Of a DNA stretch of 64,000 nt, positions 1 to 64,000 are shown one piece after another. Position numbers and translations under genes: made by a program. The number at the start of each line of letters is the position of its first letter. The first letter of the stretch is position 1. Location of the stretch: positions 1-64,000 of the forward strand of contig JAHJKP010000039.1 in assembly GCA_018821985.1 (NCBI GenBank), written 5' to 3'. Under the pieces are notes generated by a model. It ran no database searches and was not told where the DNA came from. It saw nothing but the letters and a program-made list of their open reading frames with translations. Origin of the DNA: Pseudomonadota bacterium. GTDB taxonomy: Bacteria; Desulfobacterota; Desulfobulbia; Desulfobulbales; Desulfocapsaceae.

Positions 1-402
1 AAAAGCGGCAGCAATCAGAAAAAGATTTTTTACGATATACTGCCCCTCGAGACTGAGTCCGAATGGGATCGAATGAAAACAGATCTCCGGCAGGATAATC
101 AACGGAAGAAATGTGCCGGGGAGTTCAATAAGCAAGAGGAACAGGGCAAGGCGCAGCAATGGCCGGTAAAGCAGGCCGATACCGATGGCAACCTCCCAGC
201 ATCCAAGAACATTTAAGACGATATCAGGAGGAAAGAAATAGACCGTCCGTTTTATCAGTTCCTCCTCAGGGCTCATTCCTAAAGGCTTCAGCAGACCAAA
301 CCAGATAAAGATCAGGGCCAGGGAGATTCTCATCAAGATCTGACAATATTTGTCCATCCAGGCAGAGATTCTGTAATCTATTGAGGCTATCCAAGGAATC
401 AT
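1..402 (-). CDS. DoxX/DUF417-like membrane protein (3' end cut by window)
   Basis: The reading frame is open from an ATG at 402 to the left edge (134 codons) without a stop, so the C-terminus lies outside the window. The translation starts MIPWIASIDYR and has about four hydrophobic helices, near residues 20-38, 60-80, 84-104 and 120-134. The segments ISLALIFIWFGLLKP and GQYIVKNLFLIAAA are typical of the DoxX/YkgB (DUF417) group of small inner-membrane proteins, whose biochemical role is poorly defined. No other gene lies on the same strand before the two-CW gene at 465-737. Family call by motif only. Confidence 0.65.
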   Translation of the reverse strand, partial: MIPWIASIDYRISAWMDKYCQILMRISLALIFIWFGLLKPLGMSPEEELIKRTVYFFPPDIVLNVLGCWEVAIGIGLLYRPLLRLALFLLLIELPGTFLPLIILPEICFHSIPFGLSLEGQYIVKNLFLIAAAF

Positions 403-464
403 ACGTATTCTCACTGAACGGAAAGAGGTGATTTCATGGTGACCTGTGGCCGCAGAACGAATAT

Positions 465-737
465 TCAACGAAGGCCATGGGCAAGGCTGCACTTATATTC
501 TCTGATCCCCTCTACTTTGCGTTGCTTGAGGATAGAAGAGAAGTCCTCTTCACTGAGAGGGGAGTCCTTCTGTTTCACCAAATAGACCAGGCAATCAACG
601 CAGATGTGGAATGAACAGGCCTCATCATCCTCGACCATTTCCCAGCAAGCCTTTTCCACATCGCCGGCCAGCAAACACTTCTGTTTTCTGTTACACTGGA
701 TTATTTCCCAACATGGCAATTCGGATTGCAGAAACAT
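465..737 (-). CDS. Small two-CW cysteine-rich protein
   Basis: This 90-residue soluble protein has two Cys-Trp-Glu motifs, CWEIIQC near residue 9 and CWEM near residue 31, followed by CSFHICVDC. That pattern matches the small two-CW domain proteins common in deltaproteobacteria, whose cysteines probably bind a metal or iron-sulfur cluster. The start chosen is ATG at 737, preceded by GGGAGGAAGGGG. An upstream ATG at 803 in the same frame has no ribosome site. The function is unknown. It is divergent from the LysR gene, so the two could share a control region. Confidence 0.6.
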   Translation of the reverse strand: MFLQSELPCWEIIQCNRKQKCLLAGDVEKACWEMVEDDEACSFHICVDCLVYLVKQKDSPLSEEDFSSILKQRKVEGIREYKCSLAHGLR

Positions 738-903
738 GCCCCTTCCTCCCTTCCATAGTGAATAAAAGTTTGACCTGACCTCACAGCCTTGCCACCAATC
801 CATTATCCAGAGAACCTCTTGCCAGCACCAGTGTCTGTTCCATCAGACACAGAGATTTCTCTAAATTAAAAAAAAAGGTAATTGATCCTTTCCAACAAGT
901 AAA

Positions 904-922
904 ATTTATTATAATAATGTTT
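904..922 (+). promoter_or_regulatory. Possible sigma-70 -10 element for the LysR gene
   Basis: An AT-rich stretch contains a perfect TATAAT at 910-915 upstream of the LysR start at 966. The best -35 match (TTGATC at 882-887) is too far away for an ideal spacer, so the promoter is weakly supported. Confidence 0.3.
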
Positions 923-965
923 AGGATTAGTTTAATTAATGTTAATTCCAAATGCGGGGTCTTTT

Positions 966-1934
966 ATGCCAGTAACCATACGTCAACTTGAAATTTTCAA
1001 AGCCGTTGTCGAAAGCGGTCAGGTAACCAAAGCTGCAGAGAATCTGCTGCTCACCCAATCGGCAGTAAGTCTTGCCTTGAATGAAATGGAAATTCAGCTG
1101 GGAGGCCCCCTGTTCGATCGCTCCGGCAGACGTCTTGAACTCAACGACAGAGGCCGATACTTCCTTCCTCTCAGCAGCGAGATTCTTGACAAATTTCAAG
1201 ATCTTGATAATTTGATGAATGAAAAGAACGGCCGAATCGCGGGATCTCTGCAACTGGTAGCCAGTTCCACCATCGGCAACTACGTGTTGCCGTACCTGAT
1301 AACAGCCTTTAAGACCATGCACCCTGATGTTCACATCAACATGCTGGTCTATAACACCAAAACAGCTGAGAAACTTATTCTGGACCGTGCAGTTGATCTC
1401 GGCTTTGTTGAAGGTGAGGTTAATCATGAGCAGATCACAGTCACCTCCTGGTTTCAGGATGAACTTGTTCTGATCAGCCGCTTAACAAAAGAGGCGGAAA
1501 CAAACATTGTCTGTGACGTCAGAACCGACTTGAAAAAATATAAATGGGTCATGCGTGAGGCTGGTTCAGGAACCGCCCAGATTTTCAAAAGCAAACTGGG
1601 CAAATACGTGACAGACCTTAATATAGTAATGGAGCTGGGTCATACTGAAGCCATTAAAAAGGCTGTGGAGGCTGGTGCCGGCGTGGGGTGCCTTTCAAAC
1701 TTGACTGTATGCCGGGCAATCAACAGGGGCTGGCTACAGCAGATTTTGCTTGAGGGAGTGGATATGAAACGGCAACTCTATATCATTCAACACAAGAACA
1801 AGGCAAAAACCCGTTTGATGAATGAATTTCTCGATTTTTGCTTTCTTTTAAGCCAGTGCAGCGAAGGACAGGCCTGCCTTTCGTCACCGGAAAATTTTCA
1901 GGAACTGGTTCTTCAATTCGGAGACAAGAGTTAG
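966..1934 (+). CDS. LysR-family transcriptional regulator
   Basis: This is a 322-residue regulator. An N-terminal winged helix-turn-helix covers residues 1-60 (TIRQLEIFKAVVESGQVTKA, then LTQSAVSLALNEME). The LysR substrate-binding domain starts near residue 85 (GSLQLVASSTIGNYVLP). The start is ATG at 966, preceded by GGGG; the in-frame ATG at 939 lacks a ribosome site. The ligand is unknown, and the effector domain resembles the sulfur/selenium-associated CysL-like branch, but that is only an impression. It is convergent with nrfHA, and nothing seen links it to control of that operon. Confidence 0.85.
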   Translation: MPVTIRQLEIFKAVVESGQVTKAAENLLLTQSAVSLALNEMEIQLGGPLFDRSGRRLELNDRGRYFLPLSSEILDKFQDLDNLMNEKNGRIAGSLQLVASSTIGNYVLPYLITAFKTMHPDVHINMLVYNTKTAEKLILDRAVDLGFVEGEVNHEQITVTSWFQDELVLISRLTKEAETNIVCDVRTDLKKYKWVMREAGSGTAQIFKSKLGKYVTDLNIVMELGHTEAIKKAVEAGAGVGCLSNLTVCRAINRGWLQQILLEGVDMKRQLYIIQHKNKAKTRLMNEFLDFCFLLSQCSEGQACLSSPENFQELVLQFGDKS

Positions 1935-2118
1935 AAATGAAAGGTGATAGAAATATACTTCTTTTGCTAGAGATACGTCAGAATAGCGATATAAATCCTG
2001 GACACGACTTGAACAGCCAAGCCTCTACAGGCTCCTCACCCGACTGAGGCGGGGAAAAAGAAAATTACTATCCCGCCACCGATAGTACAGAGACACAAGA
2101 TTACAGATGATACAGTAA

Positions 2119-2165
2119 ACAACAAAAAAGGCCTGACTTCTGCAAAACACTGCAGGAGTCAGGCC
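2119..2165 (-). terminator. Rho-independent terminator of nrfHA
   Basis: A hairpin at 2130-2165 has a ~14-bp stem (GGCCTGACT pairing with AGTCAGGCC, then CTGCA with TGCAG) and a loop AAACAC. On the minus strand it is followed by TTTTTTGTT. It sits 35 bases past the nrfA stop. Confidence 0.88.
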
Positions 2166-2199
2166 ACTCAGACAATCAGTCAATAATGAATCAGATTAC

Positions 2200-3705
2200 T
2201 TATTTGTACGAAGTATTCTCGCTCATCCCCTTACGGGTCTCCATGTTCAAGATCCCGTTTGCCACTGCCTGCTTATTCCATTCCTGGAGCAGGGTGGCCT
2301 TGAATTGCTCTTTTTCTGCTACCAGTTTAACCATGTCCACGCCAGCCAGAGCCTGAGCACTTTCTTTGGTGGAAAAATCGGGGGCGATATAGTCAACCAC
2401 GCCATGTTTGGCCAGAACGCTTACCAGTTTCAACCTGGCGGTCTGGGCCTGCTCATTGGCTACAGATAAGAGCCGCAAAGTCTCTTCCGGGGCATGATAG
2501 AAGGCGCCGTGGCTAGCAATGGAATAATCCCATTTCCACTGGCCGTGCCTGATATCCTGCTGAATGTCTTTCATCTCTTCTTCCGTTGCCCCTGATTCCC
2601 AGGCCTTCTTGGCCTCCAGATGGGCCTTGGCCAGATTATCCATGGTAATCTTCACCAGCTGTTCTTTCCGCTCCAGCTTTCTTTTGACAACGGCCTTGAA
2701 CTCCTCTTCCGTCTCTTGGTGGCAATTCAGACAGGTTGTGGCGATATTATCCAGGGGGCTGGTGATATGGTGATCAGAATATTTGACCGCCCCTTCCTGC
2801 ACATAAGGCATATGACAATCGGCACAGGCCACACCTCTCTGGGCATGAATACCTGTTTTAAACATCTCGTAGCCGGGATGCTGGGCCTTGAGCATCGGAG
2901 TTTTACTCATGGGATGAGTCCAGTCACTGAAGTTCGCATCATCATAATATTTTTCCATGCCTTCGGCAGTCAAGCCATTGGCCCAAGGAAAGGTGACAAC
3001 ACCAGCGACCTTCTTGGTCCCGGTCGCATCAGTCCACTCCGTCTTCTTAAAATAATATTCGGCGTGACACTGAGCGCAAACCAAGGTCCGCATGTCTTGA
3101 AAGGTAATATTTTCCAGCTTGACCCCACTGGCCTCCAGCCCTTTTTTCAAATAGGGCCTGGTAATCATAAGATTTCCGGTCTTGCTATCATGGCAGTCAG
3201 CACAGCCAATGGGATTAACGATCTCCTGCCCGTATTTGGCCCACTTGCCGGTGAAATACTCAAGCTCACCGACCTTTTCAATCATACGCGGAACATCCGG
3301 CGACTTGCAGCTCCAGCATGCCGTGGGCATAGGGCCTGTCACCGCGTCAATGGGGGCTCCTGTTCTCAAGGTATTGGTAATATCCTGGATCGTATAAAAA
3401 TGACCCCGCGGTTTATTATAATCCTTGGAAAAGCCATAGCCGGCCCACAGGACGGCGAGCTGCGGATTCTGCTTAAGCTGATCATCAATCTTGTCACTCT
3501 CTTTGGTTCTTTTCCAGGAATCATACTCCCGTGGATAGTACTTCGCCCACTCCTCATTCCTGCTCTCCACCCCTTTTTCCTTGACCACTGGGCTGGTATT
3601 GATCTGTTTTCTCTCTTCGGTTTTGCCGTTAATTGAATTACCCAGCAACAGCATTGAAGCTACCGCAACCGACGAACCAGCCAATAATAATGTGTATTTA
3701 TTCAC
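2200..3705 (-). CDS. nrfA: Cytochrome c nitrite reductase catalytic subunit NrfA
   Basis: NrfA is the periplasmic pentahaem enzyme that reduces nitrite to ammonium with six electrons. The 501-residue protein has an N-terminal signal/anchor (LLLAGSSVAVASMLLLG). It carries the hallmark lysine-ligated active-site haem CWSCK at 130-134. Four ordinary CxxCH sites follow: CADCH 168, CAQCH 210, CADCH 294 and CLNCH 325. Length and order match the NrfA family. It lies 17 bases downstream of nrfH and ends at a strong terminator. With NapA encoded divergently it would complete nitrate ammonification; in sulfate reducers NrfA also protects against nitrite inhibition of sulfite reduction. Confidence 0.97.
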   Translation of the reverse strand: MNKYTLLLAGSSVAVASMLLLGNSINGKTEERKQINTSPVVKEKGVESRNEEWAKYYPREYDSWKRTKESDKIDDQLKQNPQLAVLWAGYGFSKDYNKPRGHFYTIQDITNTLRTGAPIDAVTGPMPTACWSCKSPDVPRMIEKVGELEYFTGKWAKYGQEIVNPIGCADCHDSKTGNLMITRPYLKKGLEASGVKLENITFQDMRTLVCAQCHAEYYFKKTEWTDATGTKKVAGVVTFPWANGLTAEGMEKYYDDANFSDWTHPMSKTPMLKAQHPGYEMFKTGIHAQRGVACADCHMPYVQEGAVKYSDHHITSPLDNIATTCLNCHQETEEEFKAVVKRKLERKEQLVKITMDNLAKAHLEAKKAWESGATEEEMKDIQQDIRHGQWKWDYSIASHGAFYHAPEETLRLLSVANEQAQTARLKLVSVLAKHGVVDYIAPDFSTKESAQALAGVDMVKLVAEKEQFKATLLQEWNKQAVANGILNMETRKGMSENTSYK

Positions 3706-3722
3706 AATCCCCTCCCTTATTG

Positions 3723-4253
3723 TTAATTCAACTCTCTCACACCCAAATTATATGGTGTTGCGGTTTGACCTCTCACCCTGCCATGGGGCACGTTGCGATG
3801 ACATTCCCAGCACTTCCTGTCCACCTGCATATTGCCCGTAAAATCATGATAACGGTCGGCATTCGCCCTGATCGTCCCTGTAATCACGGCGTGACAGGAG
3901 ATACAGTTGGCCTGTACTCGTTTTGCCGCATCGTCACTGATCTGGATGCGATGGGCAAAGGTATTCATAGTAAAGGCGCTGGAGTGCTTCCAACCATCCC
4001 GCATCTTGGCCAGATATTTATCAATGACATTGGTAGTGGGAAGATGGCACTGAATACAGGTGACGTTCCGGGCATGAGAACTGTGCTGCCATGTGGCATA
4101 CGACGTATTCATGACATGACAGTTGATACAGGCTTTTGGATCCTTAGACAGATATGACAAGGCCCTTGACGCATTCACCAGATAGATGAACAGTACAATC
4201 GCGACGACGAAAACCGCTATGGAACTGTATTTTAATAGTTTACCTGTTTTCAT
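3723..4253 (-). CDS. nrfH: Cytochrome c nitrite reductase small subunit NrfH (NapC/NirT family quinol dehydrogenase)
   Basis: NrfH anchors NrfA to the membrane and passes menaquinol electrons to it. The 176-residue protein has one N-terminal transmembrane helix (about residues 8-28). Four CxxCH haem sites follow at 42, 66, 117 and 148. The first is CINCHVM, with the methionine two residues past the histidine that ligates haem 1 in NrfH. It is the first gene of nrfHA, expressed away from napM. Because no napC exists in the nap operon, NrfH is the only NapC-family quinol dehydrogenase visible in the window. Confidence 0.95.
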   Translation of the reverse strand: MKTGKLLKYSSIAVFVVAIVLFIYLVNASRALSYLSKDPKACINCHVMNTSYATWQHSSHARNVTCIQCHLPTTNVIDKYLAKMRDGWKHSSAFTMNTFAHRIQISDDAAKRVQANCISCHAVITGTIRANADRYHDFTGNMQVDRKCWECHRNVPHGRVRGQTATPYNLGVRELN

Positions 4254-4428
4254 GTTATAGTATCCTGCCAGAGTGGATAAGTAACTGATGCCGTTACATA
4301 ATATTTAACATGGCTAACCGGCGTCCCCTTGTTTTTTCCTGATCTGTCTCTCATTCAATCACCTCCCTTGCGACAAAATGGTGTTACCCTCTTGAACAGA
4401 ACCATCCATCCATCCAACAAAACCCCTT

Positions 4429-4446
4429 TTGCAATAAGCAAACCAA
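4429..4446 (-). promoter_or_regulatory. Candidate sigma-54 promoter of nrfHA
   Basis: Read on the minus strand the site is TGG-N8-TTGCA, with -24 GG at 4444-4443 and -12 GC at 4432-4431, exactly ten bases apart. It lies about 178 bases upstream of the nrfH start. A partial copy of the ACCAAAGG motif overlaps the -24 box. Confidence 0.55.
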
Positions 4447-4732
4447 AGAGACAAATTTTTTTTCGTACTCAAACAATCCCCACAGAAACAGACAAAAAAC
4501 TAGATACTCTCTCTCTAAACAACAAAATATCTTTTACTTCTCCATCTAGCCGCGATACCATTCAGTATCATCAGGAAACATTCTCGCCACCAAAAGGTAA
4601 CACTCCTCGTTTTCTGAAGGCCCAAGCGATCATTCATTGCCCTGCAACTCATCTTCATGGTCAAAAAAGGATTTCTTTATGGTCGATGCCACGCAAAACA
4701 AAGTCAAGAAATATTTTTTTCAGACGCTTTCC

Positions 4733-4759
4733 GCCTTTGGTTTTAAGCAAACCAAAGGC
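4733..4759. promoter_or_regulatory. Perfect 11-bp inverted repeat: candidate activator site
   Basis: GCCTTTGGTTT pairs perfectly with AAACCAAAGGC around the 5-base spacer TAAGC. It has no T-run on either side, so it does not look like a terminator. It lies about 290 bases upstream of one sigma-54 promoter and about 165 upstream of the other. That suits an enhancer bound by an NtrC-class activator such as the one encoded at 11608-12942. Confidence 0.5.
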
Positions 4760-4920
4760 AAGACAGAAAAACGTTACCATGTGGTTACGTCGCCAGCCAA
4801 TATTAATTCGCTTCAAACGCGACCTATCTTGCTCATCAACTGAGAGTTGATAAAACATAATTCAACATTTCGAGAAGATAGCAGATCATAGACAAAACAT
4901 CCTTTGGTGCCAGCAGTACT

Positions 4921-4938
4921 CTGGATCATTTTTTGCAT
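4921..4938 (+). promoter_or_regulatory. Candidate sigma-54 promoter of the nap operon
   Basis: The site reads TGG-N8-TTGCA, with -24 GG at 4923-4924 and -12 GC at 4935-4936, ten bases apart as sigma-54 requires. A start near 4948 would give a ~155-base leader before napM. A CCTTTGGT motif sits just upstream at 4901-4908. Confidence 0.58.
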
Positions 4939-5103
4939 AAAAATTATTCACCAACTATTGCCCTAAGAGGCCAGGCTATACTTAAAAGCAGAATAACGAC
5001 TATCGTCTTATAAGGAGGTGAATTGAAATAGGCGGATATCGCCTTCTATCTGACAAGCTGAGCAATTACCATTTATCCAATCCATTTTTTCAGGAGGTTC
5101 AAA

Positions 5104-5481
5104 ATGCGAAAGTGTTCCGGCTTTACCTTGCTGCTTGCTTCCCTCTGCCTGGCCTTGATCTGTGCCTGCGCACAGGATTCCGGCAGCAGCCCTTCCGAAT
5201 CCATCAAACATCCAGAAATCACGGAGCAGGAAAAATTACTCCCCTGCTCTGAATGTCATCAGCAGGCAACGCCTGAGGTCTACGAACAGTGGTTTAATTC
5301 ATTACACGGCATTGGCATGGTGAAATGTTATCAATGCCACGGCACCTATGAAAATTTCAAGGTGGAACCGGCCACCTCAGTTTGTGCAACATGCCATATG
5401 GACATGATTGAGAAATGTCCCAAGGATCAAAAATGCTGGGCCTGTCACACACCACATTCATTCAAGCGGGCAAACAAATAA
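5104..5481 (+). CDS. napM: Tetrahaem cytochrome c of the nap operon (NapM)
   Basis: This is a 125-residue exported cytochrome. The N-terminus is a signal peptide (residues 1-23) with a likely cut after ACA; an atypical lipobox at Cys22 is an alternative. Four haem sites follow: CSECH 48, CYQCH 75, CATCH 94 and CWACH 111. Size, haem count and position directly before napA match NapM of the Desulfovibrio napC-M-A-D-G-H operon, where it is thought to carry electrons to NapA in place of NapB. A strong AGGAGG ribosome site lies 7 bases before the start. It is the first gene of the operon behind the candidate sigma-54 promoter. Confidence 0.85.
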   Translation: MRKCSGFTLLLASLCLALICACAQDSGSSPSESIKHPEITEQEKLLPCSECHQQATPEVYEQWFNSLHGIGMVKCYQCHGTYENFKVEPATSVCATCHMDMIEKCPKDQKCWACHTPHSFKRANK

Positions 5482-5491
5482 GGAGGGGGAG

Positions 5492-7879
5492 ATGGTACAG
5501 ACACGACGTGATTTTCTGAAACGCACCGCAGCGCTCAGCGCTGCATCATATTTAGGAATACTCCTGCCATTCAAGGATGTGGGCAATGCACTGGCCGCTG
5601 ATGAGACGACGTGGCACCGCGGAAGTTGCAGGCTCTGCGGAACCGGCTGCCGGCTTGAGCTGGGAGTCAAGAGTGGTCTCCCTGTCGCCCTGCGCGGAGT
5701 GCCGCAATCCCGGACCAACATGGGCTATTTGTGCATGAAGGGCATGCACTTCTGGAAGCTGATGAACCATGCAGATCGCCTGACAACACCCCTTTATCGT
5801 GCAAAGAAATCTGACAAATTTAAAAAAATTTCATGGGATGAGGCCATGAACATTGCCGCCGACAAATTTGCGAGTGCGGTCAAAGAGCATGGCAATAACT
5901 CCGTTGCCTATTATGGCTCCGGCCAAGCACTCACCGAAGAGACTTACCTCTTTCAGAAGATTTTCCGCGGCGGGCTGCAGACCAACAATGTGGAGGGCAA
6001 TCCACGACTGTGCATGGCCAGTGCCGTTGGCGGTTACATGACTTCCTTTGGCGCCGATGAGCCCATTGGCGGCTATGCCGATATTGAAAAGGCTGACTGC
6101 TTTTTTATTATCGGCTCCAACATGGCCGAGGCCCATCCGGTTATCTTCCGCCGCGTCATGCGAAGAAAGCTAGACAATCCCAAGGTGACGGTTATCAACG
6201 CCGACCCCCGGATCTCACTCACCTCGCGGATCGCCGACATCCATCTCCAATTCAATCCGGGTACCGATCTCGCCCTGCTTAATGCCCTAGCCTACGTCAT
6301 CATCGACGAGAAGCTGCACAACGAACAATTTATCAATGATTACGTAACGTTCAAGAAAAGTAAAGGGGACACCATTGATTTTGAGGAGTACAAAAAATCC
6401 CTGGTTGATTACACTCCGGAAAAAGCAGCCACCATCATGGGCGGCAAGGTTACTGCCGATCAGATCCGGGAAGTGGCCCGCAAGTTTGCGACCTCCAAGG
6501 GTACTCTCTCGATGTGGACCATGGGGCTTAATCAGCGGAAGCAAGGGGTCTGGGCCAACAATCTTGTCCACAACCTGCACATCCTCACCGGCCAGCTCCT
6601 CAAAGAAGGCGCAGACTCTCTTTCACTCACCGGTCAGCCCAATGCTTGTGGCGGGGTACGTGAGGGCGGCGGGCTCTGCCATATCCTGCCCGGCCATCGC
6701 CCGGTGGAAAAAGAAGCCATGAGAAACCAGGTGGAAGAGGCCTGGGGTATTCCCAAAGGACGGATTCCGGCTGAACCCGGTCTCCATACCATGGCCATGT
6801 TCTCAGCCGTGAACGAGGGCAAGATCAAGGCCATGTGGATCAACTGCACCAGCCCGGCACAGAGTTTGCCCAACTGCAACAAGTACAACAAAGGGCTGGC
6901 CAAGGACGATACCTTCGTTGTCTGCACCGATATCTTCCCCACCCTGACCACGGAACTTGCGGCCAATCTGGTGCTGCCGACTGCCTTTCACTTTGAGAAG
7001 ACCGGGGTCTATGGCTGCACCGAAAGACGTTCACAGATCACCAGAAAGGCCATCAATCCACCCAAGGGGGCCAAGCCTGAGGTTGAGATTGTCCGCGACT
7101 GGGCCACCCTGCTGGCCAAGAAGCTAAATGACCCGGTGATTGACCAGTGTATCAAACCCTTTATCGGGCTGGAACCGGAGTATGCCCTGCCCAAGGCCAT
7201 CTGGGAAGAGTACAGCCAGAAGCTGACCAAGGGCCGTGACAGTGACCTCTCCGGCGCCCCCTATGAAGTTCTGGAAGGGATGTATGACGGTGTTCAGTGG
7301 CCGGCGCCAACGGTCGAATACGCCAAGACCGGAGGTACGGTGAAAAAATTTGTCCGGGGCATGGACCCCCTGGCCGAAAAGCTTAAAACGGACGACAAAC
7401 CCTACCAGTTCTATGGCGCTGGACACCCAGACCATAAGCTCTGGGTCTGGATGCGTCCTCAGGCCAACCCGGAAGAAATGCCGGATGCCGACTATCCCTT
7501 CTACCTCTCCACAGGAAGGATCATCGATCACTGGCATACCATGAGCATGACCGGACGGATCCCTGAGCTGCTGCGGGCCAACCCCTACTCATACATCGAG
7601 ATCAACCCCAAAGATGCCACCCGCCTAGGGATCAAACCCGGCGACATGATTGAGATAACGTCCAGGCGAGGCACAAATATCATGCCGGCCAAGGTGTATG
7701 AAGGCCCCATCGAGGGGATGGTCTTTGCCTACTGGCACGATCAGCATCCCGACCGCATGATCAACAAGGTGACCATGGACGCCATTGATCCTGGCTCAAA
7801 GGAACCGGAATTCAAGATCTGCGCCTGCAAGATCAAAAAGGTTTCCGGACCCCAGGCCTTGAAACCGTATGTTGTTTAG
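5492..7879 (+). CDS. napA: Periplasmic nitrate reductase catalytic subunit NapA
   Basis: NapA reduces nitrate to nitrite at a molybdenum bis-MGD centre with one [4Fe-4S] cluster. The 795-residue protein begins with a twin-arginine signal (RRDFLK, residues 5-10). The cluster motif is Cys46-x2-Cys49-x3-Cys53-x27-Cys81. The conserved lysine linking cluster and cofactor is Lys83, and the molybdenum ligand is Cys174 in NPRLCMASA. The C-terminal MopB-binding domain is complete. The start at ATG 5492 follows AGGAGGGGG and places RR at the correct distance; an in-frame ATG at 5408 lies inside napM and is rejected. Ten bases separate it from napM, but 380 bases separate it from napD. Confidence 0.95.
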   Translation: MVQTRRDFLKRTAALSAASYLGILLPFKDVGNALAADETTWHRGSCRLCGTGCRLELGVKSGLPVALRGVPQSRTNMGYLCMKGMHFWKLMNHADRLTTPLYRAKKSDKFKKISWDEAMNIAADKFASAVKEHGNNSVAYYGSGQALTEETYLFQKIFRGGLQTNNVEGNPRLCMASAVGGYMTSFGADEPIGGYADIEKADCFFIIGSNMAEAHPVIFRRVMRRKLDNPKVTVINADPRISLTSRIADIHLQFNPGTDLALLNALAYVIIDEKLHNEQFINDYVTFKKSKGDTIDFEEYKKSLVDYTPEKAATIMGGKVTADQIREVARKFATSKGTLSMWTMGLNQRKQGVWANNLVHNLHILTGQLLKEGADSLSLTGQPNACGGVREGGGLCHILPGHRPVEKEAMRNQVEEAWGIPKGRIPAEPGLHTMAMFSAVNEGKIKAMWINCTSPAQSLPNCNKYNKGLAKDDTFVVCTDIFPTLTTELAANLVLPTAFHFEKTGVYGCTERRSQITRKAINPPKGAKPEVEIVRDWATLLAKKLNDPVIDQCIKPFIGLEPEYALPKAIWEEYSQKLTKGRDSDLSGAPYEVLEGMYDGVQWPAPTVEYAKTGGTVKKFVRGMDPLAEKLKTDDKPYQFYGAGHPDHKLWVWMRPQANPEEMPDADYPFYLSTGRIIDHWHTMSMTGRIPELLRANPYSYIEINPKDATRLGIKPGDMIEITSRRGTNIMPAKVYEGPIEGMVFAYWHDQHPDRMINKVTMDAIDPGSKEPEFKICACKIKKVSGPQALKPYVV

Positions 7880-7897
7880 GTGCCGTTGCTCAACGGG

Positions 7898-8000
7898 CAA
7901 GGTCTTTTTCTTGCTCGCAGAGCTTACGGCAGCTTATGCCACTACACGAAAACAGCTAATCTCTTCCGGCTGTTTTCGTGAGGGGCGTCTTGCCGAATAC
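7898..8000 (+). repeat. Structured tandem element, copy 1
   Basis: The copy begins CAAGGTCTTTTTCTTGC and ends GAATAC. Its main stem is CACGAAAACAGC (7945-7956) paired perfectly with GCTGTTTTCGTG (7969-7980) around a 12-base loop. A smaller hairpin GGCA-GCTTA-TGCC lies at 7928-7940, and GCAAG/CTTGC can pair at the 5' end. About three quarters of its bases match copy 2. It could be an RNA control element, an mRNA-stability structure, or a mobile hairpin repeat. Confidence 0.75.
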
Positions 8001-8018
8001 AAAAAAACAAGACAGAAA

Positions 8019-8120
8019 CAAGGTCTTTTTCTTGCTTGCTATGTTTACGGCAACTTATGTCGCTTCAAAGAAACAGCCAATCTTTCCCGCTGTTTCTTTG
8101 AGCGGGGTCTGGCAGATAAC
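8019..8120 (+). repeat. Structured tandem element, copy 2
   Basis: This copy has the same start as copy 1 and the same order of hairpins. Its main stem is CAAAGAAACAGC (8066-8077) with GCTGTTTCTTTG (8089-8100), also perfect over 12 bp. Relative to copy 1, stem pairs 3, 4 and 5 change from C-G, G-C, A-T to A-T, A-T, G-C, three double substitutions that keep pairing. The CGGCA-ACTTA-TGTCG hairpin is also kept through a G-U pair. Confidence 0.75.
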
Positions 8121-8205
8121 ATAAGGAACCGTTCAGGCCATGCAGTTGGTCATGTTATTTATTTACAACGGATTGACAAACAAGAAACAGAAAATTTCAT
8201 CCTCA

Positions 8206-8235
8206 GGGTGCCTTGACAATAGTTTCAAAGCACCC
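8206..8235 (+). other. Hairpin just upstream of the napD ribosome site
   Basis: GGGTGC pairs with GCACCC, with further pairing of TTGA and TCAA inside. It ends 15 bases before the napD Shine-Dalgarno sequence (AGGTGG at 8250-8255). It could tune translation or mark an mRNA end; it has no T-run. Confidence 0.4.
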
Positions 8236-8259
8236 CCTCTTCAACTTACAGGTGGTCCC

Positions 8260-8559
8260 ATGGTTATTGCCGGTTTTGTTGTTCAGTGCCAACCCCAATC
8301 ACAACAGGATACCGTTGTTGCCCTCGAAGCACTGGGGCAGGTGGAGGTTTTTGGCGCTGATGAGAAGGGAAATATCGTCACTGTGGTGGATACCGACTCT
8401 TCAGCTGACCTGGAAAAGATTGTCAAAAAAATGGAGAGTCTCGAACAGGTAATGACCGTAGGTCTCACCTATTTGAACATGGAGGATGAGGCAGAGAAGA
8501 TCGCAAGTGGTGAGCTTTCTCCAGACCCCTTTCCCCGCAAGCATCGCCCGGAAAATTAA
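8260..8559 (+). CDS. napD: NapD, NapA maturation chaperone
   Basis: NapD binds the twin-arginine signal of NapA and holds it back from export until the cofactor is inserted. This 99-residue protein has the family start (MVIAGFVVQC), the ferredoxin-like fold pattern, and the ending ...VMTVGLTYLNMEDEA. The start at ATG 8260 follows ACAGGTGG. A longer frame reaching back to 8140 covers the hairpin region and is rejected. It sits between the structured gap and napG. Confidence 0.85.
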   Translation: MVIAGFVVQCQPQSQQDTVVALEALGQVEVFGADEKGNIVTVVDTDSSADLEKIVKKMESLEQVMTVGLTYLNMEDEAEKIASGELSPDPFPRKHRPEN

Positions 8560-8572
8560 AAGAAAATGACAC

Positions 8573-9172
8573 ATGAAGAGACGGGAATTTCTTAAAAAAT
8601 CAGGCGCCGCACTGTGCATGATCACGGCCATGCCTGAAATCGCCTTCAGCAAGGGTCTGCTCAAATCCCCGGTGACGACCAACAGACTGCGGCCGCCAGG
8701 GGCCGTGCCCGAAGAGATCTTTGCCGGCAAGTGTATTCGCTGCGGCCGTTGTGTCGAGGTCTGCCCCTATCGATCCATCAGGCTGCTTGACATCAGAGCC
8801 GGGATCTTTACCGGAACCCCGATTATTGCGGCCGAAGAAGTCCCCTGTTATCTCTGCATGAAATGTGTGCTCATCTGTCCCACCGGAACACTCAGAAGGA
8901 TCAGTCAGGAGCAGACCCGCATGGGCATGGCGGTGGTGAATCGGCACCGATGCTACACCTGGGAGGGATCCATCATCTGCCGTACCTGTTTTGATGTCTG
9001 TCCCTATAAGGGGAGTGCCATCATCCTTGATGAATTACGACCGATCATTAAAGGCGACCATTGTGTCGGTTGCGGTATCTGCACCCATGCCTGTCCAGTT
9101 ACTGCTGAGGATGGCAGCAAGGCCATCAATATCGAGCCGATTTATTCCCGGGAGACCGTGCAATGGAAATAA
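8573..9172 (+). CDS. napG: Ferredoxin-type protein NapG
   Basis: NapG is a periplasmic protein with four [4Fe-4S] clusters that, with membrane-bound NapH, forms a quinol dehydrogenase feeding NapA. The 199-residue protein starts MKRREFLKKSGAAL, a twin-arginine-like signal. Four cysteine groups follow: CIRCGRCVEVCP, CYLCMKCVLICP, CRTCFDVCP and CVGCGICTHACP. It overlaps napH by ten bases, which indicates translational coupling. NapG and NapH are the likely quinol entry to the nap pathway here because napC is absent. Confidence 0.92.
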   Translation: MKRREFLKKSGAALCMITAMPEIAFSKGLLKSPVTTNRLRPPGAVPEEIFAGKCIRCGRCVEVCPYRSIRLLDIRAGIFTGTPIIAAEEVPCYLCMKCVLICPTGTLRRISQEQTRMGMAVVNRHRCYTWEGSIICRTCFDVCPYKGSAIILDELRPIIKGDHCVGCGICTHACPVTAEDGSKAINIEPIYSRETVQWK

Positions 9173-10032
9173 GACCACGATCCTTCCATGCCAGGCGGCT
9201 GTGGGTCCTCTCTATTGCCTTTCTGCTGATTCTTCTGGGCCCACTCGCTAACTATTATTTCCAGATCGACCTGATCCAAGGCTGGTATCAATCCCTAGGG
9301 ATTGGCAATTTCTGGTTTGTCTCCCCTCTTGAAGGTCTGGAAAGCATCCTCGTTGCTAAACAGCTGTACCTGCCGGCGCTCATTGCCATGCTCGCCCCGG
9401 TTGTGCTGGCCCTGCTCCTCGGCAGTGTCTTCTGCAGCTGGATATGTCCCATCAGCTTTTTTTCGGAACTGCTCGACTGGACCCGGCGCAAGATCAGCGG
9501 TAGGAGATGGCTAAAAGACCGGCTCTTGCTCTCAAGACGCCTCCTCTGGTATGCTCTGCTGGGAGAGCTTTTTTTCAGTATGATCCTGGGGGCACCCCTC
9601 TTTGTCTTTGTCTCCCCGCCAGGACTTGTCGGGCGGGAGATCATGACCCTGATTTTTTTTCACACCCTGGCCCTTGAGGGGGTGATTATCCTCCTTGTTC
9701 TTGGTATGAACCTGGTAACCAGGAGATTTTACTGCCGCTACTTCTGTCCCTTGGGGGCCACCCTGAATCTCATCGGCTCCAGGAGGAGAGTCACGGTCAG
9801 CATGGATCATGACAGATGTATAGCGTGCGGCCTGTGCGACCGCAGTTGTCCTCTGGGACTCAGTCCGGCAAATGGCATGGCGGAATCTCTCTATTGCTGG
9901 AACTGCGGCGAATGCGTTGATGTCTGCCAATCAGATGCCCTCTTTTTTCAATGGCGACAAGGCTCTAAAAAAGTTCAGAAGGGAAAACCCAATCAAAGAC
10001 TCAAACAAACTGCAGCGCCAGATGAACATTAA
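9163..10032 (+). CDS. napH: Membrane quinol dehydrogenase subunit NapH
   Basis: This 289-residue polytopic protein has about four or five transmembrane helices (near 17-33, 64-85, 125-145, 160-183). The two CxxxCP motifs of NapH, CSWICP and CRYFCP, are present. Two cysteine clusters follow in the cytoplasmic C-terminus: CIACGLCDRSCP and CWNCGECVDVC. The second lacks the usual final proline. NapH oxidises menaquinol and passes electrons to NapG. The start overlaps napG. The sensor-kinase gene begins inside its last four codons, so nap structural and regulatory genes look co-transcribed. Confidence 0.92.
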   Translation: MEIRPRSFHARRLWVLSIAFLLILLGPLANYYFQIDLIQGWYQSLGIGNFWFVSPLEGLESILVAKQLYLPALIAMLAPVVLALLLGSVFCSWICPISFFSELLDWTRRKISGRRWLKDRLLLSRRLLWYALLGELFFSMILGAPLFVFVSPPGLVGREIMTLIFFHTLALEGVIILLVLGMNLVTRRFYCRYFCPLGATLNLIGSRRRVTVSMDHDRCIACGLCDRSCPLGLSPANGMAESLYCWNCGECVDVCQSDALFFQWRQGSKKVQKGKPNQRLKQTAAPDEH

Positions 10033-11584
10033 AAAAAGTATTTCCCTCTTTTTCACCTTACGGACAAAGTTCATCCTCTGCATAGGGATCATTGTCTCGC
10101 TCTCCTACGCCCTGTTACTCTACAGGACTTCGCAGCTTCAGGACGAACTCATTATCGCCCAGACAAAAGAGCAGGCTCGCATGCTCTTCCGCTATATTCG
10201 CCTGACCCGGCAATGGGTGGCTGACCACAACGGTCTTTTTATCCTGAAAAAGGAGGGGGTTGAGTCCAACCCTTTCCTGTCCCTGCCCGTTATTAGTGAC
10301 CAGGCCGGCAATCAGTATGTGATGCGCAACCCGGCCATGGTTACCAGGGAACTCTCAATCTACTCCGAACAGGAAGGACAGGGCCGCTTCCGGGTCACCA
10401 GCCTCCAACCCGTAAACCCGGCCAATGCGGCAGATGACTATGAACAACAGGCCATGATCAGCTTTCAACAAGGGGCTCTGGAGGCAGCCGCAGTATTCAA
10501 CAGCCCCACAGGCCGTGTTGTCCGCTTCGTGGCACCACTGAATGTGGAATCTTCCTGCCTTGAATGCCATGCCACTCAAGGCTACCAGCATGACGATATC
10601 ATTGGGGCTCTCTCCATTACCATCCCCATTGCCTGGGCCGACAGCATGATCAGAGAAAACAAGAACAGCCTGTTCGTCGTGGGGCTGGTTTCTGTCTTTC
10701 TGGTCACCGCTGTGCTCTTTCTCCTGCTCGACACTCTGGTGACAGGACGTATCAGTAAACTCTCCGCCGCCATGAAATCCTTTCCCGACAAAGAGCCTGA
10801 TCCCGAGCTCCTGCCCTCAGGCCATGATGAAATCGCCGTGCTCAGCGCCCATTTCGACCATCTCTGCCGGCGGCTCAATCAATCTCGAGAAGAACTGGAG
10901 AAAAACCGCAATCAGGCCTGTTTTAACGAAAAGATGGCTTCCCTTGGCATCCTCTCTGCCGGTATCGCCCATGAAGTCAACAACCCCCTGGCCGGTATGC
11001 TCAACTGTGTCAAGGCCATGGGAGAGAACCCGGAGAACCGGGAACTGCACCAGCGCTACCTGCCCCTGATCAACAAAGGACTGAAGCAGATCGAACAGAC
11101 CATGCGTCAGCTCCTGAACTTTGGTCGGACCGAACCCCTGCAGCAGCGCAAGGTGGATGCCGAGGGACTGATCAGAGAATGTTTTGAGCTGCTTTCCTGC
11201 AAGCTCAAGGATATTGAAGTGCACCTCAACCTTGATCTCCCCCGAGACATTATTCTCGACGCCGAGGCCCTCAAACAGATCATTGTCAACATAGGGCTCA
11301 ATGGCATCCAGGCTATGACAGAGACCGGCGGCACCCTGACCGTCACCGGACGCTGTCGGGGGACGCGGCTCACCCTCACCTTCCAGGACACCGGGTCCGG
11401 CATCACCGCTGAGCACCTGCCCCATATCTTTGACCCCTTCTTCACTACCAAGGGCGTTGGAGAAGGGACCGGACTGGGACTGGCGGTCACCTATTCCCTG
11501 GTACAACGGATGGGCGGAACCATAGCCGTTGAGAGTCATCCAGGACAAGGGACGCAGTTTGTAGTCACCTTACCAACAGGATAA
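10022..11584 (+). CDS. Membrane sensor histidine kinase with periplasmic haem-type (DUF3365) domain
   Basis: This 520-residue kinase has a transmembrane helix at 17-35, a periplasmic domain of about 180 residues and a second helix near 216-238. A HAMP-like linker, a HisKA domain (GIAHEVNNP, phospho-acceptor His317) and an ATPase domain (DTGSGI, GEGTGLGLA) follow. The periplasmic part carries Cys179-x2-Cys182-His183 in the DUF3365/Tll0287-like fold, consistent with a c-type haem. The start at ATG 10022 overlaps the napH stop; the same frame is open further upstream inside napH but without a better start. Its partner is the activator next door. It may sense nitrate, nitrite, NO or redox state, which is inference. 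The arrangement recalls NrfS/NrfR of Desulfovibrio vulgaris. Confidence 0.87.
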   Translation: MNIKKSISLFFTLRTKFILCIGIIVSLSYALLLYRTSQLQDELIIAQTKEQARMLFRYIRLTRQWVADHNGLFILKKEGVESNPFLSLPVISDQAGNQYVMRNPAMVTRELSIYSEQEGQGRFRVTSLQPVNPANAADDYEQQAMISFQQGALEAAAVFNSPTGRVVRFVAPLNVESSCLECHATQGYQHDDIIGALSITIPIAWADSMIRENKNSLFVVGLVSVFLVTAVLFLLLDTLVTGRISKLSAAMKSFPDKEPDPELLPSGHDEIAVLSAHFDHLCRRLNQSREELEKNRNQACFNEKMASLGILSAGIAHEVNNPLAGMLNCVKAMGENPENRELHQRYLPLINKGLKQIEQTMRQLLNFGRTEPLQQRKVDAEGLIRECFELLSCKLKDIEVHLNLDLPRDIILDAEALKQIIVNIGLNGIQAMTETGGTLTVTGRCRGTRLTLTFQDTGSGITAEHLPHIFDPFFTTKGVGEGTGLGLAVTYSLVQRMGGTIAVESHPGQGTQFVVTLPTG

Positions 11585-11607
11585 ATAAGACTGAATAAGG
11601 AAAAGAT

Positions 11608-12942
11608 ATGCCACGAATTCTACTTGCAGAGGATGATGAAATCATCCGCGTCTCCGTCTCCGACCATCTGAAACAGTATGGCTGGCTGGTGGACGAGGCG
11701 GAAGACGGTTTAAAAGCTGCGGCAATGGCCGAAAAGCAGAAGTACAATCTGGTTATCTCCGACATCCGGATGCCGGGTCTGAGCGGCATATCCCTGCTCG
11801 CCCGGATCAGGGAACAGAGCCAGGACACGGATATCATCATCATGACTGCCTACGGATCCATTGACGACGCCTTGGACTGTCTGCGCAAAGGCGCTGCCGA
11901 CTACATCCTGAAACCATTCGACATGGATGACCTCATCATCCGGGTCAGCAGACTTCTCGATATCCAGGCCGTCAAGGCCCGTTGCGCCTCTCTTGAGGCG
12001 AGTTGCCCTCTGGCGGCTAACAGACTGATAGGCAACAGCCCTGCCATGCACCAGATCTTTGCCATCATTGAGCAGGCAGCCCCCACCAATGCCACCATCC
12101 TCATTTCCGGGGAATCAGGCACAGGAAAAGAATTGGCAGCCAGGGCCATTCATCAGACAAGCCCCCGCCGCGACAAACCCTTTGTCTCCATCAATTGTGC
12201 AGCGATACCGGAAGGACTCATGGAGTCAGAGTTGTTCGGCCATGAACGCGGTGCCTTCACCGGGGCCGATCAGACGCGAAAGGGGAAATTCGAGCTTGCC
12301 GACAACGGAACCCTGCTCCTGGATGAGCTTGGCGACCTGCCGGGACCGCTGCAGGCAAAACTCCTGCGGGTACTGCAGGAAAGTGAATTTGAACGGGTAG
12401 GAGGCAGCAAAAGCATCAGCGTGGACGTCCGTATTCTCGCCTGCACCTCAAAAAATCTCCAGCAGGAGGTGGCAGAAGGCCGCTTCCGCCAGGATCTCCT
12501 GTTCAGATTGCAGGTTATCCCCATCACTATGCCGCCCCTGCGGGAACACAAGGAAGACATACCGGAACTGTGCAAGAGCTTTCTCAGGGAGTTCAGTTCC
12601 TCTCACCACAAGACACTCAGCCTGAGTCAGACGGCGCTGAACTGCCTGCAGTCCTATGATTTTCCGGGAAACGTCCGGGAACTTCGCAATCTGATGGAGC
12701 GCGCCTCGGTCCTGAGCAAAGGCCCGGAGATCACTCCTACCGATCTGCCGACAGAGCTGTGCAGCCAGGCCATGAATCAGGATATCGGTCTGAACTTGGC
12801 GGAAAATATGGCCGTTGCCGAACAGATCTGTCTCAAAAAGGCCCTGGCATCCTGCAATGGCAACCGGACAGAGACAGCAAAGGTTCTGGGCATCAGCAGA
12901 AAAAATTTATGGGAGAAGTTAAAAGGGTACGGGATTGAATAG
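11608..12942 (+). CDS. Sigma-54-dependent response regulator (NtrC class)
   Basis: This 444-residue activator has a receiver domain (residues 1-120, phospho-acceptor Asp52 in LVISDIRMP). The AAA+ domain holds Walker A GESGTGKE (168-175), the sigma-54 contact loop GAFTGA (215-220) and Walker B TLLLDELGD. A Fis-type helix-turn-helix ends the protein (NRTETAKVLGISRKNLWEKL). The intact GAFTGA means it should activate sigma-54 promoters, and two fitting promoters flank the nrf/nap divergent region. It lies 23 bases after the kinase and is the last gene of the nap transcription unit, facing aroB tail to tail. Confidence 0.93.
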   Translation: MPRILLAEDDEIIRVSVSDHLKQYGWLVDEAEDGLKAAAMAEKQKYNLVISDIRMPGLSGISLLARIREQSQDTDIIIMTAYGSIDDALDCLRKGAADYILKPFDMDDLIIRVSRLLDIQAVKARCASLEASCPLAANRLIGNSPAMHQIFAIIEQAAPTNATILISGESGTGKELAARAIHQTSPRRDKPFVSINCAAIPEGLMESELFGHERGAFTGADQTRKGKFELADNGTLLLDELGDLPGPLQAKLLRVLQESEFERVGGSKSISVDVRILACTSKNLQQEVAEGRFRQDLLFRLQVIPITMPPLREHKEDIPELCKSFLREFSSSHHKTLSLSQTALNCLQSYDFPGNVRELRNLMERASVLSKGPEITPTDLPTELCSQAMNQDIGLNLAENMAVAEQICLKKALASCNGNRTETAKVLGISRKNLWEKLKGYGIE

Positions 12943-12966
12943 TCAGTCCAAGATCCCTCCCTCTGT

Positions 12967-14049
12967 TCATCTTCTATTCAGAACCGCATCCACCTGTGCC
13001 TCGCTCACCTCATTGGTGATCACCACGCTGCCGATGGCAGTCGGCAGGACATAAAAAACCGAGCCGGCCACGGTCTTCTTGTCTGTCAGCAGGTATTTTT
13101 TAATGCGCTCGCGGTCAAGATCCGGAGGGATCTCCGTTGGCAGTCCATAGGCGTTGATCAGGGCCGCAACCCGGCCTGCATCACTTCTTTTACAGAGCTC
13201 GCATGCCACCGCCAGCCGCAGGGCGGCAACCATGCCAATGGCCACGGCCAGTCCATGAATAATGGAAAAGTCAGAGGCCGCTTCCACGGCATGACCAATA
13301 GTATGGCCGAAATTCAAGATCCGCCGCAGGTCAGACTCCCGCTCATCTTCCGCCACCACCTCAGCCTTGATCCGACAACAGGTGAAGATCATCTCCTGGA
13401 TACTCTCCTGATCAAGACAGAGAATGCGATCCAAATGACGCTCGAGGAAGACAAAGAAATCAAAATCCCTGATCACCCCATACTTAATGACCTCGGCCAG
13501 ACCCCCAAGTAACTCCACCAGAGGAAGGGTGGTCAGAACCGCCGTATCAATATAAACGGCCTTGGGTTGATAAAAGGCCCCCACCAGATTTTTCCCCTCC
13601 GGGATATCCACCCCAGTCTTGCCCCCCACCGAACTGTCAACCTGGGAGAGCAGAGTAGTCGGAACCTGGACAAAAGGGATGCCACGCAGATAGGAGGACG
13701 CCAAAAACCCGGTCAGGTCACCGGTGACCCCGCCGCCCAAAGCGATCAAGCCGTCCTTGCGGTCAATACCCAGTTGCGCCAGCCGGCTGACAAGCTCAGC
13801 AAAGACCTGTAGATTCTTGCTGGCCTCACCCCGTGGAAAAGTGAGTATCTCTGCCGCAATCCCGGCATCTTTCAGGGATTGCATCAGGGTACTGCCATAG
13901 AGTCGGGCCACATTGTCATCGGCAATCACCGCGAAACGCTTGGCAATCTTGCGCCTTACCAGATCAACGCCAATAGTGGCCATAATACCATCTTCAATAA
14001 AGATCGGATAGGTGCGGTCACCAAGACCAACATCAAGAGTATGTGTCAT
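12967..14049 (-). CDS. aroB: 3-dehydroquinate synthase
   Basis: AroB converts DAHP to 3-dehydroquinate, the second step of the shikimate pathway, using NAD and a divalent metal. The 360-residue protein has the usual length. Conserved motifs are GGGVTGDLTGFLAS (NAD binding), QVDSSVGGKTG (substrate binding) and FGHTIGHAVE (metal histidine). It lies downstream of sat on the same strand, separated by sat's terminator, so it probably has its own promoter in the 14050-14080 stretch or relies on read-through. Confidence 0.95.
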   Translation of the reverse strand: MTHTLDVGLGDRTYPIFIEDGIMATIGVDLVRRKIAKRFAVIADDNVARLYGSTLMQSLKDAGIAAEILTFPRGEASKNLQVFAELVSRLAQLGIDRKDGLIALGGGVTGDLTGFLASSYLRGIPFVQVPTTLLSQVDSSVGGKTGVDIPEGKNLVGAFYQPKAVYIDTAVLTTLPLVELLGGLAEVIKYGVIRDFDFFVFLERHLDRILCLDQESIQEMIFTCCRIKAEVVAEDERESDLRRILNFGHTIGHAVEAASDFSIIHGLAVAIGMVAALRLAVACELCKRSDAGRVAALINAYGLPTEIPPDLDRERIKKYLLTDKKTVAGSVFYVLPTAIGSVVITNEVSEAQVDAVLNRR

Positions 14050-14078
14050 GATAGATTACAGCGAAGAAGGACAGAAAT

Positions 14079-14119
14079 AAAAAAAAGGAGATACCACCCA
14101 ATGGGCAGTATCTCCTTTT
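14079..14119 (-). terminator. Rho-independent terminator of sat
   Basis: On the minus strand AAAGGAGATAC pairs with GTATCTCCTTT (11 bp, 14084-14118) and runs into a tract of T. It lies between sat and aroB. Confidence 0.85.
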
Positions 14120-14149
14120 ACAGACTCAAAAAACTAGTCTTGACTACTA

Positions 14150-15430
14150 TTACATGGAAGCGCCGGAGGCAGCACCCTGCATTTTAACCTCAACCTTCTC
14201 GGTCAGGCCTGCATAGTATTTCTTGAGATGAACAAGAACTTCCTCACGACCAAAGTGGTCAACAATCTCCTCGCCAGCGGAAAGGGCCTTACGCAGTTTG
14301 GTACCGGAAAGGATTACGCGGGAAGATTTGTCATGTGGGCAGGTACGCAGAGAGGCCATACCATCACACTCTTTACAGTAGAAGGTCCAGTCGATCTTCA
14401 TTGGTTGGCACTGGAGGTCTTTGCTGGTGTCACCGGTCTTGGGAACACGATCAAAGATCTCCTGGGCCTCAAACAGACCGTAGAAATCACCAACACCGGC
14501 ATGATCGCGACCGATCAGCATGTGGTTGACGCCATAGTTCTGACGGAAGGTGGCATGAAGCAGGGCCTCACGAGGACCGGCATAACGCATATCCAGAGGA
14601 TAACCAGCGTTGATAACGTTCTCTTTTACAAAATATTTATCGATAAGGATATCGATGGCCTGAACGCGGGTAGCGGCAGGAATATCGCCAGCCTTGAGGT
14701 TACCGATGAGGGAGTGAATCAGAACACCATCACATACCTCAACTGCGATCTTGGCCAGATACTCATGGGAGCGATGCATGGGGTTACGCAGCTGCAGGGC
14801 GGCAACGTTGGCCCAACCGCGCTCGTCAAACATACGACGGGTCTGGGCAGGGGTCAGGAATACGCCAGGATACTCTACTGGATACTCACCCTGAGAAAGA
14901 ACTTTTACTGGACCGGCAAGGTTAAACTCTTTCTGAGCCATAACCATGATAACACCTGGATGATCCTTAGGAGCGATTTCCCAGAATTTACCACCGACAG
15001 ACTCTTCGCCCTCGCCGATAAATACCTTCTCACACTCCCAACGCTTGTCAGCATCGGTCATCTCGTATTTCTCTGCAACCTTCATGGTAGCGAAAGTCTC
15101 GCCATCTTTTACCAGGGCGATATGATCGCCAGGATTAATAGCAGCGGCGTCAGCGGCAGATACATCCAAGGTAATGGGCACAGGCCAGAAGGTGCCGTCT
15201 GCCAATTGAAAATTCTCACAAACGCCTTTCCAGTCAGCCTTGGTCATAAAACCATCGAGAGGGCTGAAACCACCAATACCCATCATGATGAGATCGCCTT
15301 TGGTACGGGCAGAAATCTCAATCTGCTTCAGGCCTGCAGCTACCTTCAGCTCCGCCTCGCGCTCAGCATCTTCGAGCAATGCACAAACCAAACCTCTTCC
15401 GCCATGTGGTGCAACCAATTTTGAGAACAT
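14150..15430 (-). CDS. sat: Sulfate adenylyltransferase (ATP sulfurylase)
   Basis: Sat makes adenosine 5'-phosphosulfate from ATP and sulfate, the activation step of dissimilatory sulfate reduction. It can run in reverse in sulfur oxidisers and disproportionators. The 426-residue protein is the single-domain homo-oligomeric type without a kinase domain. Active-site motifs are [10 protein letters not shown] (213-222) and [11 protein letters not shown] zinc-type cysteine cluster (CKEC...TCPHD) lies near the C-terminus, as in the bacterial/archaeal dissimilatory enzymes. The start at ATG 15430 follows GAGGGAG; an in-frame ATG at 15481 lacks a ribosome site. It has its own strong promoter and terminator, suggesting a high-level single-gene transcript. 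Confidence 0.95.
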
Positions 15431-15526
15431 AGGACTCCCTCTTTTGTTGATTTTTTTCATGAATAATAACGCCAACCCCAACTTTGAAGTGGCAATTTAA
15501 TGAACAACCATTCACTAAAGCATTTC

Positions 15527-15556
15527 AATATATAAAGCTGTTTATGGAAAAGTCAA
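15527..15556 (-). promoter_or_regulatory. Candidate sigma-70 promoter of sat
   Basis: On the minus strand TTGACT (15556-15551) and TATATT (15532-15527) are 18 bases apart; an overlapping TATATA gives 16. It sits about 100 bases upstream of the sat start, in the gap after copA. Confidence 0.55.
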
Positions 15557-15590
15557 GAAGAAAAAAGGGAATCACCAGCGCCTTTTCCTT

Positions 15591-18080
15591 TCACCCCTGC
15601 TTCCTCTCAAACCTCCTCAATCGTAACGCATTACCAACAACCGACACCGAGCTCATAGCCATGGCCGCCCCGGCGATCATCGGGTTCAAACTGGGGCCAC
15701 CGAAGAGAACGAGCAACCCTGCTGCCACCGGGATTCCAATGACGTTATAGGCAAAGGCCCAAAAAAGATTCTGGCGGATATTGCGCATTACCGCCCGAGA
15801 AAGACGCAAGGCAATAATCACCCCGTCCAGATTTCCTTTCATCAGAACAATATCACCAGACTCGATGGCAATATCGTTCCCTGTTCCCATGGCAATCCCC
15901 ACATCGGCCATAGCCAGGGCCGGGGCATCATTGATCCCGTCGCCGACCATAGCCGTACGCAATCCCTGCTGCTGCAAGGCAACAATTTTATCCGCCTTTT
16001 TATCAGGCGTCACCTGGGCTATCACCTCATCAATCCCTGCCTGCGCGGCAATGGCATGAGCTGTAGCCTCCTGGTCACCGGTCAGCATGATCAGCCGCAA
16101 TCCCATCTTCTGCATCCTGGCCACCGCCGCCGGCACCTCTGGCTTGAGCTTGTCGGCAATGGCCAGCAGAGCCGCAAACCGACCATCTACTGCCAGAAAC
16201 AGAACCGTCTTCCCCTGCCCTGAAAGCTTGGCAACCTCTGTGTCCACACCCTCCACACCGATCTCTCTTTCTTGCAAAAGCTGCCGATTGCCAAGAAGGA
16301 TCTGCCGTCCATCCACCCGGCTGAAAATCCCCTGGCCGACCAGGGCCTCAAAACTCTCAGGTTGCTTCAGCACGCTTCCCTTATTCTTTGCGGCTGCCAC
16401 CAGGGCCTCAGCCAGCGGATGCTCTGAAGACTGCTCTGCAGAAGCAACCAGAAAAAGTAGATATTCATCACTCTCTTCACTTGTCACATTGATCAGATCA
16501 GTAAGCTCAGGACGACCATAGGTCAGAGTGCCGGTCTTGTCAAAGACCAGTACCTGTATCTTTTCCGCCATTTCAAGAGCCTCACCGCTTTTAATCAGAA
16601 CTCCCAGCTGCGCACCACGCCCGGTTCCTACCATAATCGAGGTTGGAGTTGCAAGACCCATGGCACAAGGACAGGCAATGACCATCACCGCGATGAAAAA
16701 GCGGAGGGCCACAGTAAATTCAACTCCACCCAGGAAATACCAGGCAAGTCCTGTCAGCACCGCCACGACCATGACCACCGGCACGAAATAAAGGCTGATC
16801 CGATCCGCCATGCCGGCAATGGGGGCCTTGGAGCCCTGCGCCGTCTGCACCATCCTGACAATACGGGCCAACAGGGTGTCCTGCCCCACCTGCTCTGTGC
16901 GTATCTGCAACACCCCGTTTTTATTCAGGGTGCCACAGGTAACCTTGTCTCCCTCTCCCTTGGACACCGGCAGACTCTCACCGGTGAGCATAGATTCATC
17001 GACAGCCGTCCGCCCTTTGACTATCAATCCGTCCACGGGAATGCGTTCCCCTGGTCGTACCAGCAAGACGTCTCCAGCCTCAATCTCCTCCACCAGGATC
17101 TCTGCCTGTTCCTCGCCCTTGAGCAGAATTGCCTTATCCGGTGTCAGCTGCATCAACTTGGCAATGGCATCGGAGGTGTGCGACTTGGAACGGGTCTCCA
17201 TATATTTCCCCAGCAAGACCAGGGCAATCAGCACCCCTGCCGACTCAAAATAGAGATCCATGACCAGTTTATGTGCATCAGCGCCCAGCATGATCTCCAC
17301 CAGATTCCAGGTGGAATAGATAAAGGCGGCACCCGTGCCCATGGCAATCAGGGAGTCCATATTGGGAACCCGGCGCAGGAGGGCCGGGATACCGATAAGA
17401 TAAAAATTCCGGCCCAGCACCATGATGGGCACCACCAAGCAGAACTGGAGCAGGGCAAACCGCAGAGGATAATGATGGGGGTTAATAACAGACGGCAAGG
17501 GAAGCCCCAGCATCTCTCCCATGGAGACAAAAAGCAGGAGCGCGGCCAGCCCCAGTGACCAGAAAAGTCGCATTTTCATGGCCGCAAGGCGCAGCAGGGT
17601 CTCCTGGCGTTTGCGGGCGAACTGATCAAGCCTGGCACTCACCGGACGGGCCTCAAATCCCAACCTGGCAATGGCCTCACGAATCTGCCGTTGATTAATC
17701 AGCCCTTGGCGGTAAATCACTATTCCCGTCTCGCTCACCAGATTGATCGCAACCGACACCACACCTGTCATCCCGGAGAGGACCTTTTCAATACGGGTGG
17801 AACAGGAGGCACAGTGCATACCGGTTATGGCAAGTTCAATGGTCAGATCCTCATTCTCCTCTTCCTGTTCAAGCTCAAAGCCCAGCTCCTTGACCCGGGC
17901 AGCAATCAGATCAAAAGAGACAACACTGTCATCCCAGACCAGTTCCATGCTCTCCGCTGCCAGATTGACGCCAGCCAGCTTAACACCATCCAGGCCCTGC
18001 ACCACCCGTTCAATGCGGCTGGAGCAGGCAGCACAGTGCATCCCTTTCACCGCAACGGATCTTTTTTGTACGGACTGCAT
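15591..18080 (-). CDS. copA: Cu(I)-exporting P1B-type ATPase
   Basis: This 829-residue P-type ATPase exports monovalent copper from the cytoplasm. Two N-terminal heavy-metal domains carry GMHCAAC (Cys16, Cys19) and GMHCASC (Cys90, Cys93). Eight transmembrane helices are expected. The ion-path motif is Cys470-Pro-Cys472, the phosphorylation motif is DKTGT (514-518), and the [10 protein letters not shown] histidine-proline and [10 protein letters not shown] motifs are present. The CPC plus two HMA domains favours copper over zinc. The start is supported by GGAGG. No adjacent copper regulator or chaperone is visible. Confidence 0.93.
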
Positions 18081-18469
18081 TACATACCTCCACTCAGGGA
18101 TGTCCGGTTAAAGAGCAAACATCTTGCAGACAAGAACGTTTATGAAATTCCGAAAAAGAATTAGACAGGATCATGCTATCATATTAATCTAGATCCAAGT
18201 TGCGAATAGCTTATTAGAACGGCCATCCTGGCATCTGAATATGAGGGAAGCTATCTGCAAGTCTTGCCTGGAAACGCCTCGCAGGCTTATATTACATTCA
18301 TTACTCAATGAGATCAATCAAGATGACAACAGTTGTGAAATATGCCTTCTGAGAAATTGACTAATTCCTATTCTTCCCCTACACTGACAGATGATAGATA
18401 CAATATTTTTTTATCCAGATACAACCGGCTACACTGTACCCCTACTGCAAGGCAATTTTCACTCTATAA
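18081..18469. other. Divergent gap between copA and hybrid kinase gene
   Basis: These 389 bases hold the copA ribosome site (GGAGG, minus strand, just before 18080) and presumably promoters for both directions. I saw no gene, strong hairpin or recognisable copper-box palindrome. Confidence 0.5.
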
Positions 18470-21010
18470 TTGTGGATAATTATCTTGAAAAAAACATCCT
18501 CTAATCTTTTGCTGTTGTTCAGCCTTACAATTCTCTGGATTCTTGGCGGCTCCTCTTTTACTCCTGTGAATGCTCAAGAAGTGATGACCAAGGTAAATGA
18601 GCAACCGGCAAGCCTAGCATTCACTGATGAGGAACGCAGTTTTCTGGAGGAAAAAAAACAAATCACCATGTGTGTCGATCCTGACTGGATGCCTCTGGAA
18701 AAAATCGAAGACGGCAAGCATGTGGGCATGACTGCCGACTACATGACCCTCATCCGCACTAAGCTTCCTGTTCCCCTGGTGATGGTCCCCACGCAAACCT
18801 GGTCGGAAAGTATTGAGTATGCCATGGCCAGAAAATGCGATATCTTTTCTCTGGCCATGCCGACCCCGGAACGTGAAGCTTACATGAACTTCACCCGCCC
18901 TTATTTGCACATTCCTCTGGTCATGGTTGCCAAGCTGGATCGTCCTTTTGTCGATGACATCACTGCTATCACCGATCAAAAACTGGGGGTGGTAAAAGGG
19001 TATGCCTTTGGTGAACTGCTGCAGACACGCTATCCAAAGATGCAGATCATGAAGGTGGAAAATGTTGATGCAGGCCTCAAGCAGGTTGCGGAAGGCAAAC
19101 TGGATGGCTTTATCGAGACTCTTGCCACAGCAGCATATTCCATTCAAAAATCATTTCCCACCGAATTGAAGGTTGCCGGTAAATTTGATGAGCGCTGGGA
19201 GCTCGGAGTGGCCACCCGAAATGACGAGCCCCTACTCCTTTCTATCTTTGATAAAGCCCTCGCCTCAATTGACAGGGAAGAGCACCAGCGCATTCTCAAT
19301 CGCTGGATATCAGTCAAGTTTGAGCAGGGCCGTGATTTTAAAATTCTCTGGCAGGCAATGATTTTGGTCGGGCTTGGAGTTGCCCTGCTTCTCTACCGGA
19401 ATTTCACCCTGGGGAGATATACCCGGCAACTCCAAGAACAGAACCAGCAAATTTCAAGCCAGTCTAAGCAGTTACAACAGGCAGAACGAAAACTCCTTTT
19501 TACCCAATATGCCGTGGATTCCTGCGCCTTCCCCATTCTCTGGGTAGAGAAGGGAAAGACTTTGGCAGAAACACACATTATCAATGCCAACAAGTCATCC
19601 ACCGATCTCCTGGGATACAGCCATGACGAATTGTGCACTCTTGGCATTGGTGACATTGATCCGGAACTCACCGAGGAATCGTGGCAAGAAGGGTTATTAA
19701 AAATAGCCCTCGACGGAAACTCCTCTTCCATGAGGCGTACACACAGACGTAAAGACGGCTCTACTTTTCCTGTTGATATCTTTGTCAGTTCTTTTGACTA
19801 TCAAGGGGTTGAATACCAGTTTTTCTTTTTCCTGGACGTGAGCCGGGAAAAAGCAATGCAGGAGAAACTCCATCGTTCCATGAAGATGGAGATGATTGGC
19901 ATGATGGCTGGAGGCGTAGCCCACGATCTGAACAATATTCTTTCCGGCATTGTTACCTATCCGGAACTGCTGCTCATGAAAATCCCGGAAGACAGTGATC
20001 TACGCAAGCCCATAGAGGTAATACGTGATGCAGGAAAACGGGCCGCGGCCGTTGTGGCCGATTTACTCACCATGGCCCGTGGTGTTGCCGCTGTAAGAGA
20101 GAATGCGAACATGAACACCTTGATCCAGAGCTATCTCAATTCTCCGGAATACCAACAAATGCATTCCCATCATCAGGAGGTTGAATGCACCGTGGATCTT
20201 GATCCGGAACTACTTAATATCTCCTGTTCGCCTGTTCATATAAATAAATGTCTGATGAATCTCATCACCAATGCGACCGAGGCCGTGGGCGAAAAGGGAC
20301 ATATCTGGATTGCCACCAGGAATTGCTCCATTGACCAACCGCTGGAGCAGGCGCAGTTTCTGGAAAAAGGGGAATATGTGCAGCTTTTCATCTCTGATGA
20401 CGGCCCCGGTATTAAAGAAGATGATCTGGCGCATATCTTCGAGCCCTTTTACTCCAAAAAGGTCATGGGAAAGAGTGGCACAGGGCTGGGGCTTACTGTC
20501 GTCTGGAATAGCGTCCAGGATCACGGCGGGACTATTATTGCAGAAAACATTCAAGGAAAAACAGTCTTCACCCTCTACTTTCCTGCCACTCGAAGCGAAG
20601 AAAGGACAGGTACACTTGAAACAGAGGATATTGCCCAACTGCAAGGCAACGGTGAAACAATCCTTGTTGTTGATGATGAGAAACAACAGCGGGATATAGC
20701 TGACAAGCTGTTAACCTTTCTCGGCTATAAGGTTGATTGTGTGGAATCGGGAGAAATGGCTGTGGAATATATCCGCACAAAGAAGCCGGCCCTTATCCTG
20801 CTCGACATGATCATGGAACCGGGCATGAATGGACGCCGAACCTATGAAGAAATGAACAAGATTCGTCCAGGCCAGAAGGCTATAGTGACCAGTGGCTTTT
20901 CGGAAAATGAAGAAGTTAAAAAAGCACAGATGCTGGGGGCAAGCACGCTCATCAAAAAACCATACACCCTGCGCCAGATCGGCCTTGCCGTTCAGGAGGC
21001 GCTTTCCTGA
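18470..21010 (+). CDS. Hybrid sensor histidine kinase with solute-binding sensor domain
   Basis: This ~846-residue orphan hybrid kinase has a signal/anchor (residues 10-35). A periplasmic family-3 solute-binding domain spans about 55-280 (ITMCVDPDWMPLEKI is the usual opening). A transmembrane helix lies near 295-312, then a coiled stretch and a PAS domain (~345-455). The kinase core has its histidine in GGVAHDLNN and ATPase motifs DDGPGI and SGTGLGLTV. A C-terminal receiver follows (aspartate in LILLDMIMEPGMNG). Such fusions bind amino-acid-like or other small solutes directly; the ligand is unknown. The start codon is TTG (18470 or 18485) and uncertain. It has no partner regulator next to it. 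Confidence 0.88.
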   Translation: MWIIILKKTSSNLLLLFSLTILWILGGSSFTPVNAQEVMTKVNEQPASLAFTDEERSFLEEKKQITMCVDPDWMPLEKIEDGKHVGMTADYMTLIRTKLPVPLVMVPTQTWSESIEYAMARKCDIFSLAMPTPEREAYMNFTRPYLHIPLVMVAKLDRPFVDDITAITDQKLGVVKGYAFGELLQTRYPKMQIMKVENVDAGLKQVAEGKLDGFIETLATAAYSIQKSFPTELKVAGKFDERWELGVATRNDEPLLLSIFDKALASIDREEHQRILNRWISVKFEQGRDFKILWQAMILVGLGVALLLYRNFTLGRYTRQLQEQNQQISSQSKQLQQAERKLLFTQYAVDSCAFPILWVEKGKTLAETHIINANKSSTDLLGYSHDELCTLGIGDIDPELTEESWQEGLLKIALDGNSSSMRRTHRRKDGSTFPVDIFVSSFDYQGVEYQFFFFLDVSREKAMQEKLHRSMKMEMIGMMAGGVAHDLNNILSGIVTYPELLLMKIPEDSDLRKPIEVIRDAGKRAAAVVADLLTMARGVAAVRENANMNTLIQSYLNSPEYQQMHSHHQEVECTVDLDPELLNISCSPVHINKCLMNLITNATEAVGEKGHIWIATRNCSIDQPLEQAQFLEKGEYVQLFISDDGPGIKEDDLAHIFEPFYSKKVMGKSGTGLGLTVVWNSVQDHGGTIIAENIQGKTVFTLYFPATRSEERTGTLETEDIAQLQGNGETILVVDDEKQQRDIADKLLTFLGYKVDCVESGEMAVEYIRTKKPALILLDMIMEPGMNGRRTYEEMNKIRPGQKAIVTSGFSENEEVKKAQMLGASTLIKKPYTLRQIGLAVQEALS

Positions 21011-21133
21011 GGGGGAGGTATCTCTACACTAATCACTACCATAAGAAGGCGCTCACTACTCCTGGGATTCCTTCTCTGCTGCTGTCTCTTACTGGCCCAC
21101 TCAGCCTTCGGGCGCTCGTTATACTGGCAGGAG

Positions 21134-22960
21134 ATGGAGGTCCAGGCCCGTCTGGACCGTGACGGTCGCCTGCACGTCCGTGAGCTCCAGACCATGGTTT
21201 TTTCCGGCGATTGGAACGGCGGAGAACGAAAGTTTTATGTCGGCGCCGGGCAGCATCTTCAGGTGAACTGCGTTCTCCGGGTTGATGTACTAAACGACCG
21301 TGAGGTGGAATTAGCCCGAGGCAGTCTTACTCAAGTGAATCACTGGAATTTTCACACCGGCTCAACTATCCGCTGGCGCAGCCGGCAGCCATCGGATCCT
21401 CTTTTCCAGAACACAGCTCTTACCTATATCATCGAATACACCCTGTCCGGGATCATCATTCCTGACAACCACGGGGGCTACCGGCTCAACCACGATTTCG
21501 CCTTTACGGAACGTCCAGGACCGATACAACATTTCAGCCTCGACCTGGAGCTAGACCCTGTCTGGCAGACAGAAGGTGATCGTCCCCTGCACCTGACGCA
21601 GGACAACATCCAGCCTGGAAAGGGAGTAGTTCTCCAGATCAGACTAACGCACAGCGAGGGGAATCCAGCTGCGATATACAGGCCTCCAAAACCACCGGCT
21701 CCCATTCCGGTGCGCCATACGCCCTCTTTCAGCCGTCTCTTGCTCTTCAGCACTGTTCTCCTCTTTTTTCTCTGGCGCTTTGCTGTTTTTTTTCGTTATG
21801 AAAAGAAAGCCGAGCGGTTTCATACTCTTGTTCCGCCGGAAGATGTGGACCAACAATGGCTGGATCAGCATCTCTTTCATCTCTTGCCTGAAGTGGTGGG
21901 AGCAACCTGGGACAAGAGGACCAGCGGCTATGAAGTGGCGGCGGTGCTTGCCCGGCTGGTTTTAGAGGGCAAGATGGAGAGCTGGTTGGAGCCCAAAAAA
22001 ATTTCAATTTTTCACTATGAGCTCTTCCTGCCATGGCTGCCGCCGGTCTTACACCTCAGACTTCTTCAACCACGGGAACAATTCAGCAGCTACGAACATA
22101 CCCTTATTGAAGGCCTTTTTATCAACGGAGAGGCAACGGACACCGAAGCAATCAGGGATTATTATCAGGGGAAAAACAGCAGTTTTGACCCGGCGGGTAA
22201 GCTTCGGGAACCATTAGAGAAAAAAGTATCCGAACTCACTGCCGCCCTGAAAAATCCCTTGGAATTGATCTGGATCCCCACACTTCTTCTTGGGCTATGT
22301 GGTTTCTTCCTTCTCCTCTTTAATGCGGTTTTACATCAGGATGAATTCGGACTGCAGATGATCTATGTTGCTACAGCTTTCTTCCTCTACATTATTGGAC
22401 TTATAGGGGCTATTAACTACCGTGATGCCTCCATCCGGCTTCCTGGTCGGATGCTTTTTTTTGTAGGGATAGTTGTACTCATTGAGACAGGATACGCCTC
22501 GCTGCTTTATGCCGACGCATCTCTGCTCCTGCTTCTCGGCGGATCCTGTCTTGTTCTGGCAATGATGAACAACATTCTCAATATCGCAAAGTCACGGGAC
22601 AGTATCGAAGGGATTCGCCTGCGACAGCATCTGGCTTCGGCCCGTGAATATTTTAAAGCCGAGCTGCAAAAGGAAAAGCCGGAGTTAGAAGACGCCTGGT
22701 TCCCCTATCTTCTGGCTTTTGGGCTGGGAAAACATATGGATGCCTGGTTCGGAAAATACGGCAACAGTATACACACCTTCTCCTCTGGCAACACGTCTCA
22801 CTCCTCTTCCGGCTTCAGTGGGGGCGGCGGGATTTTCGGCGGCGCCGGAGCCAGTGGTTCCTGGGCTACGGCAGTTAACAGCATGGCCACCAGTGCCAGC
22901 TCTTCCTCATCAGGCGGCTCAAGTGGAGGATCGGGTGGTGGTGGTGGCGGGGGCTGGTAA
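21134..22960 (+). CDS. DUF2207 membrane protein with Gly/Ser-rich tail
   Basis: From the first ATG (21134) the protein has 608 residues. It has an N-terminal DUF2207 beta-rich domain (about 1-190), a helix near 200-218, a cytosolic segment and a cluster of four helices (~380-480). The tail is very rich in Gly and Ser, ending in a poly-Gly run and Trp. This is a widespread envelope family of unknown function. The frame is open upstream to 21011 and encodes a good signal peptide (RRRSLLLGFLLCCCLLLAHS, cut near AFG), so 21134 is not the true start. No ATG, GTG or TTG exists there; ATA at 21041 or ATC at 21032 are the candidates, after GGGGGAGG at 21011-21018. Confidence 0.75.
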   Translation: MEVQARLDRDGRLHVRELQTMVFSGDWNGGERKFYVGAGQHLQVNCVLRVDVLNDREVELARGSLTQVNHWNFHTGSTIRWRSRQPSDPLFQNTALTYIIEYTLSGIIIPDNHGGYRLNHDFAFTERPGPIQHFSLDLELDPVWQTEGDRPLHLTQDNIQPGKGVVLQIRLTHSEGNPAAIYRPPKPPAPIPVRHTPSFSRLLLFSTVLLFFLWRFAVFFRYEKKAERFHTLVPPEDVDQQWLDQHLFHLLPEVVGATWDKRTSGYEVAAVLARLVLEGKMESWLEPKKISIFHYELFLPWLPPVLHLRLLQPREQFSSYEHTLIEGLFINGEATDTEAIRDYYQGKNSSFDPAGKLREPLEKKVSELTAALKNPLELIWIPTLLLGLCGFFLLLFNAVLHQDEFGLQMIYVATAFFLYIIGLIGAINYRDASIRLPGRMLFFVGIVVLIETGYASLLYADASLLLLLGGSCLVLAMMNNILNIAKSRDSIEGIRLRQHLASAREYFKAELQKEKPELEDAWFPYLLAFGLGKHMDAWFGKYGNSIHTFSSGNTSHSSSGFSGGGGIFGGAGASGSWATAVNSMATSASSSSSGGSSGGSGGGGGGGW

Positions 22961-23092
22961 ACCCCAAAGGCTCAGAACAATAACAGACACTCATCAGCAA
23001 GAAGGTTTACTTCCAGCGCCGGGATTGTTATTATCCTCTCTTCTCTGCACTGTCAAAAGTAAAACTTTCTTCCCTCTCAGGCCCATACATTC

Positions 23093-24958
23093 ATGAAAAA
23101 CATCTTTGCAGCTCTCACAACCTTCTTCCGCTGGATAGGAAAATTTCTTTCTACCACCCGAAGCATCCTAGGCAACCTTCTCTTTCTGTTGTTTATAGTA
23201 GTGATTTTCACCACATTTTTCTTTGAAAAAAAACCGCCTGTTATTAAGGACGCAGCCCTTATCCTTTCTCTGGCTGGTAATATTGTTGAAGAAAAACAGT
23301 CCAGAGACCCGATCACGGAGCTGCTGGGCGAACTCACTCAAAGCAAGGAGACGACCACTGAAACGCTGCTCCAGGATATTCTCGACGCCATCCATCACGC
23401 GGCCACCGACAGCCAGATCAAATGCATCCTTCTTGACCTCAAGGATTTGGGGACGGTGGGGCTCGACCAGATGCAGACCATCGGAGAGGCCCTGAACCAG
23501 TTTAAAAAAAGCGGCAAGAAAGTCATTGCCGCCGAAGATTACTACCAACAGAAGGCTTATTATCTTGCCTCCTTTGCCTCGGAGATCTACCTGAACCCCA
23601 TGGGCGGCGTTGACCTCCACGGCCTTTCTTCCTATCCGCTCTTCTTCCGGGAAGCCCTGGAGAAATTACAGATTAATTATCACGTCTTCCGTGTCGGCAC
23701 CTACAAATCGGCCGTCGAACCCATCCTGCGAGATTCCATGTCAATGGAGGCCAAAGAACAAATGCGGGGGCTGCTCATCTCTCTATGGTCGATCTTCACG
23801 ACAGATATCACCAGACAACGTTCACTTCCTGCTGACGCCATCAATCAATACACCAATAACATTACCACAAAACTGGCGGCCTCAGGAGGCAGTACTGCAC
23901 AATTGGCCATGGAAAGCAAACTGGTGGATAGCCTTAAAACCAGGGAAGAACTCCGCGAATATCTGGAAAAACAGACTGCGGCCGCTCCTGATCAGGGTTT
24001 CAGCCAGATCAGCTTGAATAATTATCTGCGCACCATCACCCCTTCTTATGAACAACCACTGATTACACCTGACAACACTATCGGGGTCATTATAGCCGAG
24101 GGCATGATTCTCGATGGTAAGCAGCCAGTGGGCACCATTGGCGGCGACACCCTGGCCGCGAGTCTCCGTAAGGCCCGTCTTGATCCGGCAATCAAAGCAG
24201 TGACGCTGCGCATCAACTCAGGGGGCGGCTCGGCCTTTGCCTCAGAAATCATTCGTCAGGAGATCCTGGAGCTGAAAAAAAGTGCCAAGCCCTTGGTGGT
24301 GTCCATGGGCTCCACTGCCGCCTCAGGCGGATACTGGATTGCTGCAAACGCTGATGAGATATGGGCATCAACCGCCACCATCACCGGTTCCATCGGGATC
24401 TTCGCGGCCTTCCCCACCTTTGAAAACAGCCTGGCAAGTCTTGGCATTCACAGTGATGGTTTCGGTACCACCCCGCTGGCATCAGGCCTTAACGTAAGCC
24501 GGCCTCTGACTCCTCCTTTGGAGGTAGCTGTCCAGATGATCCTGGAACATGGCTACCGGCAGTTTCTTGCCTTAGTGGCCAAAGGACGCCGAATCGACAT
24601 GGAAACAGTCAAGACCGTTGCCGGAGGACGGGTGTTTCATGGAAAAGAGGCCCAGCAACTCGGCCTCGTGGATAAAATAGGAACTCTGGAAGATGCCATC
24701 AAGTCTGCAGCCAAAATGGCAAAAATTGAAAGTTACTCAGCAGTCTACATTAAAAAGCCACGCAGCCTTCTGGATGAGATACTGACCATCTTCAACGGTC
24801 AGGTCACAGCCACCCTGCTGCGCCAAACAATATCACAACCTTTGGCGCAGCAGATAGTTCAACTGACTGCACCTATCAGGGAGATCCTGCTCTTCAACGA
24901 TCCGGCAGGTCTATACGCCCATTCGCTGATTCAAGGCCCATCAATTCTTGAACCTTAA
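23093..24958 (+). CDS. sppA: Signal peptide peptidase SppA (67-kDa tandem type)
   Basis: SppA is an inner-membrane serine protease that degrades cleaved signal peptides on the periplasmic side. This 621-residue form has both the inactive-like N-terminal and the catalytic C-terminal halves, as in E. coli. One transmembrane helix lies at 27-45. The catalytic lysine is Lys205 in GTYKSAVEP, and the nucleophile is Ser411 in STAASGGYW. It is followed within 23 bases by the next membrane gene and may start an operon running to 27980. Confidence 0.93.
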   Translation: MKNIFAALTTFFRWIGKFLSTTRSILGNLLFLLFIVVIFTTFFFEKKPPVIKDAALILSLAGNIVEEKQSRDPITELLGELTQSKETTTETLLQDILDAIHHAATDSQIKCILLDLKDLGTVGLDQMQTIGEALNQFKKSGKKVIAAEDYYQQKAYYLASFASEIYLNPMGGVDLHGLSSYPLFFREALEKLQINYHVFRVGTYKSAVEPILRDSMSMEAKEQMRGLLISLWSIFTTDITRQRSLPADAINQYTNNITTKLAASGGSTAQLAMESKLVDSLKTREELREYLEKQTAAAPDQGFSQISLNNYLRTITPSYEQPLITPDNTIGVIIAEGMILDGKQPVGTIGGDTLAASLRKARLDPAIKAVTLRINSGGGSAFASEIIRQEILELKKSAKPLVVSMGSTAASGGYWIAANADEIWASTATITGSIGIFAAFPTFENSLASLGIHSDGFGTTPLASGLNVSRPLTPPLEVAVQMILEHGYRQFLALVAKGRRIDMETVKTVAGGRVFHGKEAQQLGLVDKIGTLEDAIKSAAKMAKIESYSAVYIKKPRSLLDEILTIFNGQVTATLLRQTISQPLAQQIVQLTAPIREILLFNDPAGLYAHSLIQGPSILEP

Positions 24959-24981
24959 GGAAAAACCAGGAAAAAACGTCC

Positions 24982-25953
24982 ATGTCCTTTTCAGCAGATA
25001 CCCTCCTTACCCTCTGGCACGACCTGTTCTGGCCGCTGTTGCGGCTGCTCGGTTCTCTCTCGGTTGGCCTTTTTTTTGCCAACCTGATCGAATCACTGAA
25101 CTGGACCAGTAAAGTTGCCACCCTGGCCCGTCCCCTGTTGCGCCTGGGAAACCTCTCCGATATCGCCAGCGCCTCCTTCACCATGGCGCTTTTTTCCGGC
25201 ATCAGCGCCAACACCATGCTCTCCGAGGCCTACGAAAACAAGAAGATATCAAAAAAAGAGCTGATCCTGACCAACCTGTTCAACTCGCTGCCCACCTATT
25301 TCCTTCACCTGCCCACGGTCTCCTTCGTCGCGGTGCCGATGATCAGGGGAGCGGCCTTTATCTATGTGGGCCTCACCTTGGGCGCGGCCATGCTCCGCAC
25401 CCTTTCCATCCTTCTTATCAGCCGTTTCATCCTCCCCAGACCGGAACAGAGAGACGGGATACAGGTAGAGGGACCAAAGGCGGCAGGAGGCGGATGGAAC
25501 GCTATTTTCACAAAAAGCTGGGTCCGCTTTAAAAGACGTATCCGCACGATCATCCGCTTTACTATCCCCATCTATATCCTCATTTTCTGGCTCCACAAGG
25601 CTGGGATTTTCACCACCATGGAAAAAATGATGGCCACCTATTTTTCCTTCCTCTCCTGGCTCTCCCCGGAATCCATGGGCATTATCACCTTTCAGATTGC
25701 CGCCGAATTCACGGCGGGTCTGGCTGCAGCCGGAGCCCTGCTCCAGGCTGGAAGCATGAGTTATCGAGAGATTATCCTGGCGCTTCTGGTGGGTAATATC
25801 CTTTCTTCACCGATCCGCGCCATCCGTCATCAGTTCCCTTATTATGCAGGAATATTCAAACCAAAGATAGCCGCGGAACTGATCTTCTACAACCAGATAT
25901 TCCGTATCGGCAGCCTTATCACCATGGGAGTTATCTACTTTGTCGTATCGTAA
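24982..25953 (+). CDS. Nucleoside-recognition (Gate) domain membrane protein
   Basis: This 323-residue polytopic protein has about eight hydrophobic helices. It carries Gate-domain features (MALFSGISANTMLSEAY, NLFNSLPTYFLHLPTV, FTAGLAAAGALLQ) shared with spore-maturation SpmA/SpmB-like and nucleoside-transporter proteins. Its substrate is unknown in this family. It is tightly packed between sppA and the CDP-alcohol phosphatidyltransferase, suggesting an envelope role. Confidence 0.75.
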   Translation: MSFSADTLLTLWHDLFWPLLRLLGSLSVGLFFANLIESLNWTSKVATLARPLLRLGNLSDIASASFTMALFSGISANTMLSEAYENKKISKKELILTNLFNSLPTYFLHLPTVSFVAVPMIRGAAFIYVGLTLGAAMLRTLSILLISRFILPRPEQRDGIQVEGPKAAGGGWNAIFTKSWVRFKRRIRTIIRFTIPIYILIFWLHKAGIFTTMEKMMATYFSFLSWLSPESMGIITFQIAAEFTAGLAAAGALLQAGSMSYREIILALLVGNILSSPIRAIRHQFPYYAGIFKPKIAAELIFYNQIFRIGSLITMGVIYFVVS

Positions 25954-25960
25954 CTCCGGC

Positions 25961-26512
25961 ATGAAACAATATCTGGCCCTTATTCCCAATATCTTATCCA
26001 CCTTGCGACTGGGTCTGGCCTGCCTCTTTCCTTTCTGTCCCGAGGAACTGTGGGTCTGGCTTATTCTGGGAAGCGGGGCCAGTGATTTTCTTGACGGCTG
26101 GTGCGCCAGACGCTGGAAGGTATCAAGCTGGCAGGGAGGCCTGTTGGATGCCGTAGCTGACAAGATGTTCATGTTTGCAGCCCTGACCACTGTTGCCATG
26201 ACCGGCAAATTTCCGATCTGGTGGATTCTGGCAGTGATTGCCCGCGATCTGACTGTTGGGATTGCCGCCGCATATGCGGCAACAATCCAATCCTGGGCTT
26301 CCTTCCGCGAGATGGGGGCCAGGTGGTCAGGTAAACTGGCCACAGCGGGACAATTTCTCCTGCTGCTCACTGTGGTCCTTTTTCCAGGGATGGCCCCGGT
26401 TGCCCTCTTTATCTCCGTCTCCTGCAGCGTCTTTGCTGCCGGTGATTACGGTCTGCTTTTTTATCAGGCTCTCCACCGGCAGCATAGGGATAAAAATTCA
26501 TCTAGTCGATAG
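25961..26512 (+). CDS. CDP-alcohol phosphatidyltransferase family protein
   Basis: This 183-residue integral membrane enzyme would join a CDP-activated lipid to an alcohol. It contains the family signature D-G-x2-A-R-x8-G-x3-D-x3-D, read here as DGWCARR...GGLLDAVADK near residues 38-60. About five helices are present. The specific alcohol (glycerol phosphate, inositol phosphate, serine) cannot be told. The start chosen is ATG 25961; a TTG seven codons earlier overlaps the previous gene. The next gene encodes a CarS-like domain, so the two may act in one lipid pathway. Confidence 0.82.
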   Translation: MKQYLALIPNILSTLRLGLACLFPFCPEELWVWLILGSGASDFLDGWCARRWKVSSWQGGLLDAVADKMFMFAALTTVAMTGKFPIWWILAVIARDLTVGIAAAYAATIQSWASFREMGARWSGKLATAGQFLLLLTVVLFPGMAPVALFISVSCSVFAAGDYGLLFYQALHRQHRDKNSSSR

Positions 26513-26546
26513 ACCTTTTTTTACTGCACCATAGAGGAAGAGCACT

Positions 26547-27980
26547 ATGATCGTGGCGGCCACCATTGTTCTTTATCTCCTGTGGATCAACGCACTTCCA
26601 CCCCTTGTCAGTATGTTCTGCGGCGACCGTTGGAACAGGCCGCTCGATGGCGGCAGAGTATGGCGAGACCAGCAGCCCCTCTTCGGGCCGCACAAGACTA
26701 TCCGCGGCATCCTGGCCAGCCTGCTCGGGGGGAGCATAGTCGCTCCCCTGATCGGCGTTGCATGGTGGATTGGTGCCCTTGCCTCCTTGCTGGCCATGAG
26801 CGGCGACCTTTTATCCAGCTTTATCAAACGTCGTCGGACCCTGAAAAGCGGCACCGAGATCGTCATCCTCGATCAACTCTTTGAATCCCTTTTTCCCGCC
26901 CTGTTCCTGGGCCAGGTTCTGGATCTTAGCTGGGAACAGATTGCGGCAATCCAGATTTTGTTCATCACCATCGCCTACTGGAGTTCCCGTTTCTGGCACT
27001 TTATTATTTACCGGCCACCGCTGGAAAATTATCCACGCCAGGTCCGTTCAACAGTTCGCCTGCGTGAATGGCGGGCCTGTCATACCCCTCTGGCCAGATG
27101 GCAGGCCCTGTTCAATCTGACCAGCGTTCTCTCTGATCTGGTCTTTCTCACCCCACTGTTCAAGCTGACAGGTCTAAATGAAAAAGGCAGAACCAATGCT
27201 CTCAAGATAGAGGTGGTGAAAAAAACATTCTGTTTCCCCTCACTGCCTGACTCCTTTGACCAGTTTCGCATCCTTCTGCTGACCGATCTCCACCTGGACG
27301 GTCTCGATGGTCTGACCGATACCCTTATTAATCATCTGCAGGACATTGAGGTCGATCTTTGTCTGATTGGCGGAGATATCCGGATGCAGACCTACGGCCC
27401 CATCGCGCCCTGCCTCAGGCATCTGCGCCGCCTCCTCCCCCATGTCCGCACGCAGCATGGCCTCCTCGGCGTCCTCGGCAATCATGATTGTCTGGAGATG
27501 GCCCCGGATTTCGAGGAGTGTGGCCTGATCATGCTGATCAACGAATCATGGCCCATTGAGCGCAACGGCGAACGGATCTGGATCGTTGGCGTTGATGACC
27601 CCCATTTCTACAAGATGGCCGATGCCGAACAGGCCTTCCGGGATGTACCGGCTCAGGCCTTTAGCATCTTCCTGGCCCATTCGCCTGAGACATACAAAGA
27701 AGCGGCACAATGTAACGCCAATCTTTACCTCTGCGGCCACACCCACGGCGGACAAATCTGCCTGCCCGGGAACATAATTCAGGGTCCTCTCCTCACCAAC
27801 TCCAGGGCACCCCGTTTTACTGCCTCCGGCAATTGGCAATACCAACAGATGAAGGGTTATACCAGCCGCGGTGCAGGATCCTCCAGCATCCCCCTGCGCT
27901 TTAATTGCCCGGGGGAGATCACGCTTATCACTCTGGTAAAGGGAGAGTTCAAATCCCCAAAGATTCCATTATCAGAATAA
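26547..27980 (+). CDS. CarS-like CDP-lipid synthase / metallophosphoesterase fusion
   Basis: The 477-residue protein joins two domains. Residues 1-165 are a membrane domain with FGPHKTIRGILASLLGG and SGDLLSSFIKRR...LDQL motifs, as in CarS (CDP-archaeol synthase-like) proteins that charge a lipid with CTP. Residues 235-470 form a calcineurin-like phosphoesterase with LLTDLHLD, GGDI, LGNHD, LAHSPE and CGHTHGGQ metal motifs, closest in style to YaeI/YkuE lipid phosphoesterases. The second domain lacks its own membrane anchor and would be held by the first. I infer a role in making or trimming an activated lipid with the phosphatidyltransferase next door. Confidence 0.75.
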   Translation: MIVAATIVLYLLWINALPPLVSMFCGDRWNRPLDGGRVWRDQQPLFGPHKTIRGILASLLGGSIVAPLIGVAWWIGALASLLAMSGDLLSSFIKRRRTLKSGTEIVILDQLFESLFPALFLGQVLDLSWEQIAAIQILFITIAYWSSRFWHFIIYRPPLENYPRQVRSTVRLREWRACHTPLARWQALFNLTSVLSDLVFLTPLFKLTGLNEKGRTNALKIEVVKKTFCFPSLPDSFDQFRILLLTDLHLDGLDGLTDTLINHLQDIEVDLCLIGGDIRMQTYGPIAPCLRHLRRLLPHVRTQHGLLGVLGNHDCLEMAPDFEECGLIMLINESWPIERNGERIWIVGVDDPHFYKMADAEQAFRDVPAQAFSIFLAHSPETYKEAAQCNANLYLCGHTHGGQICLPGNIIQGPLLTNSRAPRFTASGNWQYQQMKGYTSRGAGSSSIPLRFNCPGEITLITLVKGEFKSPKIPLSE

Positions 27981-28231
27981 AAACATCCCATATAACTTGA
28001 GTTGAAAAATTGTTTTCTTTTTATCTTACTTCCAGTACGTTACTCTATCCTTTCATGTCATTTCTTCTTCTGGTCTGATTCCTGATAGTTCAAGATAGTG
28101 GACATTGTTCAAACGCTGATTCAAGAGCCAGATTATCAAGCGGCAAGAACTTATTGAAAGGTACTGAAATTACCTGTTGCGCCCGACAAGAATGCTCGCC
28201 CCAAGGCCATGAAGAAGGACGGAGAGAATAA

Positions 28232-29095
28232 ATGAACGAAACCAGCACCAACAACAATCATATCAACCAGGTAGAAGAATGCGTCGCCTTCCTGCGTGAG
28301 CAGCTGCCGTTTATCCCTCCACTGGTGATCCAGCTTGGAACCGGGCTGGGCAGTCTGGCCGGGCAGATAAAGCCAAACTTGATACTCCCTTACCACGAGA
28401 TCCCAAACTTCCCCATCTCCACGGTGAGCAGTCATCAGGGCAATCTTATTGTCGGCCATCTGCACGGGACTCCGGTTCTCATTCTTCAGGGTCGCTTTCA
28501 CTGTTATGAAGGTTATTCCAGCAAAGAAGTAGCCTTTCCCATCCGTGTTCTCTCCCTGCTCGGCGTCCGGACCCTGATCCTGACCAATGCGGCAGGCGGG
28601 CTGAATCCTGCCTTTGCCCCCGGCTCGATCATGATCTTTAAGGATCACCTGAACCTGCTTGGTGACAATCCCCTGCGCGGCCCCAATGTCGACGCCTGGG
28701 GGCCGCGTTTCCCGGATTTTTCTATACCCTATGATCCGGAGCTGATCAAGGTCGCCCTCGCGAGCGCTGAGACCTGCTGCCTTGCCAAGGTGGTCACCGG
28801 CGTCTATGCCTGTATCCCCGGCCCCAGTCTGGAAACCCCGGCTGAGACCCGCTGGCTGCGAGGCTGTGGCGCCGATGCCGTCGGCATGTCTTCCATCCCG
28901 GAGATTATTGTCGCCCGCCACGCCGGCATGGATATCCTAGGGTTGTCGGTGATCTCCAATGTCAATGATCCCGACAAGATGCAGCCGATCATCCTGGAAG
29001 AGATCATTGCCGCCGCCGGCCTTGTGGAACCGCAGCTGGAACGTCTTATTATCGAGATCATCAGGAGGATATATGCCCCAAAGACAAGACGTTGA
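28232..29095 (+). CDS. Purine nucleoside phosphorylase / MTA-type phosphorylase
   Basis: This 287-residue class I nucleoside phosphorylase splits a purine nucleoside with phosphate. Motifs are SSHQGN and LQGRFHCYEGYS (phosphate and ribose sites), YACIPGPSLETPAE, VGMSSIPE, and the base-binding asparagine in SVISNVND. It has the trimeric PNP family length. It overlaps the next gene, mtaD, by 23 bases. Coupling with a 5'-methylthioadenosine/S-adenosylhomocysteine deaminase suggests it may act on methylthioinosine or inosine from that deaminase rather than on general purines; this is inference. The ribosome site is GGAGAG. Confidence 0.85.
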   Translation: MNETSTNNNHINQVEECVAFLREQLPFIPPLVIQLGTGLGSLAGQIKPNLILPYHEIPNFPISTVSSHQGNLIVGHLHGTPVLILQGRFHCYEGYSSKEVAFPIRVLSLLGVRTLILTNAAGGLNPAFAPGSIMIFKDHLNLLGDNPLRGPNVDAWGPRFPDFSIPYDPELIKVALASAETCCLAKVVTGVYACIPGPSLETPAETRWLRGCGADAVGMSSIPEIIVARHAGMDILGLSVISNVNDPDKMQPIILEEIIAAAGLVEPQLERLIIEIIRRIYAPKTRR

Positions 29096-30404
29096 TCTGC
29101 TCATCACCGGCCTCTGGCTCCTGCCCACTGCCAGGCAGCAGGACTGCATAGAGAATGGGGGCGTGGCCGTGGCCGGAGATCGCATTATCGCCATCGGCAC
29201 AGCCAATGAGCTTGCCGAGCGCTACCCCCAGGCCGAGCGCCTCCACGAAGAACACGGCCTGATCATGCCGGGACTCATCAACACCCACACCCACGCCCCC
29301 ATGGCCTGTTTCCGTGGGCTGGCCGATGATCTGCCGCTCATGACCTGGCTGCAGGAACATATTTTTCCGGCAGAGGCCAAACTCACGCCCGAGATTGTCT
29401 ACCACTCCACCCTGCTTTCCCTGGCCGAGATGATCAAGTCGGGTACCACCAGCTTCTGCGACATGTATCTTTTTGCCAAAGAAGTGGCCCGGGCCACTGA
29501 AGAATCTGGGATGCGCGCCTGGATAGGCGAGGTGCTCTACGATTTCCCCTCACCTAATTATGGTGATCTTGATAACGGTTTTACCTATGTGGAGGAGATG
29601 TTCAGCCACTATCAGGATCATCCTCTGATCAAGATCACCGCCGATCCTCATGCCGTGTACACCTGTTCCCCAGGGCTCCTGCAAGGTCTCGGGACCCTGG
29701 CCGCTGAACACAACTGCCCTTATGTCATCCACCTCTCCGAGAACGCGGCAGAGGTCGCCGTCTGCCGCGAGCGTTATGGCTGTTCCCCAGTGGAGCATCT
29801 GGAGAGACTAGGGCTTCTCAATGAACGCACTCTGGCCGTCCACTGTGTCATCATGAGCGACCAGGATATCAACACCCTGACCCAGCATGGAGTGAAGGTT
29901 TCCCATTGCCCGGAATCAAATATGAAACTGGCCTCCGGCGAACCACCGGCAGTCAAGATGCTCGCTGCAGGGATCACCTTGGGCCTGGGAACAGATGGCA
30001 GCGCCAGTAATAACGATGTGGATATGTTCGGCGAGATGAATACCGTAGCCAAGCTCCATAAAGTAATCAACATGGATCCCACCGCCATGAATGCGGAGAC
30101 CACCCTGCATGCCGCCACCCTCGGGGGGGCTGCATGTCTTCAGGCTGAAAGCGATATCGGCACCCTGACTGTCGGCAAGAAGGCCGATATTATTGTGCTT
30201 GACCTGAACCAGCCCCATCTGACCCCTCTCTACAATATCCCCTCGCATCTGGTCTATGCGGCACGAGGGGCAGATGTTATCCATTCCATCATCAACGGCA
30301 GACAGGTCATGCGTAACCGCCAGCTCCTGACCCTCAATGAAGAGTCTATTCTTTCCAGGATGAGGGAAATCGGCCGACACATCCAGTCCACGAGAAATCG
30401 TTGA
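29073..30404 (+). CDS. mtaD: 5-methylthioadenosine / S-adenosylhomocysteine deaminase
   Basis: This 443-residue amidohydrolase deaminates MTA or SAH to the inosine form. Metal ligands are in NTHTHAPMA, with further histidines in VIHLSE and LAVHCV and the aspartate in GTDGSASNN. The start at ATG 29073 follows AGGAGG, inside the end of the phosphorylase gene. In organisms lacking the usual MTA nucleosidase, this deaminase plus a phosphorylase salvages the by-products of SAM use. Adenosine or guanine deamination cannot be excluded. Confidence 0.88.
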   Translation: MPQRQDVDLLITGLWLLPTARQQDCIENGGVAVAGDRIIAIGTANELAERYPQAERLHEEHGLIMPGLINTHTHAPMACFRGLADDLPLMTWLQEHIFPAEAKLTPEIVYHSTLLSLAEMIKSGTTSFCDMYLFAKEVARATEESGMRAWIGEVLYDFPSPNYGDLDNGFTYVEEMFSHYQDHPLIKITADPHAVYTCSPGLLQGLGTLAAEHNCPYVIHLSENAAEVAVCRERYGCSPVEHLERLGLLNERTLAVHCVIMSDQDINTLTQHGVKVSHCPESNMKLASGEPPAVKMLAAGITLGLGTDGSASNNDVDMFGEMNTVAKLHKVINMDPTAMNAETTLHAATLGGAACLQAESDIGTLTVGKKADIIVLDLNQPHLTPLYNIPSHLVYAARGADVIHSIINGRQVMRNRQLLTLNEESILSRMREIGRHIQSTRNR

Positions 30405-30498
30405 CTTTCTGTTTAAACTGCTCTAAACTCTTTGGTTACTGATTTCTCATCGGACTGTTCCGATACAATCACCCTTCCCCACCATATGAGGTGTCTTT

Positions 30499-30687
30499 AT
30501 GTTTGGACTTGGAATGCCAGAACTTGTTGTTATCCTGGTAATAATTGTCATTATTTTTGGCGCCGGAAAACTTCCTGAAATTGGTTCCGGCATTGGCAAG
30601 GGAATCAAAAACTTTAAGGAAGCCACTAAAAAAGAAGAGGATCAGAAAAAGTTAGACGATGAGAACAAAGGTGATTCTGCTACCTGA
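30499..30687 (+). CDS. tatA: Twin-arginine translocase protein TatA (copy 1)
   Basis: This 62-residue protein has one N-terminal helix ([15 protein letters not shown]), the FGxxKLPEIGxG hinge, an amphipathic helix and a charged tail, as in TatA/TatE. TatA forms the pore through which folded twin-arginine substrates cross the membrane. NapA in this window is such a substrate. No tatC is present in the window. Confidence 0.9.
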
Positions 30688-30754
30688 TCCATGGGCAGCA
30701 CACCGTATCTTCTTCTTTTGATGAACCTTCACAACATTCTCTCTGGAGCATAAT

Positions 30755-31000
30755 ATGTTTGGACTTGGAACCCCTGAGTTGGTCGTCATTCTTGGTATTG
30801 CCTTTCTCGTATTTGGCGGCAAAAAACTGCCTGAAATCGGCTCCGGCCTGGGAAAGGCCATTTCATCTTTTAAAAATGGGTTGAGTGAAGTTGACAAAGG
30901 TGGCAAGGACCTTGTAGACGGAATTCCCGGAGTCAAAGAGGTTGCTTCGGTGAAGCAGCAAGTACAGCAAGTCAAGGACCTGGGAAATATCCTTAAATAA
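30755..31000 (+). CDS. tatA: Twin-arginine translocase protein TatA (copy 2)
   Basis: This is an 81-residue TatA-family protein. It shares its first residues (MFGLG.PELVVIL) and the KLPEIGSG hinge with the gene 67 bases upstream, which points to tandem duplication. Its longer helical tail (VKEVASVKQQVQQVKDL) differs. It could act as a specialised TatA or a TatB-like partner. A strong terminator follows. Confidence 0.88.
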   Translation: MFGLGTPELVVILGIAFLVFGGKKLPEIGSGLGKAISSFKNGLSEVDKGGKDLVDGIPGVKEVASVKQQVQQVKDLGNILK

Positions 31001-31051
31001 AGAGATCCATCCCCACACGAAACAAAAACGCCACACAGACCCCGCTTGAGC

Positions 31052-31097
31052 AAGAGGCAGATTATTTCTCATAAAAATAATCTGCCTCTTTTTTTCA
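31052..31097 (+). terminator. Strong Rho-independent terminator after the tatA pair
   Basis: A perfect 16-bp stem (AAGAGGCAGATTATTT with its complement, 31052-31067 and 31075-31090) has a 7-base loop and ends in a run of T. Confidence 0.93.
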
Positions 31098-31241
31098 CCT
31101 TTTTTCCTACCCCCCCTAAAGAAAAACCACTCTCCTGCCGATAGGACTATATCTACTGAACAATTGTGCTGCAGCAGTCACGGAAGACATGCTGCAATCA
31201 TCACCATTCGTTTTATTCATGAAAGCCAGGGAGGGCCTGCC

Positions 31242-32345
31242 ATGAAGATCGCCGATTCCGCCATCCAGCTCTATTCCAACCACATCTCCGTCGAACAGCA
31301 TCAGAAAAGAGAGTCTCTTACCGTCTGGCAACAAGGGCAGGAGCGAAAAACAGTCACCGACAACGAAGGCAGAGGGCGTGAGATGAGACTGCATCATCAC
31401 CAGGCCAGATCCCAGCAGTCCACCAAGGTATCCATTTCTGCAGAAGCAATGAGAGCAAGACCTGTCAAGGCCGTTGCCGAGCCGGTTCCTGAGGAAGATG
31501 AGGTTATGACCGACCTGAATATGCGGATTCTAAAATCCATGATCGAACGAATCACCGGCAAACAGATACGACTGACCACCCCGAAAAATGCAGCGGTGCC
31601 GGTCACTACCGGCGAAGTGACACCCGCTGCAACTCCAACTACACCTGAAACAGGCGCAGCAGCAGATCCTGCCCTGCAGGGTTCCGGTCTCATCTACGAT
31701 TATTATGAATCTCATCAGGAATATGAAGCCACAGCTTTTGGGGCCCAAGGGAAAATTTTGACCGAAGATGGTAAAGAAATCGATTTTTCCGTACAACTGA
31801 ACATGAGCCGTGCCTTTTTCACGGAGCAGAGTGTGAACATCAGGGAAGGAGATGCCCTGAAAGACCCGCTGGTAATCAACTTCGGTGGTCAGGCAGCAGA
31901 ACTTACCCAGACAAAATTCAGCTTTGATATTGACTCCGATGGACAGAGCGAACAGATTTCCTTTGTTGGCAGCAACAGTGGTTTTCTAGCCCTGGATAAA
32001 AATGGGGACGGTACCATCAACAACGGCTCGGAACTCTTCGGCACCCAGAGCGGTAACGGTTTCAGCGAACTGGCCGCCTATGACCTTGATGGCAATAACT
32101 GGATCGATGAAAATGACTCCATCTACAACCAGCTGCGGATCTGGAGCAAAGACGCCGAAGGCAAGGACAGCCTTGTGGCTCTTGGCCAGAAGGGGATAGG
32201 GGCAATCTATCTGGGCAACGTCAGCACCCCTTTCGCCATCAAAGACACTGATAACAATCTCCAGGGACAGATCCGATCAAGCGGTATATTTGTCAACGAA
32301 AACGGTACAGTGGGTACCATCCAGCAACTGGATCTGGTAGCCTGA
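31242..32345 (+). CDS. Hypothetical protein with EF-hand-like calcium repeats
   Basis: This 367-residue protein has no signal peptide or membrane helix. The N-terminal half is charged and low-complexity, with a Pro/Thr/Ala-rich stretch near 115-145. The C-terminal half carries three Asp-rich loops, DIDSDGQSE (229-237), DKNGDGTINNGSE (252-264) and DLDGNNWIDEND (281-292), of the EF-hand/dockerin calcium type. The opening MKIADSAIQLYSNH resembles an uncharacterised family in proteobacteria. The start follows GGGAGGG; an earlier in-frame ATG at 31164 lacks a ribosome site. Its function is unknown; a secreted or surface role by a non-Sec route is possible. Confidence 0.7.
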   Translation: MKIADSAIQLYSNHISVEQHQKRESLTVWQQGQERKTVTDNEGRGREMRLHHHQARSQQSTKVSISAEAMRARPVKAVAEPVPEEDEVMTDLNMRILKSMIERITGKQIRLTTPKNAAVPVTTGEVTPAATPTTPETGAAADPALQGSGLIYDYYESHQEYEATAFGAQGKILTEDGKEIDFSVQLNMSRAFFTEQSVNIREGDALKDPLVINFGGQAAELTQTKFSFDIDSDGQSEQISFVGSNSGFLALDKNGDGTINNGSELFGTQSGNGFSELAAYDLDGNNWIDENDSIYNQLRIWSKDAEGKDSLVALGQKGIGAIYLGNVSTPFAIKDTDNNLQGQIRSSGIFVNENGTVGTIQQLDLVA

Positions 32346-32365
32346 ATTACAATAGATAAGTTCTT

Positions 32366-32422
32366 GAGCGTTCAGTTCTCTGCCAGTATGAGCAACCATT
32401 GACTGTCAAAGACTGAACGCTC
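32366..32422 (+). other. 11-bp inverted repeat after the EF-hand gene
   Basis: GAGCGTTCAGT (32366-32376) pairs perfectly with ACTGAACGCTC (32412-32422). The 35-base loop contains a second small palindrome, TTGACTGTCAA. It is followed by a C-run and TCTCTTTATT rather than a T-run. It may be a weak or factor-assisted terminator. Confidence 0.45.
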
Positions 32423-32600
32423 CCCCCCCTCTCTTTATTCCTCCCTCGCTTTTATCCCCAAAAAAGTATATGAACAAAACCAGACAGGCTTCGCAGATCT
32501 TGCAAATTCATCCTGGATATGCTACCCAGAAAAGTGCTTTTATAAAGTATTATCCAAGCCGCTTGCCAAGGCCACAATAACTATCCCAAAGGAGAATACC

Positions 32601-33944
32601 GTGATTAAGAAGATCGTTCTTCGTGATGATGAGATGCCCACCCAATGGTACAATGTTGTTCCCGATATCCCAAACGGACTGCTGCCGCCGCTTGACCCCG
32701 TCACCAAACAGCCTATGGGACCGGAAAAGCTGGGAGCCATCTTCCCCATGGGCCTTCTGGAACAGGAGATGTCCAGCGAGCGCTTCATTGACATCCCGGA
32801 AGAGGTTATGGATGTGCTGAAGATCTGGCGGCCGTCCCCCGTGGTCAGGGCCTACAACCTGGAAAAGGCGATCGGCACCAAGGCCAAAATCTATTTTAAG
32901 AATGAAGGGGTCTCACCTGTTGGTTCCCACAAACCAAACAGCGCCGTAGCCCAGGCCTACTACAATGCCAGAGAAGGGGTCAAACGTATAGCCACCGAGA
33001 CCGGCGCCGGGCAGTGGGGAAGCGCCATGTCCTTTGCCGCCGGTAAATTCGGGCTGGAGTGCAAGGTCTATATGGTAAGGGTCTCTTTTGACCAGAAGCC
33101 TTACCGTAAATCGATGATGCAGACCTTTGGCGCGGACATCGTTTCCAGCCCCAGCGAAGACACCAAGATCGGCCGCCAGATCAGGGCGGAATATCCTGAC
33201 ACCGCCGGCTCGCTGGGTATTGCCATCTCCGAGGCCATCGAGGACGCCTTCTCCCGGGAAGACACCAAATACGCCCTCGGTTCCGTGCTCAACCACGTCG
33301 TTCTCCATCAGTCCATCATTGGCCTTGAGGCCAAGAAGCAGATGGAGATTGCCGGAGATTATCCCGATGTCATCGTCGGCTGCTGTGGCGGGGGTTCCAA
33401 CTTCGCCGGCCTGGCCACCCCTTATCTCCCTGACTACCTGGATGGCAAAAAGATCCGTTTCGTCGGCGTGGAACCTGCCTCCTGCCCCTCGCTTACCATG
33501 GGTAAACTGGCCTATGACTTTGGCGATGTGGCCCAGACCACCCCGCTTCTCTATATGTACACCCTGGGTCATGACTTTATTCCACCCGGAATCCATGCCG
33601 GCGGCCTGCGCTACCATGGAATGTCCCCCATCGTCTCGGCCATGGTACGGGAAAAAATTATTGACCCGATCAAGGTGCATCAGCTCGAATGCTTTGAGGC
33701 CGGAGTGCTTTTTGCCCGCACCGAAGGCATTATCCCGGCCCCTGAAACCTGTCACGCCATCCGTGGCGCGATCATTGAAGCCACACGGGACAAGGATGAG
33801 CCCAAGACCATCCTCTTCAACTTCTCCGGACATGGACTGATCGACATGGCCTCCTATGACAAATATTTCTCCGGCGACCTGTTCAACTACGATTACCCGG
33901 AAGAGGAGATTGCCAAATCCCTGGCCCGGCTGCCGCAGATCTGA
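32601..33944 (+). CDS. trpB: Tryptophan synthase beta-like protein, TrpB2 type
   Basis: TrpB joins indole and serine to make tryptophan with PLP. This 447-residue protein is the longer TrpB2 form found in archaea and many anaerobes. The PLP lysine is Lys111 in GSHKPNSA, and the cofactor phosphate loop is [10 protein letters not shown]. The start codon is GTG, with GGAG six bases before. No trpA or other trp gene is adjacent, so it may act alone as an indole scavenger. It overlaps the next gene by one base (TGATG). Confidence 0.88.
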
Positions 33945-35197
33945 TGGCAGCTCAACTCTCAAAGACAGTGATATTCCTGGCCACTGTCTTGTTCTGTTGT
34001 ATCCCGTGCACGCCTGGTCTGCTTCATGCAGACCAGGCTGTATCGGCCAAAAACTTCATTCACCAGGGCGGCTACGCCCTGGTCTCGGATGGCCATATCT
34101 CAATGGCTGAGAATAGTACAACCCCCTTTATCCCAGCCTCGACACTGAAAATCATCACCAGTCTTGCAGCCCTCGAGATCCTGGGGCCGGATTATCATTT
34201 TGCAACCCGGATATCTCGTGACCAATATAACAATCTCTACATCCAGGGTAGTGGCGACCCTTTTCTGCTCACAGAAAATATCATTAGCATTGTCCAGAGA
34301 CTGCAGGAAACAGGAGTAGAGCAGATCAACAACCTGATTATGGACGAGAGTGCCTACCAACTCGACTTCCCGGCTGACGGTTGCGAAAACTCGACCAATC
34401 CTTATGATGCCTGGAACAGCGCTCTGGCCGTCAACTTCAACTCCATTGCTATCCGGGTTGCCCCTGACCGCACCGTTTCCTCCGCTGACCCGAAAGTCCC
34501 CTTTTTACCGATGATGCAGACAATCGGGGCCACCCTTCCCCCGGGGCATCATCACCTCAACGTCAATGCCTTTAAAGCGACCGGAAAGCTCTCCAACACT
34601 CTGCGCTACAGCGGTGAGCTTTTTGCTGCCCTGCTGGCACAAAAACAGATTATAGTCCGGGGTGCAATCACAGCGGGACAGACACCAACCACGGCCACTC
34701 CCCTTCTCAGCTACCGGTCAGATAAAACGGTACAGGAAATGATCAAGCAGTGCCTGAAATACTCCAATAATTTTGTTGCCAATCAGCTCTTTCTTGCCTG
34801 CGGATCTGCCCGCCTCGGCGCTCCCGCCACCTGGGACAAAGCCAGGACCGCCCTGCGGAGCTATATCAGTGAAAATTTGGGAATATCAGAATCGGAACTG
34901 GTGATGTTTGAGGGCTCCGGCCTGTCACGCAGGAACAGGATGACCCCCAGGGCGATGATTACAGCATTGCAGAAGTTTGCCCCTTATCAGGAACTGCTGC
35001 CCATCAAAAAAGGTTTCCCACTCAAATCAGGGACGCTTAAGGGGGTCTATTGTTATGCCGGATACATCCCGCAGCAACAGGATGCGCCTTTCGTCATCCT
35101 CCTCAACCAAGTTCAGAACAACCGGGATGAGGTCCTGCACATTCTGTCAGCCAGACAAAATACAAAAACAGCATTGACAGCCAAAAGTACCCTATAA
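33944..35197 (+). CDS. dacB: D-alanyl-D-alanine carboxypeptidase, PBP4/S13 family
   Basis: This 417-residue periplasmic penicillin-binding protein trims or cross-cuts peptidoglycan stem peptides. It has a signal peptide (residues 1-30). The three active-site motifs are SxxK at Ser66-Lys69 (ASTLK), SxN in KYSNNF, and KSGTLKG. It is translationally coupled to trpB by a 1-base overlap, although the functions are unrelated. Its last six bases overlap the end of the convergent DUF1566 gene. Confidence 0.87.
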   Translation: MAAQLSKTVIFLATVLFCCIPCTPGLLHADQAVSAKNFIHQGGYALVSDGHISMAENSTTPFIPASTLKIITSLAALEILGPDYHFATRISRDQYNNLYIQGSGDPFLLTENIISIVQRLQETGVEQINNLIMDESAYQLDFPADGCENSTNPYDAWNSALAVNFNSIAIRVAPDRTVSSADPKVPFLPMMQTIGATLPPGHHHLNVNAFKATGKLSNTLRYSGELFAALLAQKQIIVRGAITAGQTPTTATPLLSYRSDKTVQEMIKQCLKYSNNFVANQLFLACGSARLGAPATWDKARTALRSYISENLGISESELVMFEGSGLSRRNRMTPRAMITALQKFAPYQELLPIKKGFPLKSGTLKGVYCYAGYIPQQQDAPFVILLNQVQNNRDEVLHILSARQNTKTALTAKSTL

Positions 35198-35701
35198 CCC
35201 TGATAGTCCGGCGCGAACACAACGGACATTATACTTCTTCGCCTTAACGTCCCAGATATCGTCACCATTACCAAAATGTACATGCCAGGCGCTGGTAGTA
35301 GGATAATCCGTGACGGTGGTAGCCGACCAGTAAGAGGACAGCTGACAGCTAAAAGCCGGATCAGTGGCAGGATAATATCTGCTGACATCAGCAATGGATT
35401 TCAGTTCGCGGATACTGGGCAGCCGCCAGTCAGTTTTGGAGTCAAGGGACAGACTTTCACAATAGGCAAGAGAATCCTGCCAGTTACGGGGCGTGGCATC
35501 ATCGCTTTTCTGCCACTCCAAGCCGGTTCCCTGATCAACAACCGTATTGCTGCCAGCAGTATAGGGGCCGACGGCCTGGGCGGGAGGGCAAAAGGCGAAG
35601 AACAAAAACACAAGGACGACGCCCATGGTGCACCGCAGGACTCTTCTTTGCGTGGCGCACCAGGAACACCATGTAACCGACCTCTTCTGTTTCATTTCCA
35701 T
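35192..35701 (-). CDS. Exported DUF1566 (Lcl-type) protein, copy A
   Basis: This 169-residue protein has a signal peptide ending near PPAQA and one DUF1566/Lcl C-terminal domain. Recognisable elements are VVDQGTGLEWQKSDD, WRLPSIRELKSI, SSYWSAT and the closing NVRCVRAG. These domains are secreted or surface modules of unclear role, some with adhesive relatives. The start chosen is ATG 35701 after GGAGAAG; a longer frame from 35740 is less likely. It is paralogous to the gene at 35834-36448. Confidence 0.72.
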   Translation of the reverse strand: MEMKQKRSVTWCSWCATQRRVLRCTMGVVLVFLFFAFCPPAQAVGPYTAGSNTVVDQGTGLEWQKSDDATPRNWQDSLAYCESLSLDSKTDWRLPSIRELKSIADVSRYYPATDPAFSCQLSSYWSATTVTDYPTTSAWHVHFGNGDDIWDVKAKKYNVRCVRAGLSGL

Positions 35702-35833
35702 ATCTTCTCCTGCAAACAATAGTGACACCTGGCGCACCATGCACCAAGGCCAAGCTTTTTTATATACAATCCTGACAGCGTCCGGGGAATCCGTATGAGA
35801 AAGTGGGCTCCCCCAAATTAAAGGAACAACTTT

Positions 35834-36448
35834 TCATTGTCCGGCTCGAACACACCGAGCATAATACTTATTGACCTTATCGAGCCAATGGTCGCCGCCA
35901 TCGTTGAAAAAGATACCCCACGCATACACAGGGTCACCCGCATAGGGCTGAGCCGACCAGTAGAAGGATGACTTACAGCCAAAAACAGGCTTAATCGCCG
36001 GATAAGACCGGCCATAATCAACAATGGAATCCAGCTCGAATCTGGTCGGCAAGCGCCAGTCGCTCTGGCCTGCAAAAACAAGCCCGTTGCAGTAGTCAAC
36101 AGCATCCTGCCATTTGCGCGGTGTGCCATCATCGGACTTCATCCACATCAGGCCACTATTCTGATCGGTAACGGTTTGATTTCCATTATTCTGATAGGCA
36201 GACGGCGTACCCTGATACTGGGCATCCTGCCCATACCAAGGCTGCCCGACCGGCGGGCAGGTAATTTTATTGCCGTTTGTATCATAACATTTTGCCTGAC
36301 CGGTATCCGGCAAGGGATTCCAATCCGCAGTCCAAACCATGCCCGGCGCCGACAATAACACAAACACCAGCACAACACTCCACAGCCGCCGCAGACGACG
36401 CCCGCCATTAGCCTTAATATCCTGCTTCAACCGCCCTGTCCTTTTCAT
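35834..36448 (-). CDS. Exported DUF1566 (Lcl-type) protein, copy B
   Basis: This 204-residue paralogue of copy A has a signal peptide (about residues 20-42, ending near VWTA). An extra N-terminal segment with a cysteine pair (KCYDTNGNKITC) precedes the DUF1566 core (WMKSDDGTPRKWQDAVDYC, WRLPTRFELDSI, FYWSAQ, YARCVRAG). It lies upstream of copy A on the same strand, 132 bases away. The start chosen is ATG 36448, preceded by GAGAGGCAGGG. Confidence 0.72.
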   Translation of the reverse strand: MKRTGRLKQDIKANGGRRLRRLWSVVLVFVLLSAPGMVWTADWNPLPDTGQAKCYDTNGNKITCPPVGQPWYGQDAQYQGTPSAYQNNGNQTVTDQNSGLMWMKSDDGTPRKWQDAVDYCNGLVFAGQSDWRLPTRFELDSIVDYGRSYPAIKPVFGCKSSFYWSAQPYAGDPVYAWGIFFNDGGDHWLDKVNKYYARCVRAGQ

Positions 36449-36623
36449 CCCTGCCTCTCTCATGATATGATCAATAATATTACGTGTAAATCACAGCGTC
36501 ATAACCATGTCAAGGAAACATTATTTGCTCCTCGCCCTGGTCTTTTCTGCCAGAGAAGGAAATGGCGGCCTCCGACAGGCACCATCTTCACCGGAAACGA
36601 GCCCCAACCATCGCGCCAGCATA

Positions 36624-37955
36624 TCATGGGCGATCTTCCACCACGTCAAGAGACAACAAGACGGCCGCCTCACCCACGGGCAGCTCCTGGACATCCCTCA
36701 ACTTCCTCTCAACAGACCTTGATCTCGTCTTTGCCAGATCAATAGTCTTTGATGCCTGTTCCAGCTTCTTCTGGACATTATCCAGGACATCTCCATACTT
36801 GGTCCACTCGGTCTTGACCGCGGCCAGGAGGTTCCACACCTCGCTCGATCTCTTCTGGATGGCCAGGGTACGAAAACCCATCTGCAGACTGCTGAGGATA
36901 GACCAGAGGGTCGTCGGCCCGGCAATCACCACCCGGCATTCCCGCTGGATGGCCTCGGTCAACCCCGTCCGCCGTATGACCTCGGCAAAGAGCCCCTCAA
37001 TGGGCAGGAAGAGAATGGCGAAATCGGTGGTCTTGGGCGGATTCAGATACTTCCGGCAGATATCCAACGCACATGCCTTCACCCTGCCCTCCAACTGCTT
37101 TCCAGCCGTCTCCACCCCGGCCAGGTCTCCCAGCTCCTGGGTATCAATCAGACGTTGATAATCCTCAATGGGGAATTTGGCATCAATGGGAAGCCAGACG
37201 ATATCTTCCTTCTCTGTTCCCTGCCCTGGCAGTTTGATCGCAAATTCGACCCGTTCGCCGCCATCCTTGGTGGCCACGTTGACGGCAAACTGATCGGAGT
37301 TCAGCACCTGCTCCAGCAGTGCCCCAAGCTGCACCTCGCCCCAGGTCCCCCGGGTCTTGACATTGGTAAGCACTTTTTTAAGATCGCCCACCCCGGTGGC
37401 CAGGGTCTGCATCTCCCCTAGGCCCTTGTGCACCAGTTCCAATCGTTCACTGACCTGTTTGAATGACTCTCCCAGCCGTTTCTCCAGAGTCCCCTGTAAT
37501 TTCTCGTCCACGGTCTGCCGCATCTGCTCAAGCTGTGTGGCGTTATCGACCTGCATGCTCTGCAATTTACCTTCCACCGTGACCCTGAGAGCCTCCAGCT
37601 TTTTCTCATTGGAGTCGGAAAGCTTGCCAATAATAGTTGACATGGCCTCAAGTTGTATCTTCTGGATAATAGCAGCATCTTTCATCCGTTGAATCACAGA
37701 ATCACCAAAGGTCGAAAACGCCCCGGTGAGTTCCTGCCGCTGCTCTCTTGCCGCCCGGCTCAACTCCTCGCGACTCTTGGCCATTTCCTCTCGAATCATT
37801 GATTCTGCACGTTCCTGACCTTTTTCAAAGACATCAAGACGGGCAGAAAGCATGGAGGGTTCAAACTGCTGCGAAATTTTTTTCAGTAACAGAAAGAGTA
37901 AACACAGCACAGCCGCCAACAGAACGATGGGGGCATACAACAGGATTTCAGGCAC
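36624..37955 (-). CDS. rmuC: DNA recombination protein RmuC
   Basis: This 443-residue protein has an N-terminal membrane helix (4-25), a long coiled coil (about 35-180) and the RmuC nuclease-like domain. Domain motifs are TRGTWGEVQLGALLEQVL, WLPIDAKFPIEDYQRL and FAILFLPIEGLFAEV. RmuC limits inversions between short inverted repeats. The next gene upstream is divergent, so it is probably transcribed alone. Confidence 0.9.
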   Translation of the reverse strand: MPEILLYAPIVLLAAVLCLLFLLLKKISQQFEPSMLSARLDVFEKGQERAESMIREEMAKSREELSRAAREQRQELTGAFSTFGDSVIQRMKDAAIIQKIQLEAMSTIIGKLSDSNEKKLEALRVTVEGKLQSMQVDNATQLEQMRQTVDEKLQGTLEKRLGESFKQVSERLELVHKGLGEMQTLATGVGDLKKVLTNVKTRGTWGEVQLGALLEQVLNSDQFAVNVATKDGGERVEFAIKLPGQGTEKEDIVWLPIDAKFPIEDYQRLIDTQELGDLAGVETAGKQLEGRVKACALDICRKYLNPPKTTDFAILFLPIEGLFAEVIRRTGLTEAIQRECRVVIAGPTTLWSILSSLQMGFRTLAIQKRSSEVWNLLAAVKTEWTKYGDVLDNVQKKLEQASKTIDLAKTRSRSVERKLRDVQELPVGEAAVLLSLDVVEDRP

Positions 37956-38268
37956 AAAGAACCTCTTTTTTTTTAAAAAAAAAAAACTTTCAACCTTGAA
38001 CTCATTTACTTATTCACAGCGAAACAAGGGATGAATCTTGACGATGCTTATAGTCGCATGAATTCTGGAAGGTGGTTTAGATAATATAAAAGGAAATACA
38101 CATTTGTTTAATTTTAAGCCGGTGCTGACAAAGCATCCAACCGCCGCGCAGGGAGCTGGAAAAATGTATTTTTCAAATATATTTTTGAAGGTGCCCTTTA
38201 ATGGAAAACAGAGTAAGATTCGAGGCTGAAAATATACCCTGTTTCAAAAATATAACAACTTTGAATGT
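37956..38268. other. Divergent gap between rmuC and K+ channel gene
   Basis: This AT-rich gap of 313 bases includes a T8-A12 stretch at 37969-37987 and a TTCAAA...TTTGAA repeat near 38176-38193. No gene was seen. It presumably carries promoters for both neighbours; none stood out. Confidence 0.4.
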
Positions 38269-39258
38269 ATGCCTAAATCAGTAACTGCCATAATCATACT
38301 GGTCTGTATCCTCTCATTTGGAACATTTGGCTACATGTTCCTGGAAAACAGCAGTTTTGTAGACAGCCTCTACATGACCACGATCACCGTCAGCACTGTA
38401 GGCTATGGTGAGACATTTCACTTGAGTCCCAAGGGACGGGTCTTCACCGTGATACTCATCCTGCTCGGGGTGGGCTTTATCATGTTGATGTTCAGCAAGA
38501 TTACCGAGGCAGTGGTGGAAGGTGAGCTACAGGCTATTTACGGGAGATTAAAAATGAAAAAGAAGGTTTTAGAACTCACTGATCACTACATCATCTGCGG
38601 ATTCGGTCGCATTGGCCGGGTCATCTGTGACCTCCTCAAGGAGGCGAACAAACCCTTTGTCGTCATTGAAAACAATCCCAAGGTCATTCGGGAACTGGCT
38701 GACCTCAATTATCTCTTCCTTGATGGTGAGGCCTCAAGCGATGACATGCTGCTCCAGGCCGGGATCCAACGGGCAAAAGGACTTATCTCCGTGGTTTCCT
38801 CCGATGCCAACAATGTCTATATTACCCTGTCGGCCAGAGGACTGAACAACGATCTCTATATCATGGCCCGCTCCAGTGGCGCCGATGGCGGGGAGACAAA
38901 ACTGCTGCGCGCCGGAGCCAACCGGGTCATCTCACCCTACTATATCGGGGCTTGTCGCATGGCCCAGCATATCCTGCGACCGACCGTCACGGACTTCATT
39001 GACCTGACCGTCCACAGCGGCGAACTTGGTCTGCGGATGGAGGAGCTTTCGGTCTCCGACCATGGCAAGATCGTAAACAACACCCTGATGGATTCCAATA
39101 TCCGCCGTGATTTCAACCTGATTGTCGTGGCTATCAAACGCGATCATGCAGGTGAGATGCTGTTCAATCCCAACCCCACCAGCATGATCCTCAAAAACGA
39201 CACCCTGATTGTCCTGGGTGACTATGCAAAAATAAAAGAATTGGAAAAGATTATCTGA
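38269..39258 (+). CDS. Potassium channel with RCK/TrkA regulatory domain
   Basis: This 329-residue channel subunit has two transmembrane helices around a pore loop with selectivity filter STVGYGE (42-48). A cytosolic TrkA-N domain (IICGFGRIGRVICDLL nucleotide motif near 105) and a TrkA-C domain follow. The layout matches MthK-type ligand-gated K+ channels and Kch. The start lacks a clear ribosome site. It is not in an obvious operon. Confidence 0.9.
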   Translation: MPKSVTAIIILVCILSFGTFGYMFLENSSFVDSLYMTTITVSTVGYGETFHLSPKGRVFTVILILLGVGFIMLMFSKITEAVVEGELQAIYGRLKMKKKVLELTDHYIICGFGRIGRVICDLLKEANKPFVVIENNPKVIRELADLNYLFLDGEASSDDMLLQAGIQRAKGLISVVSSDANNVYITLSARGLNNDLYIMARSSGADGGETKLLRAGANRVISPYYIGACRMAQHILRPTVTDFIDLTVHSGELGLRMEELSVSDHGKIVNNTLMDSNIRRDFNLIVVAIKRDHAGEMLFNPNPTSMILKNDTLIVLGDYAKIKELEKII

Positions 39259-39285
39259 TGGATATCTTAAAAAACAGGATGACGA

Positions 39286-39756
39286 TCAATGTTTCCAGAT
39301 GGAAAAAGGGGTTTTAACAAGACTGGCATTGGCATACCGACGGTCTGAGCTCACCTCCATCCCGACCCAGGGCGGCTTCTCAAACTCCTGCCCTTCCTCT
39401 TCCAGCTCGATCTCAGCCACAAGCAACCCTTCGTTTTCTCCAAAGAACTCATCCACTTCCCAGACAAATCCCTGGTAGGAGATTCTATACCTTTTTTTTT
39501 CAATGATCGGCTGTTCACAGAGCTCGGCCAGCAGGACACGGGCGTCTTCCACCGGAATCTGGTATTCATATTCCATCCGACTGATACCGCTGCTTTTCCC
39601 CTTGATGGTCAGAAATGCTTTATCACCGGCAATACGCACCCGCACAGTTCGCCCTTGATCAGAGCCAAGATAGCCCTGACGATATTCCGTACCGGTAGCC
39701 ATGCCTCTCCATGCGTCACCTGTGACCAAAAATTTCCGTTCAATCTCAGTCCCCAT
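39286..39756 (-). CDS. CYTH domain protein (triphosphatase family)
   Basis: This 156-residue protein is a single CYTH domain with the EIERKFLV signature at its N-terminus and alternating charged residues lining the tunnel (RVRIAGDKAFLTIKG, EYEYQIP, WEVDEF, AEIELE). Bacterial members hydrolyse inorganic triphosphate or related compounds with Mg2+. The start at ATG 39756 follows GGAGGGCGGGG. It is the last gene of a minus-strand run. Confidence 0.87.
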   Translation of the reverse strand: MGTEIERKFLVTGDAWRGMATGTEYRQGYLGSDQGRTVRVRIAGDKAFLTIKGKSSGISRMEYEYQIPVEDARVLLAELCEQPIIEKKRYRISYQGFVWEVDEFFGENEGLLVAEIELEEEGQEFEKPPWVGMEVSSDRRYANASLVKTPFSIWKH

Positions 39757-39830
39757 GCCCCGCCCTCCAGATAAGTTTCTCGTAGCCCTTTCCGCCGACT
39801 TTTTTTGCATGGTAAAAACAATTCACATCT

Positions 39831-40163
39831 TCAATCAATAAATTCTCCAATGACGCTATACTTCACCTTGATTTCCTGAATAAGACGATCATGATGGCGC
39901 ATCCGAATGAACGAATGAACAACCAGATAGGCACCAAAAACAATTAACAAAAAGTTAATAATCGCCACGGGAATAATAAATTGCAGGACATGCATGACAT
40001 CATAATATCTAGAGGTCACTACCAACAGACTCAAAATTGACAGTGGTAAAACCAGGACAGCTATACCTGTCCGCATCACGGCTAAAGATGTGCGTTTTTC
40101 TGCTAAAATAAGTTGGGCCTCATTAATGACAATGGCATCAAAATCACTTTTCTCGTTGCCCAA
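39831..40163 (-). CDS. DUF202-like small membrane protein
   Basis: This 110-residue protein has two strong helices (about 34-50 and 62-83). The N-terminal LILAEKRTSLAVMRTGIAVL pattern is that of DUF202/YidH-type inner-membrane proteins of unknown function. The start is TTG at 40163 with GTGGGGTG upstream; no in-frame ATG fits better. Confidence 0.68.
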   Translation of the reverse strand: MGNEKSDFDAIVINEAQLILAEKRTSLAVMRTGIAVLVLPLSILSLLVVTSRYYDVMHVLQFIIPVAIINFLLIVFGAYLVVHSFIRMRHHDRLIQEIKVKYSVIGEFID

Positions 40164-40223
40164 ATTTCACCCCACTTATTTCATTTCCGAATACCTGCTT
40201 GCGAGTTGCTGTTTTTATAGAAT

Positions 40224-40466
40224 TCAACAGATGATTCCGCTTTCGGTCGCAACCTTATCTCCATTTTCTTTGGCCAACCGCCCCTTGATCCAACCGGTCC
40301 GGATAAAATATTGTTGACCGCAGTCCCGCCACTGGCCACAGGTATCTCCCGTAGCCTTCAGCGGATAATTCACAAGCCCCTTGACCACTTTACAGACACC
40401 GGATTGCGGGTCCTGCAGACTGAAATTCCGACAACTGAGACAGATTTTCTTTGGTAAATGTATCAT
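40224..40466 (-). CDS. Small cysteine-rich hypothetical protein
   Basis: This 80-residue protein has CLSCRNFSLQDPQSGVCKV near the start and DTCGQWRDCG in the middle, so five cysteines in a spacing that suggests metal binding. The ribosome site GAGGGGAA supports the start. No family was recognised. It lies 46 bases downstream of bioD on the same strand. Confidence 0.6.
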   Translation of the reverse strand: MIHLPKKICLSCRNFSLQDPQSGVCKVVKGLVNYPLKATGDTCGQWRDCGQQYFIRTGWIKGRLAKENGDKVATESGIIC

Positions 40467-40512
40467 TTCCCCTCGTTTCTACATCATTAACAACATTTCA
40501 GACAGGCGCCAG

Positions 40513-41217
40513 TTATCGATCCAGCCGAAACAACTGGTTGAAATCCAGTTTTCTTTGCTGCCGGATATATTCCTCAACCCCGAATAGATCTATAACACAA
40601 TCATGGTGGCCATAACGCTTCAGGTAGCGGGAAAAAACCTGAGCGGAATCCTCGGCAATCACGGGATCGCTCTCCTGAGAGCGATTATAAATAATCCCCA
40701 GCACGGTCAGACCCCGGTTACGGGCCAATTCCAGAACAGAGAGGGTATGATTGATCGATCCCAGACGAGGAGTGCTGACCACTATCAAGGGATAGGCCTC
40801 CTGCTCAAGATAATCAAGAAAGGTGAGTTCTTCGGTCAAAGGAACATACAGACCGCCTGCCCCTTCCAGCAACACCATGTCATACTGGGTGGCAAGAGTC
40901 CCGGTGGCCTGACGAAGGACTTCCGGGGCAATCTCCTGCCCGGCAAGGGAAGCTGCAAGATGGGGAGAACATGCTTTGGCAAAGACATAGGGACAGGTCA
41001 GTCCCTGACGATCCTCAGGCTGGATATCCTGGCCCATCAGGGTTCGATGAACCAGGATATCCTCTGCCAGACCAGTACAACCAGTCTGCACCAGTTTCTG
41101 GGTAATGACCCGTTTCCCCTGGCCCAGAAGATAGCGGCCGAGAAGGCCAGTGGCCACCGTCTTACCTATTCCGGTACCAATACCGGTGACTACGATGACC
41201 GAAGATTCAGCCATCAT
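40513..41217 (-). CDS. bioD: Dethiobiotin synthetase
   Basis: BioD closes the ureido ring of dethiobiotin from DAPA, CO2 and ATP. The 234-residue protein has the P-loop GTGIGKTV (near 13-20), the EGAGGLYVPL motif and Mg/ATP residues. It overlaps the end of the arsC-type gene by four bases, so the two are translationally coupled though functionally unrelated. No other biotin gene is in the window. Confidence 0.9.
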   Translation of the reverse strand: MMAESSVIVVTGIGTGIGKTVATGLLGRYLLGQGKRVITQKLVQTGCTGLAEDILVHRTLMGQDIQPEDRQGLTCPYVFAKACSPHLAASLAGQEIAPEVLRQATGTLATQYDMVLLEGAGGLYVPLTEELTFLDYLEQEAYPLIVVSTPRLGSINHTLSVLELARNRGLTVLGIIYNRSQESDPVIAEDSAQVFSRYLKRYGHHDCVIDLFGVEEYIRQQRKLDFNQLFRLDR

Positions 41218-41648
41218 CCGTCCTGCAACAATGGCTGCACCTGATCACGATAGAATTCAAAGAACCTAGTTTGGATAGCATCCCTGACCCGATGAAATTC
41301 TTCCATGACGTGCTGCGGCGTACCCTGCTCACAGGAGGGATCAGCAAAACCGAAATGAAGACGGGATTTCACCGTGCCGATAAAGACAGGACACGATTCA
41401 TTGGCCCCGCCGCAGACAGTGATGACAAAATCCCATGCCTCTCCCAGGTATTGGTTGACATGGGCAGGAACATGATGACTGATATCAACCCCTGCTTCCT
41501 TCATCACCTGCACCGCCAAGGCATTGACCCGATCGGCCGGTTGCGTGCCTGCCGAAAAAACCTGGAGCCGAGGATCCAGGGATTGCAGGAAACCATGCGC
41601 CATCTGGCTGCGGCAACTGTTTCCGGTACATAAAATCAATATCTTCAT
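41214..41648 (-). CDS. arsC: Arsenate reductase, thioredoxin-linked (low-Mr phosphatase type)
   Basis: This 144-residue protein has the phosphatase loop CTGNSCRS (Cys7 to Arg13) and two more cysteines, Cys79 (TVCGGA) and Cys86 (ESCPVF). The spacing Cys7/79/86 equals that of Cys10/82/89 in Staphylococcus ArsC, so the redox relay is intact and reduction of arsenate to arsenite is expected. The start chosen is ATG 41648; a frame open to 41783 adds an unlikely N-terminus. No arsenite pump or ArsR is adjacent. Confidence 0.88.
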   Translation of the reverse strand: MKILILCTGNSCRSQMAHGFLQSLDPRLQVFSAGTQPADRVNALAVQVMKEAGVDISHHVPAHVNQYLGEAWDFVITVCGGANESCPVFIGTVKSRLHFGFADPSCEQGTPQHVMEEFHRVRDAIQTRFFEFYRDQVQPLLQDG

Positions 41649-41703
41649 ATAAAATAAGCGGTTAGCTTTCGGCAAACCCTTCTTCACTGCTAAGCAACAA
41701 AAA

Positions 41704-42906
41704 TCAGACCGCCTTCCTCCGGTCAACCCGCTCAATCTCGGCACTGACACCCACCTTGCCATAATTGCTGGCCCCACACTCATTCTTACCCAGATCCATC
41801 ACATCGGCCTCTTCCTCGCTCACCTGGAGAAAGCCGATATTGACCTTGCGAATTTCCGCATAAACTGGAGGTTGCGGACGCATATTCTCCTCGATGAACT
41901 CAGCGAATTTTTTTTCATTGGCCAGACGAAAGGCGACCACGTGTTGACGCAATGTCCCCAGGCTCTCCATGATAAGTTGCTCATCATTGGCCTCGTTCCA
42001 TGAGGTATAGTGTCCGGGCAGCACCTGGACATGACCAGGCAGATCCCGTAATCGCAACATGAGGGTCAGATAGAGTTCCCTGGCCCATTCCGCCCATCGC
42101 CCGCCAAGGTCAGGACGGCCGGCAGTGCTGATAAAAACGGTATCACCGCTGAGAAGATATTTGTTGTCAATGAGATAACAGGTGCTGCCCATGGTATGGC
42201 CCGGCGTATGCATGACCTTCACCTCCGGACCTTTTTTGCTAAAGGTGCAGATATCGCCGTCAGCAACCGGCTCATAGGGAAAGGTGGCGCCGGTAAAATC
42301 ATGTTTGCTGGCCAACACCTTGCAGCCTTTTTCTTTAGCCAGTTGCGGGCTGCCGGAGATATAATCGGCCTGCCTGTGTGTCTCAAAGGAGCGGATGATC
42401 TTACTGCCATGCTGTTTGGCTAGGGCCTTATAGACATCAATATTGCGGGATGGATCAAAGACCATGGCCTCATCCTTAGAAACCAGGAGATAACTGCAGG
42501 AAGCCTTTCCCGGCCGGATAAACTGATACAAGGTATATTTTTCATCGTCACTGCTTACCTTTTTCGGTACCAGGGCATTGCCCCAGCTCACAATACCCTG
42601 CTGCAGATAGCCGACATCGGTAAAACCATGCTCACAGAGAAGATCGGCGACGTACTTTGCCGAACCCTCCTTGGCGCAGACGATTCGTATCTTCTGCCCT
42701 TTCGGCACCAGCTCAATGCTGCCCTGGGCATCCTCCATGAAATTAAAATAGGGGATATTGATATAAGGAAAGAAGTTCGGGGCCTCAACACTGAAATTGG
42801 CAAAGTCTTTGTCATTTCGGACATCAAGAAGGACAAAATCAGGACGAGCGCTCAACCAGTCAAAAAGTTCATTGGCTGTGTACAAAAACGGGGTAGCATT
42901 CTTCAT
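41704..42906 (-). CDS. Rhodanese / persulfide-dioxygenase-like metallo-beta-lactamase fusion
   Basis: This 400-residue protein has a rhodanese domain (1-110, candidate sulfur-carrying Cys77 in VCAKEGS) followed by a metallo-beta-lactamase domain. The usual HxHxDH motif reads His177-Arg-Gln179-Ala-Asp181-Tyr182. His237 (TPGHT) and Asp255 (SGDT) are kept. These match the three ligands that hold the single iron in ETHE1-type persulfide dioxygenases, while the second-metal histidines are missing. A role in oxidising glutathione- or protein-bound persulfide, fed by the rhodanese, is inferred. The start follows GGAGAAAG. Confidence 0.8.
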   Translation of the reverse strand: MKNATPFLYTANELFDWLSARPDFVLLDVRNDKDFANFSVEAPNFFPYINIPYFNFMEDAQGSIELVPKGQKIRIVCAKEGSAKYVADLLCEHGFTDVGYLQQGIVSWGNALVPKKVSSDDEKYTLYQFIRPGKASCSYLLVSKDEAMVFDPSRNIDVYKALAKQHGSKIIRSFETHRQADYISGSPQLAKEKGCKVLASKHDFTGATFPYEPVADGDICTFSKKGPEVKVMHTPGHTMGSTCYLIDNKYLLSGDTVFISTAGRPDLGGRWAEWARELYLTLMLRLRDLPGHVQVLPGHYTSWNEANDEQLIMESLGTLRQHVVAFRLANEKKFAEFIEENMRPQPPVYAEIRKVNIGFLQVSEEEADVMDLGKNECGASNYGKVGVSAEIERVDRRKAV

Positions 42907-43357
42907 ATTCTTTCTCCAGCAGAGAGGATAATATTGCAAATACATTCAAAGGAATCAGACAGAGAAACTTAAGAATAGGTACTCATTGATTCCAATTTCC
43001 GCAATTTCTTTTTTTCACAATAATACATTAACTATTTCTTATACTGCCTGCAGAAACGACCTATGATAGCATATCCAGGTCGTTTCTTAAAGATTAGTAC
43101 GTGCAATCATCCTACATGGAAGCGAGTCCACGACAACATTTAGGAGGTCTAGAAAGATATCGCTGTGACATTTTAACCAAGGTCTGACATGACCAGTACT
43201 TATACTTAGACCCAGGTTTGTTTTTTCACCTTGGAATTACGATCGACAAGATGATAGAATATATGAGAGTCACCCCAGCGACGAGTACTCACACCCAAGA
43301 TAAGGGATTAGACGTCCCCTTCCCTTAGACAAATCATGTCATCCCGAGGCAAACGAC
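42907..43357. other. Divergent gap between the persulfide-dioxygenase-like gene and the GGDEF-EAL gene
   Basis: These 451 bases hold the ribosome sites of both neighbours and an 11-bp inverted repeat at 43052-43087. No protein-coding gene was recognised. The length leaves room for a small RNA. Confidence 0.45.
43052..43087. other. 11-bp inverted repeat hairpin
   Basis: AGAAACGACCT (43052-43062) pairs perfectly with AGGTCGTTTCT (43077-43087). The 14-base loop contains the smaller palindrome ATG-ATAG-CAT. No T-run follows on either strand. It may be an operator or part of a small RNA. Confidence 0.5.
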
Positions 43358-45697
43358 ATGGCCCATTCCCATCGTCAGGATATCTACGCCAACCAGTTGG
43401 ATATTCTCTTCAATGGGACGCCACACAGCATCATTGCGTCCCTGGGGGTGGCCACTATCCTGGTGGCCATTCACGACGGCAGGATTCCATTGTTTTCTCT
43501 CAGTGTATGGATTTTCCTCCTCGCTTTGGTCATGGGCGGTCGTTATCTCCTCTTCAGGCGCTATCGACTGGCCAATCTCTCACCTGTACAGGGAGCAACC
43601 TGGGGGAAAAGTCTTTTTATCGGTACTGGCCTCACCGGCCTGGTTTGGGGAGCGGCCGGGCTCCTCTTTTTTCCGATGAACTCAATATCCCACCAGGTCT
43701 TCACCCTGCTCGTCCTCGCCGGCCTGAGTACCGCTTCCCTGACCAGCCTGGCCGCTGATTACCGGATTTATATCACCTATATCATCCCCACCCTCACGCC
43801 GGCCATCGGTCGGTGTCTGGTTCAGGGCGATAATATGCATCTGGCCTTTGCCGCTCTCCTCAGCCTGCTTCTGTTTTTTCTCATACAAGCAGCCAAGAGG
43901 CTGAACGAGTCCATCATTACCTCCCTGATCTACCGCTATGAAAACAGGGATCTCGTCAAAGACCTGGAAGCGGAGAGGACTCGATTGGGCAGTCGTTTAA
44001 GCCGGATCTTGAATGATTTTTCCACTGAAATATACATCATCGACCTTGAGAATCTGGCCGTTCTCCAGACCAACGCCGGGGCCGCGCACAACCTGGGCTA
44101 CACCATGGAAGAGCTGCAGCAAATCCGATTGCCGGAAATCAATACCGATCTGACTCCGGAGCATCTCGCCACCCTCCTTACTTCATGGCACGAAGGGGAT
44201 CAGGCTCCAGTGGTAGTACGTGGTGAGCATCGACGCAAGAACGGCAGCAGCTATCCCATTGAGGCCCGACTCCAGGTCTCCCACAAGGAAAAACCACCGG
44301 TCTGCGTGATCACCGTCCTTGATGATACCGAACGGCATCTCTACGAAGAGAGACTGCTGCGACAAGCCAACTACAGTCAACTGACCGGTTTGCCCAATAA
44401 GAAAATGGCTATCCGTCATATCGACCTGGCCATCGGCCGTTGTTCCCGCAGGCAAACCAAGGTGGCTTTACTTTTTTTTGATCTCGACAACTTCAAGAAT
44501 GTTAATGACTCCATGGGCCATTCAGCAGGTGACGAGTTACTCAAGGAGATGGCCAAACGGCTGACAGAGCTCATTCGAAGGGCCGACATCGCTGCCCATC
44601 TGAGTGGGGACGAATTTCTGATTATCCTGGAGGATATCAAAGAGGTCATGGATGTTACCGCCCTCGCCCAGAAGCTCTTTTCTACCATTGCCCGTCCCTT
44701 TGTCATCAATCAACGAGAAATTTTCATCTCGGCCAGCATTGGGATCAGTATCTTCCCGGACAATGGGGACAATCCCGAAAAACTGCTCCAGCATGCCGAC
44801 ACCGCCATGTACAGTGCCAAATCCAAGGGGAAGAACAACTTCCAGTACTTCAACCAGGCCATGAATGATGCCCTGACCCGACATCTGCAGATTGAATCGG
44901 AACTGCGCAAGGCCATTAAAGATGAGCGTTTTGAGGTCTTTTTCCAACCGCTGTGCAAAACGGAATCCGGTTGTCCTGTGGCCGCCGAGGCACTGCTGCG
45001 CTGGAACAGTGAGAAGTTGGGTATAGTCAGCCCCATGGAATTCATTCCGGTGGCCGAGGACAGCAGGCTCATTGTCGAGATCGGCAACTGGGTGTTGGAG
45101 ACCGCCTGCCGCGAGGCGACCACATGGCCTGAACAGGGGGGTAAAGCACTGCGGGTCGCCATCAACCTCTCGCCCCGTCAGTTCCGCGACGCCAGTCTGA
45201 TTGAGGTCGTAAGCCAGGCCTTGGCCAGTTCCGGGCTTCCACCCCATCTACTCGAACTGGAAATCACCGAGAGCCTACTCATGCAGGACCTGCCGGAGAT
45301 TATGGGAAAGCTGACAATCTTCCGAGAGATGGGAATCCAGCTTTCCCTGGACGATTTCGGCACCGGCTATTCCTCTCTCAGTTATCTAAAACGTTTTCCC
45401 ATGCAGACCTTGAAAATCGACCGTTCGTTTATCAATGATCTGGAATACGACACCAATGATCAAGTCCTGGTCAGCGCGATCATCGCCATGGCCCATAGCC
45501 TCAATCTTCAGGTGGTGGCCGAAGGGGTCGAAAATCAAGAGCAACTGCAATACCTGACCGCTAAACGGGTGGATCTAATCCAGGGCTATCTCATGAGTCA
45601 GCCCTTGTCGCCGCAGGCCTTCCACGAATATCTTGAATCAGCTCCCGGCCAAACCCCGCAGGGAACCCATCCCTCCGCCACTCCTCTCCTTGAGTAA
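43358..45697 (+). CDS. Membrane PAS-GGDEF-EAL c-di-GMP protein
   Basis: This 779-residue protein has about five or six N-terminal helices (residues 20-180) of a MASE-like sensor, then a PAS domain (~210-330), a GGDEF domain (~335-500) and an EAL domain (~515-765). The synthase motif reads SGDEF, still compatible with activity, with an RxxD inhibitory site five residues before it. The EAL motif (AAEALLRW) and DDFGTGYSS loop are intact, so it may both make and break c-di-GMP. The start follows GAGG. Confidence 0.9.
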   Translation: MAHSHRQDIYANQLDILFNGTPHSIIASLGVATILVAIHDGRIPLFSLSVWIFLLALVMGGRYLLFRRYRLANLSPVQGATWGKSLFIGTGLTGLVWGAAGLLFFPMNSISHQVFTLLVLAGLSTASLTSLAADYRIYITYIIPTLTPAIGRCLVQGDNMHLAFAALLSLLLFFLIQAAKRLNESIITSLIYRYENRDLVKDLEAERTRLGSRLSRILNDFSTEIYIIDLENLAVLQTNAGAAHNLGYTMEELQQIRLPEINTDLTPEHLATLLTSWHEGDQAPVVVRGEHRRKNGSSYPIEARLQVSHKEKPPVCVITVLDDTERHLYEERLLRQANYSQLTGLPNKKMAIRHIDLAIGRCSRRQTKVALLFFDLDNFKNVNDSMGHSAGDELLKEMAKRLTELIRRADIAAHLSGDEFLIILEDIKEVMDVTALAQKLFSTIARPFVINQREIFISASIGISIFPDNGDNPEKLLQHADTAMYSAKSKGKNNFQYFNQAMNDALTRHLQIESELRKAIKDERFEVFFQPLCKTESGCPVAAEALLRWNSEKLGIVSPMEFIPVAEDSRLIVEIGNWVLETACREATTWPEQGGKALRVAINLSPRQFRDASLIEVVSQALASSGLPPHLLELEITESLLMQDLPEIMGKLTIFREMGIQLSLDDFGTGYSSLSYLKRFPMQTLKIDRSFINDLEYDTNDQVLVSAIIAMAHSLNLQVVAEGVENQEQLQYLTAKRVDLIQGYLMSQPLSPQAFHEYLESAPGQTPQGTHPSATPLLE

Positions 45698-45700
45698 AAC

Positions 45701-45737
45701 AAAAAAAGGCAGCCCCATTGCTGAGACTGCCTTTTGC
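45701..45737 (-). terminator. Terminator between GGDEF-EAL gene and aldolase gene
   Basis: AAAAGGCAG (45704-45712) pairs with CTGCCTTTT (45727-45735). On the minus strand it runs into TTTTTTTGTTTT, so it ends the aldolase transcript. On the plus strand it has four T and may also work. Confidence 0.8.
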
Positions 45738-45758
45738 AAAACGCGTTTATCGAAAATA

Positions 45759-46709
45759 CTATAAGCCGGAAGCGACGCTGGTCATCTGGTCATAGAATTC
45801 AGTGACCTGATTTTTTTTGTCTGATTCCATACAGGCCATGGCCTCTCTGGGATGCTGGTTAAGAACTCCGGAAACCATGTAGGGGATAAAGTAGCCCCAA
45901 TCGATCTTCTCGCGCCAAGGCAGAATCTGGTCCTCGATCACCTTGATCAAAGGTCGAACCTTAAACTTCGGATTCTTCAGGAAGGAAAGCAGCAGCTCAA
46001 GTGGGCAATTGCCAGCGCCGCGACCGATGCCGTACAGGGTGGCATCCAGATAGTTGATCCCGGAGATAACGGAGGAGATGGTGTTGGCAAAGGCCAGTTG
46101 CTGATTGTTGTGGGCATGGATGCCGATAGTTTTGTCAGGCATCCGCTCCATGTACATCTTGGCCAGCACTTCGATATCTTCGGAATAAAAGGCGCCGAAA
46201 CTGTCCACCAGATAGATCACCGGCACCCGACATTTGGCCAAGTCGTTGAGTCCCTCTTCCAGGTCGCGTGGACCTACAGTGGAAACCGCCATCAGGTTTA
46301 TCGTGGTCTCATATCCTTTGTCTATGCAGTGGTGCGCCAAATCAGCAGCCTTATCGATCTGGTGGACATAACAGGCCACCCGGATCATGTCGAGTGATCC
46401 TTCCGAGCGAACCGGAATGTCGTCGTAGTCGATCCTGCCGATATCTGCCATGGCCGAGAGTTTGATCTTCTTTTCCGAATCCCCGATAATACGCTTCAGG
46501 TCTTTTTCCCCGCAAAAGCGCCAGGGCCCGACCACATTGCGGTCAAAGGCGGATTCGGAGCTGAGGTAGCCGATCTCCATGTAATCGACCCCTGCTTCGG
46601 CAAGGGCATGGTACACCTGTTTGACAAAGGCATCGTCAAACTGCCATTTATTCATCAAGCCGCCGTCGCGGACAGTACAGTCAATAACTTTTATTTCCGG
46701 TCTGAACAT
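45759..46709 (-). CDS. HMGL-like (DRE-TIM) aldolase
   Basis: This 316-residue TIM-barrel enzyme has the metal/catalytic motif DCTVRDGG (10-17) and the metal histidines in IGIHAHNNQQLA. Both belong to the HMG-CoA lyase / 4-hydroxy-2-oxovalerate aldolase superfamily. It lacks the DmpG C-terminal domain and no acetaldehyde dehydrogenase is adjacent, so a classic catechol pathway role is unlikely. The substrate is unknown. It lies 49 bases downstream of a KDPG/KHG-type aldolase, which suggests a shared 2-keto-acid pathway. Confidence 0.8.
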   Translation of the reverse strand: MFRPEIKVIDCTVRDGGLMNKWQFDDAFVKQVYHALAEAGVDYMEIGYLSSESAFDRNVVGPWRFCGEKDLKRIIGDSEKKIKLSAMADIGRIDYDDIPVRSEGSLDMIRVACYVHQIDKAADLAHHCIDKGYETTINLMAVSTVGPRDLEEGLNDLAKCRVPVIYLVDSFGAFYSEDIEVLAKMYMERMPDKTIGIHAHNNQQLAFANTISSVISGINYLDATLYGIGRGAGNCPLELLLSFLKNPKFKVRPLIKVIEDQILPWREKIDWGYFIPYMVSGVLNQHPREAMACMESDKKNQVTEFYDQMTSVASGL

Positions 46710-46758
46710 GGGAAAGTCTCCTTAAAAAAGACGTAAATGTAGCGATAAAATTGCGGGA

Positions 46759-47388
46759 TCATACCCGATCCTGGGCGTCGCGGCAATGGTCAATGAATTT
46801 TTTTACGTTTTGTCCGATCAGGTCAAGATTCTTCTCCCGCAGCGCCTGGCCGCCGAAGAGACTGGAGGAAGCCCCCACCGCCGCGGCGCCTGCCCCAAAA
46901 TATTCATGGAGATTGGCGCTGCTGACTCCGCCGACGGCTGCGAGACGGAGATGGTCAAAAGGCCCCAGAAGGTCTTTAATATACCGGGGGCCACCCATGG
47001 CACCGCAGGGAAAGACTTTGACCAGGTCTGCCCCGGCGGACCAGGCGGCGTACACTTCGGTGGGGGTCAGCGCCCCGGTTACAATGGGAATGGATTCTGC
47101 CTTGGCAAAGTCGATCACCACAGTGTCAAGATTAGGAGTCACCAGAAACATGGCCCCTGCGGCCACGGCCCTCCTGGCTTCATCGAGATTGCGGATGGTG
47201 CCCATGCCCAACAGCCTGCCAGCGGGCACACCGGGGCGATATTTCCGGACAATTTCCTCGGCACCAGGTGTGTTCATGGTGATTTCCATGGCCAGAAGCC
47301 CGGCAGCAAAGGAGACCTGCATGACCTCGCCAAAAAAATCACCCCCCACCCCCCGCAGTATGCCGATTACCGGAACATCAAGTTCCAT
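46759..47388 (-). CDS. eda: KDPG/KHG-type 2-keto-3-deoxy aldolase
   Basis: This 209-residue class I aldolase has catalytic Glu35 (MEITMNTPG) and the Schiff-base Lys124 (LVKVFPCGAMGG). It cleaves 2-keto-3-deoxy-6-phosphogluconate, 4-hydroxy-2-oxoglutarate or a related keto acid to pyruvate. No other Entner-Doudoroff gene is near, so glucose breakdown is not implied. It is first in a two-gene unit with the HMGL-like aldolase. Confidence 0.85.
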   Translation of the reverse strand: MELDVPVIGILRGVGGDFFGEVMQVSFAAGLLAMEITMNTPGAEEIVRKYRPGVPAGRLLGMGTIRNLDEARRAVAAGAMFLVTPNLDTVVIDFAKAESIPIVTGALTPTEVYAAWSAGADLVKVFPCGAMGGPRYIKDLLGPFDHLRLAAVGGVSSANLHEYFGAGAAAVGASSSLFGGQALREKNLDLIGQNVKKFIDHCRDAQDRV

Positions 47389-47462
47389 GAAATACTCCTT
47401 TTTTTTTAAAAATTTACGGAATTATTATACCAGGAAAGAGAGAAAGCACACGAAATTTGCAC

Positions 47463-47479
47463 GCAAGGTGTTACCTTGC
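47463..47479 (-). other. Small hairpin downstream of hrpB
   Basis: GCAAGGT and ACCTTGC form a 7-bp stem with a 3-base loop between hrpB and the aldolase gene. No T-run follows, so a terminator is doubtful. Confidence 0.3.
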
Positions 47480-47509
47480 ATAACGTGGTCTACATTTCCC
47501 GAATTCCAC

Positions 47510-50062
47510 TTATTTTCTGGGTTTGATCCGCCGAGTAGGCTGGGCCAGCCAGGGGTCATCCGGCCAGTGATGTTTGGGATAGCGGCCCCTGAGCTCCTTT
47601 TTCACCTCATGATAGGCACCTTCCCAGAAACCGCGCAGATCCTGGGTGATCTGCATGGGGCGCTGGGCCGGGGAAAGCAGATGGAGCAGTACCGGCACTG
47701 TATTATTGCAGATCTTCGGCGTGTCGGCCAGACCAAACATCTCCTGGAGGCGCACCGCCAGCACCGGAGGTTCGCCCAGGATGTAGCGCAACCGAACCCT
47801 GGAGCCACTGGGAACCTCAATGTGAGAGGGGGCCTCCCGGTCTAATTGGCTCTGCTGTTGCCAGTTGAGCATGGCGGCAAGGATAGTGAACAAGTCAAGT
47901 TTTCTGAGATGTTCCGCGCTCCGCATCCCGGTGAGATAGGGCGCCAGCCACTGCTCCAGGCTCTCAAGTAGACAGGCATCCGAGACATCCGGCCAGCCAG
48001 CTTCCGGCTGCCAGAGCCGCATACACTCCAACCGCGCCTGCAAGTCCCTAGCCTTGTCGCTCCAAGGCAAGATCGTAAGGCCACGGTTGCGAATAGCGGA
48101 CAACAGGGCGGCCAGCACTGCAGCAGACGAGGGATTTTCCAGAGGACTTGTTTGCAGAATCAGCTCATCCAGTCGCAAGAGACGCAAGGCCTTCACCGTA
48201 CCACTCTGATCTTCCCAGTACACCTTCTCCTCCCGTTGTAGCCGAGTGACGAAAAGAGCCAATAAGGAATCTTTGTTCAGAGGGGCGGCAAGAAAAATAC
48301 GGCCCTCGACTCGGCCAGCATCCAATTCAGCCACCGCCAGATATTCGTGGGCAGCGAGGCGATCATGGGCCGGAAGAAGCGCTCCCCGACCGGAACTCAG
48401 CTTGTACTGCCCCCTGCCCTCAACTCTTTGCTGGGCGATCCTGTCCGGGAAGGCCACGGCCAGAAGTTCACCCGCAGTCATCGTGAGCTCTGCCCTATGC
48501 TCCTCGTTATTCCTGGTGGTTTTGGGTAGATGCTCCCGGAGCTGCCTGCTGGTCTGACACACCCTGCGGCAGGCATCGGTATCTACATCCAAAGACCTTG
48601 CCGCTGCCGGACCATCCCTGCGGAAGACCGCCAGAGCATGAAGCCGGTCTTCGATATCCGCCGAACGCTCCCGCCCCTTCATAATATCGCGTTCAGACAG
48701 CAGAGCAGCAAAATCGCAGGCCAATCCTATTGTGCCATGTGTGTTTGCCGCAAGCAGCATACTCCCAAGGCGTGGATGGACTGGAAGCTCAGCCATTTTC
48801 CGACCAGGAAGGGTTATACGACCTTGGCGGTCCAAGGCCCCAAGAGTCCGCAGAAGAGATTGGGCCTGGGCAAAATGACCTGCCGGTGGAGGATCAAGCC
48901 AGCGCAGTCCGCCAGGATCATGCACTCCCCAGCGGGCCAGATCCAGAACCAATTGACTCAGGTCGGCGGCAAGAATCTCCGGCGAGTCAAAAGGCTTGAG
49001 GCCGTGCTCCTCACCCATGCTCCACAGACGATAACAGTGGCCCGGACCAAGACGACCGGCCCGACCGGCGCGCTGGGTGGCTGAAGCCTTGGATATACGC
49101 TGAGTGGTCAGCCGGCTGAGGCCGCTGTTGGCGTCGAACTGAGGGCTCCGTTTCCAGCCGCTGTCCACCACCGTATGGATGCCTTCGATGGTGATGCTGG
49201 TTTCAGCAATGGGCGTGGCCAGAATGATGCGCCGTCTCCCTACCCGGTCCGGTTGCACCGCAGCAGTCTGGGCGGCAAGGCTCAGATCGCCGTAAAGGGG
49301 ATGGATGACGGTATCGGCTTGCGACAGAACAGCGGTCAGCAGAGCTTGGGTATAACGGATCTCCGCTGCCCCGGGGAGAAAAGCCAGGATATCGCCCGGC
49401 TGCTCGGCCAGGGCCTTATTAATAGCTGTGGCCATCTGTTTTGCAATCTCACGGGGATAATTTTGGAGCAGTTGCCCGGCCCGGTAATATTCCACCCCCA
49501 CCGGATAGCTCTGGCCCGTCCCCATAACCACCGGAGCCTCATCAAGTAGTCGGCTGACGGCTCCGGTATCCAAGGTGGCGGACATGATCAGAAGCTTGAG
49601 ATCCTGCCGCAGGCCGCCCATCACATCCAGGCAGAGGGCCAGGGCCAGATCAGCCTGAAGACTGCGTTCGTGGAACTCATCAAAGATCACCAGTCCCACC
49701 CCGGCAAGCTCAGGATCGTCCTGCAGACGGCGGGTAAGCACCCCCTCGGTAACCACCTGCACTCTGGTTGCCGCCGAGACCTTTGATTCAAAACGAACGC
49801 GGTAGCCCACGGTCCGGCCTACTTCCTCGCCCAACTGCCGGGCCATGAAGGCAGCGGCCAAGCGGGCTGCAAGCCGTCGCGGCTCAAGCATCAAGATGGT
49901 TTTTCCCGCCAGCCAGGGCTCAGAAAGCAGGGCCAGGGGCACTACCGTGGTCTTGCCCGAACCGGGCGGGGCGCTGAGCACCACCGCCTCGCGGCTGGCC
50001 AGCTGCGCCCGCAAATCCGGCAGGATCTCATGGATGGGGAGTTTGATTACGGAGACAACCAT
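47510..50062 (-). CDS. hrpB: ATP-dependent helicase HrpB
   Basis: This 850-residue DEAH/RHA-type helicase has motif I APPGSGKTT (~31-39), motif II in the variant form DEFHERS, motif III SAT, motif VI QRAGRAGRLGPG, and the C-terminal HrpB domain with its LLSPAQRPMQITQDLRGFW ending. Length and order match HrpB. The cellular role (RNA processing) is only partly known in the family. Its start is close to the 50063-50454 gap. Confidence 0.92.
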   Translation of the reverse strand: MVVSVIKLPIHEILPDLRAQLASREAVVLSAPPGSGKTTVVPLALLSEPWLAGKTILMLEPRRLAARLAAAFMARQLGEEVGRTVGYRVRFESKVSAATRVQVVTEGVLTRRLQDDPELAGVGLVIFDEFHERSLQADLALALCLDVMGGLRQDLKLLIMSATLDTGAVSRLLDEAPVVMGTGQSYPVGVEYYRAGQLLQNYPREIAKQMATAINKALAEQPGDILAFLPGAAEIRYTQALLTAVLSQADTVIHPLYGDLSLAAQTAAVQPDRVGRRRIILATPIAETSITIEGIHTVVDSGWKRSPQFDANSGLSRLTTQRISKASATQRAGRAGRLGPGHCYRLWSMGEEHGLKPFDSPEILAADLSQLVLDLARWGVHDPGGLRWLDPPPAGHFAQAQSLLRTLGALDRQGRITLPGRKMAELPVHPRLGSMLLAANTHGTIGLACDFAALLSERDIMKGRERSADIEDRLHALAVFRRDGPAAARSLDVDTDACRRVCQTSRQLREHLPKTTRNNEEHRAELTMTAGELLAVAFPDRIAQQRVEGRGQYKLSSGRGALLPAHDRLAAHEYLAVAELDAGRVEGRIFLAAPLNKDSLLALFVTRLQREEKVYWEDQSGTVKALRLLRLDELILQTSPLENPSSAAVLAALLSAIRNRGLTILPWSDKARDLQARLECMRLWQPEAGWPDVSDACLLESLEQWLAPYLTGMRSAEHLRKLDLFTILAAMLNWQQQSQLDREAPSHIEVPSGSRVRLRYILGEPPVLAVRLQEMFGLADTPKICNNTVPVLLHLLSPAQRPMQITQDLRGFWEGAYHEVKKELRGRYPKHHWPDDPWLAQPTRRIKPRK

Positions 50063-50454
50063 TATAGGTTTTGTCAGCAGGAAAACCGCTTACACGTTTT
50101 GATAAAAGAAAGCTGATAGACAATAAGGGAAGTTGACACAGACATAGCAGCCACGTACAGCATCCACCATCATACAAAATCCCTCGACCAAGATTACTTC
50201 CCACTCTACCCTTATTTCGTGACTCTTGCCACGAAGAGGTTTGATGAACAGGCACGGAGATTTCTCTTGTTATCTGGTCATAGATAAAAATACCTCCACC
50301 GTCTACTCCCTGTAGATATCCAGTGTAAAGACCGGTTAAAAAGAGTAAAGTTTAGATAATTTTACTCTATCCTGGCATCCGGTTCTCTCAACCCAAGTTT
50401 ACCCTTCACCTCACGCGAACCTCTATTCCTTGCAATGACGGACAAATACCCACT
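50063..50454. promoter_or_regulatory. Gap between hrpB and Nramp gene, with inverted repeat
   Basis: These 392 bases carry no recognised gene. AGAGTAAA (50342-50349) and TTTACTCT (50361-50368) form a perfect 8-bp inverted repeat with an 11-base AT-rich spacer, about 87 bases before the transporter start. That fits a repressor operator such as a metal-responsive one, but no known box was matched. Confidence 0.4.
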
Positions 50455-51696
50455 ATGGCAATAGCTAAAAAGGGTTTCCCTTTTAAAACGCTTTTCAGCT
50501 TTCTTGGCCCAGGATTTCTGGTCACGGTCGGCTTTATCGATCCCGGCAACTGGGCGACGAATATTGAGGGCGGTTCAAAATTCGGCTATGAACTGCTCTG
50601 GGTTATCACCCTCAGTACAATCATGTTGATTGTGATCCAGAACATGGCCGCCAAACTCGGTATTGCCACTGGGAAATCACTTGCGGTCAATATCCGGGAA
50701 CGCTTCTCGGCTCCAGTATCAGCATTTCTGGGACTGACCATTGTCCTGGCCTGTGTCGCGACCGACGTTGCGGAATTAATCGGCGGAGCTATCGGCTTCA
50801 ACCTGCTCTTCGGGTTACCCTTGTGGATGGGGGCTCTCATCACAGTGCTTCTTGAGGTGTTTTTGATCATCAGCCAACGATATCATCGACTGGAGATGGT
50901 CATCATAGGTTTTCTCGGCATCATCGGCATCTGCTACCTCCTCGAGATCCTGATCGTCAAGCCCGACTGGACGGCCGTATTTCCTGCCATGGTTGTTCCG
51001 AACATTAACAGAAGCAGCATTTACGTGGCCATGGCCATCCTAGGAGCAGTTGTCATGCCCCATAACATCTTCCTTCATTCCAACGTCATTCACAGCCGGA
51101 AGTGGGGCGTCTCTGAAAGCGAAAAGATGTCTCTTCTGCGTTACGAAAAGATCGATACCCTTGCTGCCATGCTCATGGGGTGGATGATAAATTCGGCCAT
51201 GATCATTGTTGCCGCCGCCGTCTTCTCCCGCAGCCATATCATGGTTGACAGCATCGAGCAGGCAGCGGCGACCTTGAAACCTCTGGCCGGGCCTCTTGCC
51301 AATTTCCTGTTCGCCGTTGCCCTGGTCTTCGCAGGAGTCGGCTCCTCGGTCACATCGTCCATGGCAGAAGTCAATGTCATCACCGGTTTTCTAGGAAAAC
51401 CGGAAGATCCCCGGACCCTGCTCTACAGACTTTCTGTTTTTGTTACGGCCATTCCGTCATTCTTGATCATTCTTCTGTCCATGGACACCTATCGCATCCT
51501 GATCTTCAGTCAGGTCGTATTAAGCATTCAACTTCCCTTTACACTGCTACCCTTACTGATTCTCTGCCGTGACCGCAAACTCATGGGACGCTTCAGCAGC
51601 AGCCTGCTGGAATTCACATCCGCTGTGATCATTTCGGCTATTGTTATCGTCCTGAATATCTACCTGCTTTATTCGACTCTTACAGGAGAGGCCTGA
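50455..51696 (+). CDS. mntH: Nramp-family divalent metal transporter (MntH-like)
   Basis: This 413-residue protein with about eleven helices imports Mn2+ or Fe2+ with protons. The metal-site motifs of helices 1 and 6 are both present: DPGN at 29-32 and VVMPHNIFLHS near 200. The methionine in MPHN favours transition metals over Ca or Mg. A universal stress protein gene starts one base after its stop. Confidence 0.9.
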   Translation: MAIAKKGFPFKTLFSFLGPGFLVTVGFIDPGNWATNIEGGSKFGYELLWVITLSTIMLIVIQNMAAKLGIATGKSLAVNIRERFSAPVSAFLGLTIVLACVATDVAELIGGAIGFNLLFGLPLWMGALITVLLEVFLIISQRYHRLEMVIIGFLGIIGICYLLEILIVKPDWTAVFPAMVVPNINRSSIYVAMAILGAVVMPHNIFLHSNVIHSRKWGVSESEKMSLLRYEKIDTLAAMLMGWMINSAMIIVAAAVFSRSHIMVDSIEQAAATLKPLAGPLANFLFAVALVFAGVGSSVTSSMAEVNVITGFLGKPEDPRTLLYRLSVFVTAIPSFLIILLSMDTYRILIFSQVVLSIQLPFTLLPLLILCRDRKLMGRFSSSLLEFTSAVIISAIVIVLNIYLLYSTLTGEA

Positions 51697-51697
51697 C

Positions 51698-52108
51698 ATG
51701 CAAGTATACAAGAAAATTCTGGTCACCATGGACTGCTCGCCGGTAGACGATACCATTATTGAGCATATATCGGCCCTGGCCCTTCAGAACAAGGCCGAGG
51801 TCTTCCTTATCCATGTGGTACACTCCCATACGCTTGACCAGGACCGGGCCTTACACAAACAGGCTGAAGCATCGCTGCAATTGCAATGTGAATTATTACA
51901 AGAACGAGGCGTCAGATCCCACATCATCATCAGAAGCGGTGAACCGGAAGAAGAAATAGTGAAAGAAATTGAGGGAAATGACTATAACCTTGTGGCCATG
52001 GCCACTCATGGCCACACTTTCATCGGAGACATGCTGTATGGTAGTGTCTCCCAAACCCTCAAGCACAGCATCAGCACCCCTCTGCTGCTGATAAAAGCCC
52101 CTCGCTAA
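51698..52108 (+). CDS. Universal stress protein (UspA family)
   Basis: This 136-residue single-domain Usp has the start KKILVTMDCS and the ATP-type motif ATHGHTFIGDMLYGSVS near the C-terminus. It is coupled to the Nramp gene (one base gap, AGGAGAGG site inside the transporter end), so it may regulate or sense the transporter, as Usp-transporter pairs do elsewhere; this is inference. Confidence 0.85.
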   Translation: MQVYKKILVTMDCSPVDDTIIEHISALALQNKAEVFLIHVVHSHTLDQDRALHKQAEASLQLQCELLQERGVRSHIIIRSGEPEEEIVKEIEGNDYNLVAMATHGHTFIGDMLYGSVSQTLKHSISTPLLLIKAPR

Positions 52109-52576
52109 ACACCTTCTCGCCGAAGAGAAAGAACCATTCACAGCACCGGCATCACTCAACAACCATTGCCTCAGACTTTCTCCCCGCCAGTGATCCACAA
52201 AAAACACCTGTCAACAAATATACAAAATAATAATGAACAGTATATCGGCACAAATCTGGAGAGTCATATCAGGAGCGATATGATGAGGATTTTTTGTATA
52301 CGGCAAACAACAAAATAGCATCATCCCTCTTTCTTGGCGACAACATATGAATTGTATTTCCTTATTTCATTTCTGCTAGTTACTAGCTCGACATTTCTGG
52401 TATCAGACTGATACTTTAGCCTTTCTATATCAAGCTCTAAATTTCAAATATTTTTCAGACACACCACTTTCTTCCAAATAGTTAAGACCAATTCTTAAAA
52501 AGAACTTACTTTTTCTCGGGAAAGCTATGCTCATTCCCCCCTTGACGCCCATCTAAAAACATACTAAACAGGCGGA
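52109..52576 (+). other. Gap upstream of the efflux operon
   Basis: These 468 AT-rich bases carry no recognised gene. A weak hairpin, TCATATC-AGGAGC-GATATGA (52264-52283), precedes a T6 run and could terminate the usp transcript. A palindrome TATCA-GAC-TGATA lies at 52401-52413, and another inverted repeat at 52482-52498. Confidence 0.4.
52482..52498. promoter_or_regulatory. Candidate TetR operator
   Basis: TTAAGA-CCAAT-TCTTAA is a perfect 6-bp inverted repeat with a 5-base spacer, 79 bases before the TetR gene that heads the efflux operon. Position and shape fit self-repression. Confidence 0.4.
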
Positions 52577-53260
52577 ATGAACATTCACTCCACAGAAATA
52601 TCCTCCGCTCAGACGGATCCCGGCAGCAAACGGGAGCTCATAATCCATGCCACCATCAAACTCATCTCCGAGTATGGCTTCCATGGCACGCCCATCTCCA
52701 TGATTGCCCATGAGGCCGGGGTGGGAGCGGGTACCATCTATAGATATTTCAAGGACAAAGACACCCTGGTTCTCGATATCTTTAAAGTGGTGAACTGTGC
52801 TTTCAAACAAACCCTCCTGCATGGATATGATGCCAATCAGACAATACGCGACCGTTTTCTCCATCTCTGCCGGGGAATATTTCAGTATGGGATACAAAAT
52901 CCGTACGAGTTCAAGTTCATAGAGCAATTCTACAATTCACCCTACGGCACCAGCCTGCGTCGGGAAAAGCTCTTCTGTAATTGTGGTGACACCGGTCAAG
53001 ATCTGCCGCTGGAACAGGTATTTGCCGCAGGTCAGGCCCAACAGGTCATCAAGGAACTGCCGCAGGCCGCACTCATCGCCCTTGCCATCGGCCCCATTGT
53101 CTTTCTGGTCAAGGACAGTATCGCCGGCCTGATTCAACTGGATCAAACAACCATCAACAACACCCTGGCTGCCTGCTGGGATGCGATACAACAAGAGACA
53201 GGCAATAACAGGCAGCCCGTCATCACTCCATCCTCTCCCTCAACTGACAAAAAACCATGA
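52577..53260 (+). CDS. TetR/AcrR-family regulator of the efflux operon
   Basis: This 227-residue regulator has a TetR helix-turn-helix (residues 18-62: ISEYGFHGTPISMIAHEAGV, GAGTIYRYFKDKDTL). The ligand domain has three clustered cysteines (HLCRG, FCNCGD). Its stop overlaps the start of the membrane-fusion gene (ATGA), so it is co-transcribed with the pump and probably represses it until a pump substrate binds. Confidence 0.88.
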   Translation: MNIHSTEISSAQTDPGSKRELIIHATIKLISEYGFHGTPISMIAHEAGVGAGTIYRYFKDKDTLVLDIFKVVNCAFKQTLLHGYDANQTIRDRFLHLCRGIFQYGIQNPYEFKFIEQFYNSPYGTSLRREKLFCNCGDTGQDLPLEQVFAAGQAQQVIKELPQAALIALAIGPIVFLVKDSIAGLIQLDQTTINNTLAACWDAIQQETGNNRQPVITPSSPSTDKKP

Positions 53261-54387
53261 AAAAGCGTATTCTTCTCACCATCCTTGCCCTTATCATTAT
53301 CGGCGGTTCCTTGGCCGGTATCAAAGTCCTGCAGATCCGGCACATGATGGCGGTCGGCAGCAAGATGGTCCCGCCATCGGAAACCATCTCCACGGTACCG
53401 GTCCAGCATCAATCCTGGGAGTCTGTACTCTCGGCAGTCGGCTCCCTCGATGCCGTCCAGGGAGTAACCGTGGCCGCTGAACAACCGGGCAAGGTGGTGG
53501 CGATCTCCTTTACCCCCGGTGATTTTGTCGAAAAAGGTGCCCCGCTGGCCAAACTGGACACCAGCGCTGAAGAGGCCCAGTTACGGGCCATGGAAAGCAG
53601 CAGAGATCTGGCCCGCACCAATCTGTGTCGTCTGGCTGAACTGGCCGACCAGGGTCTTATTTCCCAGGCAGAATTTGACAATGCCAAGGCCGGGTTCAAA
53701 GAGGCCGAGGCCCAGACTGAAAACATCCAGGCCATCATCCAGAAGAAAAATATCAAGGCCCCCTTTTCCGGCAGACTGGGTATCCGCCAGATCAATCTCG
53801 GTCAGTTTCTGAAAGAGGGTCAGGAAATCGTCTCCCTGCAGGTCCTTGATCCGATCTTTGTTAATTTCATGCTGCCCCAGCAGGAACTGAGCAGGATCAA
53901 AACCGGGATGGTAGTGCGCATTACCGGTGACGGAATCGACAAAGAGCAGATTAGCGGCAAGATAACAGCCATTGCCCCCCAGGTGGACGCCCAGACCCGC
54001 AACATCCGGGTCCAGGCAACAGTTGCAAACAAAAACGAAATTCTACGCCCCGGAATGTTTGTCAATGCCGCCATAGTGTTGCCGGAACAGACAAAGGTTT
54101 TCACCATCCCCGGTACTGCAGTTCTCTATGCCCCTTACAGCGATTCAGTTTTTGTGGTGGAAGAAAAGAAGGATGAAAAAAGCGGTAAAGACATCAAGGC
54201 ATTGCGCCAGCAGTTTGTCCGTATCGGTGAGAAACGCGGTGACTTTGTGGCAGTTCTCTCTGGTCTGCAGGGAGGAGAAACAGTGGCCAGCATTGGAGTC
54301 TTCAAACTGCGCAATGGTCAGAGCGTGGTGATCGACAACAGCCAGGCGCCGGCCTTCGAGATGCAACCAAAACCGGAAAATAATTAG
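53257..54387 (+). CDS. RND efflux membrane-fusion (periplasmic adaptor) protein
   Basis: This 376-residue adaptor links the inner-membrane pump to the outer-membrane channel. It has an N-terminal anchor (5-23), a lipoyl/barrel-sandwich part (VTVAAEQPGKVVAISFTPGDFV), a short coiled-coil hairpin (~105-165), and beta-barrel and membrane-proximal domains. Motifs IKAPFSGRLGIRQINLGQ are typical of the MexE/AcrA group. It starts inside the TetR gene end. Confidence 0.92.
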   Translation: MKKRILLTILALIIIGGSLAGIKVLQIRHMMAVGSKMVPPSETISTVPVQHQSWESVLSAVGSLDAVQGVTVAAEQPGKVVAISFTPGDFVEKGAPLAKLDTSAEEAQLRAMESSRDLARTNLCRLAELADQGLISQAEFDNAKAGFKEAEAQTENIQAIIQKKNIKAPFSGRLGIRQINLGQFLKEGQEIVSLQVLDPIFVNFMLPQQELSRIKTGMVVRITGDGIDKEQISGKITAIAPQVDAQTRNIRVQATVANKNEILRPGMFVNAAIVLPEQTKVFTIPGTAVLYAPYSDSVFVVEEKKDEKSGKDIKALRQQFVRIGEKRGDFVAVLSGLQGGETVASIGVFKLRNGQSVVIDNSQAPAFEMQPKPENN

Positions 54388-54398
54388 ATTATCAGGTA

Positions 54399-54446
54399 GT
54401 TAGTCTGTAGTCTTTTAGCTTACAGACTAAAAGACTACAGACTAAC
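54399..54446 (+). repeat. Perfect 20-bp inverted repeat in the MFP-RND gap
   Basis: The arms at 54399-54418 and 54427-54446 are exactly complementary over 20 bp with an 8-base loop (CTTACAGA). They are built from overlapping AGTCT/AGACT words. It ends 30 bases before the RND start. There is no T-run right after it, so it is not a typical terminator. It may weaken read-through, stabilise the upstream mRNA, or be a mobile hairpin remnant. Confidence 0.85.
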
Positions 54447-54476
54447 AAGCTCTTCATTTTTACTCCGTGCCGTGCC

Positions 54477-57400
54477 ATGAATTTTACTGATATTTTTATC
54501 CGTCGTCCTGTCCTTGCCCTGGTGATCAGCCTGGTCATCATCATTGCCGGACTCCAGGCCATTAAAACCGTTAATGTCCGCCAGTATCCCCGCAGTGAAA
54601 ATTCAACGGTAACGGTCACCACCGTCTATGTCGGGGCCAGCGCCGAACTGGTGCGGGGATTTATCACTACTCCGCTGGAGAGGGCGATTGCCGCAGCCGA
54701 CGGCATTGATTATATCCAGTCCCAGAGCTCCCAGGGAGTTTCTACCATCAGCGTCCGCTTGAAGTTGAACTATGATGCCACCAAGGCCCTGGCCGAAATC
54801 AGTTCTAAGGTCGACCAGGTCCGGGCCGACCTGCCGCCGGAAGCCGAAGTTCCGATCATCAATATTGAATCGGCAGACAGCAAGTTTGCCGCCGCCTACC
54901 TGAGCTTCACCTCGGATGTCCTGAAGCAGAACGAGATCACCGACTATCTGACACGGGCCATACAGCCACGCCTTTCCGCCCTGGCCGGGGTTCAGCGGGC
55001 CGAGATCCTTGGCGGTCGCACCTTTGCCATGCGCATCTGGCTCAAACCGGACCGAATGGCGGCCTACAACATCACGCCGGTACAGGTTCGCCAGGCCCTG
55101 GCCGCCAATAACTATCTGGCTGCCCTCGGCCGCACCAAAGGGTCTCTGATCCAGGTCAACATCACCGCTGATACCAACCTGAGCTCCATCCAGGATTTCA
55201 AGCGCCTCATTGTCCACAATCAGGATGGCGCCTCCATCCGCATTGAGGATATTGGCGACGTGGTACTCGGCGCCGAAGACTACAACGCCGAGGTCCATTT
55301 TTCCGGCAAGACCGCCGTCTTCATGGGTATATGGCCCCTGCCTAACGCCAACTCCCTGGATGTAATCAAGCTGGTCAAAGATGAGATGGCGGCCATCCAG
55401 AAAGACCTGCCCAGCGGCATGCAGGCCCGGATCGCTTATGACAGCACCGACTACATCAATAATGCTATCCACGAGGTCCTTAAGACTCTGGGTGACACCA
55501 TGCTCATCGTGGTGGTGATCATCTTCCTCTTTATGGGTTCCTTTCGCTCGGTCTTTATCCCGGTAGTTACCATCCCCCTCTCCCTGATCGGAGCGGTCTT
55601 TCTCATGCAGGTCTTCGGCTTCACCATCAATCTGCTGACCCTGCTCGCCATAGTCCTCTCTGTGGGCCTAGTGGTGGACGATGCCATTATCGTCGTTGAA
55701 AATGTTGAACGCCATATCCGCAAAGGTCTCAAACCCTTTGATGCCGCCATTGTCGCCGCCCGGGAGCTGGTAGGGCCGATTATTGCCATGACCATAACGC
55801 TCGCCGCGGTCTATGCCCCCATCGGTCTGCAGGGCGGGCTGACAGGTGCCCTCTTCCGGGAATTCGCCTTTACCCTGGCCGGGGCCGTGACCATCTCCGG
55901 AATCGTGGCCCTGACCCTCTCGCCCATGATGTCGGCCAAGCTCCTGAAACCAGGCCTTGCAGAACATGGACTGGCCGGACGAATCAGCCGCGGATTTGAT
56001 CGAATCAAGGACATCTATGGCCGCATACTGGATCAGACCCTGAAAAGCAGACCGGCAGTCTATCTGGTCTGGCTCGTTATCAGTCTGCTGGCAATCCCCA
56101 TGTTCAAAATGTCGCCGGTGGAACTTGCACCCGCTGAAGATCAGGGAGTAATATTTGGCATCCTTGATGCCGCCGCCAACTCCACCCTTGATCAGACCAG
56201 CCAGTATGCGGCAGCGGCCAACAAGATTTTTCTCTCTGAACCGGAAACCAAATTTACCTTCCAGATGACCATGCCCTCTTCCGGATTTGGGGGCATGGTC
56301 ATCAAGCCCTGGGCGGAACGCAAACGCACCGTCTTCCAAGTCCTGCCCGAAGTCCAGCACAAACTGGCGACCATTCCCGGTGTCCGCATGTTCCCGGTAA
56401 TCCGTCCTTCCCTGCCGGGAGGCGGCCAGTTCCCGGTGGAATTTGTCCTGGCCTCAACCGCAGAGCCGGAACAGATCCTCGAGTTCGCCAAAAAGTTACA
56501 GATGAAGGCCATGACCAGTGGCAAGTTTGCCTTTCCACCACTCATTGACATGAAGGTCGACCAGCCGCAGTCCGAGCTGATCATCGACCGTGACCGGGTG
56601 GCAGATCTCGGACTCAATCTGCAGCAGGTGGGAGCTGATATCGGTTCCATGCTTGGCGGCAATTTCGTCAACCGCTTTGATATCGCCGGCCGCAGCTACA
56701 AGGTCATCCCCCAGATTCAACGAAGCGACCGCCTCAATCCTGAGCAGTTACGCAATATCTATATCACCGGACCCAACGGACAGATGGTGCCCCTGTCAAG
56801 TGTCGCCACCATCCGCAATTCAACGACGGCCCGTTCCATGAACCGCTTCCAGCAATTGAACGCCGTCACCATCAGCGGTGTCTCCGTGGTCCCTCTTGAT
56901 GACGCGTTGCGATTTCTTGAAGATGAGGCCGCAAAAATCCTGCCACATGGCTACATACTTGATTATACTGGTGAATCCAGACAATTGCGCACTGAAGGAA
57001 ACCGCTTCCTGCCGGCATTCGGCCTGGCAGTGGTGCTGATCTTCCTGGCTCTGGCTGCTCAGTTCAACAGCTTCCGTGATCCCTTCGTCATCCTTGCCGG
57101 TTCCGTGCCCCTGGCCATATTCGGGGCTCTGACCTTCACCTTCCTGAAGATTCCCAACCCCAATATCCCTTTCTGGACCAATGGTTGGACCACGACCCTG
57201 AACATTTACTCCCAAGTGGGGTTGATCACGCTGGTCGGGCTGGTTGCCAAAAACGGAATTCTCATCGTCGAATTCGCCAATAAACTCCAGGACCGGGGCC
57301 ATTCCAAGCTTGAGGCCGTGCGTGAAGCCTCCATGACCCGTCTGCGCCCCATTCTGATGACCAGTTGCGCCACCGCCGCCGGCCATTTTCCCCTGACCCT

Positions 57401-57557
57401 GGTAACCGGAGCAGGAGCTGCGGCCCGGAACTCTATCGGTCTGGTGCTGGTCGGCGGCATCGTCATAGGCACCATTTTTACCCTCTTTGTGGTACCTTCA
57501 ATCTATATGCTGGTAGCTCAGAACCGAAAGATGACAGGTGAAAATCTGGAAATATGA
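54477..57557 (+). CDS. RND multidrug efflux transporter (HAE1-type)
   Basis: This 1026-residue inner-membrane pump exports drugs or other toxic compounds with proton import. Twelve helices and two large periplasmic loops follow the RND plan. Helix 4 carries the proton-relay aspartate pair (GLVVDDAIIVVENVERH). The opening MNFTDIFIRRPVLALVISL is typical of the hydrophobe/amphiphile exporter group. It sits between its adaptor and outer-membrane partner. Confidence 0.93.
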   Translation: MNFTDIFIRRPVLALVISLVIIIAGLQAIKTVNVRQYPRSENSTVTVTTVYVGASAELVRGFITTPLERAIAAADGIDYIQSQSSQGVSTISVRLKLNYDATKALAEISSKVDQVRADLPPEAEVPIINIESADSKFAAAYLSFTSDVLKQNEITDYLTRAIQPRLSALAGVQRAEILGGRTFAMRIWLKPDRMAAYNITPVQVRQALAANNYLAALGRTKGSLIQVNITADTNLSSIQDFKRLIVHNQDGASIRIEDIGDVVLGAEDYNAEVHFSGKTAVFMGIWPLPNANSLDVIKLVKDEMAAIQKDLPSGMQARIAYDSTDYINNAIHEVLKTLGDTMLIVVVIIFLFMGSFRSVFIPVVTIPLSLIGAVFLMQVFGFTINLLTLLAIVLSVGLVVDDAIIVVENVERHIRKGLKPFDAAIVAARELVGPIIAMTITLAAVYAPIGLQGGLTGALFREFAFTLAGAVTISGIVALTLSPMMSAKLLKPGLAEHGLAGRISRGFDRIKDIYGRILDQTLKSRPAVYLVWLVISLLAIPMFKMSPVELAPAEDQGVIFGILDAAANSTLDQTSQYAAAANKIFLSEPETKFTFQMTMPSSGFGGMVIKPWAERKRTVFQVLPEVQHKLATIPGVRMFPVIRPSLPGGGQFPVEFVLASTAEPEQILEFAKKLQMKAMTSGKFAFPPLIDMKVDQPQSELIIDRDRVADLGLNLQQVGADIGSMLGGNFVNRFDIAGRSYKVIPQIQRSDRLNPEQLRNIYITGPNGQMVPLSSVATIRNSTTARSMNRFQQLNAVTISGVSVVPLDDALRFLEDEAAKILPHGYILDYTGESRQLRTEGNRFLPAFGLAVVLIFLALAAQFNSFRDPFVILAGSVPLAIFGALTFTFLKIPNPNIPFWTNGWTTTLNIYSQVGLITLVGLVAKNGILIVEFANKLQDRGHSKLEAVREASMTRLRPILMTSCATAAGHFPLTLVTGAGAAARNSIGLVLVGGIVIGTIFTLFVVPSIYMLVAQNRKMTGENLEI

Positions 57558-57597
57558 GTTATAGTCAAGGCTCCCTCAAAGCAATAAAGGAATACCC

Positions 57598-58983
57598 ATG
57601 AAAAAGCGATTGTGTATGTTCTCCATCATGCTGACCACAGGACTTGCCGGATTCTCCTTTCATCAGCATCCTCTGCAGGCGCAGACAATTGATCCGGTCA
57701 CAGCTGAGAAAGAGAAGACACCGTCCGCCCCCCAAATAATCAGCGAAGGTGAGCTCCTCACCCTCGACAGGGTGGTGGCTATCACCCGCCAGAATCAGCC
57801 GGCCATTCTTGCCGCCAGAGGAAATCTCAATGCCAGCCAGAGCAGGGTTGGCCAGGCTAGAGCCCCCTATTACCCGCAGATTAACGGGAGTGCCGGTTAC
57901 GACCGTTTGTCACCGGAAGGAACTTTCTACGGCAGCACTGATGACAGTGCTTATAATCGGCTGGCCATGGGAATCCGTGGTGATCAGATGCTCTATGACT
58001 TTGGTAAGACCTCAAACCAGGTCGAAATCCGGAAGACCAGTCTTGAGGCAGCTCGTTCCGATCTGAACGCGACAGATAACCAGGCCGTTTTCAATGCCAA
58101 GCTGGCATATTATGACATGCTGAAGATTGCCAGGGACAAAGAGGTTGCCGCTGAAACCGTCAAACAGTTTGAGCAGCATCTGGAGCAGGCAAAGGGATTC
58201 TTTGCAGCCGGCGTGAAACCCAAATATGATGTCACCAAGGCGGAGGTGGATCTCAGTTCCGCCAAACTCGTGCAGATCCAGGTGAAAAACAACCTGCGTC
58301 TGGCCAGAGTCGTCCTCAATAACGCCATGGGTCTGCCCGATGCCCCTGATTATCAACTGGAGGACAATCTGACCTTTGTTCCCTATACCCTCCCCTTTGA
58401 CCAGGCCTTAGGCCTGGCCCTGAGCAATCGGCCCGACCTCAAGGCCCTGATGCTAAAAAAACAGGCGGCCCAACAATCTGTTGAGCTGGCCCGCAAAGGC
58501 GATGCGCCCTATCTCTCCGGCAACGCAGGTGCCGCATACAGCGGCGACATCGATACCATGGACGAAGGCTGGAGTGTAGGGGTTGCCCTCTCCATCCCTG
58601 TCTTCAATGGCCATCTGACCAAACACCAGATCGGTGAGGCCCAGGCAAACGCCGACATCATGGCCGCAGATGAAACAATCTTACGCCAGACCATCCATAA
58701 AGAAGTACAACAGAGCTACCTCAATCTGCAGGAGGCAGAAGAGCGCATCGCCGCTACCCAGCTTGCCACCCAGCAGGCCGAAGAGAATTCCAGGATCGCA
58801 TCCGGCCGCTACAATGCCGGTGTGGGAAGTCCGGTGGAGGTCACCGATGCCGACACCCTGTTGGTCCAGGCCAAAGCCAACCACATCCAGGCCCTGTATG
58901 ACTACCGGATGGCCCAGACCAGTATTGAACAGGCTATAGGCTCGACAGGGGTGACAGCTAAACAGACATCTCAAACCGAGTAA
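57598..58983 (+). CDS. TolC-family outer-membrane efflux protein
   Basis: This 461-residue protein has a signal peptide (1-29, cut after QAQ) and two OEP repeats (about 55-240 and 265-450) with the long helical pattern of TolC barrels. It lies 40 bases after the RND gene and completes the regulator-adaptor-pump-channel operon. Confidence 0.9.
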   Translation: MKKRLCMFSIMLTTGLAGFSFHQHPLQAQTIDPVTAEKEKTPSAPQIISEGELLTLDRVVAITRQNQPAILAARGNLNASQSRVGQARAPYYPQINGSAGYDRLSPEGTFYGSTDDSAYNRLAMGIRGDQMLYDFGKTSNQVEIRKTSLEAARSDLNATDNQAVFNAKLAYYDMLKIARDKEVAAETVKQFEQHLEQAKGFFAAGVKPKYDVTKAEVDLSSAKLVQIQVKNNLRLARVVLNNAMGLPDAPDYQLEDNLTFVPYTLPFDQALGLALSNRPDLKALMLKKQAAQQSVELARKGDAPYLSGNAGAAYSGDIDTMDEGWSVGVALSIPVFNGHLTKHQIGEAQANADIMAADETILRQTIHKEVQQSYLNLQEAEERIAATQLATQQAEENSRIASGRYNAGVGSPVEVTDADTLLVQAKANHIQALYDYRMAQTSIEQAIGSTGVTAKQTSQTE

Positions 58984-59204
58984 AGGAACCCTGAAAAGAA
59001 TTCTTTAAAAATCTTCTCGTCCACCTGAATACTCTCTCTAGGAAGGCTTTTCCTGCTTGCACAGATTGAGTAATCGGATTGAGAAAATGTTCTATTTGCG
59101 GGTGCATGATGCAGGGTGAGTGATTTTTCAAAAGCTGCCCCTTCCCTTAGGGAAAAAGCGCATGCCTTTTGGAATGAATCTGGTGCATTGCCTTATTCGA
59201 TAGC

Positions 59205-59720
59205 CTATAGAATGAGCTGCCAATATCCGACATCAATCCACCGATCGAACTTGAAGCCCACTTCCTTAAAATGAGCCACCTTGGTAAAACCAAATTTTTC
59301 ATGAACTGCCCTGCTTCCTTCATTAGGCAGAGCTATCCCTGCAATGGCTACATGAATTCCACACTCCCTTAAGGCAGGGAACATTTTGCGGTAGAGCCTC
59401 GTACCTATTCCATACCCTAGCTTGTCAGGGCTTACATAAACTGTAACTTCCATCGAAAAACGAAAGGCGCAGCGTCCCTTCCACTTGTCGGCATAGGCAT
59501 AGCCTACGACTTCACCAGCTTGTTCAGCGACAAACCAAGGCAGTGAAGAGGACTGGACATTTTGAAGACGCTGAGATATCTCAGAGGAAGACACCGCTTC
59601 CTCCTCGAAGGTTATGATCGTCTGCGTAATATAATGATTGTATATTCCAGCTACTGCTTCAGCATCATCAGCTCTCATAGCTCGAATGATAATTTCTTCT
59701 CTCAACACTGCCATTTTCAT
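59205..59720 (-). CDS. GNAT acetyltransferase, phosphinothricin-acetyltransferase-like
   Basis: This 171-residue acetyltransferase has the PAT/Bar-type opening IRAMRADDAEAVAGIYNHYI, the GYAYADKWKGRCAFRFSMEV core and the acetyl-CoA loop (GYGIGTRLYRKMF). Family members acetylate glutamate analogues such as methionine sulfoximine or phosphinothricin; the real substrate here is unknown. It lies 24 bases downstream of the patatin gene. Confidence 0.85.
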   Translation of the reverse strand: MKMAVLREEIIIRAMRADDAEAVAGIYNHYITQTIITFEEEAVSSSEISQRLQNVQSSSLPWFVAEQAGEVVGYAYADKWKGRCAFRFSMEVTVYVSPDKLGYGIGTRLYRKMFPALRECGIHVAIAGIALPNEGSRAVHEKFGFTKVAHFKEVGFKFDRWIDVGYWQLIL

Positions 59721-59744
59721 TATACCGTCGCCCTTATTGGTGTT

Positions 59745-60638
59745 TCAGACCATTTCAAGTACATGCTTTATCTCAGGCAACATTCTTCGGACACAATCCT
59801 TTCCTTCGCTTATAGCTTCACTCCCACGATAAAACTCTAATAATCCGACATGGGATAACTTGGGAGAAAGTAAAATATCCGGGGGATCTCCAGCCATACG
59901 ACTCCTCGTGATCCTGTCCTGGATAATATTCACTGAGCCGGCGATAGCCTCAAATAAGCCAGGTGGTTGATCTTTTATTTTATTGTTTGAGAATACTGAA
60001 TTCGTATAATCCATAACCCAATCAGGCATTCTACTGATAACAGTTTCTTTTCTTATTGTATCTTCATGATTCTTAAAATGTTTGCCGACAATATCACCAT
60101 TCAGATTAACAGCGATGACAATATCTGCCCCCAATGCGCGGCACACCGAAACAGGGACAGGATTGACCAAACCGCCATCGACAAGCCATTTATCATTTGT
60201 TCGTATTGGCGGGAACAGGCCGGGAAGAGAGATAGATGCCCAAACGGCCTCTATCATAGGACCTTTTGTCAGCCACACTTCCCGACCCCTATCTAATTCG
60301 GTAGCAACTGAAGCATATTGTTTAGCATGCTTCTCTATGATGGCATCATCATTCACAACATATTCTTTGAGGAACTGGTGCAACCTTTCCTTATTGACGA
60401 AACCATTGAGTCGGGTGTTAATCTCGAAGAATCGAGCTGTTTCAAACTTCGTTAACGAACAGACCCATTCTTCTAACCTTTCAAGTTTGCTTGACACATA
60501 CGATGCGCCAACCAGAGCGCCTATTGATGTACCACAAATAATGGTGGGTTCAATGCCGATATCGGATAAGGCACGGATAATTCCGATATGTGACCAGCCA
60601 CGAGCAGAACCACTTCCAAGGGCCAAACCGATATTCAT
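59745..60638 (-). CDS. Patatin-like phospholipase (RssA/NTE group)
   Basis: This 297-residue serine hydrolase has the oxyanion loop GSGSARG (8-14), nucleophile Ser38 in GTSIGA and catalytic Asp154 in VDGGLVNP. It is a short cytosolic form without a cyclic-nucleotide domain, as in E. coli RssA. The start chosen is ATG 60638 with TAGGA upstream; the frame extends to 60677. The lipid substrate is unknown. Confidence 0.87.
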   Translation of the reverse strand: MNIGLALGSGSARGWSHIGIIRALSDIGIEPTIICGTSIGALVGASYVSSKLERLEEWVCSLTKFETARFFEINTRLNGFVNKERLHQFLKEYVVNDDAIIEKHAKQYASVATELDRGREVWLTKGPMIEAVWASISLPGLFPPIRTNDKWLVDGGLVNPVPVSVCRALGADIVIAVNLNGDIVGKHFKNHEDTIRKETVISRMPDWVMDYTNSVFSNNKIKDQPPGLFEAIAGSVNIIQDRITRSRMAGDPPDILLSPKLSHVGLLEFYRGSEAISEGKDCVRRMLPEIKHVLEMV

Positions 60639-60809
60639 TTCATTTTTTCCTAAACCCCATATTACGACTAGGCCCAACGACCTGAATCACCAGCGGAACC
60701 GATGAATTAGTCAGTAAGGGCACCGTGCTTCACGCCGTTCTGGTGAATGGTTTTGTCCGGCTGCCTTCACAAACCAGTACTAGCCTTTTCCCTTCCACCA
60801 ATACCGCTC

Positions 60810-62891
60810 CTAAATCGACGTGGTCAAGACCTTATAGCGATTGCGGCCATCCTTTTTGGCCTGATACAAGGCCTGGTCAGCAAGGGCGACAAGTTGGGCT
60901 CCATCGGTCAAGACATGATTTTCCGCCGTGGCAATTCCCAGGCTGATCGTCACAAATTCGGATGTGTCCGATGTGGGATGAAGTCGGGCAAGCCCGAGAA
61001 CGGCTTCACCGATGCGTCCTGCCAATATTGCCGCTCCTTGTAGATCAGTCTCGGGAAGGATGACCACAAACTCCTCTCCGCCGTAACGAGCCACAATATC
61101 AGGGGGCCGTTTAACCACAGCCTTGAGGGCATTGGCAATCTGGAGCAAACAATCATCTCCCGCAAGATGGCCATAGTGGTCGTTATATTTTTTGAAATGA
61201 TCCACATCAAGCATGATCAAGGACAATTGTGATCCTGATCTTTTGTGTCTTAAGAATTCAGTGCGTAAGGCATTATCAAAAAACCGGCGATTCGACAGAC
61301 CCGTCAGGCTATCCGTCAGCGAATTACGTTGGGCAAGATCTCTTTCTATCTCAAGCTGACGAACCAATTCTTGGACTTGCTGCTCTGTCTTCTTGCGACT
61401 CGTAATATCTCTGACAATCAGGACCATCCGAACAGGATTTCCCTGTCGGTCGCGAATTAAGGAATTGTTGACCTCAATATCCAAGCAGGATCCGTCTTTG
61501 CGGATAGCACGGTATTCATTGGGACCTGGATAATTTCCCTGTAGCATTTTCACGATATTGCCGCGTGCCCTTTCATGATCTTCAGGGGCAATAAAATCCA
61601 TGACCGACATACCAGGACCCTCCTCAGGACCATAGCCAAATATTCTATGCGCTGCCTCAGAAACCATAATGATCCGTCCCGAAAGATCAGCGATGGTAAT
61701 ATCATCGGGCGAAGCCATGAGGATGGTTTTATAGATCTCTTCACTTGCCTGCAGCGCCCGAGTCTTCGCGTTCAATTCTTTTTCTGCCAACTGGCCGAGT
61801 TCCCGGGCCATGATCCCGATTTCGTTGTTCGGATAGACGTATTTGTCAGCATCCAGCTCGTCACCGGCAATGCTAGCCTTGATTTTTCTGCCAAGTTCAA
61901 TCAGCGGTCGGGACAGACGTCTGCTCAGCAATGTACTCTGCACCAATCCCAGGAACACGGCGATGGCACAAGTCAGACCGATAAGAAATAGCACTTGTGA
62001 TATGATTGGGCGGACTATTTCTCTCTTTTCAACCACTGTCACGACGGCCCAGCCGGTTGAAGAGATGCGGCTGTAATGGGCGAAATACTCCACCTTGTCA
62101 ACACGGAATGTAAAGTCGCCCTTACTGTCCAGTTGGAAGGCTTCCTTCATTTCCGGAAGCGATTTGCCCAATAAGGACTGATCTGGATGCATGATAATTT
62201 CCCCAGACCTGTCCATGACGAAGCTGAAATCCGTCCCGTATTCGTCATGTTGGGCAATAAGGTGGACAATCTTGTTCATTGAACAATCAATAGCTACCAC
62301 GCCGCTATATACGCCATCGGACTTTCTCAGCGCCCTGCTGGTCGAGACCAGCCATTCGTTTGTCTTAATTTCCTGATATGGCAGACCGATCGACGTCTCG
62401 GGTTTGATTGCCATCGCCGCTCGATACCAGGGGCGGGTGGTCGGATCAAATCCCTCAGGAGGCGTGTAGTCGTTTATTAGCATCAAGCCATTTTCATAAC
62501 CAGAATAGATAAAGGTGATATTCTTGTTGGCCTTACGAATAGACCGATACCCATCCAATATGCGCTGACGAGCCTCTTCATCAAGTACCATCGCCTCCCT
62601 GATGTCCTGGTTTTCCTCCAGCACCTTGAGGGTATTCATGATTTCGCTGAAATACCCATCAATGATAAGAGCGACAGCGTAATTGGTTCGGTTTATGACG
62701 GCTTTCGCCTTGGAGATTTCGGAATAATAAAATATACTTGAGAGGAAAAAACCGAAAACGGCCATAACAATCAAAGCCAAAAGAGCACCGCTTTGAAATA
62801 TCTCCCGTTTGATGCTGGCCGTAGGCGGTGAACACTTGGTTTTGATAGATATTTCTTTTTTCATGATCGGAAGAGTATGAAGGTAAAACAT
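60810..62891 (-). CDS. dCache-PAS-GGDEF diguanylate cyclase
   Basis: This 693-residue membrane protein has a helix at 33-55, a periplasmic dCache sensor (~60-300) with the PWYRAAMA motif, a second helix (~310-330), a HAMP-like linker, a PAS domain (~390-505) and a GGDEF domain (~530-690). The active motif is GGEEF with an RxxD inhibitory site five residues ahead, so an active, feedback-controlled c-di-GMP synthase is expected. The start could also be ATG 62864; neither has a clear ribosome site. Confidence 0.88.
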   Translation of the reverse strand: MFYLHTLPIMKKEISIKTKCSPPTASIKREIFQSGALLALIVMAVFGFFLSSIFYYSEISKAKAVINRTNYAVALIIDGYFSEIMNTLKVLEENQDIREAMVLDEEARQRILDGYRSIRKANKNITFIYSGYENGLMLINDYTPPEGFDPTTRPWYRAAMAIKPETSIGLPYQEIKTNEWLVSTSRALRKSDGVYSGVVAIDCSMNKIVHLIAQHDEYGTDFSFVMDRSGEIIMHPDQSLLGKSLPEMKEAFQLDSKGDFTFRVDKVEYFAHYSRISSTGWAVVTVVEKREIVRPIISQVLFLIGLTCAIAVFLGLVQSTLLSRRLSRPLIELGRKIKASIAGDELDADKYVYPNNEIGIMARELGQLAEKELNAKTRALQASEEIYKTILMASPDDITIADLSGRIIMVSEAAHRIFGYGPEEGPGMSVMDFIAPEDHERARGNIVKMLQGNYPGPNEYRAIRKDGSCLDIEVNNSLIRDRQGNPVRMVLIVRDITSRKKTEQQVQELVRQLEIERDLAQRNSLTDSLTGLSNRRFFDNALRTEFLRHKRSGSQLSLIMLDVDHFKKYNDHYGHLAGDDCLLQIANALKAVVKRPPDIVARYGGEEFVVILPETDLQGAAILAGRIGEAVLGLARLHPTSDTSEFVTISLGIATAENHVLTDGAQLVALADQALYQAKKDGRNRYKVLTTSI

Positions 62892-63183
62892 TTTGGCTAA
62901 CCACTGATATTTGTTTCATTTTTGCGCTAACATTTTGGGGAATTCAGAGGCTAGGTGCTGGCAGCAAAAACGAGCAATTCTCTCCCGATCAACGGTCAAG
63001 TTGACCCTATTGTGGTACGCTCGGCATGGGGGGATAATATTGTGGGGTTAAAGTCCCCTGTATCTAACTCCTATTATACATTTTGCTTAACAGAAATACT
63101 AGCGGCAGGCAATGACGAAACAGCAAAGGATCGTCCGAATAAAGACGGAGCGCCTACGTTGCTTAATCACTTGAATTAGAACA

Positions 63184-64000
63184 TTATCCAGCCTTGACGG
63201 AATAGTAGCTATAGTTGTTTTTCCCCTTCTTTTTCACCTGATACATTGCCTTGTCGGCTTTTTGGACCAGATCATCAACGTGGAGACCATCAACAGGGTA
63301 AACGCTTATCCCGATGCTCACCCCGACCGCGCACTGTGTTTCAGAAACACAAAAAGGTTCATTCAGGCTGTTGATAATTCTTATGCAAAGACTTTCTATT
63401 TCCTCACTCTCGTAAAACTCTCTGACAATAACGGCAAACTCATCACCGCCCAGCCGGGCGACAATATCCATTTGACGGACGGAATGCAGCAGTCTTCTGC
63501 CGACTTCCTTGAGAACCTCATCACCAGCCCTGTGCCCCAGATTATCGTTGATCGCTTTAAAACCATCCAGATCGAGAAAAAAAATGGCGAGTTGAGTTCC
63601 TATCCTTTCCGCAGTGTTGACAGCCTTCTCCAGATGGTCAAGAAAAGATATGCGATTATAGAGTGAAGTGAGTTGGTCATGAAGCGCCAGATATTGGATT
63701 TTTTCGGCCTGTTTTCTTTTTTCGGTAATTTCCTCTTTTATCGCCACATAATGGCGGGGTTTGCCGTCATCATCCATGACAACTGAAATTGTTGCCTTTT
63801 CCCAGTATTCCAGACCATCTTTGGTAAGGTTACAAAATTCACCCTGCCATTCTCTGCCGCTGGTAATAGTTTCCCACATGGATTTATAGAAATCGGAGGA
63901 TTGTTTCCCCGAATTCAATATCCGAGGATTTTTACCTACCACCTCTTCTCTGGTGTAGCCGGAAACTTCAGTGAATTTTGGATTCACATAGGAAATTGAA
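63184..64000 (-). CDS. PAS-GGDEF protein (5' end cut by window)
   Basis: The frame stays open to the right edge, so the N-terminus is missing. A GTG at 63987 lies inside the PAS domain and is not the start. What remains is the end of a PAS domain (VNPKFTEVSGYTREEVVGKN), a PAC segment and a GGDEF domain with intact GGDEF and an RxxD site. It is a likely diguanylate cyclase and the third c-di-GMP protein in the window. Confidence 0.88.
   Translation of the reverse strand, partial: SISYVNPKFTEVSGYTREEVVGKNPRILNSGKQSSDFYKSMWETITSGREWQGEFCNLTKDGLEYWEKATISVVMDDDGKPRHYVAIKEEITEKRKQAEKIQYLALHDQLTSLYNRISFLDHLEKAVNTAERIGTQLAIFFLDLDGFKAINDNLGHRAGDEVLKEVGRRLLHSVRQMDIVARLGGDEFAVIVREFYESEEIESLCIRIINSLNEPFCVSETQCAVGVSIGISVYPVDGLHVDDLVQKADKAMYQVKKKGKNNYSYYSVKAG

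Follow-up and report, generated by a model that had tools for sequence, protein, structure and literature searches.

A dispersed two-hairpin repeat at the napA stop codon of a Desulfocapsaceae bacterium, very probably a non-autonomous mobile palindromic element

The closest described systems to the element reported here are the GTAG REPs and BIMEs. In the account of Di Nocera et al. 2013 (PMC3733652), GTAG REPs often supply the TAG stop codon of flanking ORFs, have unidirectional or convergent genes on either side in most cases and show complementary changes in their stems. They are recognized by a GTAG tetranucleotide (or a close variant) ahead of a single palindrome of ~20-50 nt, by dispersed, mostly extragenic copies in high number and by the gene of a REP-associated tyrosine transposase (RAYT) beside the repeats. 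The text cited also describes TIRYT genes, whose flanking repeats have the consensus GGGGWSAS, and CGTC REPs, which, like the repeat reported here, are palindromic and lack an associated transposase gene but differ from it in tag, size and the possession of a single hairpin (PMC3733652). At the 3' ends of Borrelia lipoprotein genes, free-standing IS605 stem-loops likewise stand just past stop codons and are kept with compensatory changes; as the cited text describes them, they have a known parent IS605, whereas no parent element was found for our repeat (PMC2775950). IS200/IS605 elements would fit the repeat in having a hairpin near each end and in inserting beside a short fixed sequence, but the repeat has no internal transposase, and IS200-like copies of the same genus have ends unrelated to its own.

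The window, which is the whole stretch of 64,000 nucleotides that was analyzed (assembly GCA_018821985.1, contig JAHJKP010000039.1, positions 1 to 64,000), contains a napA-like gene at 5486-7879 on the plus strand, as judged from the ORF list, its translation and NCBIfam/Pfam. The first gene past the repeat block is napD (8260-8559, plus strand), which exceeded the Pfam cut-off (PF03927, 65.4 bits versus 28); NapA, NapG and NapH gave best or near-best matches, yet these fell under the NCBIfam curated cut-offs. Divergent from the nap operon, positions 2200-4253 (minus strand) contain nrfA (ammonia-forming nitrite reductase), which scored over its NCBIfam cut-off, followed by a small multihaem cytochrome gene. 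Directly ahead of napA, positions 5104-5481 encode a small CxxCH-rich protein that matched neither Pfam nor NCBIfam at E 1e-5. As the preliminary description noted, the operon is otherwise tightly packed: the gap from the napA stop to the napD ATG at 8260 is 380 nt, compared with 13 nt for the following gap, after which the next genes overlap.

Two tandem copies of ~103 nt, each with three short hairpins, had been proposed in this gap. We recovered the two direct copies with a period of 121 (7898-7968 and 8019-8089, 79% identity over 71 nt), the perfect stem in each copy (12 bp in copy A and 13 bp in copy B) and the three adjacent stem pairs that are altered on both sides between the copies. 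The frame starting at 7898 proved to be too small, as it lacked hairpin 1's left arm; the unit in fact opens at 7875 and takes in the napA stop. Unit A (7875-8002, plus strand) is full length and opens with TTTAG, within which lies the napA stop codon TAG (7877-7879), and it scored 123.1 bits over positions 1-128 of covariance model R1, a model that includes copy A and leaves out copy B. The minimum free energy fold from 7875 revealed two long hairpins in place of three short ones. In particular, the CAAG..CTTG hairpin is the tip of hairpin 1 (SL1, 7878-7934), hairpin 2 (SL2, 7938-7986) contains the perfect 12-bp stem (7945-7956/7969-7980), and what had been read as a GGCA hairpin is where these two long hairpins join. 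In unit B (8007-8122, plus strand; R1 77.9 bits, inverted repeat and alignment), the left arm of hairpin 1 is degraded and hairpin 2 is intact, with its 13-bp stem at 8065-8077/8089-8101. None of 200 dinucleotide-preserving shuffles folded with an energy as low as that of 7890-8000 (z -6.15) or of 8010-8125 (z -3.00). Additionally, local alignment revealed a broken third unit at 8129-8174 (plus strand), which is the 3' half of a related 105-bp form described below; its score was 57, compared with 39 for the best shuffled control (n=300) and at most 35 for random stretches of the window. With units A and B and this remnant, nearly all of the napA-napD gap as far as 8174 is therefore repeat. Tandem Repeats Finder at its default score reported no array at these copies because they are too diverged, and the reading as a strict tandem-repeat array was dropped.

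We found that the same element is scattered through the genome. The napA-napD stretch matched 13 other places in its own genome (E <= 1.1e-4), and the covariance model gave at least 26 matches there (E <= 1e-4); scoring covered 37 candidates in each genome, so that such copy numbers are lower bounds. Thirteen copies of this genome, copy A among them, align from TTTAG to GGCAGATAAC (alignment A1), and TTAG (columns 2-5) is identical in all 13 rows. Matches were present in 17/17 genomes of the genus, from at least 3 to at least 47 in each, and the right end of the unit is not sharp within this genus. Across the 93 genomes of the family, R1 matched 29, namely the 17 of the genus itself and 12 with weak matches. 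An exact pattern yielded 62 stretches in named genomes, titled Desulfobulbaceae, Desulfocapsaceae, Desulfocapsa, Desulfoarculaceae or plain Deltaproteobacteria, with the one exception of a Holophagaceae MAG. The copy in this MAG (L111), which belongs to another phylum, scored only 37.5 bits and would reflect transfer or a mixed bin. Viral contigs contained no copies, phages gave no match to the 105-bp unit and plasmids gave no match to either form of the repeat; delivery by phage or plasmid was rejected on these results.

The beginning of the unit coincides with gene ends far more often than other occurrences of the same pentamer. By simple ORF calling, in loci chosen by the presence of the element, a long ORF stops at exactly the TAG within TTTAG in 25 of the 62 named-genome copies, 25 copies are intergenic and 12 lie inside ORFs, compared with 4 stop, 90 intergenic, 152 inside and 9 edge among the other TTTAG pentamers of the same loci (n=255). 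Of 30 copies from other genera, the left TAG is a stop in four, and in two a convergent gene uses the right-end TTA, read in reverse, as its TAA stop. Upon comparison of empty with filled sites, the gene ends were retained: TAA in the empty state corresponds to TAG in the filled one for L163/L006 and at one other site, TGA corresponds to TAG at two sites, and at nap and acsB the codon is TAG in both states. The glyS gene ends in TAA with the element and in TGA or TAA without it. One further pair (L147 6185 and L137) lies in an apparent coding frame, which reads TTT TTA GGT with the element and TTT CTG GAA without it. The TTA is kept on the filled side, whereas at 12 empty sites 14/36 positions differ (hand tally), compared with ~10-20% in most flanks; the element may therefore bring its TTA as cargo rather than target it.

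Relatives have identical copies at differing sites. Together with the unrelated surroundings of the copies, their sharp ends in relatives, the sites found empty and the stop codons that were reused, all of which were observed, this makes it very probable that the napA-napD block is built of two tandem units and the remnant of a third, all belonging to a non-autonomous, mobile palindromic repeat that is dispersed in the genome. A mobile hairpin repeat was among the roles first suggested, and it is the one that the scattered copies in the genome and genus, the unrelated neighbor genes and the empty nap site bear out. The preliminary description had also named copies scattered along with a transposase as something that would refute its reading; the scatter was found and the transposase was not.

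A different account is that the element now serves as an intercistronic RNA, in which the hairpin pair would shield the upstream mRNA at its 3' end or attenuate read-through and so set the ratio between the products of the upstream and downstream genes, as reported for REPs. A stabilizer that might set the NapA:NapDGH ratio had been among the roles first suggested. The nap site itself speaks against this reading. Close napA genes (91-100% identical) occur in six genomes, and the element is present at the napA stop in G000, G003, G009 and G012 (three units). It is missing from G015, whose empty site makes the napA-napD gap of the window 303 bp longer by comparison, and unit number varies from one to three among the relatives that have the element; in G016 the contig ends within napA. 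Regulation specific to nap was rejected in view of the scattered genome copies, the matches in 17/17 genus genomes and the G015 nap operon without the element. Separately, frames of NapA-like molybdoenzymes (42-43% identical), each with a pair of TGA codons in frame, were seen at G000:C6:99809-102133 and in L161-L164; such frames, present in G000, G004, G008 and G011, are possibly selenocysteine formate dehydrogenases.

The acsB-acsC site argues for an intercistronic use. The acsB gene is present in 15/17 genus genomes, and the element stands directly at its stop in 13 (GTT TAG) and not in two (ATG TAG). All 13 elements fold as two hairpins (-34.5 to -81.5 kcal/mol). With a structure taken from one alignment row, 91.9% of cells pair and 15/45 pairs are altered on both sides; the both-side changes occupy 52 cells, compared with a shuffled mean of 17.2 and with 1-7 when the structure is slid, although the slid control favors the structure because it was derived from that single row. 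Tested against 79 other copies, 11 of the 13 acsB copies were nearest to an orthologue, and since these sites are common to many species, many copies are old. Thus, the acsB copies are old and have been kept paired, by selection or by template switching, which, as described in the cited text, can produce multibase compensatory changes without selection (PMC8794818). The same source makes the earlier statement that selection for structure is the simplest reading of the nap copies too strong, as mobile palindromes and template switching also yield such changes (PMC8794818). Of the 53 copies with both neighbors called, 25 have same-strand neighbors on both sides, which agrees with an intercistronic role; the adjoining genes are unrelated to one another, however, and the 12/62 copies inside ORFs by simple calling do not fit. 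As the explanation of the element, an exapted RNA is unlikely. The retention and compensatory changes at acsB-acsC nevertheless lend indirect support to some use of such hairpins in operons, and given this pattern the element may have a secondary intercistronic role.

The 12 weak family matches represent a related form, mostly 105-106 bp long, with clear ends (TTAG...CGGCTTA) and thus TTA at both ends. The hairpin-1 pattern of this form was found in 53/257 genomes of the order, in 10/69 genera and five families, with a patchy and often multicopy distribution, and the backwards-pattern control gave 0 in each genome. T1, A3 and G4 are invariant across the 27 rows of alignment A3. In G059, one hairpin-1 sequence is common to 15/19 places among the matches listed, and at least 11 units are identical over 105 bp. 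In G108, which belongs to another family, eight fetched loci contain one identical 106-bp unit; two of these share flanks, leaving at most seven sites (exact grouping gave seven, and the end finder missed L324). Units of G001, a member of the window's genus, have 6/106 mismatches from some G108 units, a likeness that possibly arose by transfer between families or from mixed MAG bins. Integron attC sites have RYYYAAC and GTTRRRY as paired core sites and are accompanied by an integron integrase. No such core sites were apparent by eye in the consensus of the related-form units.

The loops of hairpins 1 and 2 of this form may pair with each other, as 5/10 pairs are changed on both sides (26 distinct rows) and in mutual information one such column pair ranks second among all pairs. 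This helix, which is absent from the form in the window's genus, is supported by the paired changes and the mutual information but not proven, because unpaired columns also score high and many single units fail to exceed their shuffles (the longest match was equalled by at least 100/500 shuffles in 17/27 units); this support is also inflated by subfamily structure. In the SL2 loop of two copies, L156 (the G003 nap site) and L006, we observed a second hairpin repeat, CACCACCCCC...CTCCTTAAAAAAGGAGGGGG (GGAGGGG), as if one repeat had landed inside another.

The TTA at both ends could also mark a MITE, with a DDE transposase as its mobilizer and a duplicated target of 3 bp, TTA (or TA). In two sets of 40 and 20 among the matching places, with an imperfect end finder, TTA flanks both ends of 24/40 and 16/20 copies, and the comparison of L171 with L245 fits a single TTA before insertion and two after. 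The left side carries TTA in 37/40 and 19/20 of these places, and the right is less constant. The two trinucleotides disagree in some near-identical copies, such as L304 (TTA/TTT). As the ends, moreover, do not form clear terminal inverted repeats, we regard a MITE as an unlikely source of the mobile palindromic repeat.

We also compared the repeat with a classical, BIME-like REP mobilized by a RAYT. The two share dispersed palindromes with a tag right before the hairpin, a TAG given to the upstream ORF, complementary stem changes, tandem groups and a location mostly between unidirectional or convergent genes, as far as GTAG REPs and BIMEs are described in the texts cited (PMC3733652; TnpA-REP work, PMC8266576). 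The high copy number agrees as well, with 50/62 copies at a stop or intergenic, and RAYT-type genes exist in the genus. In contrast to GTAG REPs as described there, the tag is TTAG, the unit contains two differing hairpins in a fixed length of 105 nt or more (105-128 nt), TTA is also found at the right end and no RAYT stood nearby among the loci checked. Y1_Tnp genes occupy 79 places in the genus and another 38 in eight genomes that represent two other genera. Copies were present in the flanks of 0/32 and 0/30 examined loci, respectively; over these 62 loci (of 117 places), 19 with flanks cut by contig ends, no model match was better than E 0.38. In one genome, G012, just two Y1_Tnp matches were present, both weak and partial, yet at least 37 model matches. 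The RAYT-like gene L031 of the window's own genome is flanked by an inverted pair containing GGGGTCAG, which is the kind of repeat described for TIRYT genes (PMC3733652). On this evidence, a RAYT-driven REP is quite unlikely. The loci of IS200-like copies in the genus likewise held no R1 match. A search for a parent element at hairpin-1 places without a right end recovered solo or decayed copies (such as L282 of G059 and L308 of G072) rather than a transposon; both of these are a solo hairpin 1 whose right half is absent, and L282 has the exact sequence of the amplified subfamily.

The suggestion of a tandem ligand-sensing RNA that controls nap, to which stable, tandem structured copies within an operon lend some color, is scarcely credible and was rejected: in Rfam the window stretch had no match at gathering score and none credible up to E 1 (only a chance-level mir-4879, 18 bits versus a gathering score of 100), six related loci had no match either, the neighboring genes are unrelated, one site holds one to three units, and copies occur even in eight genus genomes without a NapA match at E <= 1e-100.

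The repeat looks, and probably behaves, like a REP, and we place it in a new family of REP-like, non-autonomous palindromic repeats, apart from REPs proper because its tag, size and lack of linkage to a RAYT differ. At nap, it would have inserted at the napA stop codon, with the unit moved in trans by an enzyme, most likely one of the HUH/Y1 type acting on folded single-stranded DNA, that would recognize the hairpins and join the unit 3' of TTA. We give this single-stranded step slightly less than an even chance; it is suggested by the anatomy of the unit, in which each end has a hairpin, terminal inverted repeats are not clear and the left trinucleotide is fixed. A gene would survive insertion after the TA of its stop because the unit opens with G, which restores an in-frame TAG. 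Landing at the terminal TTA of an existing unit would give rise to tandem arrays, and units chained via a single TTA were seen (L162, L137). Any effect on the nap transcript would be a side effect or a function gained afterwards. A broader scheme can be drawn, in which an order-wide family of mobile two-hairpin units with a kissing-loop fold is moved by an unrecognized enzyme, rebuilds stops as TAG and TAA on opposite strands and leaves descendants exapted as intercistronic RNA hairpins, as at acsB-acsC; taken as a whole, this scheme is very doubtful.

In the open-access literature, we found no earlier description of this repeat family of sulfur-cycling bacteria. The element between napA and napD is real and well structured but is not a nap regulator, and its use of stop codons is unusual. 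Its case indicates that a signal of paired changes in an operon gap can stem from a dispersed palindromic repeat. How it moves can be tested, given the recent identical copies, the empty sites and the way in which stop codons are reused. Finally, acsB-acsC is a clean setting in which to ask at what point a mobile hairpin turns into a useful component of an operon, or whether template switching alone keeps it paired.
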